Below are positions 1 to 50,105 of a stretch of DNA of 50,105 nt, one piece after another. This DNA comes from Candidatus Limicola stercorigallinarum (lineage in GTDB: Bacteria > Actinomycetota > Coriobacteriia > Coriobacteriales > Coriobacteriaceae): positions 1 to 50,105 of the forward strand of contig DVID01000030.1 in the NCBI GenBank assembly GCA_018711625.1, read 5' to 3'. How positions within the stretch are numbered: the first letter of the stretch is position 1; every line of letters starts with the position of its first letter. The notes under the pieces are model-generated. The model was not told the origin of the DNA, did no database searches, and worked only from the letters and a program-made list of their open reading frames with translations. Position numbers and translations under genes: made by a program.

Positions 1-131
1 ACGCCGTGCCCGCGCTCGAGTGGGCGGTCGACACCGGCGTCCTCTCCGGCTTCGGCGACGGAACCCTCGCGCCCGGCGGCGTGCTCTCCCGCGCGATGCT
101 GGCCGCGATGCTCCAGCGCATGGCGGAGTAG
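1..131 (+). CDS. SLH-domain protein, C-terminal fragment
   Basis: Only the last 42 complete codons and a TAG stop are inside the window; the gene starts upstream. The visible tail contains ALEWAVDTGVLSGFGDG, then TLAPGGVLSRAMLAAMLQRM. That is the pattern of an S-layer homology repeat (A..WA...G...G...G...P....R..A...L), in the short form usually seen in the last repeat of a triplet. SLH triplets hold exported proteins on secondary cell-wall polymer, so this is probably the anchor of a surface protein like the two other SLH proteins at 31.2 and 42.4 kb. Nothing can be said about the catalytic or binding part. Confidence 0.8.
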   Translation, partial: AVPALEWAVDTGVLSGFGDGTLAPGGVLSRAMLAAMLQRMAE

Positions 132-169
132 CTCGGATTACTGAACCGCCGGTACAATCCGACTGACTA

Positions 170-204
170 GGAAAGACCTCGGCACTGTGTCGGGGTCTTT
201 CCCT
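170..204 (+). terminator. Rho-independent terminator of the SLH gene
   Basis: A 12-bp stem (170-181 with 191-202, GAAAGACC against GGTCTTTC) with a 9-nt loop lies 38 nt after the SLH stop codon. The T-tract lies mostly inside the distal stem, so the strength is uncertain. Confidence 0.65.
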
Positions 205-373
205 ATGTCTCGAGCATGACTTTGCGCACTCCAGCTCTCTCGCGGCTGTGGTCGCCCGGATGGGGCTGCCCCGTCTCCATTCATCCACTCGGAAGGGCTC
301 TTCTGACTGGAATGAAATCGTGCTCGAAAGGTTGATGGCGTGCGTTTTTTCTTGCGCACCCGCCTTTTTAAGG

Positions 374-570
374 CAGTTAGTTCAGATATGCACGGCGCCA
401 TGGAGCAACAGAGGTCAAGCTCGCGCGTAACGCAGCGCCCAGATGCCTGAAAACTGTCGACAAAGGCTCCGGATGCGTGACCTGGGTATATGTGCACGAC
501 ACATGTGGGGATATTGCCTCTTGGGCTCGTCCAAGTTCTCAGAGCCCGTCGTGCATATCTGAACTAACTG
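374..570. mobile_element. MITE-like element with 21-bp terminal inverted repeats
   Basis: CAGTTAGTTCAGATATGCAC plus one G at 374-394 is repeated exactly as its reverse complement at 550-570, enclosing 155 bp without a coding frame. Long perfect terminal repeats around a short non-coding core are what non-autonomous insertion-sequence derivatives look like. I see no clear direct target duplication outside the repeats and no transposase in the window, so the parent family is unknown. Confidence 0.55.
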
Positions 571-580
571 TCTAGCATTC

Positions 581-612
581 GGCCCTGCGCGCGAAAAAAC
601 GCTCGCAGGGCC
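581..612. terminator. Possible terminator of the S33 peptidase gene
   Basis: GGCCCTGCGCGC (581-592) pairs with GCTCGCAGGGCC (601-612) with one mismatch around an A-rich loop. It lies 124 nt beyond the end of the leftward peptidase gene and has no proper T-tract on either strand, so the assignment is weak. Confidence 0.35.
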
Positions 613-735
613 TTCTCTACAGCATCATCAAGGCTTAATCGTGTGCCGCGCAAGTCACATTGCACCGCCTCGCGCACTGAAGCTTACTAGCCGCGCTCGA
701 CCAAGAGCCTTTCTCGCCAAATTCCGCCAACGATC

Positions 736-2160
736 TTACTTTCGGAATACCTGCTCCAAGTCACCATGGGCAAGCGCCTCGTCAAACAGGTGTTTGAACA
801 CGCGGTCACCGTGCAGGCCGTCATGCTCAAACTCATTAGTCACCCATGCGTGGCTCGCGCCAACTCGCGTAAGCGTATCCAGCTGGAGCCCGGAGTCCAC
901 ATACATGTCGTCCGCATACACTGCGGCATAAAGCGGTACCTCATTTGCCGCAAGGCGCATTGGGTTATACACCTGGTCAAACTCCGTGTCTTCCATCAGC
1001 AGATTAACGGCCGCAGCAAAGGGCTTAAGCTCAGGCATCTCCTCAAACATCCAGGGGAACGCCGCCTCGCCGGTGAACATGAGCGGTCGCGCATCACCGC
1101 TAAACTCGGGGTGCGCTTCCTTTTCATGCTGCGCCGCCCACTGAATGGGTGGCACGGTGCCGTCGGCGTAAATGAATTCCTGAAGCGTCCAATACAGCGG
1201 ATTGCTAGCCGTGGTCGTGCGCTCACGCACGCTCATCAAAAAGCCGTCAGAAAGCACGGGCTCGCAGCCCAGCGAGCCGTCTTCCAGCTCAAATGCATGG
1301 TCAAAGAGCCAATGCATGCGCTCAAAGCTCGGCTTCATGCCAAAGTCGCTACCCAAAAGTTGCAAACGCTCAACGGTGAACGGGCTGCCATCGGGCAGGA
1401 GCACCCGCTCGGCAGAAAGCGCATCTGCCACCGCGGCCACGCGTGCCACGTCATCGGGATAGCGGTCGTAATACTGCTGTGTTTTCTGCTCCATACGCGG
1501 GAAGGTGTGTGCATACACCTCGGCGGCGCTTGCGGGTACGTGGGGGATTCCGCCCGCGGTGAACGAGGCGGCAACGCCGGAGGGGTAATGCGAAAGATAC
1601 GAAAGCGTGATGAAGCCGCCATAGCTTTGGCCGAGCGTTACCCAGGGCGCACCGCCGAATTCGGTGAGGCGAAGGTATTCAAAGTCGCACACAATGGAGG
1701 GAGCGAGGAGCCGTTTGAGCAGGTCAGCCTGGGCGCGAGCGGTATCAACGCCGCTATCGGCCGCTGCCAGGGCAACGCGCTCCATGGTGCGTCCGCTCAC
1801 GCGTGAGCTGCGGCCGCATCCGCGCTGGTCGGGCAAAATCACGCGAAAGTGCTTGATGGCCTCGGCAATCCATCCGTCTGAGGTGGGGGAGACGGGGCGC
1901 GGGCTTTCGCCGCCCGGACCGCCCTGGAAGTACACAAGCAGCGGCAGCTCGTCGTGAACATGTTCCGGAGCGCAGACCACGCGGTAGAACAGCTTGATGG
2001 ACTCGGGCATGCCTGGGATGGGGTCGGGGAAGGCCCCGCGGCGCAGGTTCATGCCCAGCGCAAGGAGTGCCGGCTCCAAACCGCGCCAGTCGAGGGGGAC
2101 ATCAATGGCGTGATCTTCAATATACAAACCAGGAACGTAATACGAGGCAAGCTTGGTCAT
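736..2160 (-). CDS. Proline iminopeptidase-like alpha/beta hydrolase (peptidase S33)
   Basis: A 474-residue alpha/beta hydrolase of the S33 type, whose members release N-terminal proline or other residues from peptides in the cytoplasm. Three landmarks are visible: the oxyanion motif in YFQGGPGGESPRP near residue 80, DQRGCGRSS some 40 residues on, and the nucleophile elbow GQSYGG near residue 176. The catalytic His is probably the one in EFEHDGLHGD near the C-terminus. The reading frame stays open upstream, but ATG at 2160 has AAAGGA five bases ahead and is the better start. There is no signal peptide. The gene stands alone, divergent from proA. The exact substrate cannot be read from the sequence. 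Confidence 0.85.
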   Translation of the reverse strand: MTKLASYYVPGLYIEDHAIDVPLDWRGLEPALLALGMNLRRGAFPDPIPGMPESIKLFYRVVCAPEHVHDELPLLVYFQGGPGGESPRPVSPTSDGWIAEAIKHFRVILPDQRGCGRSSRVSGRTMERVALAAADSGVDTARAQADLLKRLLAPSIVCDFEYLRLTEFGGAPWVTLGQSYGGFITLSYLSHYPSGVAASFTAGGIPHVPASAAEVYAHTFPRMEQKTQQYYDRYPDDVARVAAVADALSAERVLLPDGSPFTVERLQLLGSDFGMKPSFERMHWLFDHAFELEDGSLGCEPVLSDGFLMSVRERTTTASNPLYWTLQEFIYADGTVPPIQWAAQHEKEAHPEFSGDARPLMFTGEAAFPWMFEEMPELKPFAAAVNLLMEDTEFDQVYNPMRLAANEVPLYAAVYADDMYVDSGLQLDTLTRVGASHAWVTNEFEHDGLHGDRVFKHLFDEALAHGDLEQVFRK

Positions 2161-2210
2161 GAGCATCCTTTGAGACCGGCGGCGCGGAGCCGCACGTGGG
2201 TATTGTTGCC

Positions 2211-2241
2211 ATTGTAGCCTGCTGCCGACGCAGGCGCACAA
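2211..2241 (-). promoter_or_regulatory. Putative promoter of the S33 peptidase gene
   Basis: On the minus strand, TTGTGC (2241-2236) and TACAAT (2216-2211) are 19 bp apart and about 50 bp ahead of the chosen start. The TACAATGG context recurs ahead of several genes in this window. Confidence 0.4.
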
Positions 2242-2367
2242 GGGGCCTGCGTTCAGATACCATAGGTTTCACGAACACCAACTGCGGCAACAGACAACTG
2301 CGACCACGTGTTCCGTAACAAGTCCTAAGGCCGCCGAGCCACGTTACACAAGAAGGGGAGTGCTGCC

Positions 2368-3648
2368 ATGGAGCGCATCGACGATATTGCAGGGTATGTT
2401 GAGGACCTCGCCCGTGCGGCCAAGGCGGCATCCCGCCCCTTGGGCTTCGCGACCAACGCGGAGCGCCAGGCAGCCGTGCGTGCGATGGCGGCGGCGCTGC
2501 GCTCGCAGGCGGATGCCATTCTGGCTGCCAACGCCGAGGACATGACCGCTGCAGAAGAGGCAGGCGTCAACGCTGGTCTGCTCGATCGCCTGCTGCTTAC
2601 CCCCGAGCGCATCGAGGGCATGGCTGCGGGTTTGGAGCAGCTCGCCGATCTGCCGGATCCCGTGGGGCGCGTGTTGGAGCATCGCACCATCGACTGTGGC
2701 CTTGACCTTTCGAAAGTGAGCGTGCCCCTGGGCCTTGTTGCCATGGTGTATGAGGCGCGGCCCAACGTCACTGCCGATGCGGCGGGTATCTGCATCCGCA
2801 CCGGCAACGCATGTATTCTGCGCGGAGGCTCTATTGCCCAGCGCTCGTGCGTTGCCATTGCTCGCGTACTTGCCGACGCGCTTGCGGAGTGCGGATTGCC
2901 GCACGAGGCCGTCTCGATTATCGAAACCTCAGATCGTGCCGCCACAGGAGCACTCATGTCGCTCCGTGGAGTGGTTGACGTGCTCATTCCGCGCGGCGGC
3001 GCGGGCCTTATCCAGCGCTGCGTGCGTGAGTCGCTCGTGCCGGTGATTGAGACGGGAACAGGCAACTGCCACACCTACGTGCACGCCTCCGCCGATTTTG
3101 ACAAGGCGCGCCGCATCGTCATGAACGCCAAGACGCAACGCGTGGGGGTATGCAACGCGTGCGAGTCGCTTCTGGTGGACGAGGCCGTTGCCACCGCCTT
3201 CCTGCCCCAGATGCTCTCTGAGCTTGCTGCCGCGGGCGTTACCATTCATGGCGATGCCGTCGCACGTGCGGCTGCCACCGACGTGCTCGACCATTTTGTT
3301 GACGCCACCGAAGAGGACTGGGGCCGCGAGTATCTTTCCATGGACATCAGCGTGCACGTTGTGTCGGGGTTGGACGAGGCCATCGCGCATGTCAACCGCT
3401 ATGGCACCGGCCACTCCGAGGCAATCATCGCGGAGGACGCCGAGGCGTGCGAGCGCTTCCTGCGCGAGGTTGACGCGAGCTCGGTCTACGCGAACGCCTC
3501 AACGCGCTTTACCGACGGTGGCGAGTTTGGTCTGGGCGCAGAGATTGGTATCTCCACGCAGAAGCTCCATGCGCGTGGCCCCTTTGCGGCTGAAGCGCTC
3601 ACCACGTACAAATACGAGATTCGGGGCACGGGCCAGGTGCGTCCATAG
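2368..3648 (+). CDS. proA: Glutamate-5-semialdehyde dehydrogenase (gamma-glutamyl phosphate reductase)
   Basis: Reduces L-glutamyl 5-phosphate to glutamate 5-semialdehyde with NADPH, the second step of proline synthesis. At 426 residues it has normal family length and aligns by eye along its whole length: the N-terminal helix region, VPLGLVAMVYEARPNVT, RTGNACILRGG, IPRGGAGLI, and the catalytic cysteine in VGVCNACESLLV (about Cys262). The C-terminal signature FGLGAEIGISTQKLHARGP is also present. The start has GGGAG about 7 nt upstream. The partner kinase gene proB, often adjacent, is not here, so proA appears to be a single-gene unit closed by a stem-loop shared with the convergent HD gene. 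Confidence 0.96.
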   Translation: MERIDDIAGYVEDLARAAKAASRPLGFATNAERQAAVRAMAAALRSQADAILAANAEDMTAAEEAGVNAGLLDRLLLTPERIEGMAAGLEQLADLPDPVGRVLEHRTIDCGLDLSKVSVPLGLVAMVYEARPNVTADAAGICIRTGNACILRGGSIAQRSCVAIARVLADALAECGLPHEAVSIIETSDRAATGALMSLRGVVDVLIPRGGAGLIQRCVRESLVPVIETGTGNCHTYVHASADFDKARRIVMNAKTQRVGVCNACESLLVDEAVATAFLPQMLSELAAAGVTIHGDAVARAAATDVLDHFVDATEEDWGREYLSMDISVHVVSGLDEAIAHVNRYGTGHSEAIIAEDAEACERFLREVDASSVYANASTRFTDGGEFGLGAEIGISTQKLHARGPFAAEALTTYKYEIRGTGQVRP

Positions 3649-3681
3649 CGCGAAAGACCCCAGCGAGCCCTGAGCACAAGC

Positions 3682-3720
3682 AAGGGCGCCGGTAGCTTCA
3701 CGTGAGCCGCCGGCGCCCTT
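3682..3720. terminator. Stem-loop between convergent proA and HD genes
   Basis: A perfect 11-bp GC-rich stem AAGGGCGCCGG/CCGGCGCCCTT sits 33 nt after proA and 31 nt after the end of the leftward HD gene. Only short T stretches flank it, but its position suits a two-way terminator. Confidence 0.65.
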
Positions 3721-3751
3721 CATGTCTCATGGCGAGCAAATAGCAGCGCGC

Positions 3752-4354
3752 TTACTCTTTGCCAAAGGTATCGCGGTCGGGCGCAAACGACTGCATGGCT
3801 TCGATGGTGCGGGCAAACAGCTCGTCAAGATCCCATCCAAGCATCTCTGCGCCCGAACGAATCACCTCGCGCGAAACGCCGGCAGCAAAACGCTTGTCCT
3901 TGAATTTCTTCTTGAGCGATTTCACGCTGAAGTCCATAACGCTTTTGGAGGGGCGCATCACAATGGCGGCGCCAATGAGGCCGGTAAGCTCCTCGGTGGC
4001 AAAGAGGATCTTCTCCATCATGAGCTCAGGCTTGGGAAGCTCGGGGTTGAAGTCGCTCGTATGCGTTTGGATGGCGCGGATAAGCTCGGGGGTGCCACCT
4101 GCGGCTTCGATGTCTTTTGCCGCGTAGATGGTGTGGTTGGCGGGGTCGTCGGAGTGCTCTTCCCAGTCAAGGTCGTGCAGCAGGCCCACAATGCCCCAGA
4201 ACTCCTCGTTCTCAGGGTCGTACTCGCGAGCGAAGTAGCGCATGGTCTGCTCCACCGTTTCGGCGTGCTCAATGTGGAACGGATCTTTGTTGTGTTCGCT
4301 CAAAAGCGCAAACGCCGCGTCGCGCGTCATACCTGCAGAAAGCGTATCTGCCAT
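3752..4354 (-). CDS. HD-domain metal-dependent phosphohydrolase-like protein
   Basis: A 200-residue soluble protein with an HD domain. HIEHAETV (His30) and GLLHDLDWEEH (His60-Asp61) supply the first metal ligands, and HTIYAAKDI and AIQTHTSDFN follow in the positions expected for the later ligands. HD proteins hydrolyse phosphoester bonds in nucleotides or signalling compounds. This branch, which carries the PENEEFWGIVGLLHDLDWEEH region, is common in anaerobes but has no assigned substrate known to me. The start has GGGAGG upstream. It is monocistronic, convergent with proA and co-directional with the CarD-like gene. Confidence 0.8.
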   Translation of the reverse strand: MADTLSAGMTRDAAFALLSEHNKDPFHIEHAETVEQTMRYFAREYDPENEEFWGIVGLLHDLDWEEHSDDPANHTIYAAKDIEAAGGTPELIRAIQTHTSDFNPELPKPELMMEKILFATEELTGLIGAAIVMRPSKSVMDFSVKSLKKKFKDKRFAAGVSREVIRSGAEMLGWDLDELFARTIEAMQSFAPDRDTFGKE

Positions 4355-4395
4355 GGTGGCCTCCCTTGCCTTCCAAACGGGGTGTCGGTAGGCCC

Positions 4396-4401
4396 ATTAT
4401 A
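4396..4401 (-). promoter_or_regulatory. Putative -10 element of the HD gene
   Basis: TATAAT followed by GG on the minus strand, about 42 bp ahead of the HD start. No convincing -35 hexamer is visible. Confidence 0.4.
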
Positions 4402-4470
4402 GGCGATGCGCAGGGGGCTCGTACGGTCCGCCTGGCCCGCGGGGAGGGCTTCAGCTCGCCTGCGCACAGC

Positions 4471-4496
4471 AAAACGGGCGCCTCGTGACGCCCGTT
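4471..4496 (-). terminator. Terminator of the CarD-like gene
   Basis: Read leftward, AACGGGCG, an 8-nt loop and CGCCCGTT are followed by a short TT run (the last stem bases plus TTTT). It lies 53 nt past the CarD-like stop codon. Confidence 0.7.
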
Positions 4497-4548
4497 GCTA
4501 CCCGCTCGAATATCGTCCGTAAGGTTCGGTGCTCCCGCCGGCCAAACG

Positions 4549-5052
4549 CTAATTCTCAGAAGCCTCGTATGCTTCGTTGCGCTTAGCCAGAATGGCCTCC
4601 ATATCGTCTTCGCTCATATCGAGGGCAACGGCCAGCTCTTCAACCGAGCGCTTGTGTGCCTCTTTGAGCACGCGCGCATAGTAGCTGCTGGGCTTTTTAT
4701 CGTGGCGCTCGGCCTCGCGGATGCGGTGGCGCATAGTCTTGGCCACGCGGATCGTTTCGGGTGCGCCCTGCTTAATGAGCTGCTTAAAGTGACTTTCTTC
4801 AAGTGAGCTGTTGCGCTCGGTGAACGTGTCGCATTCAATGGCGTCGTAATGGTCGATAAGGTCCTGCGCCTCTTCGCGCGAAACCGTCGCATGCAGACGG
4901 TCCGATTGAGCAACAGGGTACATAAGCCGCGTTTTTGCGTGGCCCTGCTTGCTCTCCAAAATAATCATGGGCGCGGGACCCTTATCGTCAAAACCCATGA
5001 CGGTACAGACGCCCTGTCCCGGATGAATAACGTGCTCACCGATTTCAAACAT
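4549..5052 (-). CDS. CarD/CdnL-family transcription regulator
   Basis: A 167-residue protein with an N-terminal CarD_CdnL_TRCF-type RNA-polymerase-interaction domain (MFEIGEHVIHPGQGVCTVMGF..., residues 1-60). A helical C-terminal part follows, of the kind that in CarD contacts promoter DNA at the -10 region. CarD/CdnL proteins bind the beta subunit and stabilise open complexes, often at rRNA and growth-linked promoters. The C-terminal region here (EESHFKQLIKQGAPETIRVAK onwards) is helical and highly charged. The start has GGAGG 6 nt upstream. It is transcribed alone, divergent from glmM. Confidence 0.88.
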   Translation of the reverse strand: MFEIGEHVIHPGQGVCTVMGFDDKGPAPMIILESKQGHAKTRLMYPVAQSDRLHATVSREEAQDLIDHYDAIECDTFTERNSSLEESHFKQLIKQGAPETIRVAKTMRHRIREAERHDKKPSSYYARVLKEAHKRSVEELAVALDMSEDDMEAILAKRNEAYEASEN

Positions 5053-5083
5053 GCTTCCTCCAACTCATAAGCTCGCTAATCCA

Positions 5084-5092
5084 AGAATAGCA
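5084..5092 (-). promoter_or_regulatory. Putative extended -10 promoter of the CarD-like gene
   Basis: TGCTATTCT on the minus strand matches the extended -10 pattern TGnTATAAT and lies about 32 bp ahead of the start codon. Confidence 0.4.
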
Positions 5093-5247
5093 CGATTACG
5101 TGGGCTTATGATGAAATGCGCCTCAAAAATAACACGTTTGACATGCATATTTCCGCACGTAGATGCCGTATGTAGACAGGTTGCGTCCCATGCGTCAATA
5201 ACCCGTGCGCATCCCGTGATGGGGCGCGGTATGAAGGGGTGCGCGGG

Positions 5248-5253
5248 TACAAT
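5248..5253 (+). promoter_or_regulatory. Putative -10 element of glmM
   Basis: TACAAT in the context GGTACAATGGGG, 83 bp ahead of the glmM start. A small stem-loop (GCCCCC/GGGGGC, 5302-5316) lies in the resulting leader. No clear -35 is visible. Confidence 0.35.
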
Positions 5254-5336
5254 GGGGGCAAATGTACAAACAGGCACGCGGTGGCGTGCCCTCTGCTCAC
5301 GGCCCCCGCTGGGGGCGTGCTCATCGGAGGGAACAC

Positions 5337-6680
5337 ATGAAATACTTTGGTACGGACGGTTTTCGTGGCGAGGCCAATACGGGCCTTACGGTAGATCACG
5401 CGTTTAAGATTGGCCGGTATGTGGGCTGGTACTACGGTGCTCGTCAGGGGCGCAAGGCGCGCGTGGTGCTGGGCAAGGACACCCGTCGGTCGAGCTACAT
5501 GTTTGAATCGGCCCTCACGGCGGGCCTGGTGGCGTCGGGCGCCGACGTGTACATGCTGCACGTTATCCCCACGCCCGGCCTGGCTTACGAGACCCTCGAT
5601 GGCCGCTTTGATTGCGGCATCATGATCTCGGCGAGCCATAACCCCTACACCGATAACGGCATCAAGCTCGTTAACAGCGAGGGCTATAAGATGGACGAGG
5701 ACGTCCTTGAGCTCATCGAGGACTATATCGACGGCAAGAGCGAGGTGCCGCTGGCCACGGGTGACGCCATTGGTTCCACGATTGACTACATGCAGGGCCG
5801 CAATCGCTACATCGCGCACCTCATCGCCAGCGCCAATTTCTCGCTCCAGGGCGTGAAGGTGGGTCTCGACTGCGCCAACGGCGCAGCGTCCTCGGTGGCA
5901 AAGCCGGTGTTCGACGCCCTTGGTGCCGATGTGCGCGTAATCAACAACGCCCCCAACGGCCTTAACATCAACGTGGACTGCGGCTCCACCCATATCGACC
6001 GCCTGCGTCGTCACGTGGTGGAGCAGGGCTTGGACGTGGGCTTTGCCTACGACGGTGACGCCGACCGCTGCATTGCGGTGGACGAGCGCGGCAATGTGGT
6101 TGATGGTGACCTTATCCTCTACGTGTGTGGCGTGTATCTCAACAAGCACGGCCGCCTCACGGCAGGCACCGTGGTTCCCACCGTTATGAGCAACTACGGC
6201 CTGTTCAAGGCGTTTGACGAGGCGCATCTTTCCTACGAGACCACGGCGGTGGGCGACAAGAACGTGTACGCGTGCATGCGTCAGAACGGTTACAGCCTGG
6301 GTGGCGAGCAGTCGGGTCACATCATTTTTGGCGATATGGAGTGCACGGGCGACGGTATTATGACGAGCCTGCGCGTGATGGAGGTGCTCCGCGCCGAGCG
6401 CGAGACGCTGTCTCAGCTCTGCGCGCCGGTGAAGCTGTATCCGCAGCTGCTCACCAACGTGCGGGTGGCCGACCGCGATGCCGCGATGGGAGACCCGGAC
6501 GTGCGCGCAGCCGTGGAGGAGGCCAGCGCATATTTGGGCGACCGCGGCCGCGTGTTTGTGCGCGCGAGCGGCACGGAGCCGCTGGTACGCGTGCTGGCCG
6601 AGGCACCGAGCGACGCGCTCTGCCAAGAGGCAAGCGAGATTGTGCTCAAAGCGCTGGAGCCGCTGCGCGCCGAAGCGTAA
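5337..6680 (+). CDS. glmM: Phosphoglucosamine mutase
   Basis: Converts glucosamine 6-phosphate to glucosamine 1-phosphate, feeding UDP-GlcNAc for peptidoglycan and wall polysaccharide. The 447 residues carry all family landmarks: KYFGTDGFRG at the N-terminus, the phosphoserine loop ISASHNPYTDNG near residue 100, the metal-binding GDADRC near 242, the sugar loop GGEQSGHI, and the phosphate-binding RASGTEPLVRV near the end. The frame is open upstream to 5262, but ATG at 5337 has GGAGG immediately ahead and gives the conserved N-terminus. It is followed by argS after a 183-bp gap with its own promoter-like sequence. Confidence 0.96.
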   Translation: MKYFGTDGFRGEANTGLTVDHAFKIGRYVGWYYGARQGRKARVVLGKDTRRSSYMFESALTAGLVASGADVYMLHVIPTPGLAYETLDGRFDCGIMISASHNPYTDNGIKLVNSEGYKMDEDVLELIEDYIDGKSEVPLATGDAIGSTIDYMQGRNRYIAHLIASANFSLQGVKVGLDCANGAASSVAKPVFDALGADVRVINNAPNGLNINVDCGSTHIDRLRRHVVEQGLDVGFAYDGDADRCIAVDERGNVVDGDLILYVCGVYLNKHGRLTAGTVVPTVMSNYGLFKAFDEAHLSYETTAVGDKNVYACMRQNGYSLGGEQSGHIIFGDMECTGDGIMTSLRVMEVLRAERETLSQLCAPVKLYPQLLTNVRVADRDAAMGDPDVRAAVEEASAYLGDRGRVFVRASGTEPLVRVLAEAPSDALCQEASEIVLKALEPLRAEA

Positions 6681-6790
6681 AGGCTGTGGGATATCGCGCC
6701 GTTTTGCATAGCCGCTTGGCAAGATATGGCCACAAACTCTGCATACCCTAAGGTAGATATGCATAAAATAGCCAATGAGCAGGGATTGTG

Positions 6791-6799
6791 TGATACAGT
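6791..6799 (+). promoter_or_regulatory. Putative extended -10 promoter of argS
   Basis: TGATACAGT fits TGnTACAnT and lies 65 bp ahead of the argS start. It resembles the element ahead of rho (TGTTACACT). Confidence 0.4.
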
Positions 6800-6863
6800 A
6801 GTGCCCGTTTAGACCGACGTGCCGCACACCGGCGCGCGAAATCCGTTGTGGAGGAGGATTTTC

Positions 6864-8708
6864 ATGCCCGAGAAGATTGAAGAGCTGGTTCGCGCCGCCC
6901 TCGCTGCGGCCCAGGACGCAGACGATGTGCCCGCGTTTGACCTGGAAGATTGCGGAATCGAGCGCCCGGCAGACACTTCTCATGGTGAGTGGACCTCCAC
7001 CATGGCGTTGAAGTCGGCCAAGCTTGCTCATTGCGCTCCGCGCAAGATTGCCGATGCCGTTGTGGCTCATATGCCGGCCGATGAGGCTATTGAGAAGACC
7101 GAGGTTGCTGGCCCTGGCTTCATCAACTTCTACCTCTCCGCTGCTGCCAAGAACGCCATCTTTGGTGTGGCGCGCGCCGAGGGCATGGACTTTGCCCGTT
7201 CCAACGTGGGCGGTGGCCTCAAGACCCAGATCGAGTTTGTTTCCGCCAACCCCGTGGGCCCCATGCACGTGGGTCACGGCCGCTGGGCTGCGCTCGGCGA
7301 CTCCATGTGCCGCGTTATGGAGCATGCCGGCTACGACATCGAGCGCGAGTTCTGGATCAACGACTACGGCAATCAGATGAACACCTTCGGCAACTCCATC
7401 TCCAAGCGCTACATGCAGCTTGCCGACATCATGGAGAAGCAGGGTTGCGACATCGATGCTGCCCGCGACTTCCTGGCTCAGGACCGCGACAACTTTGTGC
7501 AGGACGAGGCCGACGAGCATCCCGACAGCCACCCCTACATGGACGACTTCACGGCCGACCTGGGCAAGGACTCTTACGGCGGCACCTACATCATCGATGA
7601 GGCAGCCGCCTTCTGGAAGTCCGACGGCGACAAGTGGGTGAACGCTGATCCCCAGGAGCGTATGCTTTCCTTCCGCGAGCGCGGCTACCAGAAGATGCTC
7701 AAGGATATGCGCGAGACCTGCCACGACGTGCGCTGCGACTTTGACGTGTGGATGAGCGAGCGCACCATGTACCAGAAGGACTGGACGGGCACCTCGCCGG
7801 TTGAGCGCGCCTACGCTAAGCTCGACGAGATGGGCTACCTCTACACCACCGATGATGGTGCGCTGTGGTTTAAGTCCACGGCCTTTGGTGACGATAAGGA
7901 CCGCGTTATCAAGAAGTCCAACGGCGACTACACCTACTTCTCGTCCGACATCGCCTATCACTGGAACAAGTTCCAGCGTGTTGACCACGTGATCGACATC
8001 TGGGGTGCCGACCACCACGGCTACATCGCCCGCGTCAGGGCGGTCTGCGACGCGCTGGGTTACCCCGGACAGTTTGAGGTGCCGCTGGGCCAGTTTGTGA
8101 ACCTGCTGCGCTCCGGCAAGCCGGTTCGTATGTCCAAGCGCAAGGGCACGATGATCACCTTCCGCGAGCTCATCGACGAGGTGGGTGCCGACGCTACCCG
8201 TTACACGCTCGTGTCTCGTTCCTCCAACCAGACCATCGACTTCGACATCGATGCCGTTAAGGAGAAGAGCCAGTCCAACCCGGTGTACTACGTGCAGTAC
8301 GCTCACGCGCGCATTTGCTCCATCCTGCGCAAGGCCGCTGGCGTTTCCTTCGAGCAGGCCGAGCTCATGGGCATGGAGGCCGTTGCGGTGAAGGCCATTG
8401 GCAGCGACGTGAATTACGCTCTGCTCACCGACCCCACCGAGCTCGCGCTTTCCCGTAAGCTCTCCGAGCTCGAGGACCTCATCGCGGGCTGCGCGCGCGA
8501 CCGTGCGCCGTTCCGCCTGACGCACTACGCCGAGGAGCTCGCAGCTGGCTTCCACAGCTTCTATGCCGCCTGCCAGGTGCTGCCGAGCGAGGGTCGTCCG
8601 GTTGACCCCGAGCTTACGCGCGCCCGTCTGGCCGCCTGCGACGCAGTGCGCTCCGTGCTGAAGCTCGTGCTGTCGCTCATTGGTGTTTCGGCTCCCACCA
8701 AGATGTAA
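6864..8708 (+). CDS. argS: Arginyl-tRNA synthetase
   Basis: Charges tRNA-Arg with arginine. The 614-residue class I synthetase shows an N-terminal Arg_tRNA_synt_N domain, the HIGH box as HVGHGRWAALGD near residue 135, the KMSKS box as RMSKRKGTMIT near 422, and a C-terminal DALR anticodon-binding domain (about 490-614). ATG at 6864 follows GGAGGAGG and starts at the conserved N-terminal helix; the upstream in-frame ATG at 6819 lacks a ribosome site. A terminator follows, so it is probably transcribed separately from rho. Codon use is strongly biased to C/G-ending codons, as expected of a highly expressed gene here. Confidence 0.96.
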   Translation: MPEKIEELVRAALAAAQDADDVPAFDLEDCGIERPADTSHGEWTSTMALKSAKLAHCAPRKIADAVVAHMPADEAIEKTEVAGPGFINFYLSAAAKNAIFGVARAEGMDFARSNVGGGLKTQIEFVSANPVGPMHVGHGRWAALGDSMCRVMEHAGYDIEREFWINDYGNQMNTFGNSISKRYMQLADIMEKQGCDIDAARDFLAQDRDNFVQDEADEHPDSHPYMDDFTADLGKDSYGGTYIIDEAAAFWKSDGDKWVNADPQERMLSFRERGYQKMLKDMRETCHDVRCDFDVWMSERTMYQKDWTGTSPVERAYAKLDEMGYLYTTDDGALWFKSTAFGDDKDRVIKKSNGDYTYFSSDIAYHWNKFQRVDHVIDIWGADHHGYIARVRAVCDALGYPGQFEVPLGQFVNLLRSGKPVRMSKRKGTMITFRELIDEVGADATRYTLVSRSSNQTIDFDIDAVKEKSQSNPVYYVQYAHARICSILRKAAGVSFEQAELMGMEAVAVKAIGSDVNYALLTDPTELALSRKLSELEDLIAGCARDRAPFRLTHYAEELAAGFHSFYAACQVLPSEGRPVDPELTRARLAACDAVRSVLKLVLSLIGVSAPTKM

Positions 8709-8770
8709 GAGCCGGGGAGCACGGGGCCTGGGTATGAAGCTCTGAGCCTGCTTCTAAGCGAGATTGATAT

Positions 8771-8806
8771 GACCGTCGTTGTCTTGTGGCAGCGGCGGTC
8801 TTTTTT
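8771..8806 (+). terminator. argS terminator
   Basis: GACCGTCGTTG pairs with CAGCGGCGGTC (two G-U pairs) and is followed by six T residues. Confidence 0.88.
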
Positions 8807-8810
8807 GACA

Positions 8811-9128
8811 TGGTGCTGCGCTGTTGCTGTTGCTCGCGGTGCTATGCGGTGCGCATTTAGCTGTATGTAACGCCCCCGACACGCGGTTCCAAAGATTGTG
8901 TTACACTGACCTCGCGCAATGGCGCAAGACCCGTAGGTGAATAGCGTGTGAGCGAGTGAGGCTGGGTACGCGGCAGGATGTGTCGTAGCCAGCGATACTG
9001 CAAACAGGGCCATAGGCGCAATCATGGTTTATGGAGCTGCAGGGGATGCCCCACAACGCAGCTGTGGATGGAAGGTCCATCCTCATATAAGTTGGTCGCT
9101 CTGACCACGGAAGAAAGTTGAGCATAGA
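8811..9128 (+). promoter_or_regulatory. Promoter and long leader of rho
   Basis: About 320 bp between the argS terminator and rho. TGTTACACT (8899-8907) is a good extended -10, which would give a leader of roughly 215 nt. The leader holds a minimal open frame, MAQDP, at 8919-8936. It also holds a 7-bp hairpin (GGATGGA/TCCATCC, 9066-9082) and a second small hairpin (TGGTC/GACCA) at about 9093-9107, just before the ribosome site. Long leaders on rho genes are used for autoregulation in other bacteria; whether that holds here is inference. Confidence 0.45.
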
Positions 9129-11480
9129 TTGGCAGAAGAACAGAACAGCGTTCCCGAAACGCCTGCCGAGGAAAAGCCGCGTCGTCGTGGCCGTAAACCC
9201 AAGGCTGTTGCCGCCGCTGAGGCGGGGGCCGTTGAGGTTGCGTCTGCCTCGGATGCATTCGTTTCCGAGGAGAAGCCGCGCCGAGCTCGTCGTACGCGCA
9301 AGGCCGGCGATGTGGCCCCGGCATCCACCCGTAGCAAGAAGGCGCCCAGCTCAGACGCTGCGCTTTCCGACGAGGTTGTTCAGGCGCGAGCGCTTGCGCA
9401 GATCTCTCAGGCGTCGGTTGTGAGGCGTCAACGCAGGGCGGCCGAGCGCGCCGCGGAGGCATTGGCCACATCTGCAAAGCCGCTCCCGTCCGCTTCTGCG
9501 CCTTCGCCTGCGGTGGATGCTGCAGCCCCGGTGCCATCGCACGCCGAGCCTGCAGCCGCTCCTGCTGAGGCGGCAGGCCAGATGACGATTCCCCTGGTTG
9601 ACCCGGCGCTTCGCCCGCACCGCCGTGGCCGTAAGCCCAAGGCGTATGTTGAGGCAGAGCGCGCCGCAGCAGCTGCGCTGGCAGCCCAAGAGGCTTTTGC
9701 CACATCTGCTCACGCTGAGCCTGCCCAGGCGCCAGAGCGCAATGCAGCGCCTGTAGATGTTCATGCTGATGCTGCCCCCGCTGTCGAAGCTTCTGAGGCT
9801 TCTTCTGGTGACGCGGAAGACAAGCGTCCCGGCCGCGCCCGCCGTGCCGCCGAAGGCGAGGGCAAGGCTAAGGGCAAGGGTGGCAAGAAGGCCTCTGAGC
9901 GCAAACACGCGGCCGAGGCCCCGGCCGAGGATGCGGCAGCTTCGAGCGCGTCCGATGCCGATAAGCAGGCTCAAGACCACGATGCTCAGGCAGCCGCGCC
10001 AGCCGATGCTGAGGCTCAAAACGCTGCCGCGCCTGCCCCCTCCGAGCATGGTTCGCGCCGCACGCATGCGTCGCGCCGCGAGCGCCAGGCCCAGGATCGC
10101 GGACAAAATCACGACCGCGGCAATGATCGCGCCAACGATCGCCGCAACCGCCAGAAAGATCGCAAACAGCGCGGCAACAGCCGCTACAATGCGCCTACCG
10201 AGCCCAGCCTCTCGCGCGAGGAGCTTGCGGCCATGAAGGTGGCCGAGCTGCGCGAAAAGGCGCGCGAGCTTGACATTGATCCCACCGGCAAGAAAAAGGC
10301 CGAGCTGGTGGAGGCGGTCTACACCGCCGCCGCGCGTGCTGAGGGATTCCGCGATATCGAGGGTATTCTCGACATCTCAAACGACGGGTTTGGCTACATT
10401 CGTGCTCACGGCTACATGCCCAGCCGCGACGACGCTTTTGTGCCGGCCAACCTCATCCGTGCCGCGCGCCTGCGTCCCGGCGACTACATTGTGGGCACGC
10501 TGCGTCCGTCGCGCCAGGGCGATAAATACCCCGGTCTTGCTAAGATTCAAAGCATCAATGGGCGCGACCCCGAAGAGATGCGTACACGTCCCAAATTCTC
10601 CGACCTTACACCCATCTATCCCAACGAACGCCTCAAGATGGAGCACGGTAAAGACTCCATCACGGGCCGCGCCATCGATATTGTGGCGCCAGTGGGCAAG
10701 GGTCAGCGCGGCTTGATTGTGTCACCGCCCAAGGCGGGCAAGACCACCGTGCTTAAGCATATCTGCCAGTCCATCGCCATCAATAACCCCGAGGTGCACC
10801 TCATCTGCCTTTTGGTAGACGAGCGCCCCGAAGAGGTTACCGATATGCAGCGCTCCATCAAGGGCGAGGTGGTTGCTTCCACCTTCGACATGCCGGCTGA
10901 CAACCACACGCGTGTGTCCGAGCTGGTTATCGAGCGTGCCAAGCGCCTGGTGGAGCTCGGTGAGGACGTTGTGGTGGTGCTCGACTCCATTACACGTTTG
11001 GCACGTGCCTACAACCTCGCGGCTCCCGCTTCGGGCCGTATCCTCTCGGGCGGTGTTGACTCTGCGGCGCTCTATCCGCCCAAGCGTTTCTTGGGTGCCG
11101 CCCGCAACATCGAGAACGGTGGCTCGCTTACCATTTTGGCGTCGGCCCTCATCGAAACGGGCTCCAAGATGGACGAGGTCATCTTCGAGGAATTCAAGGG
11201 TACGGGCAACATGGAGCTCAAGCTCGACCGCGACCTTGCCGATCGCCGTATCTTCCCGGCTATCGACCCGGTGGCTTCGGGTACCCGCAACGAGGATTTG
11301 CTCATCGACGAGCAGATGCGTCCGTTTACCTGGGGTATTCGTCGTATTCTGGCAAACATGAATAACACCGAGCGCTGTGCCTCGTCGTTCATCAAGGGTC
11401 TCAAGGGCACCAATTCTAACGAGGAGTTCCTGATTCGTTCGGCCAAACGCGCGGCGGAGCACGGGGACCTTCTGAAGTAG
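9129..11480 (+). CDS. rho: Transcription termination factor Rho with long N-terminal extension
   Basis: The hexameric RNA helicase of factor-dependent termination, here 783 residues against about 420 in E. coli. Residues 1 to about 355 are an Ala/Glu/Arg-rich, probably disordered extension containing two AT-hook-like RRGRKPKA segments (near 19 and 160) and an Arg/Asn/Asp-rich stretch (about 316-355). The canonical protein follows: Rho N-domain (SREELAAMKVAELREKARE), RNA-binding OB fold (about 405-480), Walker A PPKAGKTT near 531, Walker B VVVVLDSITRLAR near 615, and the Q-loop/R-loop region. The start is TTG: an in-frame TGA lies at 9102 and no ATG or GTG fits, with GGAAGAAAG 11 nt upstream. 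Similar insertions are known in actinobacterial Rho. Confidence 0.95.
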   Translation: MAEEQNSVPETPAEEKPRRRGRKPKAVAAAEAGAVEVASASDAFVSEEKPRRARRTRKAGDVAPASTRSKKAPSSDAALSDEVVQARALAQISQASVVRRQRRAAERAAEALATSAKPLPSASAPSPAVDAAAPVPSHAEPAAAPAEAAGQMTIPLVDPALRPHRRGRKPKAYVEAERAAAAALAAQEAFATSAHAEPAQAPERNAAPVDVHADAAPAVEASEASSGDAEDKRPGRARRAAEGEGKAKGKGGKKASERKHAAEAPAEDAAASSASDADKQAQDHDAQAAAPADAEAQNAAAPAPSEHGSRRTHASRRERQAQDRGQNHDRGNDRANDRRNRQKDRKQRGNSRYNAPTEPSLSREELAAMKVAELREKARELDIDPTGKKKAELVEAVYTAAARAEGFRDIEGILDISNDGFGYIRAHGYMPSRDDAFVPANLIRAARLRPGDYIVGTLRPSRQGDKYPGLAKIQSINGRDPEEMRTRPKFSDLTPIYPNERLKMEHGKDSITGRAIDIVAPVGKGQRGLIVSPPKAGKTTVLKHICQSIAINNPEVHLICLLVDERPEEVTDMQRSIKGEVVASTFDMPADNHTRVSELVIERAKRLVELGEDVVVVLDSITRLARAYNLAAPASGRILSGGVDSAALYPPKRFLGAARNIENGGSLTILASALIETGSKMDEVIFEEFKGTGNMELKLDRDLADRRIFPAIDPVASGTRNEDLLIDEQMRPFTWGIRRILANMNNTERCASSFIKGLKGTNSNEEFLIRSAKRAAEHGDLLK

Positions 11481-11530
11481 CTCCGTGTGCTATGGGTGCG
11501 CGCTCATTCACGCGCACTCAACTCATAGAC

Positions 11531-11594
11531 ACCGTGCGTAAAGGCACGGTAAGGTTTTATAGGCGCCTGCAGTTTTTTTCTGCAGGCGCTTTGT
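11531..11594 (+). terminator. rho terminator region
   Basis: Two stem-loops follow rho: ACCGTGC/GCACGGT (11531-11550), then a perfect 10-bp stem GCGCCTGCAG/CTGCAGGCGC (11563-11589) with an all-T loop and TTTGTT after it. The second is the likely intrinsic terminator. Confidence 0.8.
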
Positions 11595-11678
11595 TCTGAG
11601 GTATGGTGGGGAACGCCTGAGTCTGAACCAAACACGTGAAGCGGCGGCGACACGCCGCCTACCCGAGAGGAGGGCGTC

Positions 11679-12650
11679 ATGATTGAATACCTCAAGACGA
11701 TGGAGGACGGCCGAACCGAACGTATCGAAGGCCTTGAGGCGGGGTGCTGGGTCCGAGTGGTAGACCCTACATCTGAGGAGCGCGCCCTGCTCGAGAACGA
11801 GGTGGGCGTGCTGCCGGAGTTTGTCCGCTCCGCTTTGGACGACGAGGAGACCTCGCGCATCGACTATGACGACGATGTGAATCAGACCTTCGTCATCGTG
11901 GACTATCCCACGGCCAAGTTCACGCCGAGCACGCGCGATACGCTGCCCATTCAGTACGACACCATGCCGCTTTCGGTGGTGTTCATGCCGCGCGAGAACC
12001 GTCTCGTCACCATCAGCCTGCATGAGAACCCGGTGTGCGAGGACCTGGCGAACGGGCGTGTCCGCGGAGTGGACACGCGCTTCCGCACCCGCTTCTTGCT
12101 GCTGGTGCTCTTGCGCATCAGCCAGCTCTACCTGGTGTATCTGCGCCGGATCGATCGCCTCTCGTCCAACACCGAGGCCAGGCTCCACGCGTCGGTGCGC
12201 AACGAGGAGCTCATCCAGATGCTCAATCTGGAGAAGTCGCTCGTATACTTCTCGACCTCGCTTAAATCGGACGAGGCCACGCTCAATAAGATTATGCAGG
12301 GGCGCATCATCCCCCTGTACGACGAAGACCACGAGCTGCTGGAAGACGTGCTGGTAGAGATTCACCAGGCTATTGAGATGTGTAACATCTACTCCAACAC
12401 GCTTTCGGGCACCATGGACGCGTTCGCGAGCGTTATCTCGAACAACCTGAACATCGTCATGAAGGTGCTCTCGGTAATCACCATTGTGATGGCGATTCCC
12501 AATATCATCTTTGGCTTCTATGGCATGAACGTGGTTATGCCTTTCGACGGTGTGCCGGTGCTTGATAGCTGGGTGTTCCCGCTTGTCATTGCGGCCGTGT
12601 GCTGCCTGGTGGCGGCGCTTGTGTTCAAGCGTAAGGGCATGTGGCGCTAA
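11679..12650 (+). CDS. CorA-family divalent cation (Mg2+) transporter
   Basis: A 323-residue member of the CorA/MIT family, which forms pentameric Mg2+ (or Co2+/Ni2+) channels in the cytoplasmic membrane. It has the soluble N-terminal domain (1-250), the long stalk helix ending in SNNLNIVMKVLSVITIVMAI, and two C-terminal membrane helices. Between them is the selectivity signature YGMNV (the GMN motif, near residue 288). The C-terminus ends in basic residues (KRKGMWR), as is usual. A GAGAGGAGGG ribosome site precedes the ATG. It is a single gene, ending directly at a 27-bp perfect inverted repeat. Confidence 0.93.
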   Translation: MIEYLKTMEDGRTERIEGLEAGCWVRVVDPTSEERALLENEVGVLPEFVRSALDDEETSRIDYDDDVNQTFVIVDYPTAKFTPSTRDTLPIQYDTMPLSVVFMPRENRLVTISLHENPVCEDLANGRVRGVDTRFRTRFLLLVLLRISQLYLVYLRRIDRLSSNTEARLHASVRNEELIQMLNLEKSLVYFSTSLKSDEATLNKIMQGRIIPLYDEDHELLEDVLVEIHQAIEMCNIYSNTLSGTMDAFASVISNNLNIVMKVLSVITIVMAIPNIIFGFYGMNVVMPFDGVPVLDSWVFPLVIAAVCCLVAALVFKRKGMWR

Positions 12651-12658
12651 GTGGCCAG

Positions 12659-12720
12659 ATGGGGGCGTGTTCGTTTCGCCCCATTCACCTGCCAATGGGG
12701 CGAAACGAACACGCCCCCAT
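12659..12720. repeat. REP-like palindromic repeat, full copy
   Basis: ATGGGGGCGTGTTCGTTT continues to a 27-base arm (12659-12685) that is repeated exactly as its reverse complement at 12694-12720 around an 8-nt loop. It begins 9 bases after the corA stop and may act as its terminator and as that of the convergent dehydrogenase. Related copies are at 42253 and 44508. Confidence 0.8.
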
Positions 12721-12813
12721 TCACCCCATACGACACAAGGGAAGGGGCGCTCGCGGGCACCCCTTTGCCTGCATGTGCGCTTGCGCGTTCCTACTTGCGC
12801 CCGCGTGCTCAGC

Positions 12814-13584
12814 TTATAGCAGTGCGCGCTCCACAGCGAGGGCGAGCTTATAAGGGAGTACCTTGGAGGCCGCGTAGAAGAGCTTCATGTCGGCTGAGGG
12901 AATGCAAAGCGCGCGACCTGCCCGCGCCGCAAAGATAGCCTTGCGCGCCACGTCTTCCACGCGTTCGTAGCCCACAAGCGCGGCAAATTGCTCGGCAATG
13001 CCGGCATCACCCGGAGCCTGCAAAAACTCGGTCTTCATAAACTTGGGGCACACGGCGGTGGAGCGGATGTTAACATCCTCAAGCTCGGCATCGAGTGCGA
13101 ACGAGAAATCGAGCACAAAGCGCTTGGCGGCGGCGTACACCGCAAGGTTGGGCTGCGGCATAAATGCGGCCACGCTTGAGACGTTGATGATGCGCGAGCC
13201 GCTTGTCATATAGGGGAGAGCGCGGTAGGTGAGCTCAACGGGTGCGCGCATAAGAAGCTCCACCATACGGGCGGCATCGGTGTGCTTCTGGTGTATGACC
13301 GAGCCAAACACGCCAAAGCCTGCGTTGTTGACGAGCAGGGCCACACGCGCATGCTCCTCGGCAAGGGCGGATTCGAGAATGTCGAACGACACAAGGTCAC
13401 ACAAGTCGAGGCAAAACGGCCGCACGGGGGTAGTGCAGGTGCGCACGAGGGCCTCAAGACGCTCAGAGCGCCGTGCGATGGCCCAAATCTCATCAACATG
13501 TCCCATAAGCCCGCCATCAATGCAGCGAACAAACTCTCGGCCGAGTCCCGACGAAGCACCGGTAACAATCGCGATGGTAGACAT
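12814..13584 (-). CDS. Short-chain dehydrogenase/reductase
   Basis: A 256-residue NAD(P)-dependent classical SDR. It has the nucleotide-binding TGASSGLG at residues 8-15, NNAG near 94, the catalytic serine in INVSSVA, and the YAAAK active-site pair near 155-159. The C-terminal half ends in a hydrophobic and basic stretch (KLFYAASKVLPYKLALAVERALL), seen in SDRs that associate with membranes or act on lipid-like substrates. The frame is open 133 codons further upstream, but ATG at 13584 follows GGAG and starts the Rossmann fold at the usual distance. The substrate is unknown. Confidence 0.9.
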   Translation of the reverse strand: MSTIAIVTGASSGLGREFVRCIDGGLMGHVDEIWAIARRSERLEALVRTCTTPVRPFCLDLCDLVSFDILESALAEEHARVALLVNNAGFGVFGSVIHQKHTDAARMVELLMRAPVELTYRALPYMTSGSRIINVSSVAAFMPQPNLAVYAAAKRFVLDFSFALDAELEDVNIRSTAVCPKFMKTEFLQAPGDAGIAEQFAALVGYERVEDVARKAIFAARAGRALCIPSADMKLFYAASKVLPYKLALAVERALL

Positions 13585-13888
13585 ATGCGCTCCATTCTGC
13601 ATGAGGTGGCTTGTTTGGCGTGCGTGCCTTTGGTGTTGTTGTTCCCCGAAGGAGGCAAAATCAAGCATTCGTTGTCTCCCAGGCACAATTTGACAAATTG
13701 ATAGAGCATTTGCATTGTTCTCGCATATAATGGCGCTAAACGATCGCGACGGAAAATGCAGATGAAACGTACCACTATCCGTTGCCGGGCACATGCCCCC
13801 AAGGCGCATATCATCCTTTTTCGAGCGAGTCGTAACGACGTTCATAGGTTGTCCGGCGGTGCCGGCGATGGGGATGAGGGTGACGCAG
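13585..13888. promoter_or_regulatory. Divergent control region with 15-bp palindrome
   Basis: The perfect palindrome CAATTTG-A-CAAATTG at 13686-13700 sits between the leftward dehydrogenase and the rightward membrane-protein gene. A consensus TATAAT is at 13726-13731 on the plus strand, without a well-spaced -35. The position and symmetry suit a repressor site. No other feature is visible in the stretch. Confidence 0.5.
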
Positions 13889-15064
13889 ATGGCAGAATCA
13901 CGTTCAAGCTCTCGGGCCGTTACGGCAGGCATTTCCTGCGCGGTCGGTGTTGCGCTGCCCGCCTGTGTGTTTGCGGCAACCATTCCATTTGAAGGCGCTC
14001 ACGAACTTGTTGAGCCCTTCGTCGTTCCCGTTGCAGTGGGTGCCGTTGCTGGTGTTGGTGTGTTTTCTGCCACGGCTGCGGTACTTGATGCTCGCGCTCG
14101 CCGCGCTGCAGAGGTAGGGCAGGAGGCGGAGCATCCCGCGGGCGAGCGGTTTGCCTCGGCGCGTCGCGGTGCCATCCCCAAGGATGTTCCGGTGATCAAG
14201 CGCGCCACCGACGCTTTGGACGAAGAGGAAGCTTGGGCAGAGATTGACGCTCTGTTCCAGGACGGCTCGCCCATCAGCTGCGATCCCGCGCGCTCCAAGG
14301 ATATCTATCAGATTGCCCTCGACGAGCTGCGTCGCGAGGCGACCTCGTCGTTTACCCGGGCGGCGGCTGCTTCTGATGCAAGCGCTGCGGCAACGCAGGG
14401 GGCTGCCGCGGCGGCCTCTGATGTTACGGGTTCTGCTGGCGCCCCTGCTGCGGCATCCGGCGGCGCTTCCTCGGCCGCATCAACGCTGTCTGGCATGGCC
14501 GACTCTACGGCAGTCTTTATGGCGGCCGCGCAAGGCCCGGCAGCGGTGACGGTCGATTTGGACGAGCCCGACTCTCTCGTGGACGATGTTGAGACTGACC
14601 GCCTGGAGGCATTGGCCTCCCTCGACAGCATCGACGGCACGCCTGTCAAGGCGCCGGAGCCCATTACGGCCGGTGCTGCGTCTGGCGTAAAGCCGCTTTC
14701 CGTGGGTTCTGCGGCCTCTACAAGTTCTGCGACAGCTACGGGCCCGTCGGTGCGCCTTGAGGCGAGCGACTCGGGTTCGTTCTCCATTCCCATGGTGGAC
14801 TACTCTGGGCATGAGGATATGTGGGCTCAGGCCATCGCCATCATGAACGAAGTGGTTGAGCCTCTTGAGGTTGAAGCACCGTACGTACCCAAGCATGCTC
14901 GCCGTGCGGGCGATATGCCGATGGCTGCCAGCGCCGACGAGGCGCGCGCTCAGGCCACTCCCGAGCGCGATACGCCCAAGGCCGACCGTCGCGCGGGCCG
15001 CGAGTATCTGAGTGTTATCCCGGGTGGCACGGCTTCCTTTGCGTTGCAGCAGGCCGAGGCCTAA
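13889..15064 (+). CDS. Ala-rich membrane-associated protein of unknown function
   Basis: I do not recognise this 391-residue protein. Residues 8-60 contain two hydrophobic segments (AVTAGISCAVGVALPACVFAA and PFVVPVAVGAVAGVGVFSATAAV) that could be membrane helices. The rest is a low-complexity cytoplasmic or exported tail rich in Ala, Ser and acidic residues, with a short ordered-looking block (DALDEEEAWAEIDALFQDG...DIYQIALDELRREA, about 110-155). Its last stretch (YLSVIPGGTASFALQQAEA) may be conserved. The start is uncertain: ATG at 13889 has AGGGTGA upstream, but the frame is open to 13793. Its stop overlaps the VanZ-like start by one base (TAATG), so the two are translationally coupled. Confidence 0.7.
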   Translation: MAESRSSSRAVTAGISCAVGVALPACVFAATIPFEGAHELVEPFVVPVAVGAVAGVGVFSATAAVLDARARRAAEVGQEAEHPAGERFASARRGAIPKDVPVIKRATDALDEEEAWAEIDALFQDGSPISCDPARSKDIYQIALDELRREATSSFTRAAAASDASAAATQGAAAAASDVTGSAGAPAAASGGASSAASTLSGMADSTAVFMAAAQGPAAVTVDLDEPDSLVDDVETDRLEALASLDSIDGTPVKAPEPITAGAASGVKPLSVGSAASTSSATATGPSVRLEASDSGSFSIPMVDYSGHEDMWAQAIAIMNEVVEPLEVEAPYVPKHARRAGDMPMAASADEARAQATPERDTPKADRRAGREYLSVIPGGTASFALQQAEA

Positions 15065-15516
15065 TGCGCCGCGTCTCATGGCTCTGGTTGGTGGTGTCAG
15101 GGTGTATTGTGCTTGGTATTTGGGGCGCTTCGATGGTGCCCGGTGTTCAAAGTGATGCGTTGAGCCATACGGCGCTTTACGGCGTTCAGGGATTCCTCGC
15201 CTCGCTTGGCTTGCCCGTGCAATGGCTGAGCAACTTCATCATTCGCAAGATGGCGCATGCGCTTGAGTATGCGGCGCTTGGCTTTACGATGGCGCGCGGC
15301 CTAGACCCTGAGGCGTCTGGTGTACGTGAGCGCCTGGTGCCGCTTGTGGCGCTGCTTGTGCTGGTGCCTTCTGTTGACGAGACTATTCAGTTGTTTGTGC
15401 CCGGCAGGTCGGGCATGGTGACCGATGTCTTACTCGACTGTTGCGGAGCGGCGGTAGGCGTGGCGCTGTCATATACATGGGGCAGAGTGGTTTGGAAGAA
15501 GCGCGGTGAGAAGTAG
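15064..15516 (+). CDS. VanZ-like membrane protein
   Basis: A 150-residue integral membrane protein with about four hydrophobic segments and the VanZ-family signatures RKMAHALEYAALGF (near 60-75) and DETIQLFVPGRSGMVTDVLLDCCGA (near 105-130). VanZ of enterococci gives low-level teicoplanin resistance by an unknown mechanism. Most VanZ-like proteins are not resistance determinants, and no vanHAX genes are nearby. It overlaps the preceding gene by one base, so it depends on the upstream ribosomes. Confidence 0.85.
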   Translation: MRRVSWLWLVVSGCIVLGIWGASMVPGVQSDALSHTALYGVQGFLASLGLPVQWLSNFIIRKMAHALEYAALGFTMARGLDPEASGVRERLVPLVALLVLVPSVDETIQLFVPGRSGMVTDVLLDCCGAAVGVALSYTWGRVVWKKRGEK

Positions 15517-15581
15517 GTGGCTTGGAGTGTCGAAGTCCGAAGCGGCGTTTTGGCTCCGCGAAAATTTGTCAAAAAAGATGC

Positions 15582-15610
15582 TTGCATCTTCCGGAGTCTA
15601 CTGCAATAAT
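15582..15610 (+). promoter_or_regulatory. Promoter of the tRNA-His/tRNA-Lys unit
   Basis: TTGCAT and AATAAT are separated by exactly 17 bp and end 28 bp before tRNA-His. Confidence 0.6.
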
Positions 15611-15638
15611 AATCAAGCGCTGAAGGCGTGGAAACACG

Positions 15639-15715
15639 GTGGGTGTAGCTCAGTTGGCTAGAGCGTCGGGTTGTGGTCCCGAAGGTCCAGGGTTCGAGTC
15701 CCTGTACCCACCCCA
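15639..15715 (+). tRNA. tRNA-His(GTG)
   Basis: Full cloverleaf: acceptor GTGGGTG/TACCCAC, D-arm GCTC/GAGC, anticodon loop TTGTGGT, T-arm CAGGG TTCGAGT CCCTG, encoded CCA. The discriminator is C73 and a G precedes position 1 (15638), as histidine tRNAs require for their extra G-1:C73 pair. Confidence 0.97.
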
Positions 15716-15733
15716 TCAGTTTCCAACATATTC

Positions 15734-15809
15734 GGACCGGTAGCTCAGCTGGTAGAGCAGGGGACTCTTAATCCCAAGGTCCAGGGTTCGAACCCCTGCC
15801 GGTCCACCA
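15734..15809 (+). tRNA. tRNA-Lys(CTT)
   Basis: Cloverleaf with acceptor GGACCGG/CCGGTCC, anticodon loop CTCTTAA (anticodon CTT), T-arm CAGGG TTCGAAC CCCTG and encoded CCA. It lies 18 nt after tRNA-His and is probably co-transcribed with it. Confidence 0.97.
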
Positions 15810-15820
15810 CGAATGTTCTA

Positions 15821-15849
15821 AGGTCAGAGTTTTCACTCTGACCTTTTTG
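15821..15849 (+). terminator. Terminator of the tRNA unit
   Basis: Perfect stem AGGTCAGAGT/ACTCTGACCT with a 4-nt loop and a TTTTT run. Confidence 0.9.
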
Positions 15850-15943
15850 TTACCAGTTGCTAGGCGGCTTCTCCATAAAGTTGGGAACCTGTGGGCCAAT
15901 TCGCTATGATGGTCATAGTGTGTTGTCGACAGGGAGGTCTCCT

Positions 15944-16693
15944 ATGGCAGCAACAGAGAACACCGCCGTTCAAGAACCCCCGGTGGTGGTGAATCCCGGC
16001 AAGGACGAGATTCGTACGGTTGCAGGCGTTCCGTACCGGCGCATGGGCGTGCACACGCACGTTCTCGATCGCACTGACGACATTTGTGATGTGGCACGGC
16101 GCTATGTTGCGCCGCATTGTCAGCCGGGTGACATGATTGTACTTTCAGAAAAAGCACTCGGCTGTACGCAGGGCCGCGCTATCAAGCTCACCGACATCCA
16201 CCCGCGTCCTCTGGCGCGGCTGCTGAGCCGGTTTGTTACCAAAACGCCAGCAGGCATTGGGCTGGGTATGCCTGAAACCATGGAGATGGCGTTCCAAGAG
16301 GTCGGAACGCCCCGCATTCTGCTCGCTACCGTGGTGAGTGCGGTGGGCAAGCTCTTTGGCCGCCGTGGCTGGTTCTACATTGTTGCGGGCCCCAAGGCGT
16401 CATCCATTGATGGTCCGTGCTCCTACACCTTGCCGCCGTACAACCAGTACGTGTCGCTTGCGCCTGCTGACCCCGCAACCGCCGCGCGCGAGATTGCCCA
16501 GGCCATTGGCAATAACGTGGGCGTCGCCGTTATCGACTTGAACGACTTGGGAGGATCGGTGTTGGGTTCATACGGCCTTTCCGTTTCTCCCGAGACCCTC
16601 GTTGAGATTTTGCGCGATAACCCGCTTGGCCAGGCGTCTCAGCGCACACCCTTTGGCATCATACGCGCTTGTGCGGGGTCTTCTGAGGGGTAG
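15944..16693 (+). CDS. CofE-like protein (coenzyme F420-0:L-glutamate ligase family)
   Basis: A 249-residue protein resembling the CofE/FbiB ligase domain, which in archaea and mycobacteria adds L-glutamate to F420-0 with GTP. Visible family features are VLSEKALGCTQGRAIKL (the usual VxSEKVVSxxxGR segment), the glycine-rich IGLGMPETMEMA, GPKASSIDGPCSYTLPPYNQYVSLAP and VAVIDLNDLGG. Such proteins also occur in anaerobes that are not known to make F420, where their substrate is undefined. No cofC, cofD or cofGH is in the window. ATG at 15944 follows GGGAGG. The 3' end overlaps the convergent flavoprotein gene by 55 bp. Confidence 0.75.
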   Translation: MAATENTAVQEPPVVVNPGKDEIRTVAGVPYRRMGVHTHVLDRTDDICDVARRYVAPHCQPGDMIVLSEKALGCTQGRAIKLTDIHPRPLARLLSRFVTKTPAGIGLGMPETMEMAFQEVGTPRILLATVVSAVGKLFGRRGWFYIVAGPKASSIDGPCSYTLPPYNQYVSLAPADPATAAREIAQAIGNNVGVAVIDLNDLGGSVLGSYGLSVSPETLVEILRDNPLGQASQRTPFGIIRACAGSSEG

Positions 16694-18267
16694 TCGCTCC
16701 GGTGATGCGATCCGCGGCTTTCGCGGCGCTCATACATGGCTTCAACCATGAGGCGAGCGAGTGTGAGCTCACCCGCGAGGCGGAGCCGTGTCGCACAGGC
16801 TGAGGCGGGGGCATCTGTTTTGGCGTGGCGCTCAAGCTGGTTTGCGAGCGTCTCTATGGTGTCATGTGCCCGGGAAAGGCCGTCCGCCGTGCGGTTGACC
16901 ATGGCGTAGGTGCTCATCGTGTGCCTGAGTGTCTCCAGGATCGAGGCAGCCTCGGCTTGATCGATGCCACGGGAGGTGCGGCTTGCTACGTCGCGCGGGG
17001 CGTCATGCGTGGCCGTGCGCGCCGGGTGTTCGCGCGCATACCGCGCCGCTGCGCTGCCGGCACTCCGTCCAAACACAAGGCCGTTTGCGCTTGAGAGCCC
17101 GCCAATGCGATCTGCCCCGTGCATGCCGCCCGTGGCCTCGCCGCAGGCATAAAGGCCCGGTACGCCCGTCCATCCGGTGCCATCGATACGAATACCGCCG
17201 TTTGACGCGTGCGCATAGAGCGCTATCCGCAGCTCGTCGGTGGGCGAGATGCCATGCTCCTCTTCAAGCCACGTGCTAAAGGTGCGCACAAATTCGGGCA
17301 CGTCCTGCGTGGGGAATTGGTAGGTGAGCGGCATACCTGCGGGTCCTGCCGCATCGATGGCAAAGTCGACCGCTCGTGATGTGAGCCGGGAAGTAAAGGG
17401 GCCATAGGTGGAGCGGAGGCAGAGCAGGTCATAGGAAAGTGGCGGCTGCGTCTGCGCATAGCGGAATGACTTCTCGTTGAACACGAGGCCACGGCAGGGA
17501 GCTATGAGACCGGGCATCATTTGCATGAACTCGATATTCACGAGCGAGCAGCCGTGGTGTGCCGCTATGCCCTGCACCGAGCTCACCACGTCGCCCGATG
17601 TAAGGCGTCGTTCGAAGAGTCCGCTTGTGCCCCCCGTGGCAAGCACCACGGCGCCACAGCGGAGAGAAAACAGGCGCGCGCTCTGATGGTCGAAAAGCGT
17701 TGCTCCCACAATAGCACCGTCGTCGTTTTGCACGAGCTCTACGAGCTCTGTGTGCTCCCACACGCGCACGCCAAGTCTCTTGAGCTCACATGCAAACGCG
17801 GCCTCCATGCTTTCGCGTACCAGGCCGTACCAGGCACGATGCTTGTGATCAAAGCAGGGTATGAACGCTGTCTCCTGTGCGCTCTCAGCGCCCGCCGGAC
17901 GTTTGAGCCTAACTCCCAGATCTTCGAGCCATGCAATGGCGGGCGCGATGCCTGCTACGAATGAGGTCACCAGTTCACGGTCTGCCACATCGCAACCCAC
18001 CGTGCAGATGGTCGATGCGAGGTCATCAGCATCCGCTTCGTCGGCGGGAGCGATGAGGCCGAGACCCCAGGTGCCGGGGTAGAAGCTCGAGCCCGAAAAA
18101 CATGATCCCAGGCTCGTGAGGACTACCTGCGCACCCGCGTGTGCTGCCTCTATAGCTGCTGTGACGCCCGCAATGCCGGATCCTACTACCAGCACGTCAA
18201 CGGGTTCAGACGCGGTACGGTCAATCGAGCTCTGTGTCGATGAGGCAGAGAGGGGAGTGGCGGGCAT
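16639..18267 (-). CDS. FAD-dependent oxidoreductase, L-aspartate oxidase/fumarate reductase-like
   Basis: A 542-residue flavoprotein with an N-terminal FAD-binding Rossmann motif (VLVVGSGIAGVTAAIEAAHAG, about 25-45). The typical C-terminal FAD-binding block is GVPGLYACGEATGGMHGADR followed by IGGLSSANGLVFG (about 385-420), and the tail is helical, as in NadB. The closest resemblance is L-aspartate oxidase (NadB), which makes iminoaspartate for NAD synthesis, or soluble fumarate-reductase flavoproteins. No nadA or nadC is beside it, so I leave the symbol blank. ATG at 18267 has AAGGAG seven bases upstream. There is no Tat signal. It overlaps the CofE-like gene at the 3' ends. Confidence 0.8.
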   Translation of the reverse strand: MPATPLSASSTQSSIDRTASEPVDVLVVGSGIAGVTAAIEAAHAGAQVVLTSLGSCFSGSSFYPGTWGLGLIAPADEADADDLASTICTVGCDVADRELVTSFVAGIAPAIAWLEDLGVRLKRPAGAESAQETAFIPCFDHKHRAWYGLVRESMEAAFACELKRLGVRVWEHTELVELVQNDDGAIVGATLFDHQSARLFSLRCGAVVLATGGTSGLFERRLTSGDVVSSVQGIAAHHGCSLVNIEFMQMMPGLIAPCRGLVFNEKSFRYAQTQPPLSYDLLCLRSTYGPFTSRLTSRAVDFAIDAAGPAGMPLTYQFPTQDVPEFVRTFSTWLEEEHGISPTDELRIALYAHASNGGIRIDGTGWTGVPGLYACGEATGGMHGADRIGGLSSANGLVFGRSAGSAAARYAREHPARTATHDAPRDVASRTSRGIDQAEAASILETLRHTMSTYAMVNRTADGLSRAHDTIETLANQLERHAKTDAPASACATRLRLAGELTLARLMVEAMYERRESRGSHHRSDYPSEDPAQARMMPKGVR

Positions 18268-18598
18268 GTGACTCCTTGAGATAGCAGGCTGTTTTACACG
18301 CATGTGCGTACGGCTTCTTACTATACCCGCCACTGACTACGTGTGTGTCGAGGGCAAAACCGGTCAAGATTTTCCAACGCATGACCTCCTCAAAAACACT
18401 CGCTTCGGATATAGGGAGATAATTTGGGATGTGCCGCATAGACAGGGGTTTCACGAATGGCAATCCTGGGAAAAAGCCGTTGAGATTGGGCGGCTACTCG
18501 GCGGGTTGGGTTTTTTCTCCCTATATCCGAAACGAATAACCAGGCGAGGCCGCCCATACCGCCTTCGAATGCCCGAGACGCCTCTGTTCTAGGCAGGC
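18268..18598. other. Gene-free stretch with inverted-repeat element
   Basis: Between the flavoprotein gene start and the end of the XRE gene. It holds a possible -10 (TATAGT, minus strand, 18325-18320) and the inverted-repeat element at 18401-18534. I see no gene. Confidence 0.6.
18401..18534. mobile_element. Short inverted-repeat element (MITE-like)
   Basis: TTCGGATATAGGGAGA at 18404-18419 recurs as its reverse complement at 18516-18531, and the match continues outward with one mismatch (CG.../...CG). The 96-bp core is non-coding, with a T6 run just inside the right arm. Size and symmetry suit a small mobile repeat; no target duplication was found. Confidence 0.45.
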
Positions 18599-19639
18599 TC
18601 AGTGCGCTGCGGGCAGGTAGATCCACAAAAGCGCCGCCGCAACAGCTCCCACCATGAGCGGAATGAACCAGATGACCCAGCCTAGTAGCGCGAACACGCC
18701 GGCAAGCACTGCGAACCCAGCAAAGACGGAAAGCGCCGCGGCCATGGTCTGCCGTTTGATCCATACCTGCGCCAGGCGGGGAACAGCGGGGTTTGTTGCC
18801 ACTTGCGCCTGTGTTGCGGGAAGCTCCGCCACAACGCGCGCGGCTTCGCGCTGCTCAAGAGCCGATGCGTTGCGGCTGTTGTAGGCATCTACGTTCAACC
18901 TGCGCCGCATAAGCGCGGCATAGATGAGTGACCATACGCAGACCGCGCCCCATGCGAACAGCGAGGCAAGGCCGCCGCTCAGATGAAAGAGCGGCCCCGA
19001 TTTCACCATGCAGGCGGCGACCGCAGTCACACCGGTCAGGATGGCCACAACGCGCGCACGCCTCACCAAGGAAGCTGTTGTGTGCCGCTGCTCGTCGGTA
19101 TAGAAGTCTGCAACGTAAGGGTAGCGACCTATAAAACCAAGGTGCTGGAGCGCGGCGATTGTTGCCAGTGCCAAACAGAGCAGAAGCCCCATCACCAGAA
19201 AAGGCAGCCCGAATCCGGTCGCGGCAACCAGGCCCTGGGCGACCAAGATCACACCCCAGCTGCCCTGTGAGGGCAGGACGGTGGGGGAGATGCCAAAGGC
19301 GAGAGCGCACGAGAGCATGAAGGCTGCGGGCGCAAAGGCCAGCAGAAGGGCGCGGGTGCGCATATGACGGTCGTATCCGCAGATATCCACGGGGTTTGCG
19401 TTCACGGGAAGGGTGATGCTCCGGCGCGCCTCGGCATCGCGGAGGTCACCTCGCACGAGCGCGTTGAGGTCGCACTCAAAGATGTCGCAGAGGCGCACGA
19501 GCTTATCCATCTCGGGATATGCGCGCCCAGATTCCCACTTGGAAATGGCTTGCCGGCTTACCCCCATGAGCATCGCGAGCTGCTCTTGCGTCATGTTGCG
19601 CATACTGCGCAGGTGATAAAGGTTGTCTGAGAATCCCAT
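18599..19639 (-). CDS. XRE-family regulator with C-terminal membrane domain
   Basis: A 346-residue protein. Residues 1-65 form a Cro/C1-type helix-turn-helix (NLYHLRSMRNMTQEQLAMLM, then GVSRQAISKWESGRAYPEMDKL). After a linker come about six hydrophobic segments, from LLLAFAPAAFMLSCALAFGI to the C-terminus (LMVGAVAAALLWIYL). DNA-binding domains fused directly to membrane domains occur in one-component regulators that sense envelope or drug stress; the signal here is unknown. ATG at 19639 follows AAGGAGGAG, and the longer open frame upstream lacks family features. It is downstream of and co-oriented with nothing obvious, so its target is not apparent. Confidence 0.85.
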   Translation of the reverse strand: MGFSDNLYHLRSMRNMTQEQLAMLMGVSRQAISKWESGRAYPEMDKLVRLCDIFECDLNALVRGDLRDAEARRSITLPVNANPVDICGYDRHMRTRALLLAFAPAAFMLSCALAFGISPTVLPSQGSWGVILVAQGLVAATGFGLPFLVMGLLLCLALATIAALQHLGFIGRYPYVADFYTDEQRHTTASLVRRARVVAILTGVTAVAACMVKSGPLFHLSGGLASLFAWGAVCVWSLIYAALMRRRLNVDAYNSRNASALEQREAARVVAELPATQAQVATNPAVPRLAQVWIKRQTMAAALSVFAGFAVLAGVFALLGWVIWFIPLMVGAVAAALLWIYLPAAH

Positions 19640-19841
19640 GGCTCCTCCTTGCTTCGGGTTCCAGCATAGCTTTATCCTGCGCGCAACGGGGTGGTTGCTC
19701 CACCATCTTGCGGTTGCGTTTTGGTTGCGTGCGAAAATGATGCGCGAGGAGGGGTGAAGCGTGAGGCCTGAAGCGAGAAGCGTGAAAGTCAAAGCGGTTT
19801 GCCCATGTGACCACCCTTGCCCCATGAGGCTTCCTATAGAA

Positions 19842-19876
19842 AAAGCCGCTGGCGGGATATCCCAACCAGCGGCTTT
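19842..19876 (-). terminator. Terminator of the GGGtGRT/NifU-like operon
   Basis: Leftward, CCAGCGGCTTT closes an 11-bp perfect stem with AAAGCCGCTGG and runs into TTTTTCT. It lies 50 nt past the GGGtGRT stop. Confidence 0.9.
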
Positions 19877-19925
19877 CATTACAAGGCAAGGCCTTTCTGC
19901 GCGATAGGGCGCAGTGCGGACAACC

Positions 19926-20930
19926 TTACTCGTTCAGAGCAGCGTTCACCGCAACGGCGCAGGCCACGGTGGCACCAACCATGGGGTTGTTGCCCATACC
20001 GATGAGGCCCATCATGTCCACGTGCGCAGGCACCGAGGAGGAGCCGGCGAACTGGGCACTCGAGTGCATACGACCCATGGTGTCGGTCATGCCGTAGGAG
20101 GCAGGGCCGGCAGCCATGTTGTCGGGGTGCAGGGTACGGCCGGTGCCGCCGCCGGAAGCGACGGAGAAGTACTTCTTGCCAGCCAGCACGCGCTCCTTGA
20201 AGTAGGTGCCCGCAACGGGGTGCTGGAAGCGCGTGGGGTTGGTGGAGTTACCGGTGATCGAGATGTCGACATTCTCGTGCCACATGATGGCAACGCCCTC
20301 GCGGACGTCGTCGGCGCCGTAGCAGTTGACCTCGGCGCGCGGGCCGTCGGAGTAGGGGATCTTCTCGACAATCTTGAGCTCGCTCGTGAAGTAATCAAAC
20401 TGGGTCTTCACATAGGTGAAGCCGTTGATACGGGCGATGATCTGGGCAGCGTCCTTGCCCAGGCCGTTCAGGATAACGCGAAGCGGCTTCTTGCGCGCCT
20501 TGTTGGCGTTCATAGCGATGCCGATAGCGCCCTCAGCGGCAGCGAAGGACTCGTGACCAGCGAGGAACGCGAAGCACTCGGTGTCATCACCGAGGAGCAT
20601 AGCGCCCAGGTTGCCGTGGCCAAGACCAACCTTGCGGTCCTCGGCAACGGAGCCGGGCACGCAGAAGGCCTGGAGGCCCTCGCCGATGATAGCGGCGGCC
20701 TCAGAGGCGTTCTTGGCGCCCTTCTTGATGGCAAGAGCGCATCCAAGGGTGTAGGCCCACTTGGCGTTCTCAAATGCGATGGACTGAACGTTCTCCACGA
20801 TAGCGCGGGGGTCGACGCCCTTGTCCTGGCAAATCTGCAGGGCTTCCTCGAGGGAGGAGATGCCGTTCTCAGCGAGGCAGGCATTGATCTTATCAATGCG
20901 GCGCTCGTAACCTTCGAAGCTAACAGCCAT
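19926..20930 (-). CDS. GGGtGRT protein
   Basis: A 334-residue soluble protein of the family named for its motif, seen here as SGGGTGRTLHPDNMAAGPASYGMTDTM near residue 254. Other conserved-looking segments are GHGNLGAMLLGDDTECFAFLAGHESFA and VKTQFDYFTSELKIVEKIPYSDGPRAEVNCYGADDVREG. The N-terminal 90 residues are helical. Function is unknown to me. The gene is second in a two-gene operon, 17 bp behind a NifU-like scaffold gene, an arrangement I recall from clostridia too, which hints at a role in metal-cluster assembly or use. It is well expressed by codon use, with a GAGGGA ribosome site. Confidence 0.88.
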   Translation of the reverse strand: MAVSFEGYERRIDKINACLAENGISSLEEALQICQDKGVDPRAIVENVQSIAFENAKWAYTLGCALAIKKGAKNASEAAAIIGEGLQAFCVPGSVAEDRKVGLGHGNLGAMLLGDDTECFAFLAGHESFAAAEGAIGIAMNANKARKKPLRVILNGLGKDAAQIIARINGFTYVKTQFDYFTSELKIVEKIPYSDGPRAEVNCYGADDVREGVAIMWHENVDISITGNSTNPTRFQHPVAGTYFKERVLAGKKYFSVASGGGTGRTLHPDNMAAGPASYGMTDTMGRMHSSAQFAGSSSVPAHVDMMGLIGMGNNPMVGATVACAVAVNAALNE

Positions 20931-20947
20931 GTGCTTTCCCTCCCTTT

Positions 20948-21682
20948 CTACTCGTGAACCGGGAACACGGACTCGACGGTGTGGGTCTCTTCATCGGTGC
21001 GAGGATCGATGTACTTGGCAGCGGACTCCCACTGACCATAGTGACCCATGGCGCCCTTGATGGCGTCCTCGGGGGAGACACCCTTCTTGAGGGCGTCGGT
21101 GAACTTACCGAGGTTCAAGAACTCGAAAGCGATGATCTCGTTCTTGTCGTTGAGAGCCATGCGGGTGACATAGCCCTGGGCGAGCTCGAGGTAACGAGCG
21201 CCCTTGAGCTTGGTGCCGAACATGGTACCAATCTGGGAGCGCAGGCCCTTGCCCAGGTCGTCGAGGGAGGAGCCCACGGGCAGGCCGTCCTCGGAGAACG
21301 CAGTCTGGCTGCGGCCGTAAACAATCTGCAGGAACAGCTCGCGCATGGCGACGTTGATGGCATCGCACACCAGGTCGGTGTTGAGCGCCTCAAGAATGGT
21401 CTTGCCGGGGAGAATCTCGGAGGCCATGGCTGCGGAGTGGGTCATGCCCGAGCAGCCGAGGGTCTCGACGAGGCACTCCTCGATGACGCCCTCCTTGATG
21501 TTAAGCGTGAGCTTGCAGGCGCCCTGCTGAGGTGCGCACCAACCCACACCGTGCGTAAGGCCAGAGATGTCAGAGATCTCCTTGGCCTGAACCCACTTGC
21601 CCTCCTCGGGGATGGGGGCGGGACCGTGGTATGCGCCCTTGGCAACGGGGCACATGTTTTCCACTTCTGCTGTGTACTGCAT
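20948..21682 (-). CDS. NifU-like iron-sulfur cluster assembly scaffold protein
   Basis: A 244-residue protein related to the NifU/IscU N-terminal scaffold but larger. Cysteines occur in ENMCPVAKG, GWCAPQQGACKLTLNIKEGVIEECLVE, LGCSGMTHSA and DLVCDAINVAM; the ECLVETLGCSGMTHSAAMASE stretch parallels the cluster-binding segment of IscU (GCxxxxAS). It lies directly upstream of the GGGtGRT gene (17-bp gap) and 166 bp beyond the end of sufU, on the same strand. ATG at 21682 follows GAGGAGAGG. It probably holds a cluster for, or acts together with, the GGGtGRT protein; that link is inference from the operon. Confidence 0.85.
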   Translation of the reverse strand: MQYTAEVENMCPVAKGAYHGPAPIPEEGKWVQAKEISDISGLTHGVGWCAPQQGACKLTLNIKEGVIEECLVETLGCSGMTHSAAMASEILPGKTILEALNTDLVCDAINVAMRELFLQIVYGRSQTAFSEDGLPVGSSLDDLGKGLRSQIGTMFGTKLKGARYLELAQGYVTRMALNDKNEIIAFEFLNLGKFTDALKKGVSPEDAIKGAMGHYGQWESAAKYIDPRTDEETHTVESVFPVHE

Positions 21683-21848
21683 GCCTCTCCTCTCTGTTGG
21701 TTCCTCATCGGCGAGCCATGGCAACATGGCCAGCCAAACCTGACATGCACGTCTATTCTAACGCGAGCGGCGCGTGCACGCTTCGGTGAAGCGCAGCCAT
21801 TTTCAGATTGTTTTTATGATGGTGCCTTGTGGCATCACGCGCGAGGTG

Positions 21849-22274
21849 CTAGCGGTTGTCGAGGATGCCGTCGAGGGTTCGCCAGGCAAGTTCGGCGCAT
21901 TTCACGCGGGCGGGCATGTGCGAGATGTCTTTCAGCTGGGCAGCCTCGTCGAGGTCTTCCATCTCCTCGTCCGTGAGCTCTTCGCCACGCACCATGCGCA
22001 AGAAGAGGCCGGCCAAGCGTTTGGCCTCCTCGGCCGTTTCACCGGTGATGAGGTCGGCCATGATGTCGGCCGAGGCCTGGCTGATGGCGCAGCCATGGCC
22101 TGTGAACGAAGCCTCCTCAATCACGTCGCCCTCCATGCGCAGCATGAGCGTGAGCTCGTCGCCGCAGCTGGGGTTGATGCCATCGTGCGCGTGAGTGGGA
22201 GCATCCATCTCATACTTGTAGTCGGGGTGCGAGTTGTGCTCCATGAAGGTGGTCGAGCTATAGATATTGCCCAT
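21849..22274 (-). CDS. sufU: SufU iron-sulfur scaffold / sulfur-relay protein
   Basis: A 141-residue zinc-binding SufU. It takes persulfide sulfur from SufS in Gram-positive SUF systems. The three conserved cysteines are present: NPSCGD (Cys37), TGHGCAISQASA (Cys62) and VKCAELAW (about Cys125). The insertion between the second and third cysteines that separates SufU from IscU (LAGLFLRMVRGEELTDEEMEDLDE) is also visible. The true start is ATG at 22274 with AAGGAG upstream; the frame before it lies over sufS. It is the last gene of sufCBDSU, 19 bp after sufS. Confidence 0.95.
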   Translation of the reverse strand: MGNIYSSTTFMEHNSHPDYKYEMDAPTHAHDGINPSCGDELTLMLRMEGDVIEEASFTGHGCAISQASADIMADLITGETAEEAKRLAGLFLRMVRGEELTDEEMEDLDEAAQLKDISHMPARVKCAELAWRTLDGILDNR

Positions 22275-22293
22275 AGAAGGCTCCTTTGGGATG

Positions 22294-23616
22294 CTAGTGG
22301 AAGGTGTTCCAGACGGTTTTGAGCGCGTCAATGAAGGCGTCGACATCGTGCTTGTCGTTGTAGAACGCAAGACTCGCGCGGCAACACGCCAGGTTTTCGC
22401 AGCCCATCCAGGCCAAGAGCGGCTGCGCGCAGTGGTGACCCGCGCGGATGCATACCTGCTGCATATCCATGATGCTCGCCACGTCGTGCGGATGCACACC
22501 GTTGACGTTGAAGCTGATCACGCCGTGATGGCGATCCCAGTAAATCGACCCGATGATCGTAACAAACGGCAGCTCCACCATGCGGCTCATGGCGTAGTGC
22601 ACGAGCGCCGCCTCGCGCGCCTGGACAGCCTCGTAGCCCACGTGGTTCACCAGATAATCGAGGGCAACGCCTGTGGCGTAGATGCCGGCGGCGTCCTGCG
22701 TGCCCGCTTCAAACTTCTCGGGCACCGGAGCCCATACGGCATCGGTCTCGGTCACGGAGTCGATCATCTCGCCGCCGGTGAGGAAGGGATCCATGCGGTC
22801 GAGGAGATCGTAACGACCCCACAGCACGCCCACGCCCATGGGGCCAAGCGCCTTGTGGGCAGAGAACGCCAAGAAGTCCGCCCCCAGTGTGTGCACATCG
22901 ACGGGCATGTGGGGGATAGCCTGCGCCGCGTCTACCACCAGGTAGCCGCCCTGCGCGTGCACGGCTTGCCCGAGTTTTGCCACCGGCACGCGCACGCCCA
23001 GCACGTTCGAGACCATTGTGGTGGCCACAATCTTGGTCTTGGGGCCAATCTTTTGAGCAATCTCTTCGTCGGTGAGCTCACCCGTCTTGGTGGGGTAGAG
23101 GTACACGAGCTTGGCGCCCGCCTGGCGGCATGCCTGCTGCCAGGGGATGAGGTTGGAGTGATGCTCCATGATGGTGATGGCTACCTCGTCGCCCGGGGAG
23201 AGCACACCCGGGGCGAACGAGCGGGCGATGATGTTCAGCGACTCGCTCGTGTTGCGGGTGAACACTACCTCTTCGGGCCGATTGCCGCCAATGAGCTGGG
23301 CAATCTGAGCGCGAACCTTCGCGATGGCCTCGGTTGCCTCAACAGAGAGGGAATACAGGCCGCGCAAAGGGTTTGCGTTCATGGTCTCATAGAAGCGCTT
23401 CTGTGCATTGAGCACGCAGGCCGGGCGCTGCGCGGTGGCAGCGCTGTCCAAAAAGGCAATGTCGGGATGCTCCTGGAAAAGCGGAAAGGCGGCTTTGTAG
23501 GGATTGGTCTCAATATCTACGACCGGGTGTGCCCGCGACGCCTCGTCGGAGGCGTCGAACACGGGTGCCGTAGGAGCGGTGCAGGTGTCGCAAGAAACAT
23601 GCTCGGTGTCGATCAT
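22294..23616 (-). CDS. sufS: SufS cysteine desulfurase
   Basis: A 440-residue PLP enzyme of the SufS (group II) type that removes sulfur from cysteine to form an enzyme persulfide. Seen are EHHSNLIPW, VVDAAQAIPHMPVDV, the PLP lysine in FSAHKALGPMG (Lys255) and the persulfide cysteine in RAGHHCAQPLL (near 395). A roughly 40-residue N-terminal extension holds a CDTC pair that is not part of the core fold. The start overlaps the sufD stop by four bases (ATGA), which implies translational coupling, and SufU follows as its sulfur acceptor. Confidence 0.96.
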   Translation of the reverse strand: MIDTEHVSCDTCTAPTAPVFDASDEASRAHPVVDIETNPYKAAFPLFQEHPDIAFLDSAATAQRPACVLNAQKRFYETMNANPLRGLYSLSVEATEAIAKVRAQIAQLIGGNRPEEVVFTRNTSESLNIIARSFAPGVLSPGDEVAITIMEHHSNLIPWQQACRQAGAKLVYLYPTKTGELTDEEIAQKIGPKTKIVATTMVSNVLGVRVPVAKLGQAVHAQGGYLVVDAAQAIPHMPVDVHTLGADFLAFSAHKALGPMGVGVLWGRYDLLDRMDPFLTGGEMIDSVTETDAVWAPVPEKFEAGTQDAAGIYATGVALDYLVNHVGYEAVQAREAALVHYAMSRMVELPFVTIIGSIYWDRHHGVISFNVNGVHPHDVASIMDMQQVCIRAGHHCAQPLLAWMGCENLACCRASLAFYNDKHDVDAFIDALKTVWNTFH

Positions 23617-24890
23617 GCGAGGTCCTCCTCGAAGGAATCAATGAGCTCGTTGCCCAGGCGGATAACCCGTGCACGCATCTCGTCGTCGGGGGCGGTGAGC
23701 GCCGCATCTTCGAGCTTTGCCACCATGAAGAGCTTCTCGGCTGCCTCGGCAGAAACGCCGCGGCTCATGAGGTAGAACAGCTGCTCGGGACGCACGTGTC
23801 CAATGGTGGCGCCGTGGTTGCCCGCCACATCGTCCTCGTCGCAAAGAATGGTGGGCACCGTCTTGTTGTCCACGCCTTTGTCGGCAATGAGCACAGCCTC
23901 GCGCTCGGTGCCCTCGCTGCCCTTGCAGCCATGCACCAGGTCGATGGTACCGCGCAGACACTTTTTGCTCGTGCCGGCAAGGACGCCGTTCGCGATGATG
24001 TTTGAGATGGTCTTCTTACCGCGGTGACGCACCACGTAGTTGAAGTCGCGCGTCTCGGTGCCGGCGGCAAGGTAGCGAGTGTCGATATCAACGCGGGCAT
24101 CGTCCGAGCGCAGGTCAACAGCCATGCCGGTGGCGGTAACGCCGCCGCCGAGCACCACGTGGCGCACGGTGACGCGCGCATTGCGGTCGAGCACATATCC
24201 CGAATCGTCAATGGCGGTGAAGGGGGCATCGCAGGTGGTGTAGACGGTCACGTCCACGCGGGCGTTCTCGCCGGCAAATACACGCAGCTCAGAGCCTACA
24301 AGGCCGGGTTCGGCGCTTGCTGCGTCCGCCTCGCCGTCGAGCGAGATGGCAAGCGTGAGGTGTGCATTCGCCTCAGCGATCGCGTCAATCGAGGCGGCAA
24401 CGGTAGCACCCTGTTCGCCGCAAACACGGATGGTGGCCGTCTCCTCAGTACCCTCCGCGCAGCCAAGCGTGAGCGTCTCTCCCGCGGAGAAGTTGAGGTA
24501 CGAGCGCGTGTCGATGCCCATGCCTGTGGTGAAGGCGGCCGCCACATCGTTCGCCAGTTCCTCTTTGCAGGCGCGCTCTTGGTAACTCGAAAGCGCGGGG
24601 ATGTTGAGGTCGCCTAGGTCATCGCCCGGTGCGTGCTGCTCCTGAACAGCCTGGATGCAGGCGCGCGTGTCTTGAGCGTCGCCGCGTGCGGCATCCACGC
24701 GCTCTTGGAGCGCCGCCACAGCGCCCTCAAAGCTAAGAGACGTGCTCGTAAGCTCTTGCGCGGCCTCTACAACAATATCGCCACCGCGTGCCATACCAGC
24801 GGGAATGGCAATCTGGGTGTCGTTCATCTTGAGCCAACCCCACGTGGGGGCGGGCATGGCGCCGGCGTGTTTGATTGTGATGGCGTCCAT
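23613..24890 (-). CDS. sufD: SufD, SufBC2D scaffold complex subunit
   Basis: A 425-residue SufB/SufD-fold protein; the beta-helix core shows in LVHGCKGSEGTEREAVLIADK and GNHGATIGHVRPEQLFYLMSRG. With SufB and SufC it forms the scaffold on which Fe-S clusters are built. It lacks the SufB-type cluster motifs and sits second after sufB, as is normal for SufD. Its ATG lies directly behind the sufB TAG stop (TAGATG), so it is coupled to sufB, and its end overlaps sufS by four bases. The N-terminal half is divergent from model SufD proteins. Confidence 0.88.
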   Translation of the reverse strand: MDAITIKHAGAMPAPTWGWLKMNDTQIAIPAGMARGGDIVVEAAQELTSTSLSFEGAVAALQERVDAARGDAQDTRACIQAVQEQHAPGDDLGDLNIPALSSYQERACKEELANDVAAAFTTGMGIDTRSYLNFSAGETLTLGCAEGTEETATIRVCGEQGATVAASIDAIAEANAHLTLAISLDGEADAASAEPGLVGSELRVFAGENARVDVTVYTTCDAPFTAIDDSGYVLDRNARVTVRHVVLGGGVTATGMAVDLRSDDARVDIDTRYLAAGTETRDFNYVVRHRGKKTISNIIANGVLAGTSKKCLRGTIDLVHGCKGSEGTEREAVLIADKGVDNKTVPTILCDEDDVAGNHGATIGHVRPEQLFYLMSRGVSAEAAEKLFMVAKLEDAALTAPDDEMRARVIRLGNELIDSFEEDLA

Positions 24891-26303
24891 CTAACCGATC
24901 GCCCCTTCCATCTCAAGCTTGATGAGGTTGTTCATCTCTACGGCGTACTCAAGCGGCAGTTCTTTCGAAACCGGCTCGGCAAAGCCGTTCACGATCATCG
25001 TGCGGGCCTCTTCCTCAGAGATACCGCGGCTCATGAGGTAAAACACCTTGTCGTCGCCAATGCGTCCGATGGTTGCCTCGTGGCCGATGTCCACGTTCTT
25101 GGCGCGGATGTCCATCGCGGGGATGGTGTCGGAGCGGCTCTCGTCGTCGAGCATGAGCGACTGGCAGCTTACGGTAGCCTGCGCGCCCTCGGCGGCCGGT
25201 GTGGCCACGATAGAGCTGCGGAAGGTCTGGATGCCGCCGCCCTTGGAGATGCCCTTGGTCTCTACCGAGGCCGAGGTCTCGGGGGCTGCGAGCACCACTT
25301 TCGTGCCGGTGTCGAGGTTCTGCCCCGCGCCAGCAAATGTGATGCCGGTGAAGCTCGACCGCGCCTTGCGGCCCACGAGCACGCTCATGGGGTAGAGGTA
25401 GCCCACGTGGCTGCCAAACGAGCCCGAGATCCACTCGATCTCGCCTTCTTCCTCAACACGCGCGCGTTTGGTGTTGAGGTTGTACATGTTCTTCGACCAG
25501 TTCTCGATCGTGGAGTAACGCAGGTGTGCGCGCTTGCCCACAAAGAGCTCAACGGCGCCGGCGTGCAGATTCGCCACGTTGTACTTGGGCGCCGAGCAGC
25601 CCTCAATAAAGTGCAGGTCGGCGTCATCCTCCACGATGATGAGCGTGTGCTCAAACTGGCCCGCGCCTGCCGCGTTCAGGCGGAAGTAGCTTTGCAGGGG
25701 GAACTCCAGCTTGGTACCAGCGGGAACATACACAAACGATCCGCCCGACCACACGGCGCCGTGCAAGGCGGCAAACTTGTGATCGGTAGGCGGGATGAGC
25801 GTCATAAACTTCTCGTGGATGAGCTCTTCCCAGCGCGGCTCGTGGAGCGCCTCTTCAATGCCGGAGTACACGATGCCCATGTTAGCGGCCGTCTCCTGCA
25901 TGTTGTGATACACAAGCTCAGAGTCGTACTGGGCGCCCACGCCCGCGAGGTAGCTACGCTCCGCCTCGGGGATGCCCAGGCGCTCAAAGGTGTTTTTGAT
26001 GTCGTCGGGCACCGAGTCCCAATCGGCCTTTTGGTCGGTGTTGGGCTTCACGTAGGTAACGATGTGGTCCATGTCGAGGCCCGCGATGCTGGGGCCCCAG
26101 GTGGGATTGGGCATGGAGTGGTAGATCTCGAGCGATTTCAGACGGAAATCGAGCATCCACGAGGGCTCGTTTTTACGACGGCTGATCTCTTCAACAATCT
26201 CGGGCGTGAGGCCAGCATCAAGCCGCTCGAAGCCCTCCTCGCCATATCGGAAGTCATAGAGGCTGCGGTCGATGTCCGCAACCTCGGTGCGCTGTTTTGC
26301 CAC
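24891..26303 (-). CDS. sufB: SufB, SufBCD Fe-S assembly scaffold subunit
   Basis: A 470-residue SufB, the subunit on which the nascent cluster forms. Family landmarks are YLAGVGAQYDSELVYHNMQ, HEKFMTLIPPTDHKFAALHGAVWSGGSFVYVPAG, YFRLNAAGAGQFEHTLIIVEDD, EGCSAPKYNVANLHAGAVELFV and the C-terminal GHEATIGRIGDDKVFYLMSRGISEEEA. The conserved cysteine (SCQSLMLDDESRSDTIP) near the C-terminal third is also present. The start lies 9 bp after the sufC stop. Together with sufC and sufD it makes the minimal Fe-S assembly machine of the operon. Confidence 0.97.
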   Translation of the reverse strand: MAKQRTEVADIDRSLYDFRYGEEGFERLDAGLTPEIVEEISRRKNEPSWMLDFRLKSLEIYHSMPNPTWGPSIAGLDMDHIVTYVKPNTDQKADWDSVPDDIKNTFERLGIPEAERSYLAGVGAQYDSELVYHNMQETAANMGIVYSGIEEALHEPRWEELIHEKFMTLIPPTDHKFAALHGAVWSGGSFVYVPAGTKLEFPLQSYFRLNAAGAGQFEHTLIIVEDDADLHFIEGCSAPKYNVANLHAGAVELFVGKRAHLRYSTIENWSKNMYNLNTKRARVEEEGEIEWISGSFGSHVGYLYPMSVLVGRKARSSFTGITFAGAGQNLDTGTKVVLAAPETSASVETKGISKGGGIQTFRSSIVATPAAEGAQATVSCQSLMLDDESRSDTIPAMDIRAKNVDIGHEATIGRIGDDKVFYLMSRGISEEEARTMIVNGFAEPVSKELPLEYAVEMNNLIKLEMEGAIG

Positions 26304-26312
26304 GGTCGCCTC

Positions 26313-27092
26313 CTAGTGGGTCAGGTGCGCGTCGGCGCTCGGGGCGTGCTCAAACGACTCAAAGCCGTTGGCGTCGATCCAGGGGATGAGCGAAGCGTCG
26401 TCTTCGCGCACGATGTGCCCAGAGACCATCACGTGCACGCGGTCAACGTCCACGTGCTCCAGGATGCGCGTGTTGTGCGTGATAACGATGAGGGTGCCGT
26501 CGCAGCTCTTGCGATAGAGGTCCATGCCGCGCGAAACCACGCTGAGGGCGTCCACGTCCAGGCCGGAGTCGGTCTCGTCGAGGATGGCGAGCTTCGGCTG
26601 GAGCAGCAGGAGTTGGAGCATCTCCACCTTCTTCTTCTCGCCGCCCGAGAAGCCCACGCCCAGCTCGCGGTTGAGGTAGCTCACGTCCATATCGAGCGCG
26701 GCGCAGAGCTCCTTCATGCGGCGACGGAACTCCTTGCCCTTCATCTCAAGGCCGGGGCGGCCAGCGATGGTGGCGCGCAAAAAGCTCGACAGCGGCACGC
26801 CGGGAATCTCCACCGGTGCTTGGAAGGAGAGGAAAAGGCCCGCGCGCGAGCGCTTGTCGGGGGAGAGCTCGGTGACATCCTCGCCGTTGAACATAATGGT
26901 GCCTGCGGTTTGGGTGTATACCGGGTCGCCCATGATGACGTGGCCCAGCGTAGACTTGCCGGCGCCGTTGGGGCCCATGAGCACGTGGGTTTCACCGGCA
27001 GTGACGTCGAGGTCGATGTTATGGAGGATGGTCTTCTCATCAACCGAGGCCGAAAGCCCTCGGATGGAGAGGAGCGGGGAGGTGCTGGTCAT
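26313..27092 (-). CDS. sufC: SufC, Fe-S assembly ATPase
   Basis: A 259-residue ABC-type ATPase that drives the SufBC2D complex. Walker A is MGPNGAGKSTLGHVIMG (about 39-46 for the core), the signature is GFSGGEKKKVEMLQ, and Walker B is LAILDETDSGLDVDAL, followed by the H-loop in VITHNTRI. There is no membrane partner, consistent with SufC rather than a transporter. As the first gene of the sufCBDSU operon it follows a control region shared with the divergent Rrf2 regulator gene, and it has an AAGGAAGG ribosome site. Confidence 0.97.
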   Translation of the reverse strand: MTSTSPLLSIRGLSASVDEKTILHNIDLDVTAGETHVLMGPNGAGKSTLGHVIMGDPVYTQTAGTIMFNGEDVTELSPDKRSRAGLFLSFQAPVEIPGVPLSSFLRATIAGRPGLEMKGKEFRRRMKELCAALDMDVSYLNRELGVGFSGGEKKKVEMLQLLLLQPKLAILDETDSGLDVDALSVVSRGMDLYRKSCDGTLIVITHNTRILEHVDVDRVHVMVSGHIVREDDASLIPWIDANGFESFEHAPSADAHLTH

Positions 27093-27155
27093 GTGGTGCC
27101 TTCCTTGTTGGCGGCGGAAGCGACTCGCGCGGGTTTGCGCGATGACGTTTCTCCG

Positions 27156-27209
27156 TAAACCCTATGAATTCTCTCGGGTTAAGGATAAGATGAAGCGGAT
27201 TTCAGTCAA
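27156..27209 (-). promoter_or_regulatory. suf promoter with palindromic operator
   Basis: On the minus strand, TTGACT (27209-27204) and TATCCT (27187-27182) are spaced 16 bp. Overlapping the -10 and the expected start site is a 27-bp imperfect palindrome centred on GAATTC (27156-27182; outer arms TAAACCC and GGGTTAA). A dyad placed there is well suited to repression by the neighbouring Rrf2 protein; the pairing is inferred. Confidence 0.6.
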
Positions 27210-27212
27210 GGG

Positions 27213-27222
27213 TAAACCCGAG
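27213..27222 (+). promoter_or_regulatory. Second half-site in the suf/rrf2 intergenic region
   Basis: TAAACCCGAG repeats the half-site of the operator (TTAACCCGAG on the minus strand) some 40 bp away, on the rrf2 side, and could allow autoregulation of the divergent regulator. Confidence 0.4.
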
Positions 27223-27324
27223 TAATCCACTAAGAATTCCGTGCGTAACGTGGACGCTCTGGTTGAGCCAAGCCCAGCTGGTGGTGAACCGAGCTGGGAA
27301 CAGTGAATTGGGAGCGGAGGACGC

Positions 27325-27774
27325 ATGCTCATCTCTTCAAAAGGCCGGTACGCGCTTCGTCTCATGATTCACATTGCTGCATTTGGCGGGCCGGGCAACG
27401 CGGTATCGCTGCGCGAGGTCGCGAGTGCCGAGCGCATCTCGCTTAAGTATTTGGAACAGCTGGTACGTCCTCTTATGCAGGCGGACCTCTTGCACAGCGT
27501 GCGCGGCAAGGGTGGCGGGTATGTGCTCGCGCGCCCTGCCGACGAGATTCGCGCCGGGGACATTTTGCGCGTGGCAGAAGGTACCACCGCGCCTGTTGCC
27601 TGCGAGGGGTTGGACGGCTCGTGCCTGCGGGCCGATTTGTGCTCCACGGTGAAGTTCTGGACGGGGCTTGATGCTGTGATCGAGGAGTACGTAGACGGCG
27701 TTACGCTGGCAGATCTTGCCCACGTGCCTGAAATTTCACTTGAGCTGCACGACGCCGCCACCCCCTCTGCCTAG
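27325..27774 (+). CDS. Rrf2-family regulator (IscR-like)
   Basis: A 149-residue Rrf2 winged-helix protein: MLISSKGRYALRLMIHIA at the start, the recognition region VASAERISLKYLEQLVRPL, and the wing GKGGGYVLARP. Three cysteines in VACEGLDGSCLRADLC (Cys93, Cys100, Cys106) match the number and spacing of the Fe-S ligands of IscR, so it can probably bind a cluster and report Fe-S status. It is divergent from sufCBDSU, and operator-like repeats lie between them. GGAGGAC precedes the ATG. The likely role is repression of suf when clusters are plentiful. Confidence 0.9.
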   Translation: MLISSKGRYALRLMIHIAAFGGPGNAVSLREVASAERISLKYLEQLVRPLMQADLLHSVRGKGGGYVLARPADEIRAGDILRVAEGTTAPVACEGLDGSCLRADLCSTVKFWTGLDAVIEEYVDGVTLADLAHVPEISLELHDAATPSA

Positions 27775-27925
27775 AGAAATACTTCGTAAGGATTGGTGCC
27801 GTCCGTACCAAGGGCGCCTCATTTGGTCACTTGAGGGAGACTTTAACGTAAAGGTGCGTACCGCCCGAGGCCCCGCGGCTAGGAGGGGGCGGCGTCTCGC
27901 TCCAAGCCCGGTCGATCGCTGTCGC

Positions 27926-28131
27926 AATTTTTCATGCCAGTGGTCAAAAAGGTCGCCGAGTGTGTACTCCTGCCGCCCGCCGAGGCCCATCGGGCCGCCG
28001 GCGGACGCTTCTGGGATCGCCGCGAGGCCACTTTCGACCCCTTTCGGGCAGGCCAGGATGCCGTCTGAGGCTGCGGGGCGCCGCCAAAGTACACACTCGG
28101 CGACCTTTTTGACCACAACCGCGAAAAATTA
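27926..28131. repeat. Long palindromic element A
   Basis: A 27-bp arm (27940-27966, GTGGTCAAAAAGGTCGCC...) is repeated exactly inverted at 28090-28116. Outside it, AATTTTTC on the left and GAAAAATT on the right extend the symmetry after a 6-bp mismatch. The 123-bp centre is GC-rich and non-coding. The arm shares the pattern AAAAAG..CGCC...T..GTAC with palindromic element B at 34.1-34.4 kb. Confidence 0.7.
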
Positions 28132-28233
28132 CGGCTTGCCATCCGCGGACCGGGCGCCGGAGAGCTTCGTGGGGCGCTGTTGGCGGAGGACGCACATTGG
28201 GAGTGCCAGATAATCAGCGCTTCTCTAATCGCG

Positions 28234-28255
28234 GTATCATAGGGCCCAGTGATAC
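28234..28255 (+). promoter_or_regulatory. Putative promoter/operator of the ChW-GT gene
   Basis: GTATCA and TGATAC form a 6-bp dyad spaced by 10 bp, and the left arm contains a possible -10 (TATCAT, 28235-28240), 43 bp before the start codon. Confidence 0.35.
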
Positions 28256-28282
28256 GCTCCATTTCTGTGACGGGAGGAAGAA

Positions 28283-31030
28283 ATGAGACGTTTGGGGAAG
28301 GTGGCGCTTGCTGCCACGGCATTGGCGGTGGCGCTGGCTGCGCCCTGCCCTCTGTGGGCGCTCGAGGCTGCTGCGCCCGAGGGTGCGGCGCTCGAAGAGG
28401 CTGCGGTCACGGTTGATACAGGCGAGGTGTCCACCACTGATGAGGCGCCTGTAACGGACGACGCTACGCCCGCCGAAGCGCCCGCTGCTATCGAGGAGGC
28501 CCCCGTGGCGCTCGCCGCTACCGACGAGCAGCCGGCTCCGGGTCTGAGTGTTGAGGCGCATGTGGCCGATATCGGCTGGATGGCGCCGGTGGAGGGTGGT
28601 GCCACGGCTGGCACCACGGGACGCAATCTTTCTCTTGAAGCGCTGCGCGTTGCGCTTACCGGTATTGAGGATGGTTCTGCGGTAGAGCTGCGTGCCCATG
28701 TGTCCAACATCGGTTGGCAGGACTGGACGACCGACATGGCAGGCACTACGGGCAAGGCGCTTGGTATTGAGGCGCTCCAGCTGCGCCTGACGGGCCCTGC
28801 TTCAGAGCAGTACGACCTTTGGTACCGTGTGCATGTGGCCGACCTGGGCTGGCTTGGATGGACGTCCAACGGCCTGGAGGCGGGCACCACGGGACGCGCG
28901 CTTGCGTGCCAGGCCATCGAGGTTGTGCTTCTGCCCAAGGGGTCTGCAGCTCCGGGCGATGAGGCCGACAGCTTCTTGCCCAACCTGAAAGAGACTACCT
29001 TTGCGCAGGTAGGGGAGACCACCACCTTTACGGCAATGCCCGCGTGGTCTGAGCGCCTTACTGCTGCGGGCGCCGACACCATGCGTCTTGTGGCGACCGT
29101 GAGCTATCGCGGTGTTGAGACGCGCCGTGTTGAGACGTCGTGCGCCCTCTCGGAGCTTCCCGAGGGCGGCCTTTCGCTTGATGTTGGTGGCTATGGTCCC
29201 TGGAACGTTGAGGCGGCCTATCTTGATGGCGACAAAGTTGTTGCTGTTACGCACCAGGAGGTGGGCATCTCTGCCCGTGAGTACAACCTGGCTCCCCTGA
29301 GCGCCTCATTCCCTGTGGTGCTTTTCTCGCTTTCGTATTGGGATATCCAAACGGCGGCCGACGGCACAACCATTCCCACTGTTGTGATGCTCGACCGCCC
29401 CTCGGCGTACGACTGGGATGCGCTGCCTGAGGGCATGTATGCCATGCCCTTCCTGAAGCAGGACTCAACTCCCGATGTGAACGATTATCAGATTTTTGCC
29501 GACTACGTGGGTGAGCTTTATCGCTTGAATCCGCAGGCGCATTTCAACCTCTACATCAACGACATCACCTGCACCTACATCCACGAGATCATCTACGCCA
29601 ACGGCATCCCGGAAGGTTCGTACAAGATCACCATGCTGTCCGACGGTTCAGGTACCTACGGCATCACCAACGAAACGTTTGCTGTGGCCGACCCGCAGGC
29701 CAAGCAGAATGAGCTTGTTGCCCAGTGGAACGAGGCCAAGGCCTATGCCTATGCAACGGGTACGGTGGCCGTGGGCTATGGCTACCACGAGCATTGGGAC
29801 TCCATGTATGCTGTGCTTACGTGCGAGCCGGGTACTGAATGGTGGATGACCCGCACCAACCTCTTCACAAGTGGTGACAACAACGTGTTTGCCAACCAGA
29901 TCGCAACGAACCCTGGCGTGGTTGCTAAAAACGTGGCCACGATGCTCACCAATTTGCAGGCCAAGGGTGACGATGTGGTTGCTGAGCTTAAGGCCATGTA
30001 TAAGTTCAACGAGGGCTACTTTACTGATGCCGAGGAGTCGGGCAAGCAGGTCATGCTGCTGCTAGGCACCTATGTGAGCATGGAGGATGGCTTTGACGCA
30101 TACGCCGAGCTGACCTCGATGATCTATGGTGACACCTACGCTTACTACTACAAGGGCCATCCCAATACGCCCACGCGCCTGTACCCCGAGAAGCAAGAGC
30201 AACTCGACAATCTGGGTATCGTGGACATCGACTCTTCGGTGGCGGCCGAACTCATTTTGTTCTACAACCCGGAGGTGGCGGTTTCGGGCTACGGTTCGAG
30301 CACGTTCAACTCGGTGTCGGCGGATCAGGCGGGCGGCCTCTTTGGCATGACCAAGGCGCAGGCGCTCTCGGACGAAAGCACCATCGATTACAGCGGTATG
30401 GACTGGTTTGCCTCTCCGGTGACGGAGGAGACGGATGAGGCGCTGCAGGCGCTCTGCCCGGAGGGCCACGACTGCTATCTGGTTGAGTTCTCCGACGAGA
30501 TGCTGCGCGGCGAGCGCTATGACCTTGCCATTTACGATGCAAACGCCGGCTCCATGGCGCGTTACGAGCGCATACGCTCGGGCGAATACAAGCTCGTTGA
30601 CGAGGTGTACGCGCCGGCGGGCGTCACAGGCGAGGCGCATGTGAGCGACATTGGTTGGATGGATCCGGTGCTGACGGGCGCCACGGTGGGCACCACAGGC
30701 CAGGCTAAGTCGCTCGAGGCTGTCGAGCTTTCGCTTCGCGGCGTTCCCTGTGATGGCTCGATTCGCTACCAGGCGCATGTTTCTGAAATCGGCTGGCAGG
30801 ACTGGATGGCAGACGGAGAGCTTGCGGGCACCACGGGCAAGGCGCTTCCCATGGAGGCTATCCGTATTGAGCTTACCGGCGAGGCCGCCGAGCGCTACGA
30901 CGTGGTCTACCGCGCGCACGTGGCTGATCTGGGCTGGCTTGATTGGGTGCAAAATGGCGAGCTTGCGGGCACCACGGGCCAGGCACGCCACATGGAGGCG
31001 CTCCAGGTGAAGCTCGTTCCCAAGGCATAA
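28283..31030 (+). CDS. Secreted ChW-repeat protein with GT80-like sialyltransferase domain
   Basis: A 915-residue protein. Residues 1-27 are a Sec signal peptide (RRLGKVALAATALAVALAAP...). Residues 88-220 hold three ChW repeats (HVADIGWM, HVSNIGWQDW, HVADLGWLGW, each followed by AGTTG), and residues 785-915 hold a second matching triplet. Between them, residues about 343-700 resemble GT80 sialyltransferases such as Pasteurella PmST1: NLYIND...KITMLSDGSGTYG places Asp454 where the catalytic Asp of YDDGS lies. LLLGTYVSMEDG matches the TGTTTWEG segment, YYYKGHP gives His626 in the CMP-binding KGHP motif, and VAVSGYGSSTF matches the GVASSLYF serines. The family call is from motif order only. An extracellular CMP-sialate-dependent enzyme would be odd. 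A single gene with its own terminator. Confidence 0.75.
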   Translation: MRRLGKVALAATALAVALAAPCPLWALEAAAPEGAALEEAAVTVDTGEVSTTDEAPVTDDATPAEAPAAIEEAPVALAATDEQPAPGLSVEAHVADIGWMAPVEGGATAGTTGRNLSLEALRVALTGIEDGSAVELRAHVSNIGWQDWTTDMAGTTGKALGIEALQLRLTGPASEQYDLWYRVHVADLGWLGWTSNGLEAGTTGRALACQAIEVVLLPKGSAAPGDEADSFLPNLKETTFAQVGETTTFTAMPAWSERLTAAGADTMRLVATVSYRGVETRRVETSCALSELPEGGLSLDVGGYGPWNVEAAYLDGDKVVAVTHQEVGISAREYNLAPLSASFPVVLFSLSYWDIQTAADGTTIPTVVMLDRPSAYDWDALPEGMYAMPFLKQDSTPDVNDYQIFADYVGELYRLNPQAHFNLYINDITCTYIHEIIYANGIPEGSYKITMLSDGSGTYGITNETFAVADPQAKQNELVAQWNEAKAYAYATGTVAVGYGYHEHWDSMYAVLTCEPGTEWWMTRTNLFTSGDNNVFANQIATNPGVVAKNVATMLTNLQAKGDDVVAELKAMYKFNEGYFTDAEESGKQVMLLLGTYVSMEDGFDAYAELTSMIYGDTYAYYYKGHPNTPTRLYPEKQEQLDNLGIVDIDSSVAAELILFYNPEVAVSGYGSSTFNSVSADQAGGLFGMTKAQALSDESTIDYSGMDWFASPVTEETDEALQALCPEGHDCYLVEFSDEMLRGERYDLAIYDANAGSMARYERIRSGEYKLVDEVYAPAGVTGEAHVSDIGWMDPVLTGATVGTTGQAKSLEAVELSLRGVPCDGSIRYQAHVSEIGWQDWMADGELAGTTGKALPMEAIRIELTGEAAERYDVVYRAHVADLGWLDWVQNGELAGTTGQARHMEALQVKLVPKA

Positions 31031-31127
31031 GCCGAGGGTGTCGAAGAGGCAATCGCGCCAGGCTCATTTGTTTCATTTGCGGCTTTCCGCGGGAGAGACA
31101 TAGAGACCACATAGAGATTCCGTAGGG

Positions 31128-31155
31128 GCGGGCCTGCATTGCAGGCCCGCTTTTT
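31128..31155 (+). terminator. Terminator of the ChW-GT gene
   Basis: Perfect 10-bp stem GCGGGCCTGC/GCAGGCCCGC with a 3-nt loop and TTTTT. Confidence 0.92.
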
Positions 31156-31242
31156 GTGCAGGACGTGGTTCCATGGCATACTAGCTCTGTGTGGCGCGCC
31201 CATCCCGAGAATCGCAACCTGCGCTACCGAGGAGGAACCATC

Positions 31243-32787
31243 ATGCATCGTTGTGCTCCTGTACTTGCTGGCCTTGCGGCTGTACTTTTGTCTGCGGCCC
31301 CTCAGGTGACATTCGCGCAAACGGCATCGACGATTGAGGCTGTTCAGGTGGAGTCCGTAGTCTATGATCGGGCCGATTTCTATGAAGAAGCGCACGACGA
31401 GGCAGCTATTGATACGCTTGCGCTTACGCCGGTGTATATCTCGGATGAGATGAAATACTTCACCAAGTACGAGAGCAACGGTAACTACGACCAGGGCTTT
31501 TCGCGTGGTGATGGCTATAACGCCCTGGGCTACTACCAGTTTGATCGCCGCTACTCGCTCGTGGGTTTCATCTCAGACGTGTACGCGTATAACCCCCAGA
31601 AGTACGCGATGTTCGCGCCTGTCATCGCGCGCGGCGATGAGCTCTCGGATGGCTCCATCTCTATGTACGACGATGAGACGGAGTCGCTGACGGAGATTGC
31701 CCAGCTGGCAGAAGATGCCTGGCATGCGGCATATGCTGCCGATCCGGCTGAGTTCTCCGCTTTGCAGGACGCCTATGCCTACAACAACTACTACGCCATC
31801 ACTGAGCGGTGGCTGGCAACCGAGGCCGGTGGCAAGATTTCACTTGATGGTCGCGCCGACTGTGTGAAGGGCCTCATTTGGAGCATGACGAACCTGTTTG
31901 GCTCGGGCGGCGTGCGCTGGTTTATCACCGAGGCTGCGCTTACGAACGACATGACCGACCGCGAGATGGCCAACGCCCTCGTGGATGCCCTGGTAGGCAA
32001 CATTGCCGAGCGGTATCCCAATCAGCCCCAGTATCACACGGGCTGGATTAACCGGTATGAGCGCGAGCGTGCGGACTGCCTGGCCTATATTGCCGAGGAT
32101 GAGGCGGCTGCTGGTGACTCTTCCAACGATAACGGCAACCAGCCGAGCGAGCCCGATGCCCCGGAAACCCCGGAGACTCCGGACGATCCCGCGCAGGAGA
32201 GCAGCGTGCTCCAGCAGTTCAGCGACTACGAGGCAGGCGGCTGGTACGCATTGAGCCCCGATGACCTCACCTATGCCGTTGAGGAGCAGCTCATGAAAGG
32301 CCGCCAGGACGGTACGTTCGGCTTCACGGATTCCATCACACGCGCAGACGTTGTCGTGGTGCTGCATCGCATGGCGGGGGAGCCCGCTGCGTCCTCCACG
32401 CCCTTCTCTGACGTGGATTACAGCGCCTACTACGGCCTCGCTATTGCGTGGTGTCGCGCGGAGGGCATCATCAACGGCTATGCGGGTTCGAACACCTTTG
32501 GCCCCAACGATCCGGTGACGCGTGAGCAGCTTGCTTGCATGCTCTACTCCTTCGTGCGCAGTATCGCTCCTGTGGGCGGCGCCGGTGGTAGGGTAGAAGC
32601 TACACTCATGCCCGACTGGTCGAGCGTGAGCTCGTGGGCGCAGGACGCCGTAGCGTGGGCTGTGGATGCGGATGTTATCAGCGGTTCGGTGGCGAATGGC
32701 GAGAAGTATCTCGACCCCTTGGGCCAGGCCTCGCGCTGCCAGGTTGGCGTGATGGTGGCACGTTTGCATCGCGATATTCTTTCGTAG
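31243..32787 (+). CDS. SLH-anchored exported protein with possible lysozyme-like domain
   Basis: A 514-residue protein with a signal peptide (MHRCAPVLAGLAAVLLSAAPQVTFA). Residues about 60-285 are a domain I cannot assign with certainty: DEMKYFTKYESNGNYDQGF and GDGYNALGYYQFD recall the E-S-x-G-x-Y...ALGxYQF pattern of lysozyme-like and transglycosylase folds, so peptidoglycan cleavage is possible. A Pro/Glu/Asp-rich linker follows (about 290-320). Three SLH repeats then bind secondary wall polymer (LTYAVEEQLMKGRQDGTFG..., IAWCRAEGIINGYAG..., VAWAVDADVISG...). ATG at 31243 has GGAGGA upstream. Transcribed alone. Confidence 0.85.
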   Translation: MHRCAPVLAGLAAVLLSAAPQVTFAQTASTIEAVQVESVVYDRADFYEEAHDEAAIDTLALTPVYISDEMKYFTKYESNGNYDQGFSRGDGYNALGYYQFDRRYSLVGFISDVYAYNPQKYAMFAPVIARGDELSDGSISMYDDETESLTEIAQLAEDAWHAAYAADPAEFSALQDAYAYNNYYAITERWLATEAGGKISLDGRADCVKGLIWSMTNLFGSGGVRWFITEAALTNDMTDREMANALVDALVGNIAERYPNQPQYHTGWINRYERERADCLAYIAEDEAAAGDSSNDNGNQPSEPDAPETPETPDDPAQESSVLQQFSDYEAGGWYALSPDDLTYAVEEQLMKGRQDGTFGFTDSITRADVVVVLHRMAGEPAASSTPFSDVDYSAYYGLAIAWCRAEGIINGYAGSNTFGPNDPVTREQLACMLYSFVRSIAPVGGAGGRVEATLMPDWSSVSSWAQDAVAWAVDADVISGSVANGEKYLDPLGQASRCQVGVMVARLHRDILS

Positions 32788-32813
32788 CTTCAACGCGCTT
32801 TTGATTGTGGCGG

Positions 32814-32848
32814 AGCGCCCGGGCCTCATAGCGGCTCGGGCGTTCTTT
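32814..32848 (+). terminator. Terminator of the SLH protein gene
   Basis: GCGCCCGGGCC pairs with GGCTCGGGCGT through one G-U pair; TTCTTT follows. Confidence 0.75.
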
Positions 32849-32954
32849 CATAAATGCCTAGGGTTGTGCAGCTGCGTTGCCAACACCGTGGTTGTACAAG
32901 CTGTTCGTGATAGACTTAGCCCTTAGGTTGAGCGTATCCGCGCGGAGGGATTTC

Positions 32955-33659
32955 ATGGCTGACCAGTCGGTCTTGGTGATCATACCGGCCTACAACGAGG
33001 CCGCGAGCATCGTTGCCACCGTCAATGCGGTTATCGCGACGGGCTTTGATTACGTGGTGGTCAACGACGGTTCGCGCGACAACACACTCGACATTTGCCG
33101 TGAACATGGCTTCAACGTGCTTGATCTTCCCCAGAATCTGGGAATTGGCGGTGCTGTTCAGGCCGGTCATAAGTATGCGCGTGCTCACGGATATAGCATC
33201 GACATTCAGTTCGATGGTGACGGCCAGCATGACGCGAGTTATCTCGAGGCGCTTGTGGACGCAGTTCATGAGGGGCGCGACCTGGTGATAGGCTCGCGCT
33301 TTCTTGAGCCTACCGATGGGTTTCAGTCGACAGTGATGCGTCGTGTAGGTAAAACATGGCTTTCGGGCTGCCTCAAGCTCATGGCGCGTGTTCGTGTGAC
33401 CGACCCTACCTCGGGCTTTCGGGCGTGCGGCCCTCGCGCGATCGAGCTCTTCTGCAATAGCTATCCCATCGATTACCCTGAGCCTGAATCCATCGCGCTT
33501 GCCGCGCGTTCGGGACTTACGCTTGGCGAGATTCCCGTGGTGATGCACGAGCGCCAGGGCGGTGTGTCGTCCATTAATGCGCTTGCAAGCGTGTATTACA
33601 TGATCAAAGTATCGCTTGCCATCGCCATTACCTGCGCGTTTCATCATCGGAAAGGGTGA
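32955..33659 (+). CDS. Family 2 glycosyltransferase, polyprenyl-phosphate-sugar synthase type
   Basis: A 234-residue GT2 enzyme of the DPM1/GtrB type, which moves a sugar from a nucleotide donor to polyprenyl phosphate at the inner membrane face. It has IIPAYNEAASIVATV (donor site), VVNDGSRDNT, the metal-binding DGDGQHDASYL and the acceptor segment RFLEPTDGFQS. The typical (M)TDPTSGFRA motif appears as VTDPTSGFRACG. It lacks the C-terminal membrane helices of some relatives, and the next gene (DUF2304) may supply the membrane part. ATG at 32955 follows GGAGG; the end overlaps the next gene by four bases. Confidence 0.92.
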   Translation: MADQSVLVIIPAYNEAASIVATVNAVIATGFDYVVVNDGSRDNTLDICREHGFNVLDLPQNLGIGGAVQAGHKYARAHGYSIDIQFDGDGQHDASYLEALVDAVHEGRDLVIGSRFLEPTDGFQSTVMRRVGKTWLSGCLKLMARVRVTDPTSGFRACGPRAIELFCNSYPIDYPEPESIALAARSGLTLGEIPVVMHERQGGVSSINALASVYYMIKVSLAIAITCAFHHRKG

Positions 33660-34027
33660 GGGCTGTGCTTTTTGCGGTTCAAGCCGTCTCGGTTGTTTTT
33701 TGCGTGCTGCTGCTTTTGTTTATCGTGCGGCTCGTGGCGCGCGAGCGGCTGCAGCTTAAGTATTCGCTGCTCTGGCTTATGCTGGGCATTCTGCTTCTTG
33801 CAGCGGCGCTCTTTCCCGATACTATTTTTGCCCTGTCGGAGCGTTTGGGGTTTGAGACTCCCTCAAACTTCATTTTTTTCGTAGGCCTCTTCTGTCTCTT
33901 GGCTATCGCGCTTTCGCTGAGCGTAATCGTGAGCAAGCAGGCGCTCATGATCAAAAATCTCACCCAGCGCCTCGCACTTGTCGACTACGAGCTGCGTGAG
34001 CTTCGCTCCAAGCGCCCTCAGGGCTAA
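33656..34027 (+). CDS. DUF2304 membrane protein
   Basis: A 123-residue protein with three hydrophobic segments (residues 5-27, 38-56, 72-92) and the DUF2304 pattern LKYSLLWLMLGILLL. A short coiled basic C-terminus (IKNLTQRLALVDYELRELRSKR) follows. It starts at GTG inside the GT2 stop (GTGA overlap), so it is translated by coupling. DUF2304 genes regularly follow DPM1-like GT2 genes in polysaccharide loci, which suggests a membrane partner or anchor. Molecular function is not established. Confidence 0.9.
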   Translation: MRAVLFAVQAVSVVFCVLLLLFIVRLVARERLQLKYSLLWLMLGILLLAAALFPDTIFALSERLGFETPSNFIFFVGLFCLLAIALSLSVIVSKQALMIKNLTQRLALVDYELRELRSKRPQG

Positions 34028-34538
34028 CGTGTGCCAGCGGAGGCGCGTTCCTCCGTTGTGTGATTAACATTCTCCTTGATTACCAGCGGCTTGATGCGAT
34101 GCTTCGGCCCGTTTCAGCTCGCCCTACCAAAAACATTTCGATTTGTTGCAGTTTGAGGCCGACCCGCAAAACACGCAGAGGGGGCGAAGCGCACCGACCC
34201 GCCCTCCCGTTCCGCGTTGGGGCCGCCCGCTGGAAAAAAGTGCGCCATTTCAGTACGTGATTCGCGTTTTGCCGGGTACACCGCCGCCCGCGCTCGACAA
34301 AACCCCAGTTGGCGGGCCCCTCCAAGTCACGTCTTCCAGCAAAAATCCGAAGTACGTTCTGAAATGGCGCAGTTTTTTCTGGAGGCGGGTGGAGGCGGGG
34401 CCGTCCATCCCGTCAAACTGCAACTTATCGAAAAGTTTTGCTTTGAAAGGCTGCGGCGAACATGTTGTTGGGGTGGGCGCAGATGACAGTACATCCCGCG
34501 GCGTGGCGTTTCGCCACAGCATGTTCCTTGAGCGCGCG
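34028..34538. other. Gene-free stretch between convergent genes
   Basis: A small stem (CGGAGG/CCTCCG, 34038-34055) follows DUF2304 and may end its transcript. Most of the remainder is palindromic element B. Frames of 60-155 codons here lie on the repeat and are not credible genes. Confidence 0.65.
34136..34433. repeat. Long palindromic element B
   Basis: Two nested pairs of inverted arms share one centre. The outer pair, 34136-34156 against 34413-34433 (TTTCGAT..GTTGCAGTTTGA), matches 19 of 21. The inner pair, 34230-34264 against 34348-34382 (CTGGAAAAAAGTGCGCCATT...), matches 29 of 35. The element is about 300 bp, non-coding, between convergent genes. The inner arm resembles that of element A. 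Confidence 0.7.
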
Positions 34539-35780
34539 TTAAGCGCGCGCCCGCACGATAAAGGCGAGCGAAAACGCAATCGCGACAAGACAGCCGCCGA
34601 TGATGGCTAGGTTAATGCCGTTCATGCCCAGCTGGGCGGTGAGGGGAACAGCAAGTGCGAGTGCTACAACAAGAGCTACGCCATCGGCTACAAGCATGGC
34701 GCCGCTGCGGCGGATCACGAGGAGAACGTCGTTGGTGTAGAAGAGCACGCCCACGCACCCTGTGGCGATAAGCACAAAGGGAAAGAGATAGGTATAGGGC
34801 GCGATGGATGCGCCGAAGACTAGCGTGAGACCCCAATCGCCCACAAGGCTCAGAAGCACCACAAACACGGCAACTACGCCAAGAATCGCGGCGAGCACCT
34901 TGGCGAACACGCGCAAAAATGCCGCATGGCCCTTTGTGCTCCAGGCTTCAGCAAGGGAGCCAATGAGGGGGCTATACAAATAGGTGGCAGACACCTGAAT
35001 AAGCACGGCGGGCGTAGCTACGCTTGCATAGATGCCAAGCGCTTCGCTGCCATAGGTAACACCAAAATATTGGCGTACGAGCGAGGTAATGCCGTTGGCG
35101 CAGAGGCTCGCGACCATCGCAAGCAGGCATGCGCGCGCGAGCGCCTTCATCCGTTCATCTGTGAACGTGGGCCGCATGGGGCCGAAGCGCCGCGCATGGG
35201 GGATATCGTAGAGGAGCGTGACCAACATGCAGCACACGGCCATTCCAAGAATACCGGCAACAAGGTTATCGAAGAGCGCAAGTGGTGCGGCGAAACCCAC
35301 GAGCGAAAGTACGCCGCGCATGAGCTGGGACTTTCCGATGTAGTCCATACGGCCGCCCCGCTGGTCGATGCCATAGAGCACGTCCGAGAACACCTCGTCG
35401 GACTTAAAAACAAGATAGGCGGCCGACGCCGAAAGGAAGGCCACGTTTCCTTGGGTGCCGAGAGGCAGGTAGATGGCGGACCAGATGAGGCCTGCGGCAA
35501 TCGTTACAAAACGAAAGGCAACGTAGTCGCTGTTCGCGAACTCTCCCGCAACGTCGGACACCTGGAACGTGCGGATTTTGTACAGGCCAATTGAGGCGAA
35601 CACAATGCCGGTTGCCATAGCAAAGGCCAGCGCGCCGGAGTTTTGATACCCCGTGGAAAGGCGAACAACAAGCACGCTGGTAAGCCACTGGCATCCCAGG
35701 TAAAAGAGGCAGCCAAAGGCATTCCAAAGCGTGTTGGCCTTGAGGGAGAGCGGGGAGGGTTGTGTGCGCGTAGTATCCAT
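34539..35780 (-). CDS. Polysaccharide flippase (Wzx-type, MOP superfamily)
   Basis: A 413-residue integral membrane protein with about twelve hydrophobic segments and few charged residues. It has the repeat organisation of oligosaccharide flippases (LWNAFGCLFYLGCQWLTSVL at the start, GSEALGIYASVATPAVLIQV in the middle, YLYSPLIGSLAEAW later). It would turn undecaprenyl-linked repeat units across the membrane for the polysaccharide made by the neighbouring glycosyltransferases. The frame extends 81 codons further up, but similarity begins at ATG 35780. No Shine-Dalgarno is visible ahead of that ATG; instead TACAAT lies 9 bp upstream, so the mRNA may be leaderless. It is opposite in direction to the genes on both sides. 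Confidence 0.88.
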   Translation of the reverse strand: MDTTRTQPSPLSLKANTLWNAFGCLFYLGCQWLTSVLVVRLSTGYQNSGALAFAMATGIVFASIGLYKIRTFQVSDVAGEFANSDYVAFRFVTIAAGLIWSAIYLPLGTQGNVAFLSASAAYLVFKSDEVFSDVLYGIDQRGGRMDYIGKSQLMRGVLSLVGFAAPLALFDNLVAGILGMAVCCMLVTLLYDIPHARRFGPMRPTFTDERMKALARACLLAMVASLCANGITSLVRQYFGVTYGSEALGIYASVATPAVLIQVSATYLYSPLIGSLAEAWSTKGHAAFLRVFAKVLAAILGVVAVFVVLLSLVGDWGLTLVFGASIAPYTYLFPFVLIATGCVGVLFYTNDVLLVIRRSGAMLVADGVALVVALALAVPLTAQLGMNGINLAIIGGCLVAIAFSLAFIVRARA

Positions 35781-35788
35781 GGCATGCC

Positions 35789-35794
35789 ATTGTA
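35789..35794 (-). promoter_or_regulatory. Putative -10 element giving a leaderless flippase mRNA
   Basis: TACAATGG on the minus strand ends 8 bp before the flippase ATG. Transcription starting 6-8 bp downstream would begin at or next to the start codon. Confidence 0.35.
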
Positions 35795-35905
35795 GGGCAC
35801 TCGTGCGATAGCTTCGCGAGCACCCGTCCGTGAACAGAGGGATTTCATGAGCGGGATCGTCGGGTAAGATGGAGGGGTTCCGACCGTACTGAACGAAGGA
35901 CAGGC

Positions 35906-36706
35906 ATGTTCGGTCCCCAAGACCATATGTTTGCGCTCTGCGCCTACAAAGAATCGCCCTACCTCGAGGAGTGTCTCTGTTCGCTGCTTGAACAGGCCGA
36001 GCGCTCGCAGATTGTTGTCTCAACCTCTACGCCCAATGCGCATATCGCCGACGTTGCCCATCGCCATGGCGTGCGGCTCGTGGAGCATGAAGGCCCCTCG
36101 GGGATCGCGCGCGATTGGCTGCGCGCCCTCTCTTGCTGCGATGCGCCGCTCGTGACTATTGCGCATCAGGATGATGTGTACCTTCCTGCCTATCGCTCAA
36201 CTATGCTTGCCTGCATGAATGAGGAGGAGCGTCCGCTCATATTCTTCTCAGATTACGGCGAGCTGCGCGGCACCGTGGCGCAAGACGAGAGTCGCCTCCT
36301 AGCGGTGAAGCGCCTCATGCTTCGCCCGCTTGCTCCGCGACCCCTGCGCAGAAGCAGATTCCTGCGTCGCCGCGTGCTTTCGTTGGGGTCGCCCATCTGC
36401 TGCCCTGCGGTTACCTACTGTCTTCCCAATCTGCCGCAGCCGGTGTTTTTGGACACCATGAAGTGCGATTTGGATTGGCAAGCCTGGGAGCGTTTTTCCA
36501 AGCTCGAAGGCTCGTTTGTGTACAGCGACAAGCTCCTCATGCGCCACCGCATCCACGAGGGATCCGAGACCTCCGCGCTCATCCAAGACAATACGCGCTC
36601 GCGCGAAGACCTTGAGATGTTCCAGAAGTTCTGGCCAGCACCCATCGCCCGCGTGCTCAACCGTGTGTACTCAGGGAGCCAAGCGAGCAACGCGCTCGAC
36701 GCCTAA
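35906..36706 (+). CDS. Family 2-like glycosyltransferase
   Basis: A 266-residue predicted inverting glycosyltransferase with a GT-A fold: [22 protein letters not shown] (donor-binding strand and helix), [10 protein letters not shown], and the metal-binding AHQDDVY near residue 88. FFSDYGEL, a basic stretch ([17 protein letters not shown]) and [11 protein letters not shown], in the position of the acceptor and catalytic-base region, follow. It probably adds one sugar of the wall polysaccharide whose rhamnose comes from the rml genes just downstream. Donor and linkage cannot be deduced. A GAAGGAC ribosome site precedes the ATG. Confidence 0.85.
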
Positions 36707-36803
36707 CGCTGCGCCTGTGTGCTTTGAGGGCATTATGCGCCCAGCGCCGCGGCTCCTCTATCATAGGGACAGAAGTATCCAGCGCCATATTGAAGGGCTG
36801 CGT

Positions 36804-38817
<2,014 letters not shown>

Positions 38818-38828
38818 AAGGGGTTCTC

Positions 38829-40289
38829 ATGGCGCTGGAATACGAAAAAGAACTCGGCGTGCAAACCACTGACATTCCTGGGCTTTTGGTGTTTGACCTG
38901 GCGGTTCACGGCGATGCGCGTGGCTGGTTCAAAGAAAACTGGCAGCGGGCGAAAATGTGTGCGCTCGGTCTGCCCGACTTTGGCCCCGTGCAGAACAACA
39001 TCAGCTTCAACGCCGAGCGTGGCGTAACGCGTGGCATACATGCCGAGCCGTGGGATAAGTACATCTCCATCGGCTGCGGCAGCGTGTTTGGCGCATGGGT
39101 AGACCTGCGCCCCGGCGACACCTTTGGCCGCGTGTTCACATGCGTGCTCGATCCTTCGCGCGCCATCTATGTGCCGCGCGGTGTGGGCAACGCCTTCCAG
39201 GCGCTTGAGGACGGTACGGTTTACACCTACCTCGTGAACGCGCACTGGTCGCCCGAGCTCAAGCGCACCTACACCTTCGTGAACCTGGCCGACCCCACCT
39301 TGGGCATTGAGTGGCCCATTCCGCTGGATGCCTGCGAACTCTCTGAGGCAGACAAACATCATCCGTATTTGGTCGATGCGCTTCCCATGGCACCGCGTCG
39401 TACGCTTGTGTGCGGTTGCAACGGCCAGCTGGGGCGTGCCGTGCGCGCGCTGGCCGAGGAGCGCGGCCTCGAGGGTTTCGATTACTGCGATATTGACACC
39501 TTTGACCTGGGCGATCCGGCAGCCTACGAGAGCATTGACTGGTCACTCTATGGCACGGTTATCAACTGTGGCGCGTACACGGCGGTTGACCGTGCGGAGA
39601 CACCCGAGGGACGCGCGGCATGCTGGCGCGCCAACGCCACGGGCCCCGCGCTTATGGCCCGCGTTTGCGCTGAGCACGGCATCACGCTTGCGCATGTGAG
39701 TTCTGACTATGTGTTTGACGGTGTGGCCGAGCTTCATAGTGAGGACGAGCCGCTTTCTCCCTTAGGCGTTTATGGTCAAACCAAGGCTGCCGGCGATCTG
39801 GCGGTGGCGGGTTGCCCGCGCCATTACATCTTGCGCTCAAGCTGGGTGATTGGCGACGGCCACAACTTCGTGAAGACCATGATGGGGCTTGCACGCCGCT
39901 GTGCCGACCCGGCTGACGCACTGGAGCACGTGACCGTGGTCGATGACCAGATTGGCTGCCTTACCTTTACGGATGAGATGGCGCGCGCCATTTTCCACCT
40001 GCTCGATACTCAGGCGCCCTATGGTGTGTACAACATGACGGGGTCGGGCGAGCCGGCAAGCTGGGCAGACATTGCGCGTCGCGTGTTCGAGCTTACCTGC
40101 GGCAACGGCGTGGCGGTTGTGCCGGTGAGCACCCAAGCATACTACGCCAACGCTGCGGGCCCGGTGGCGCCTCGCCCCACGCACTCTGCGCTCGACCTTT
40201 CCAAGCTTGCGGCGGCAGGGTTTAGCCCCGCACCGTGGGCCGAGGAGCTCGACCGCTACGTTGCGGCAGAGCTTTCCCTGCTCGCTTAG
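38829..40289 (+). CDS. rmlCD: RmlC-RmlD fusion: dTDP-4-dehydrorhamnose 3,5-epimerase / reductase
   Basis: A 486-residue two-domain enzyme doing the last two steps to dTDP-L-rhamnose. Residues 1-195 are the RmlC cupin: GDARGWFKENW, VQNNISFN, RGIHAEPWDKYI with the catalytic His, and YVPRGVGNAFQALEDGTVYTYLV. Residues about 198-486 are RmlD: the nucleotide-binding VCGCNGQLGRAVR, VINCGAYTAVDRAE, HVSSDYVFDG, and the YGQTKAAGD catalytic pair, with RSSWVIGDGHNFVKTM. Separate proteins are the rule; the fusion removes the need to release the intermediate. ATG at 38829 follows AGAAGGG, 11 bp after rmlB. Confidence 0.96.
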   Translation: MALEYEKELGVQTTDIPGLLVFDLAVHGDARGWFKENWQRAKMCALGLPDFGPVQNNISFNAERGVTRGIHAEPWDKYISIGCGSVFGAWVDLRPGDTFGRVFTCVLDPSRAIYVPRGVGNAFQALEDGTVYTYLVNAHWSPELKRTYTFVNLADPTLGIEWPIPLDACELSEADKHHPYLVDALPMAPRRTLVCGCNGQLGRAVRALAEERGLEGFDYCDIDTFDLGDPAAYESIDWSLYGTVINCGAYTAVDRAETPEGRAACWRANATGPALMARVCAEHGITLAHVSSDYVFDGVAELHSEDEPLSPLGVYGQTKAAGDLAVAGCPRHYILRSSWVIGDGHNFVKTMMGLARRCADPADALEHVTVVDDQIGCLTFTDEMARAIFHLLDTQAPYGVYNMTGSGEPASWADIARRVFELTCGNGVAVVPVSTQAYYANAAGPVAPRPTHSALDLSKLAAAGFSPAPWAEELDRYVAAELSLLA

Positions 40290-40319
40290 TCTTTGCGTCC
40301 AGACCAACCAGGAGTTTCC

Positions 40320-42254
40320 ATGTCGAACTACCACGTCATATCCGATGCGGACGGTGCTACCACGGCATCTGCCGTGTGCGACCCCCGCATTGCCATGTTT
40401 GTTTCCACGCATAAGCCGGTTCACCGGTTTGAGAGCTCTATCATGCAGCTCGTGCAGGTGGGTGCCGCGCAGGCTAAAGTGCGCTTTGCCGACACGCTGC
40501 ACGACGACGAGGGCGAGAACATCTCGGAGCGCAATCCCGCCTACTGTGAGCTCACCACGCAGTACTGGGCGTGGAAGCAGAACCTGGACGTTGATTACGT
40601 TGGCTTTTGCCACTACCGGCGCTACTTTGACTTCAACCCCGAGCACCATACCGAAAACTCCTATGGCGAGGTTATTGATGGGTATATCGACGAAGCTTCG
40701 GCGGTGGCCTATCACCTGGATGATGCTTCCATCGTGCGCGCCGTGCGTGGGTATGACGTGGTGACCACCGGCGTGAACGATATCCGTCGCTTCATGGGGC
40801 CGCGCGCCACGATGCGCACGCACTATGCCAAGGCGCCGGCGCTCTATGAGCGCGACCTCGACCATATGATGAAGATCCTGGTGGCGCATCACCCCGAGTA
40901 TGCCCCCGACGTGAAAACGTTCCTTGAAGGTCATGAGGCGTGCTTCTGCAATATGTTCATCATGCGCAAAGATATTTTTGACGCCTATTGCGCGTGGTTG
41001 TTCCCTCTGCTCGATGAGTTCATGGCCACCTCCGACATGTCGCGCTACAGCAAGGAGGCTCTGCGTACTCCCGGCCACCTGGCGGAGCGCCTGCTCAATA
41101 TCTACCTCATCCATCAGCGTCGGCAGGGCACGGCGTGGCGCCACAAAGAGCTGCAGTGCGTCCACTTTGAGCACCCCGAGCGCCATGCAGACCTGGCTCC
41201 GTTTCCCGCGGACGATGCGCGTCCCGTGGTGCCGGTGGCTTTTGCGGCGGATGACGCCTATGTTCCCATGGTCACCACCACGATCCACTCCATGCTCACC
41301 CACGCCTCGCGCGACGTGCGCTTTGACATCGTGGTGCTGCATCGCGACATCACGCCCGAGCATCAGGCCACGATGAAGGCGTTCCTTGAGCAGCCCGGCA
41401 CGGTGTACCTGCGCTTTGTGGACGTGAGTGACATCATTGGGCGCTATCGCCTCACCACCAACAATCCGCACATTAGCGTTGAGACGTACTATCGTTTTCT
41501 CGTGCAGGAGCTGCTGCCGTTCTACGACAAGGTGCTCTATCTCGATTCGGACCTCATTGTGCTCGACGATGTGGCCAAGCTTTACGCACTTGAGATGGGG
41601 GAGTGCCAGGTGGCCGCCGCTCGCGACATCGACTTCGCGGGCAACCTCAACATGAAGGATGGCAAGCGCCGGCGCTATGCGCAGGACGTGCTGGGCATGA
41701 CGGAGCCCTTCGATTATTTCCAGGCGGGCGTGCTCGTGCTCAACACGCGGGCCATGCGCGCTGCACACAGCATTGAGGAGTGGCTTACCATCGCAGGCGA
41801 CGAGCGTTACATCTACAACGACCAGGATGTGCTCAACGCGCAGTGCGAGGGGTCGGTTGTGTTCATTGATCCGTCGTGGAACGTGATGACCGACTGCGCC
41901 GGCAGGATCAAGCTTGTGTTTGCCCAGGCACCGGCTGATTTCTTTGATGCTTACCAGCAGGCTCGCGCCTGCGAGCGCATCGTGCACTATGCGGGTTTCG
42001 AGAAGCCGTGGAACACCCCCGACTGCGACCGCGCCGAGCTCTATTGGCGTTACGCCCGCGAGACTCCGTTCTACGAGGCGCTGCTGGCACGTTTGGGCGG
42101 GGCCAAGCCGCGAAAGCGCACTTCCACGGCTCATGCCCGCGTGCTTTCGGCCGAGAGCGGTTTGCGCCGCGTGCTCGATCCGCTTGTTCCCGTGGGGTCG
42201 GCGCGCCGTGAGGTGGCAAAGTCACTCGTGCGCAACATCACGCGCAAGAGCTGA
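40320..42254 (+). CDS. Two-domain glycosyltransferase (DUF4422 + GT8)
   Basis: A 644-residue cytoplasmic protein. Residues about 20-280 match DUF4422 (AMFVSTHKPV, ERNPAYCELTTQYWAWKQ, YVGFCHYRRYFDF, FMRKDIFDAY-like IMRKDIFDAYCAW), a domain found in capsule and wall-polysaccharide glycosyltransferases. Residues about 305-590 are GT8: PVAFAADDAYVPMVTTTIHSML, the metal-binding YLDSDLIVLDD, YFQAGVLVLN, NDQDVLNA and the C-terminal VHYAGFEKPW. Two transferase domains in one chain suggest consecutive sugar additions. A basic tail (KPRKRTSTAHAR..RNITRKS) may touch the membrane. AGGAG precedes ATG 40320, 31 bp after rmlCD, so it belongs to the same operon. Confidence 0.9.
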   Translation: MSNYHVISDADGATTASAVCDPRIAMFVSTHKPVHRFESSIMQLVQVGAAQAKVRFADTLHDDEGENISERNPAYCELTTQYWAWKQNLDVDYVGFCHYRRYFDFNPEHHTENSYGEVIDGYIDEASAVAYHLDDASIVRAVRGYDVVTTGVNDIRRFMGPRATMRTHYAKAPALYERDLDHMMKILVAHHPEYAPDVKTFLEGHEACFCNMFIMRKDIFDAYCAWLFPLLDEFMATSDMSRYSKEALRTPGHLAERLLNIYLIHQRRQGTAWRHKELQCVHFEHPERHADLAPFPADDARPVVPVAFAADDAYVPMVTTTIHSMLTHASRDVRFDIVVLHRDITPEHQATMKAFLEQPGTVYLRFVDVSDIIGRYRLTTNNPHISVETYYRFLVQELLPFYDKVLYLDSDLIVLDDVAKLYALEMGECQVAAARDIDFAGNLNMKDGKRRRYAQDVLGMTEPFDYFQAGVLVLNTRAMRAAHSIEEWLTIAGDERYIYNDQDVLNAQCEGSVVFIDPSWNVMTDCAGRIKLVFAQAPADFFDAYQQARACERIVHYAGFEKPWNTPDCDRAELYWRYARETPFYEALLARLGGAKPRKRTSTAHARVLSAESGLRRVLDPLVPVGSARREVAKSLVRNITRKS

Positions 42255-42288
42255 TGGGGCAGATGGGGACGTGTTCGTTTTGCCCCAT
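42253..42288. repeat. REP-like repeat, half copy
   Basis: ATGGGGCAG followed by ATGGGGACGTGTTCGTTTTG and CCCCAT begins inside the stop codon of the GT8 gene. It is one arm of the repeat seen complete at 12659 and 44508; no inverted partner follows. Confidence 0.75.
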
Positions 42289-42346
42289 TCTGGTGGCGCT
42301 TGGTGGCGATGCCCTTGCGCTTGCGCGCGACATCATCCCTGTTAGG

Positions 42347-42352
42347 TACAAT
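42347..42352 (+). promoter_or_regulatory. Putative -10 element of the GH25-SLH gene
   Basis: TACAATGGG, 35 bp before the start codon. No good -35 at the normal distance (TTGCGC is 20 bp away). Confidence 0.4.
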
Positions 42353-42386
42353 GGGTGCAACACCTACGATGTGAAGGAGCTGATAC

Positions 42387-44432
42387 ATGGGTAAGCAACA
42401 TCGAAAGGCATGGAAGCTGCTGGGCGTGCTTGTACTTGCGTGTGCCGTGTTCATCTCGGTACCGCTTCGCGTCCATGCGGCAGACGTCTCGTCTGAGTTT
42501 CACGGCAACAGCTGGCGCTATCAGGATGGCGTGCCTATCGCCGAGACGGGCGAGGCGGCTGTAAGCACCCTGAGCGACGTCGACACGAGCGTGGTCTCGC
42601 TCTTCCGCGGTTCCGACGGCTGGTACTACTATCGCTACTACGATGCCACGGGCGCGGTGCGCGACGTGCGCGTGCCCAACGCCATCAAGAAGGGCATCGA
42701 CGTGAGTTCATGGCAGAAGAGCATCAACTGGAGCTCCGTCAAGGCCTCCGACGTGGACTTTGCCATTATCCGCTGCGGCTGGGGCGACAACGTCACCACC
42801 GATGAAGACGGCAACGGCATCCTCGACCAGGACGACAAGTATTGGAAGATCAACGCCGATGCCTGCACGCGCCTGGGCATTCCGTTTGGCGTGTACATCT
42901 ATTCGTATGCCGAGACGGTTGAGCAGGCCAAGAGCGAGGCGGAGCACGTGCTGCGCCTCGTCAAGGGCTACAACCTCTCGTATCCCATCTACTACGATAT
43001 GGAGGACGCGGTTCAGGACAAGCTCTCCAATGCGGAATTGGCCGAGCTGGCGAAGACCTTCTGCGGCATCATCGAGTCCAATGGCTACGACGTGGGCGTG
43101 TACGCCAGCAAGCTTTGGTTTGACAAAAAGCTCACCGACCCGTGCTTTGACACCTGGGAGCGCTGGGTGGCGCAGTGGAATACCTCTTGCACCTACAAGA
43201 AGGACTATCGCCTGTGGCAGGCCACGAGCTCGGGCTCGGTGCCGGGTATTGGGGGTAGGGTCGACCTCAACTTTGAGATGGATCCCGATATGCCCAACGA
43301 CGCGCTGCGCGACGCTTGGTATGTGACCTCGGGGGCGTACGATTTCATCACCAAGTACGAGATTATGGGCAACTTGGGTGAAACCAACATGTTTGGCCCG
43401 TACGAGGCGCTTTCGCGCGGTCAGATCGCAACAATCCTGTGGCGTCTCTGCGGCGAGCCCTCTTACACCGGCTCGGTGCCGTTTAGCGATGTTTCGCCCG
43501 ATTCGTATTACTACGAGGCCATTGGCTGGGCAGCGTCCGAGGGGCTGCTCAGCGGTTACAGCAACGGAACCTTTGGCCCCGACGGCGCCGTTACGGTGGA
43601 GCAGCTTGCGGTGTTTATGCAGCGCTTCGGCCTTATGCGGCGCGAGCATATGACGGTTTCGGGATCGCAGGGTCTTTCTAAGATTGATGACGCGGGCGCC
43701 ATCTCGCCCTTTGCGGAGGATGCCGTTAACTGGTGCATCGAGCAAGGGCTTATGACCGACTACCTGAATGAGACCGACGATCACGTGAATCCCACGCGTG
43801 CGGCGGCGCGTTGCGAGGCAGCGTCGTTCATCCACCGGCTGTACACCGTCGCCTTTGACTATCCAAATGACGTGGGCGTGATGGACTGGTATGTAACCGG
43901 GGGAGCCTACGACTTTGTGATTGATTCTGGCTTGATCACGGGCTACTCCAACGGCAACTTTGGCCCGTCGGGCATCCTTACCCGCGGCCAGACGGCTACG
44001 ATTCTGTACCGTCTTGCGGGTTCTCCCGCCGTTACCGCTGAGGGCAACTTCCAGGACAATACCGACCCGAACGCGTTTTACTACGACGCGGTGCGCTGGG
44101 CGCGCTCCACGGGCGTGATCAACGGGTACGGCGATGGCAGTACCTTTGGCCCCAACGGCCCGGTGACCCGCGAGCAGCTTGCAACCATGCTGAGCAACTA
44201 TGCTTCCAAGATTGAGCATATCGATTGCTCTTCCACGTGCGAAAACCTCGACCGCATTGCTGGGTCTGAGGATGTGAGTTCCTGGGCACGCCAGGCCATG
44301 GGCTGGGCAGTTGACGAGGGCTTGCTCTCGGGCATGGAGACGTCGCATGGGCGTGACATCGCGCCGCAGTCTTCGGCAAGTCGCGCGATGATGGCCGCGA
44401 TGCTGACCAACTTTGTAAAGGGCGTTTTGTAA
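42387..44432 (+). CDS. GH25 lysozyme with six SLH repeats
   Basis: A 681-residue secreted muramidase. Residues 1-31 are a signal peptide (KLLGVLVLACAVFISVPLRVHA). Residues about 100-300 are the GH25 barrel: KGIDVSSWQKSINW, FAIIRCGWGDN, IPFGVYIYSYA and YPIYYDMEDAV, with the Asp and Glu at the end of a strand that act in catalysis, then YDVGVYASKLWF and WVAQWNTSC. Six SLH repeats fill about 305-681 as two triplets (GYSNGTFGPDGAVT, GYSNGNFGPSGILTRGQ, GYGDGSTFGPNGPVTREQ are three of the calcium-loop-like turns). It probably trims or remodels peptidoglycan at the cell surface. GAAGGAG precedes the ATG. Confidence 0.96.
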   Translation: MGKQHRKAWKLLGVLVLACAVFISVPLRVHAADVSSEFHGNSWRYQDGVPIAETGEAAVSTLSDVDTSVVSLFRGSDGWYYYRYYDATGAVRDVRVPNAIKKGIDVSSWQKSINWSSVKASDVDFAIIRCGWGDNVTTDEDGNGILDQDDKYWKINADACTRLGIPFGVYIYSYAETVEQAKSEAEHVLRLVKGYNLSYPIYYDMEDAVQDKLSNAELAELAKTFCGIIESNGYDVGVYASKLWFDKKLTDPCFDTWERWVAQWNTSCTYKKDYRLWQATSSGSVPGIGGRVDLNFEMDPDMPNDALRDAWYVTSGAYDFITKYEIMGNLGETNMFGPYEALSRGQIATILWRLCGEPSYTGSVPFSDVSPDSYYYEAIGWAASEGLLSGYSNGTFGPDGAVTVEQLAVFMQRFGLMRREHMTVSGSQGLSKIDDAGAISPFAEDAVNWCIEQGLMTDYLNETDDHVNPTRAAARCEAASFIHRLYTVAFDYPNDVGVMDWYVTGGAYDFVIDSGLITGYSNGNFGPSGILTRGQTATILYRLAGSPAVTAEGNFQDNTDPNAFYYDAVRWARSTGVINGYGDGSTFGPNGPVTREQLATMLSNYASKIEHIDCSSTCENLDRIAGSEDVSSWARQAMGWAVDEGLLSGMETSHGRDIAPQSSASRAMMAAMLTNFVKGVL

Positions 44433-44459
44433 GAGCAAACGAAACGCATAGGCACCTTA

Positions 44460-44497
44460 AGCCGGGTGGGCGCTGATTGCGTCTGCCCGGCTTTTTC
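44460..44497 (+). terminator. Terminator of the GH25-SLH gene
   Basis: AGCCGGG-TGGGCGC pairs with GCGTCTG-CCCGGCT with two non-Watson-Crick positions and is followed by TTTTTC. Confidence 0.85.
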
Positions 44498-44507
44498 TTG
44501 ATGGGGT

Positions 44508-44590
44508 AGATGGGGACGGGTTCGTTTTGACCCATTGGCGGGATGGATGGGGCGAAACGAACCCGTCCCCATCTGACCCGTCCCCATCTG
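44508..44590. repeat. REP-like palindromic repeat, compound copy
   Basis: Arms 44508-44535 and 44547-44574 match in inverted orientation at 26 of 28 positions (AGATGGGGACGGGTTCGTTT). A further partial right arm (GACCCGTCCCCATCTG) is added at 44575-44590, and an extra ATGGGGTAG precedes the left arm. It is related to the copies at 12659 and 42253. Confidence 0.75.
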
Positions 44591-44608
44591 CCCACTCAGG
44601 TTTGGCCG

Positions 44609-44614
44609 TATAAT
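44609..44614 (+). promoter_or_regulatory. Putative -10 element of the DUF2142 gene
   Basis: Consensus TATAAT, 36 bp before the start, directly after the REP-like repeat. The -35 is not recognisable. Confidence 0.4.
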
Positions 44615-44650
44615 GCTGCCGGTAGATGGCCGAGAAGATGGGGGAGTACC

Positions 44651-46291
44651 ATGGCCAACGAAGACCTTGCTGTCTCGCCAGGACGCCACGCTTCGAAAAG
44701 CGAGCCCGAGCAGCGCACCTTGAGCGTGGGCGTGTGGGTGGCGCTGGCGCTTGGCGCCTTTGTGCTGGCTGGCATGGGCGTATACAGCTTCTTTGCCTAC
44801 CACACGGGGTACGTGCTCGCGCTCATGGGCGTGGCACTTGTGATATACGCAGCGGTGGCACTTCTTATGCTGCGGAGTTATATCCGCACCGGCACCCTTG
44901 GTACACCAGCCTTTGTTGTGGCACTTTTGGGCCTCGGTCTTATGTACTGCGTGGCGTTCCCTCCGGGCTCGGTGCCCGACGAGGGATACCATTTTGCCGC
45001 TTCGTATCGGTACTCCGACATGCTGCTTGGCGGCGTGATTGACGAAGATACCTTTGAGCTGCGTACCGACGATGCCGTGTTCCGCGAGGAGGTTGTCTCG
45101 CTCCAGCGCGCCGATCGTCATGCCTTCTCCTCCATGCGCGAGGTGGGCACGTGGACGCTTCAAGACGGTTCGCCTGAGTCATTTACCACGATGGCGCCTT
45201 TTGATTTCTCCTCCAACCTGCCGCAACAAAAGGTGGCCAGCTCGCTTGGTATTGTGCTGGCGCGCTTGCTCAACCTGGGGTCTATACCGCTCTTCTACCT
45301 GGGTAGGGTGTTCAACCTGCTTTCGTTTGTGGCCCTTGCCGGCCTTGCGTTTCATATATGTCGCATGGGCAAAAACATCATCGCCGTGGTTTCGATGTTC
45401 CCCATGACACTCCATCTGGCTGCGTCGTACTCCTACGATACGGCCGTGATCGGTATGGCGCTTGTGTTCTGCGCGCTCGTATTTTCGGCGATTGCCTCAA
45501 ACGAGGAGCTCAGTCGTGGCAAACAGACAGCGCTCGTGATTGTGGCGGTGCTGCTTGCCCCCTGCAAGGTAGTGTATGTGCTGCTGGTGGGGCTGGTGTT
45601 GCTCATCCCTGCCAATCGCTTTGGCAACGTTCGTACTTCCCGAATCTTCAAGGCGCTCACCATTTTGGTGGCGGTGCTGTCGCTTGTGCTGGTGCGTGCG
45701 GGCTCGCTTTTGTCGTACGTAGGCCCCGATGTCACCGCCGTGGCGGGGTCTGCCACGGCGCCCGCGCTCGATACGCGCGGCGCAGAGACGGGAACGTTCT
45801 ACTCGCTGGGTGGCCTGCTGGCCGATCCCGTGGGCTCGATAGCGCTCTTTGCCCGGTCTCTCGTTGAGAACGGAGAGTTTTATATCGAGTCCACCGTGGG
45901 CGGCTCGCTCGGCTGGTTCCAGGCGGAACTTATCGCGCCTGATTACGTCACCTATGCGTTTGTGCTGGTGCTGGTGGTGGCAACGTTGAGGGCATCCGAC
46001 GATAGGGCGTGCCTCACGTGGCACGGCCGCGCGCTTGCCGCAGGCATCGCGGCCGCGGGTTTGCTGGCGCTCCTCTTGGTGTTTGCTCTGAGCTGGACGT
46101 TTGATACCGAGGCCATCATTCAGGGCATGCAGGGGCGCTATCTCATTCCCTTTGTGCCCGTGCTTGCTATTGCGTGCCGCCCGCGGGGCGTTGTGGTGCG
46201 GCATGCCTTTGCTCCCATCGCGGTGCCCGCGGTGGTGTGCCTCAATTCGTGTCTGCTTATAGGACTGTTGGGTACCATGCTTTCGTTGTAG
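44651..46291 (+). CDS. DUF2142 family membrane protein
   Basis: A 546-residue polytopic membrane protein with about eleven hydrophobic segments. After the first few helices comes a periplasmic-type loop with FPPGSVPDEGYHFAASYRYSD. This is the P-D-E-x-x-H motif of DUF2142, which resembles the acidic motif of GT-C glycosyltransferases using polyprenyl-linked donors. Members occur in wall-polysaccharide loci, so a late sugar transfer outside the membrane is plausible, perhaps with donors made by the DPM1-like GT2 enzyme upstream. That role is inference. ATG at 44651 follows GGGGGAG; the frame upstream covers the REP repeat. Confidence 0.85.
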   Translation: MANEDLAVSPGRHASKSEPEQRTLSVGVWVALALGAFVLAGMGVYSFFAYHTGYVLALMGVALVIYAAVALLMLRSYIRTGTLGTPAFVVALLGLGLMYCVAFPPGSVPDEGYHFAASYRYSDMLLGGVIDEDTFELRTDDAVFREEVVSLQRADRHAFSSMREVGTWTLQDGSPESFTTMAPFDFSSNLPQQKVASSLGIVLARLLNLGSIPLFYLGRVFNLLSFVALAGLAFHICRMGKNIIAVVSMFPMTLHLAASYSYDTAVIGMALVFCALVFSAIASNEELSRGKQTALVIVAVLLAPCKVVYVLLVGLVLLIPANRFGNVRTSRIFKALTILVAVLSLVLVRAGSLLSYVGPDVTAVAGSATAPALDTRGAETGTFYSLGGLLADPVGSIALFARSLVENGEFYIESTVGGSLGWFQAELIAPDYVTYAFVLVLVVATLRASDDRACLTWHGRALAAGIAAAGLLALLLVFALSWTFDTEAIIQGMQGRYLIPFVPVLAIACRPRGVVVRHAFAPIAVPAVVCLNSCLLIGLLGTMLSL

Positions 46292-46323
46292 GTGAGCAGT
46301 TGGGGTACGCGTGCGCAATACAA

Positions 46324-46350
46324 AACAGGCCAGACGATGTCTGGCCTGTT
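46324..46350. terminator. Two-way terminator between DUF2142 and tRNA-Arg
   Basis: A perfect 11-bp stem (AACAGGCCAGA/TCTGGCCTGTT) with a short loop lies 32 nt after DUF2142 and 8 nt after the 3' end of the leftward tRNA. The minus strand reads TGTTTTG after the stem. Confidence 0.85.
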
Positions 46351-46358
46351 GCGATTTG

Positions 46359-46435
46359 TGGTGCGCCATGGCGGATTCGAACCGTCGGCCTTGAGATTAG
46401 AAGTCTCCTGCTCTATCCAGCTGAGCTAATGGCGC
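46359..46435 (-). tRNA. tRNA-Arg(TCT)
   Basis: Cloverleaf with acceptor GCGCCAT/ATGGCGC, D-arm GCTC/GAGC, anticodon loop CTTCTAA (anticodon TCT) and encoded CCA. The anticodon stem has a G-A mismatch at the outer pair (27-43), and the T-stem has an A-C mismatch (50-64); the rest is regular. Confidence 0.93.
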
Positions 46436-46440
46436 TTGCT

Positions 46441-46476
46441 CGATGCCTGCGTGGGCATCGCTCGGCGACTATTATA
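46441..46476 (-). promoter_or_regulatory. Putative promoter and leader of tRNA-Arg
   Basis: Consensus TATAAT on the minus strand (46476-46471), with a 7-bp hairpin (CGATGCC/GGCATCG, 46441-46460) between it and the mature tRNA 5' end. The hairpin is probably removed by RNase P. Confidence 0.5.
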
Positions 46477-46698
46477 GACAAAGTTTTCCCGCGCGAAGCC
46501 GCTCGGTTCCATGTTGATGCGGCAAGAGGGCCGCGTGCGACCGTTCACGTTCAATTACGCTGCGTTCCGATAAAGAATCTCGACGCTCGCCGCATCGTGA
46601 ATACTTTTTTGTGCGTTCATGCGCTAAACTAAGTCTGTCATTTTTCGTGTCCCTTTGCGTCGCGTGACGCATGGAACATGTTGGAAAAGGAGTCTGTT

Positions 46699-46962
46699 AT
46701 GGTTTCTGAGAAGGTTACCCTCGTCAACCCCCAGGGTCTCCACATGCGTCCCGCGGGCCTCTTTGCCTCTACCATGGGCAAGTACAGCTGCGACGTGACG
46801 GTTGTCACCCCTGAGAAGGAAGTCAACGGCAAGAGCCCCATGGCCCTTATGGCTGCTGGCATTCCCTGCGGCACCGAGGTTGAGGTTCGTTGCGACGGCG
46901 CCGACGAGAACGATGCCCTCGCAGCTGCCATCGAGCTCATCAAGAGCGGACTCGGCGAGTAG
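46699..46962 (+). CDS. ptsH: Phosphocarrier protein HPr
   Basis: An 87-residue HPr that passes phosphate from enzyme I to sugar-specific EIIA proteins of the phosphotransferase system. The phosphorylated histidine is His15 in PQGLHMRPAG. Ser46 is kept in NGKSPMALMAAG, the site that HPr kinase modifies in Firmicutes, so regulatory phosphorylation is possible. AAAAGGAG sits 7 nt before ATG 46699; seven further in-frame codons upstream include that ribosome site and are excluded. ptsI follows after a 122-bp gap that holds a terminator. Confidence 0.96.
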   Translation: MVSEKVTLVNPQGLHMRPAGLFASTMGKYSCDVTVVTPEKEVNGKSPMALMAAGIPCGTEVEVRCDGADENDALAAAIELIKSGLGE

Positions 46963-47017
46963 ACGATCGCCTCGCGGGTCACTCCGTGAACTTGACCAAC
47001 TGAAGTTCATTGGTAAG

Positions 47018-47053
47018 AACGCAGGCGTCTGCTTTGGGGCGCCTGCGTTTTTT
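47018..47053 (+). terminator. Terminator between ptsH and ptsI
   Basis: AACGCAGGCG/CGCCTGCGTT is a perfect 10-bp stem with a 12-nt loop, running into seven T residues. It lies 55 nt after ptsH and 32 nt before ptsI. Confidence 0.88.
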
Positions 47054-47084
47054 CTGTCCGATTCAATCGGTATTGGAGAAAGGG

Positions 47085-48794
47085 ATGTTCATGTACGAGG
47101 GAGTCAACGCCTCCGAGGGCATCGGTATCGGTACCGTTGTTCTCGCTGTCGAACCCGATCTTACCTTCGAGCCCCATGCGGTAGAGGATGCCGCACAGGA
47201 GAAGGCCCGTTATCAGGCTGCGCTCGATGTCTTCTGTGAGAAGACTCAGGCCCAGGCCGACCGCATGAAGATTACCGTGGGCGAGAATGAGGCCGAGATT
47301 ATGGCCGGCCACATCATGCTCGCCCAGGATCCCGGCCTGGTTGACGGCATCAACGTCGCCATCGACGCTGGTCAGTGCGCAGAGCAGGCGCTCGTTGAGA
47401 CGAGCACCATGTTCGAGAACATGTTCCTTTCCATGGATGACGAGATGTTCCGCCTGCGCGCGGCCGACATCGCCGACATCCGTACGGGCATTCTGGCCGA
47501 GCTCCTTGGCCGTGAGGTCGTCGACCTCTCCGTGCTGCCTGCGGGCTCGATCGTTGTCGTTCATGACCTCACGCCGTCCATGACGGCCACCATCGACAAG
47601 GAGAACGTTGCCGGTGTTGTGACCGAGGTCGGCGGCCGCACATCGCACTCTGCCATCATTTGCCGCGCTCTCGAGATCCCGGCTGTCCTCTCGGTGCCCA
47701 ACGCCTGTGGTGCCCTGCTGAACGGCATGACTGTTGTTGTTGACGGCATCAACGGCCATGTGATCAGCAACCCCACTGACGAGCAGCTTGAGGATTACCG
47801 CACGCGTGCCGAGGCCTTCGCTGCCGAGAAGCGTGCGCTCGAGGCCTTCCGTGGCAAGCCCACGGTCACGGCCGATGGCGACAAGAAGACGCTCGCCTGC
47901 AACATCGGTAACCCCGAGGACGCCAAGGGCGCTGTGGACCACGACGCCGAGGCCATTGGTCTTTTCCGCTCTGAGTTCTTGTTCATGGATGCCAAGGAGC
48001 TTCCGAGCGAGGACGAGCAGTTTGAGGCGTACCGCAAGGTTGCTGTGACCCTCAAGGGCGCCCCGGTAATCATCCGTACCCTCGACGTGGGCGGCGACAA
48101 GGAGATTCCGTATCTCAAGCTCCAGAAGGAAGACAACCCCTTCATGGGTTATCGCGCCGTTCGTTACTGCCTCGACAATCCCGAGGAGTACAAGGTGCAG
48201 CTGCGCGCCCTGCTGCGCGCCAGCGCGTTTGGTGACATCAAGATCATGGTTCCGCTGGTCACCTGCGTTGAGGAGCTTCGTCAGGTCAAGGCGCTCGTTG
48301 AGGAGTGCAAGGACGAGCTGCGCACCGAGGGCCGCAAGTTCAATGAGGACATTGAGGTTGGCATCATGATGGAGACGGCCGCTGCCGCCAACATCGCCGA
48401 CATCCTGGCTTCTGAGGCTGCGTTCTTCTCCATTGGCACCAACGACCTCACCGGTTACACCATGGCCTCCGACCGTGGTAACGACAAGGTTGCCTATCTC
48501 TATAGCTGGTATTACCCGGCGGTTCTGCGCGCCATCAAGAACATCATCGTCAGTGGCGTGGAGAAGGGCATCATGGTGGGCATGTGCGGCGAGGCTGCTG
48601 CCGACCCGCTGCTGACGCCGCTTCTGCTCTCGTGGGGCATGGAGGAGTTCTCGGTTTCTGCGCCGAGCGTCCTCAAGACGCGCAAGGCTATCTCCATGTG
48701 GTCGAAGGCCGATGCCGACGCCCTCGAGGAGAAGGTCATGCAGCTCACCACGGCCGAAGAGGTCAAGGCGGCTCTCGAAGAGGCTGCGCGCTAA
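47085..48794 (+). CDS. ptsI: PTS enzyme I (phosphoenolpyruvate-protein phosphotransferase)
   Basis: Takes phosphate from PEP and passes it to HPr. The 569 residues carry the active-site histidine in EVGGRTSHSAIICRA (His188 by this numbering), the PEP-binding RSEFLFMD, TLDVGGDKEIPY and FSIGTNDLTGYTMASDR, and the C-terminal MCGEAAADP cysteine region. Two start codons are possible: ATG 47085 (GGAG six bases upstream) and ATG 47091 (AAAGGG six bases upstream); I use the first. Expression is probably partly uncoupled from ptsH by the terminator between them. Confidence 0.96.
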   Translation: MFMYEGVNASEGIGIGTVVLAVEPDLTFEPHAVEDAAQEKARYQAALDVFCEKTQAQADRMKITVGENEAEIMAGHIMLAQDPGLVDGINVAIDAGQCAEQALVETSTMFENMFLSMDDEMFRLRAADIADIRTGILAELLGREVVDLSVLPAGSIVVVHDLTPSMTATIDKENVAGVVTEVGGRTSHSAIICRALEIPAVLSVPNACGALLNGMTVVVDGINGHVISNPTDEQLEDYRTRAEAFAAEKRALEAFRGKPTVTADGDKKTLACNIGNPEDAKGAVDHDAEAIGLFRSEFLFMDAKELPSEDEQFEAYRKVAVTLKGAPVIIRTLDVGGDKEIPYLKLQKEDNPFMGYRAVRYCLDNPEEYKVQLRALLRASAFGDIKIMVPLVTCVEELRQVKALVEECKDELRTEGRKFNEDIEVGIMMETAAAANIADILASEAAFFSIGTNDLTGYTMASDRGNDKVAYLYSWYYPAVLRAIKNIIVSGVEKGIMVGMCGEAAADPLLTPLLLSWGMEEFSVSAPSVLKTRKAISMWSKADADALEEKVMQLTTAEEVKAALEEAAR

Positions 48795-48823
48795 CGCCAA
48801 GCTTCTCGTAAATGCTGCGTAAT

Positions 48824-48850
48824 CTTACGTGCCGCACGGGGGCACGTAAG
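48824..48850. terminator. Stem-loop after ptsI
   Basis: CTTACGTGCC/GGCACGTAAG is a perfect 10-bp stem with a 7-nt loop, 29 nt after ptsI. There is no T-tract, so it may be a terminator, an RNA-stability element, or a DNA site upstream of the next promoter. Confidence 0.5.
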
Positions 48851-48861
48851 TACCAGACGTG

Positions 48862-48909
48862 TATAATCATTCTGGTTGTATGCTGCCTGGCGCATAGGCG
48901 CCAGGCAGC
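48862..48909 (+). promoter_or_regulatory. Promoter and hairpin leader of the PfkB-family kinase gene
   Basis: A consensus TATAAT (48862-48867) is followed by a perfect 12-bp hairpin GCTGCCTGGCGC/GCGCCAGGCAGC (48882-48909) with a 4-nt loop and GTTTCCCC, within the presumed leader and 24 nt ahead of the start codon. Confidence 0.5.
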
Positions 48910-48933
48910 GTTTCCCCATGAAAGGATGGGTCT

Positions 48934-49863
48934 ATGTTCTATACGCTTACTGCGAACCCGGCTGTCGACATGACGGTTCAGTGCCCTTCGCTCGTTGCCA
49001 ACGAGAATATCCGCTCGGTTAACGCGGAGTACACGGCAAATGGCAAGGGCCTCGACGTATCCTTCGCGCTCAAGAAGTTTGGCGTCGACTCCGTTGCGCT
49101 TGGCTTCTTTGCTGGATTCACCGGCAAGTACGTTGTTGATGAGACCATGAACATGGGTTGCCTGTGCCGCCCTGTGTGGATTGATGGCATCACGCGCATC
49201 AATTCGTACTTCAACGACGGTGAGAACGAGTACGGCATCCTGAATCCTGGTCCGTCCATCACGCCGCAGGACGAACAGGAGCTCTTCAAGATCCTGGATA
49301 GCACCGGCGATCTTGACTGCCTCATCGTTTCCGGCTCCGTGCCCCCGAAGGCTTCCAAGAACTTCCTCGACCAGGTTGTGTCGCATGCTCAGGCTCGCGG
49401 TGCCGACGTGGTGCTCGACCTCTCGAGCGACAAGCTCAAGACGCTTGCCTCCACGAAGCCCCTGCTGATTAAGCCTAACCACCATGAGATGCGCGAGATC
49501 TGGGGCGTTCAGATCGACACCGATGACGACGCACGTCGTGCTCTGGCACTTGCCCACGAGGCGGGCGTCCAGAACGTGCTGCTCACCATGGGTAGCCGCG
49601 GCAGCGCATACTTCTCCAACGGCGAGGACATTTGGTATGCGAAGCGCGACTTCAACATCAAGCTCGTGTCCTCGGTCTGCGCCGGCGACTGCACGCTCGC
49701 AGCCTTCCTGCTTAAGTGGTACAACGACCGCGACAACGTTGAGGAGGCACTGAAGCTTGCTATGGCTACCGGTGCTAACGTGTGCGAGAGCGCTGGCCTG
49801 GGCGACTTTGGCCATGTGGACGAGTACAGCAAGCGCGTCAACGTGCGCAAGCTCCCTCGCTAA
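48934..49863 (+). CDS. PfkB-family sugar kinase, 1-phosphofructokinase-like
   Basis: A 309-residue ribokinase/PfkB-fold kinase closest to 1-phosphofructokinase and tagatose-6-phosphate kinase (YTLTANPAVDMTVQ at the N-terminus, NPGPSI, IVSGSVPP). The substrate motif reads ANGKGLDVSFAL, where FruK proteins normally have GGKGINV. The catalytic anion-hole motif GAGD reads CAGDCTLAAF, but the Asp base is kept. Its place just after ptsHI fits a sugar-phosphate kinase of the PTS-glycolysis interface, though no fructose EII gene is here, so I give no symbol. AAAGGA precedes the ATG. Confidence 0.85.
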   Translation: MFYTLTANPAVDMTVQCPSLVANENIRSVNAEYTANGKGLDVSFALKKFGVDSVALGFFAGFTGKYVVDETMNMGCLCRPVWIDGITRINSYFNDGENEYGILNPGPSITPQDEQELFKILDSTGDLDCLIVSGSVPPKASKNFLDQVVSHAQARGADVVLDLSSDKLKTLASTKPLLIKPNHHEMREIWGVQIDTDDDARRALALAHEAGVQNVLLTMGSRGSAYFSNGEDIWYAKRDFNIKLVSSVCAGDCTLAAFLLKWYNDRDNVEEALKLAMATGANVCESAGLGDFGHVDEYSKRVNVRKLPR

Positions 49864-49907
49864 GGCATTGCAGCCTTTTGTTTGCTGAGGCAAACGAGTA
49901 CGAAACG

Positions 49908-49946
49908 AGCCCCGTCGTCCTTTTGGGCGACGGGGCTTTGCTGTTT
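49908..49946 (+). terminator. Terminator of the PfkB-family kinase gene
   Basis: AGCCCCGTCG/CGACGGGGCT is a perfect 10-bp stem; TTGCTGTTT follows. Confidence 0.85.
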
Positions 49947-50027
49947 GGTTTGGACGGTGCTGCCTGTACGCTTGCGAAGAGCGGGAGGGAAGCGCTATTT
50001 GTGGGTGCTGGTGCCTTGTGACGCTAG

Positions 50028-50105
50028 CTACTGGATTTGTTCCAGCATGAACAGGGGCTCAAGATCAAGCTCGCTTGGATTAGTGCTGTTGGCAATGCTT
50101 TCATC
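50028..50105 (-). CDS. C-terminal end of an unidentified protein
   Basis: Reading leftward from the window edge, 25 codons (…NPSELDLEPLFMLEQIQ) end in TAG. Codon use and composition look coding, and the direction is convergent with the kinase gene. The piece is too short to assign a family. Confidence 0.45.
   Translation of the reverse strand, partial: DESIANSTNPSELDLEPLFMLEQIQ

What the first reader, a model, noticed from the sequence alone, without database searches (positions are those of the whole stretch)
28283..31030. Secreted protein with a GT80-like sialyltransferase domain between two ChW-repeat triplets
Motif order in the central region follows GT80 sialyltransferases as I remember PmST1: an N-x-Y-I-N-D/LSDGS segment with Asp454, a GT-x-x-x-x-E-D-G loop, KGHP with His626, then a GYGSS serine pair at the expected distance. 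The chain has a Sec signal peptide and three ChW repeats on each side of the domain, so it should be outside the cell or on the wall, where CMP-sialic acid is not expected. Either the donor is supplied extracellularly, the domain uses another donor, or it has become a binding domain. GT80 enzymes are best known from marine and Pasteurellaceae proteobacteria, so one in a gut actinobacterium with Gram-positive wall repeats would be a new arrangement.
Basis: partly seen in the sequence, partly recalled or inferred. Interest (0 to 1): 0.85.

Follow-up and report, generated by a model that had tools for sequence, protein, structure and literature searches.

The report
Wall-bound secreted GT80 sialyltransferase-fold protein
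A gut actinobacterium exports, onto its own cell wall, a protein whose core has the fold and active-site residues of enzymes that move sialic acid, although its genome shows no way to make the activated sialic acid those enzymes need, so it probably works on sialic acid taken from the host.

Summary
ORF 28283-31030 (+) encodes 915 aa: a Sec-type signal peptide, three ChW repeats, an Ig/FN3-like domain, a 420-aa GT-B domain and three more ChW repeats. An AlphaFold2 model of the core (pLDDT 88) matches solved GT80 sialyltransferases far better than anything else: the first 21 structures in both searches are GT80 (VIA Z 20-26; next Z 12). Profile comparison puts PmST1's Asp141, His311, Glu338 and Ser355/356 in register with Asp454, His626, Glu656 and Ser672/673. 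The first three are invariant in 19 relatives. About twenty relatives exist in Coriobacteriia. Every one with a readable N-terminus has a signal peptide, but the attached modules differ: ChW, choline-binding-type, ricin-B or none. The domain is therefore a mobile extracellular unit. The host genome has no detectable CMP-ulosonate synthetase, no clear NeuB and no GH33-type sialidase, but has a nan-type catabolic operon. Likely a CMP-dependent enzyme handling sialosides outside the cell, perhaps by the reverse/trans-sialylation that GT80 enzymes show; direction and substrate are inferred. Extracytoplasmic GT80 has some precedent: a Vibrio harveyi GT80 carries a lipobox. New variant of a known kind, not a new kind.

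The parts
28283..31030 (+). Complete gene, 915 aa: signal peptide, 3 ChW, Ig/FN3-like, GT80-like GT-B, 3 ChW
28283..28360 (+). Sec-type signal peptide (about aa 1-26; cleavage site approximate)
   Evidence: Hydropathy and sequence; no dedicated predictor available
28559..28663 (+). ChW repeat 1 (aa 93-127)
28697..28801 (+). ChW repeat 2 (from aa 139; end approximate)
28832..28936 (+). ChW repeat 3 (from aa 184; end approximate)
28970..29272 (+). Ig/FN3-like beta-sandwich domain (about aa 230-330)
   Evidence: AF2 model; VIA FN3-type matches Z 9-10 over about 90 residues
29273..30544 (+). GT80-like GT-B domain (about aa 331-754)
   Evidence: AF2 pLDDT 88.2; Foldseek and VIA top 21 all GT80
29642..29644 (+). 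Asp454, equivalent of catalytic base Asp141 of PmST1 (LSDGS, cf. YDDGS motif)
30158..30160 (+). His626, equivalent of His311 of PmST1 (YKGHP, cf. FKGHP motif)
30248..30250 (+). Glu656, equivalent of Glu338 of PmST1 (the residue that contacts the ribose hydroxyls in the related polysialyltransferase)
30296..30301 (+). Ser672-Ser673, equivalent of Ser355/Ser356 of PmST1 (SS motif)
30638..30742 (+). ChW repeat 4 (from aa 786; end approximate)
30776..30880 (+). ChW repeat 5 (aa 832-866)
30917..31018 (+). ChW repeat 6 (from aa 879)

Best explanation
A secreted enzyme held on the bacterium's own wall by six ChW repeats, with a GT80-type CMP-sialic-acid transferase domain that still has its catalytic machinery. 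SHOWN by computation: fold, residue register, signal peptides throughout the family, purifying selection in the best-sampled relatives, and no detectable CMP-ulosonate synthetase in the host genome. INFERRED: it binds CMP or CMP-sialic acid and works on sialosides at the cell surface. With no own donor, it most likely uses sialic acid from host glycans, either by CMP-dependent reverse or trans-sialylation (sialoside + CMP gives CMP-sialic acid, which is then hydrolysed or passed to a new acceptor) or from CMP-sialic acid released by other cells. Freed sialic acid could feed the nan-type operon of the same genome. The acceptor could be the wall polysaccharide whose dTDP-rhamnose genes lie just downstream. 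The confidence given is for 'catalytically active extracytoplasmic CMP/sialic-acid enzyme'. For the reverse or trans direction in particular I would give about 0.25.
For: Fold. Register of the five catalytically important PmST1 residues (listed in PMC4202792) with D454, H626, E656, S672 and S673; conservation. Weak independent Pfam hits to GT80 (PF11477) and polysialyltransferase (PF07388). Signal peptide in every relative with a readable N-terminus. dN/dS 0.06-0.08 in three close g2 relatives (0.33 in a fourth, more distant pair). ChW repeats surface-anchor proteins in Lactococcus (PMC6700490), and in relatives the same repeats carry wall enzymes (YkuD, GH25, Amidase_3, NlpC/P60). No CTP_transf_3 protein in the own genome; the only CMP-ulosonate synthetase confirmed among carriers is a PseF. 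Nan-type operon (Opp-type ABC transporter, DapA/NanA-like, ROK kinase, NanE). GT80 sialidase and trans-sialidase activities come mainly from reverse sialylation (PMC10795189).
Against: No ligand, kinetic or expression data. CMP or CMP-sialic acid outside the cell is assumed. Identity to PmST1 is about 14%, and the equivalent of the acceptor-side residue His112 could not be assigned. Four carrier genomes lack NanE, and a same-genus non-carrier has it, so sialic acid use and this gene are only loosely linked.
Confidence: 0.55

Rival explanations
1. A forward surface sialyltransferase that uses CMP-sialic acid supplied from outside (lysed host cells or neighbouring bacteria) to decorate the wall polysaccharide or host glycans.
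For: Intact donor-site and base residues; a wall-polysaccharide gene cluster with dTDP-rhamnose genes is adjacent; ricin-B lectin modules in the f2 relatives could hold glycan acceptors.
Against: CMP-sialic acid is unstable and not known to be plentiful in gut contents (own knowledge); the genome has no detectable way to make it.
Confidence: 0.25
2. A binding domain: the GT-B fold has become a lectin or receptor for sialosides or nucleotides and no longer catalyses.
For: Location outside the cell without a known donor; modular joining to different adhesion modules.
Against: The catalytic base Asp is invariant along with His and Glu in 19 relatives down to 32% identity, which binding alone would not need.
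Confidence: 0.15
3. A GT-B enzyme with another donor, such as a CMP-linked ulosonate other than sialic acid (Kdo, pseudaminic or legionaminic acid) or another nucleotide sugar.
For: HP motifs also occur in beta-Kdo transferases (PMC5517516); one carrier (G153) has PseF and NeuB-type genes.
Against: The other carriers show no convincing CMP-ulosonate synthetase; GT80 structures stand far above polysialyltransferase in the fold search.
Confidence: 0.15
4. Chance motif resemblance in an unrelated wall protein.
For: Single-sequence searches of the PDB find nothing significant, and Pfam hits stay below cut-off.
Against: Fold search and profile alignment against shuffles.
Confidence: 0.01

Closest known systems
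GT80 sialyltransferases with an N-terminal beta-sandwich domain (Photobacterium sp. JT-ISH-224 2,6-ST, 2z4t; P. damselae 0160, 4r83)
   Same: GT-B domain preceded by a further N-terminal domain; motif positions as in GT80. Best VIA match, Z 26.3 on the core; 2z4t aligns over both domains. That the Photobacterium N-terminal domain is Ig-like is my own knowledge.
   Different: About 12% identity; ChW repeats and a Gram-positive wall setting; the best-known members are from marine Gammaproteobacteria.
PmST1 (Pasteurella multocida PM0188; 2ex0, 2ihz)
   Same: Asp141, His311, Glu338, Ser355 and Ser356 all retained; Z about 24, rmsd 3.5 A over 348 residues.
   Different: 14% identity; no Ig-like or ChW modules in the solved chains; the equivalent of acceptor-side His112 could not be assigned here.
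Vibrio harveyi plasmid pvh5 GT80 (WP_017817635.1)
   Same: GT80 by Pfam (104 bits), with a lipobox-type signal (ISGC), so probably also extracytoplasmic.
   Different: Lipoprotein in a Gram-negative bacterium; no wall-binding repeats.
ChW wall-enzyme clusters of Coriobacteriaceae
   Same: Same ChW targeting repeats; the gene sits among them in relatives L050-L052.
   Different: Those carry peptidoglycan enzymes, not a nucleotide-sugar transferase fold.

Membership tests
CAZy GT80 | GT-B fold closest to solved GT80 structures | tested here: met
   Top 21 structures all GT80 in Foldseek (E 1e-11 to 4e-9; next 3e-4) and VIA (Z 20-26; next 12.0).
CAZy GT80 | YDDGS motif with catalytic Asp (Yamamoto 2008, cited in PMC2996176) | tested here: met
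   LSDGS; the D-G pair is invariant in 19 relatives and aligns with Asp141. The first two letters differ (LS for YD).
CAZy GT80 | FKGHP motif | tested here: met
   YKGHP, KGHP invariant, aligned with KGHP of PmST1.
CAZy GT80 | SS motif and ribose-binding Glu | tested here: met
   Ser672-Ser673 and invariant Glu656. One Ser is replaced (Thr or Asn) in four of 19 relatives.
CAZy GT80 | Sequence score above the Pfam PF11477 gathering cut-off | tested here: not met
   11.5 bits in the own-genome search against a cut-off of 25; best member E 0.0046. So it is a distant relative outside the current model, not a core member.
CAZy GT80 | Transfer of sialic acid from CMP-sialic acid | not testable with these tools
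   Needs an enzyme assay.
GT38 bacterial polysialyltransferase | Pfam PF07388 cut-off and closest fold | tested here: not met
   18.5 bits against 23.3. The polysialyltransferase structure 5wc6 is at Z 11.9, far below GT80. PmST1 itself scores 18.3 bits with this model.
ChW (PF07538) wall-targeted proteins | ChW repeats above cut-off plus export signal | tested here: met
   Six repeats, 276 bits in all; signal-like N-terminus.

The most novel reading that the evidence does not exclude
A wall-anchored GT80 enzyme in gut actinobacteria that makes no donor of its own and acts as a CMP-dependent trans-sialidase or sialidase. It would take sialic acid from host glycans outside the cell to coat the bacterial wall or to feed the nan-type operon. 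It would be a nucleotide-sugar-type glycosyltransferase run in reverse as a surface enzyme, where a GH33 sialidase would normally serve.
Probability: 0.25. Interest if true: 0.85.

Novelty: new variant of a known kind. Interest (0 to 1): 0.66.

Why it matters
Nucleotide-sugar transferases are expected where nucleotide sugars are made. Here a whole family in gut Coriobacteriia is exported, joined to at least three kinds of wall- or glycan-binding modules, and sits in genomes without a detectable CMP-sialic acid pathway. If active, it would show either that CMP-sialic acid or CMP is usable outside gut bacteria, or that GT80 reverse chemistry has become a physiological way to handle host sialic acid. 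Either can be tested with one purified domain.

Tried and rejected
Single-sequence PDB searches and the profile against the PDB by HMMER found no significant relative; only fold search and HH profile alignment did. Plasmids and phages have no relatives of the window domain, nor do viral contigs. A phylum-wide draw of 396 genomes found carriers only in the own family. Other phyla could not be searched, so a wider spread is not excluded. Contamination rejected: the gene lies in a contig with SUF and wall-polysaccharide genes whose relatives sit at the same loci in related genomes. NeuB-like hits at 20-46 bits were not counted as NeuB: they match only the later part of the profile, as DAHP synthase-type relatives would (not checked further), against 286 bits for the clear NeuB of G153. 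Eight CTP_transf_3 hits were typed: one PseF, five GlmU and two MocA/MobA-like; the remaining, weaker ones were not typed. A global hhalign and MAFFT addition of PmST1 gave unreliable N-terminal alignment, so the acceptor-side residues (PmST1 His112 and others) are not assigned.

Full report
WHAT IS THERE. The ORF 28283-31030 (+) is intact and 915 aa long. It begins with a Sec-type signal peptide. Pfam finds six ChW repeats at 276 bits in total, in two triplets. Between the triplets lie an Ig/FN3-like domain (about aa 230-330) and a GT-B domain (about aa 331-754). Pfam gives the GT-B part only sub-threshold hits: PF07388 polysialyltransferase at E 0.0016, and in some relatives PF11477 (GT80, PM0188) at best E 0.0046. 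PmST1 itself hits PF07388 at the same weak level.

IS IT GT80. An AlphaFold2 model from 19 family members has pLDDT 88.2 and pTM 0.81. Foldseek against the PDB returns GT80 enzymes in ranks 1-21 (E 1e-11 to 4e-9), then NeuC at 3e-4. VIA-align gives the same 21-entry lead: Photobacterium 2z4t Z 26.3; PmST1 2iib Z 24.1, rmsd 3.5 A over 348 residues; the first non-GT80 is at Z 12.0 and polysialyltransferase 5wc6 at 11.9. A larger model with the preceding domain (pLDDT 89.9) also leads with GT80 and shows the FN3-like domain at Z 9-10. Photobacterium GT80s also have a domain before the GT-B part: the best match, 2z4t, aligns over the two domains together, though with a large rmsd.

ACTIVE SITE. 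hhalign of the family profile with PmST1 alone scores 32.2 (E 0.002). The best of 100 shuffles is 24.4 and the reversed sequence 17.5. With a Vibrio harveyi GT80 added to PmST1, E is 2.8e-5 and probability 74%. The alignment, made without motif guidance, pairs Asp141-Asp454, KGHP-KGHP (His311-His626), Glu338-Glu656 and Ser355/356-Ser672/673. These are the residues listed as important for catalysis in PM0188 (PMC4202792); Asp141 is the catalytic base, and His311 is proposed to stabilise the leaving CMP (PMC5517516). Asp454, His626 and Glu656 are invariant in all 19 relatives, in a family where only about 40 of 464 columns are invariant. One Ser of the pair varies in a few (Thr or Asn). The acceptor side could not be aligned with confidence.

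THE FAMILY. In a class-wide draw of 398 genomes, 22 matched; one of these is a doubtful fragment with internal stops. Presence is patchy: one of the two other same-genus genomes lacks it, and 11 of 67 family genomes have it. Every relative with a readable N-terminus has a signal peptide. The modules attached to the conserved Ig+GT80 core differ: ChW in Coriobacteriaceae and in two genomes of family f3, choline-binding-type repeats in L011 and L017, ricin-B lectin repeats in L014-L016 and L018-L020, and none in L021 and L022. The tree mixes host families (L011 and L012 of f3 group with g2 of f1; L018 of f3 groups with f2), which suggests transfer and module exchange; support is uneven. dN/dS is 0.06-0.08 in the closest g2 pairs and 0.33 in another pair. 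The gene is therefore under purifying selection, at least in g2.

SETTING. Upstream are SUF genes and an Rrf2 regulator. Downstream are a secreted SLH/muramidase-like protein, a GT2, a DUF2304, a flippase-like protein and dTDP-rhamnose genes (RmlB-like, RmlC-RmlD fusion) (the flippase call rests on similarity to L053). In relatives the gene lies next to other ChW proteins carrying YkuD, GH25, Amidase_3, glucosaminidase, NlpC/P60 or C39 domains. So ChW marks wall-targeted enzymes here, as it does in Lactococcus, where a ChW anchor displays proteins on the surface (PMC6700490).

DONOR PROBLEM. The own genome (95% complete) has no CTP_transf_3 match, so no NeuA, KdsB or PseF was found. Of the other carriers, only G153 has a strong hit, and that is PseF, next to a clear NeuB. 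Eight of the hits were typed; weaker ones were not. PF13088 sialidase is absent in all but two carriers, and absent in the own genome; other sialidase families were not searched. NanE is present in the own genome, next to an Opp-type ABC transporter, a DapA/NanA-like aldolase and a ROK kinase, which reads as a sialic acid catabolic operon (NanE is above its curated cut-off, the others are inferred from context). Four carriers lack NanE.

HOW IT MOST LIKELY WORKS. The protein is exported and held in the wall by ChW (shown by sequence, not by experiment). Its donor pocket and base are kept, so it probably binds CMP or CMP-sialic acid and catalyses. GT80 enzymes are known for sialidase and trans-sialidase side activities, due mainly to reverse sialylation (PMC10795189). 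In a genome without a donor pathway, that direction, or use of an external donor, is the simplest way for it to act. The direction, substrate and acceptor are inferences.

NOVELTY. Extracytoplasmic GT80 has precedent: the V. harveyi plasmid protein ends its signal in ISGC, a lipobox, and scores 104 bits with PF11477. A GT80 gene has been annotated in Bifidobacterium pseudocatenulatum (PMC4850155), and GT80 is counted in a gut metagenome study (PMC10948488). New here are the wall- and lectin-module architectures, the family-wide export, and the lack of a donor pathway. No paper found in the library describes this arrangement; most subscription papers are not in it. PmST1's sequence was recalled and then verified as identical over 387 residues to PDB 2ex0.

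Noticed in passing
31156-32787 (+): Secreted protein with a VgrG3-like C-terminal (muramidase-type) domain and three SLH repeats just downstream; related to the neighbouring region of L052.
   Followed up: partly
L050, L051, L052: Tandem clusters of large ChW proteins carrying YkuD, GH25, Amidase_3, glucosaminidase, NlpC/P60 and C39 domains flank the GT80-like gene in relatives: a wall-enzyme island.
   Followed up: partly
L070:4905-6116: Vibrio harveyi plasmid pvh5 carries a GT80 annotated only as hypothetical protein, with a lipobox signal, next to an outer membrane beta-barrel protein.
   Followed up: partly
L068 (G153:C3:52000-71000): PseF and NeuB-type genes side by side, so one carrier can probably make a CMP-linked pseudaminic-type sugar.
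   Followed up: partly
L024, L025 (G398:C2): A copy of the GT80-like domain split over two matches with in-frame stops: a decaying gene or an assembly error.
   Followed up: no
L075 (G000:C44:22000-40000): Nan-type operon with an Opp/nickel-family ABC transporter, DapA/NanA-like aldolase, ROK kinase and NanE; a candidate sialic acid importer of the peptide-transporter family.
   Followed up: partly
38739-40289 (+): Natural fusion of RmlC and RmlD (dTDP-rhamnose synthesis) in one ORF.
   Followed up: no
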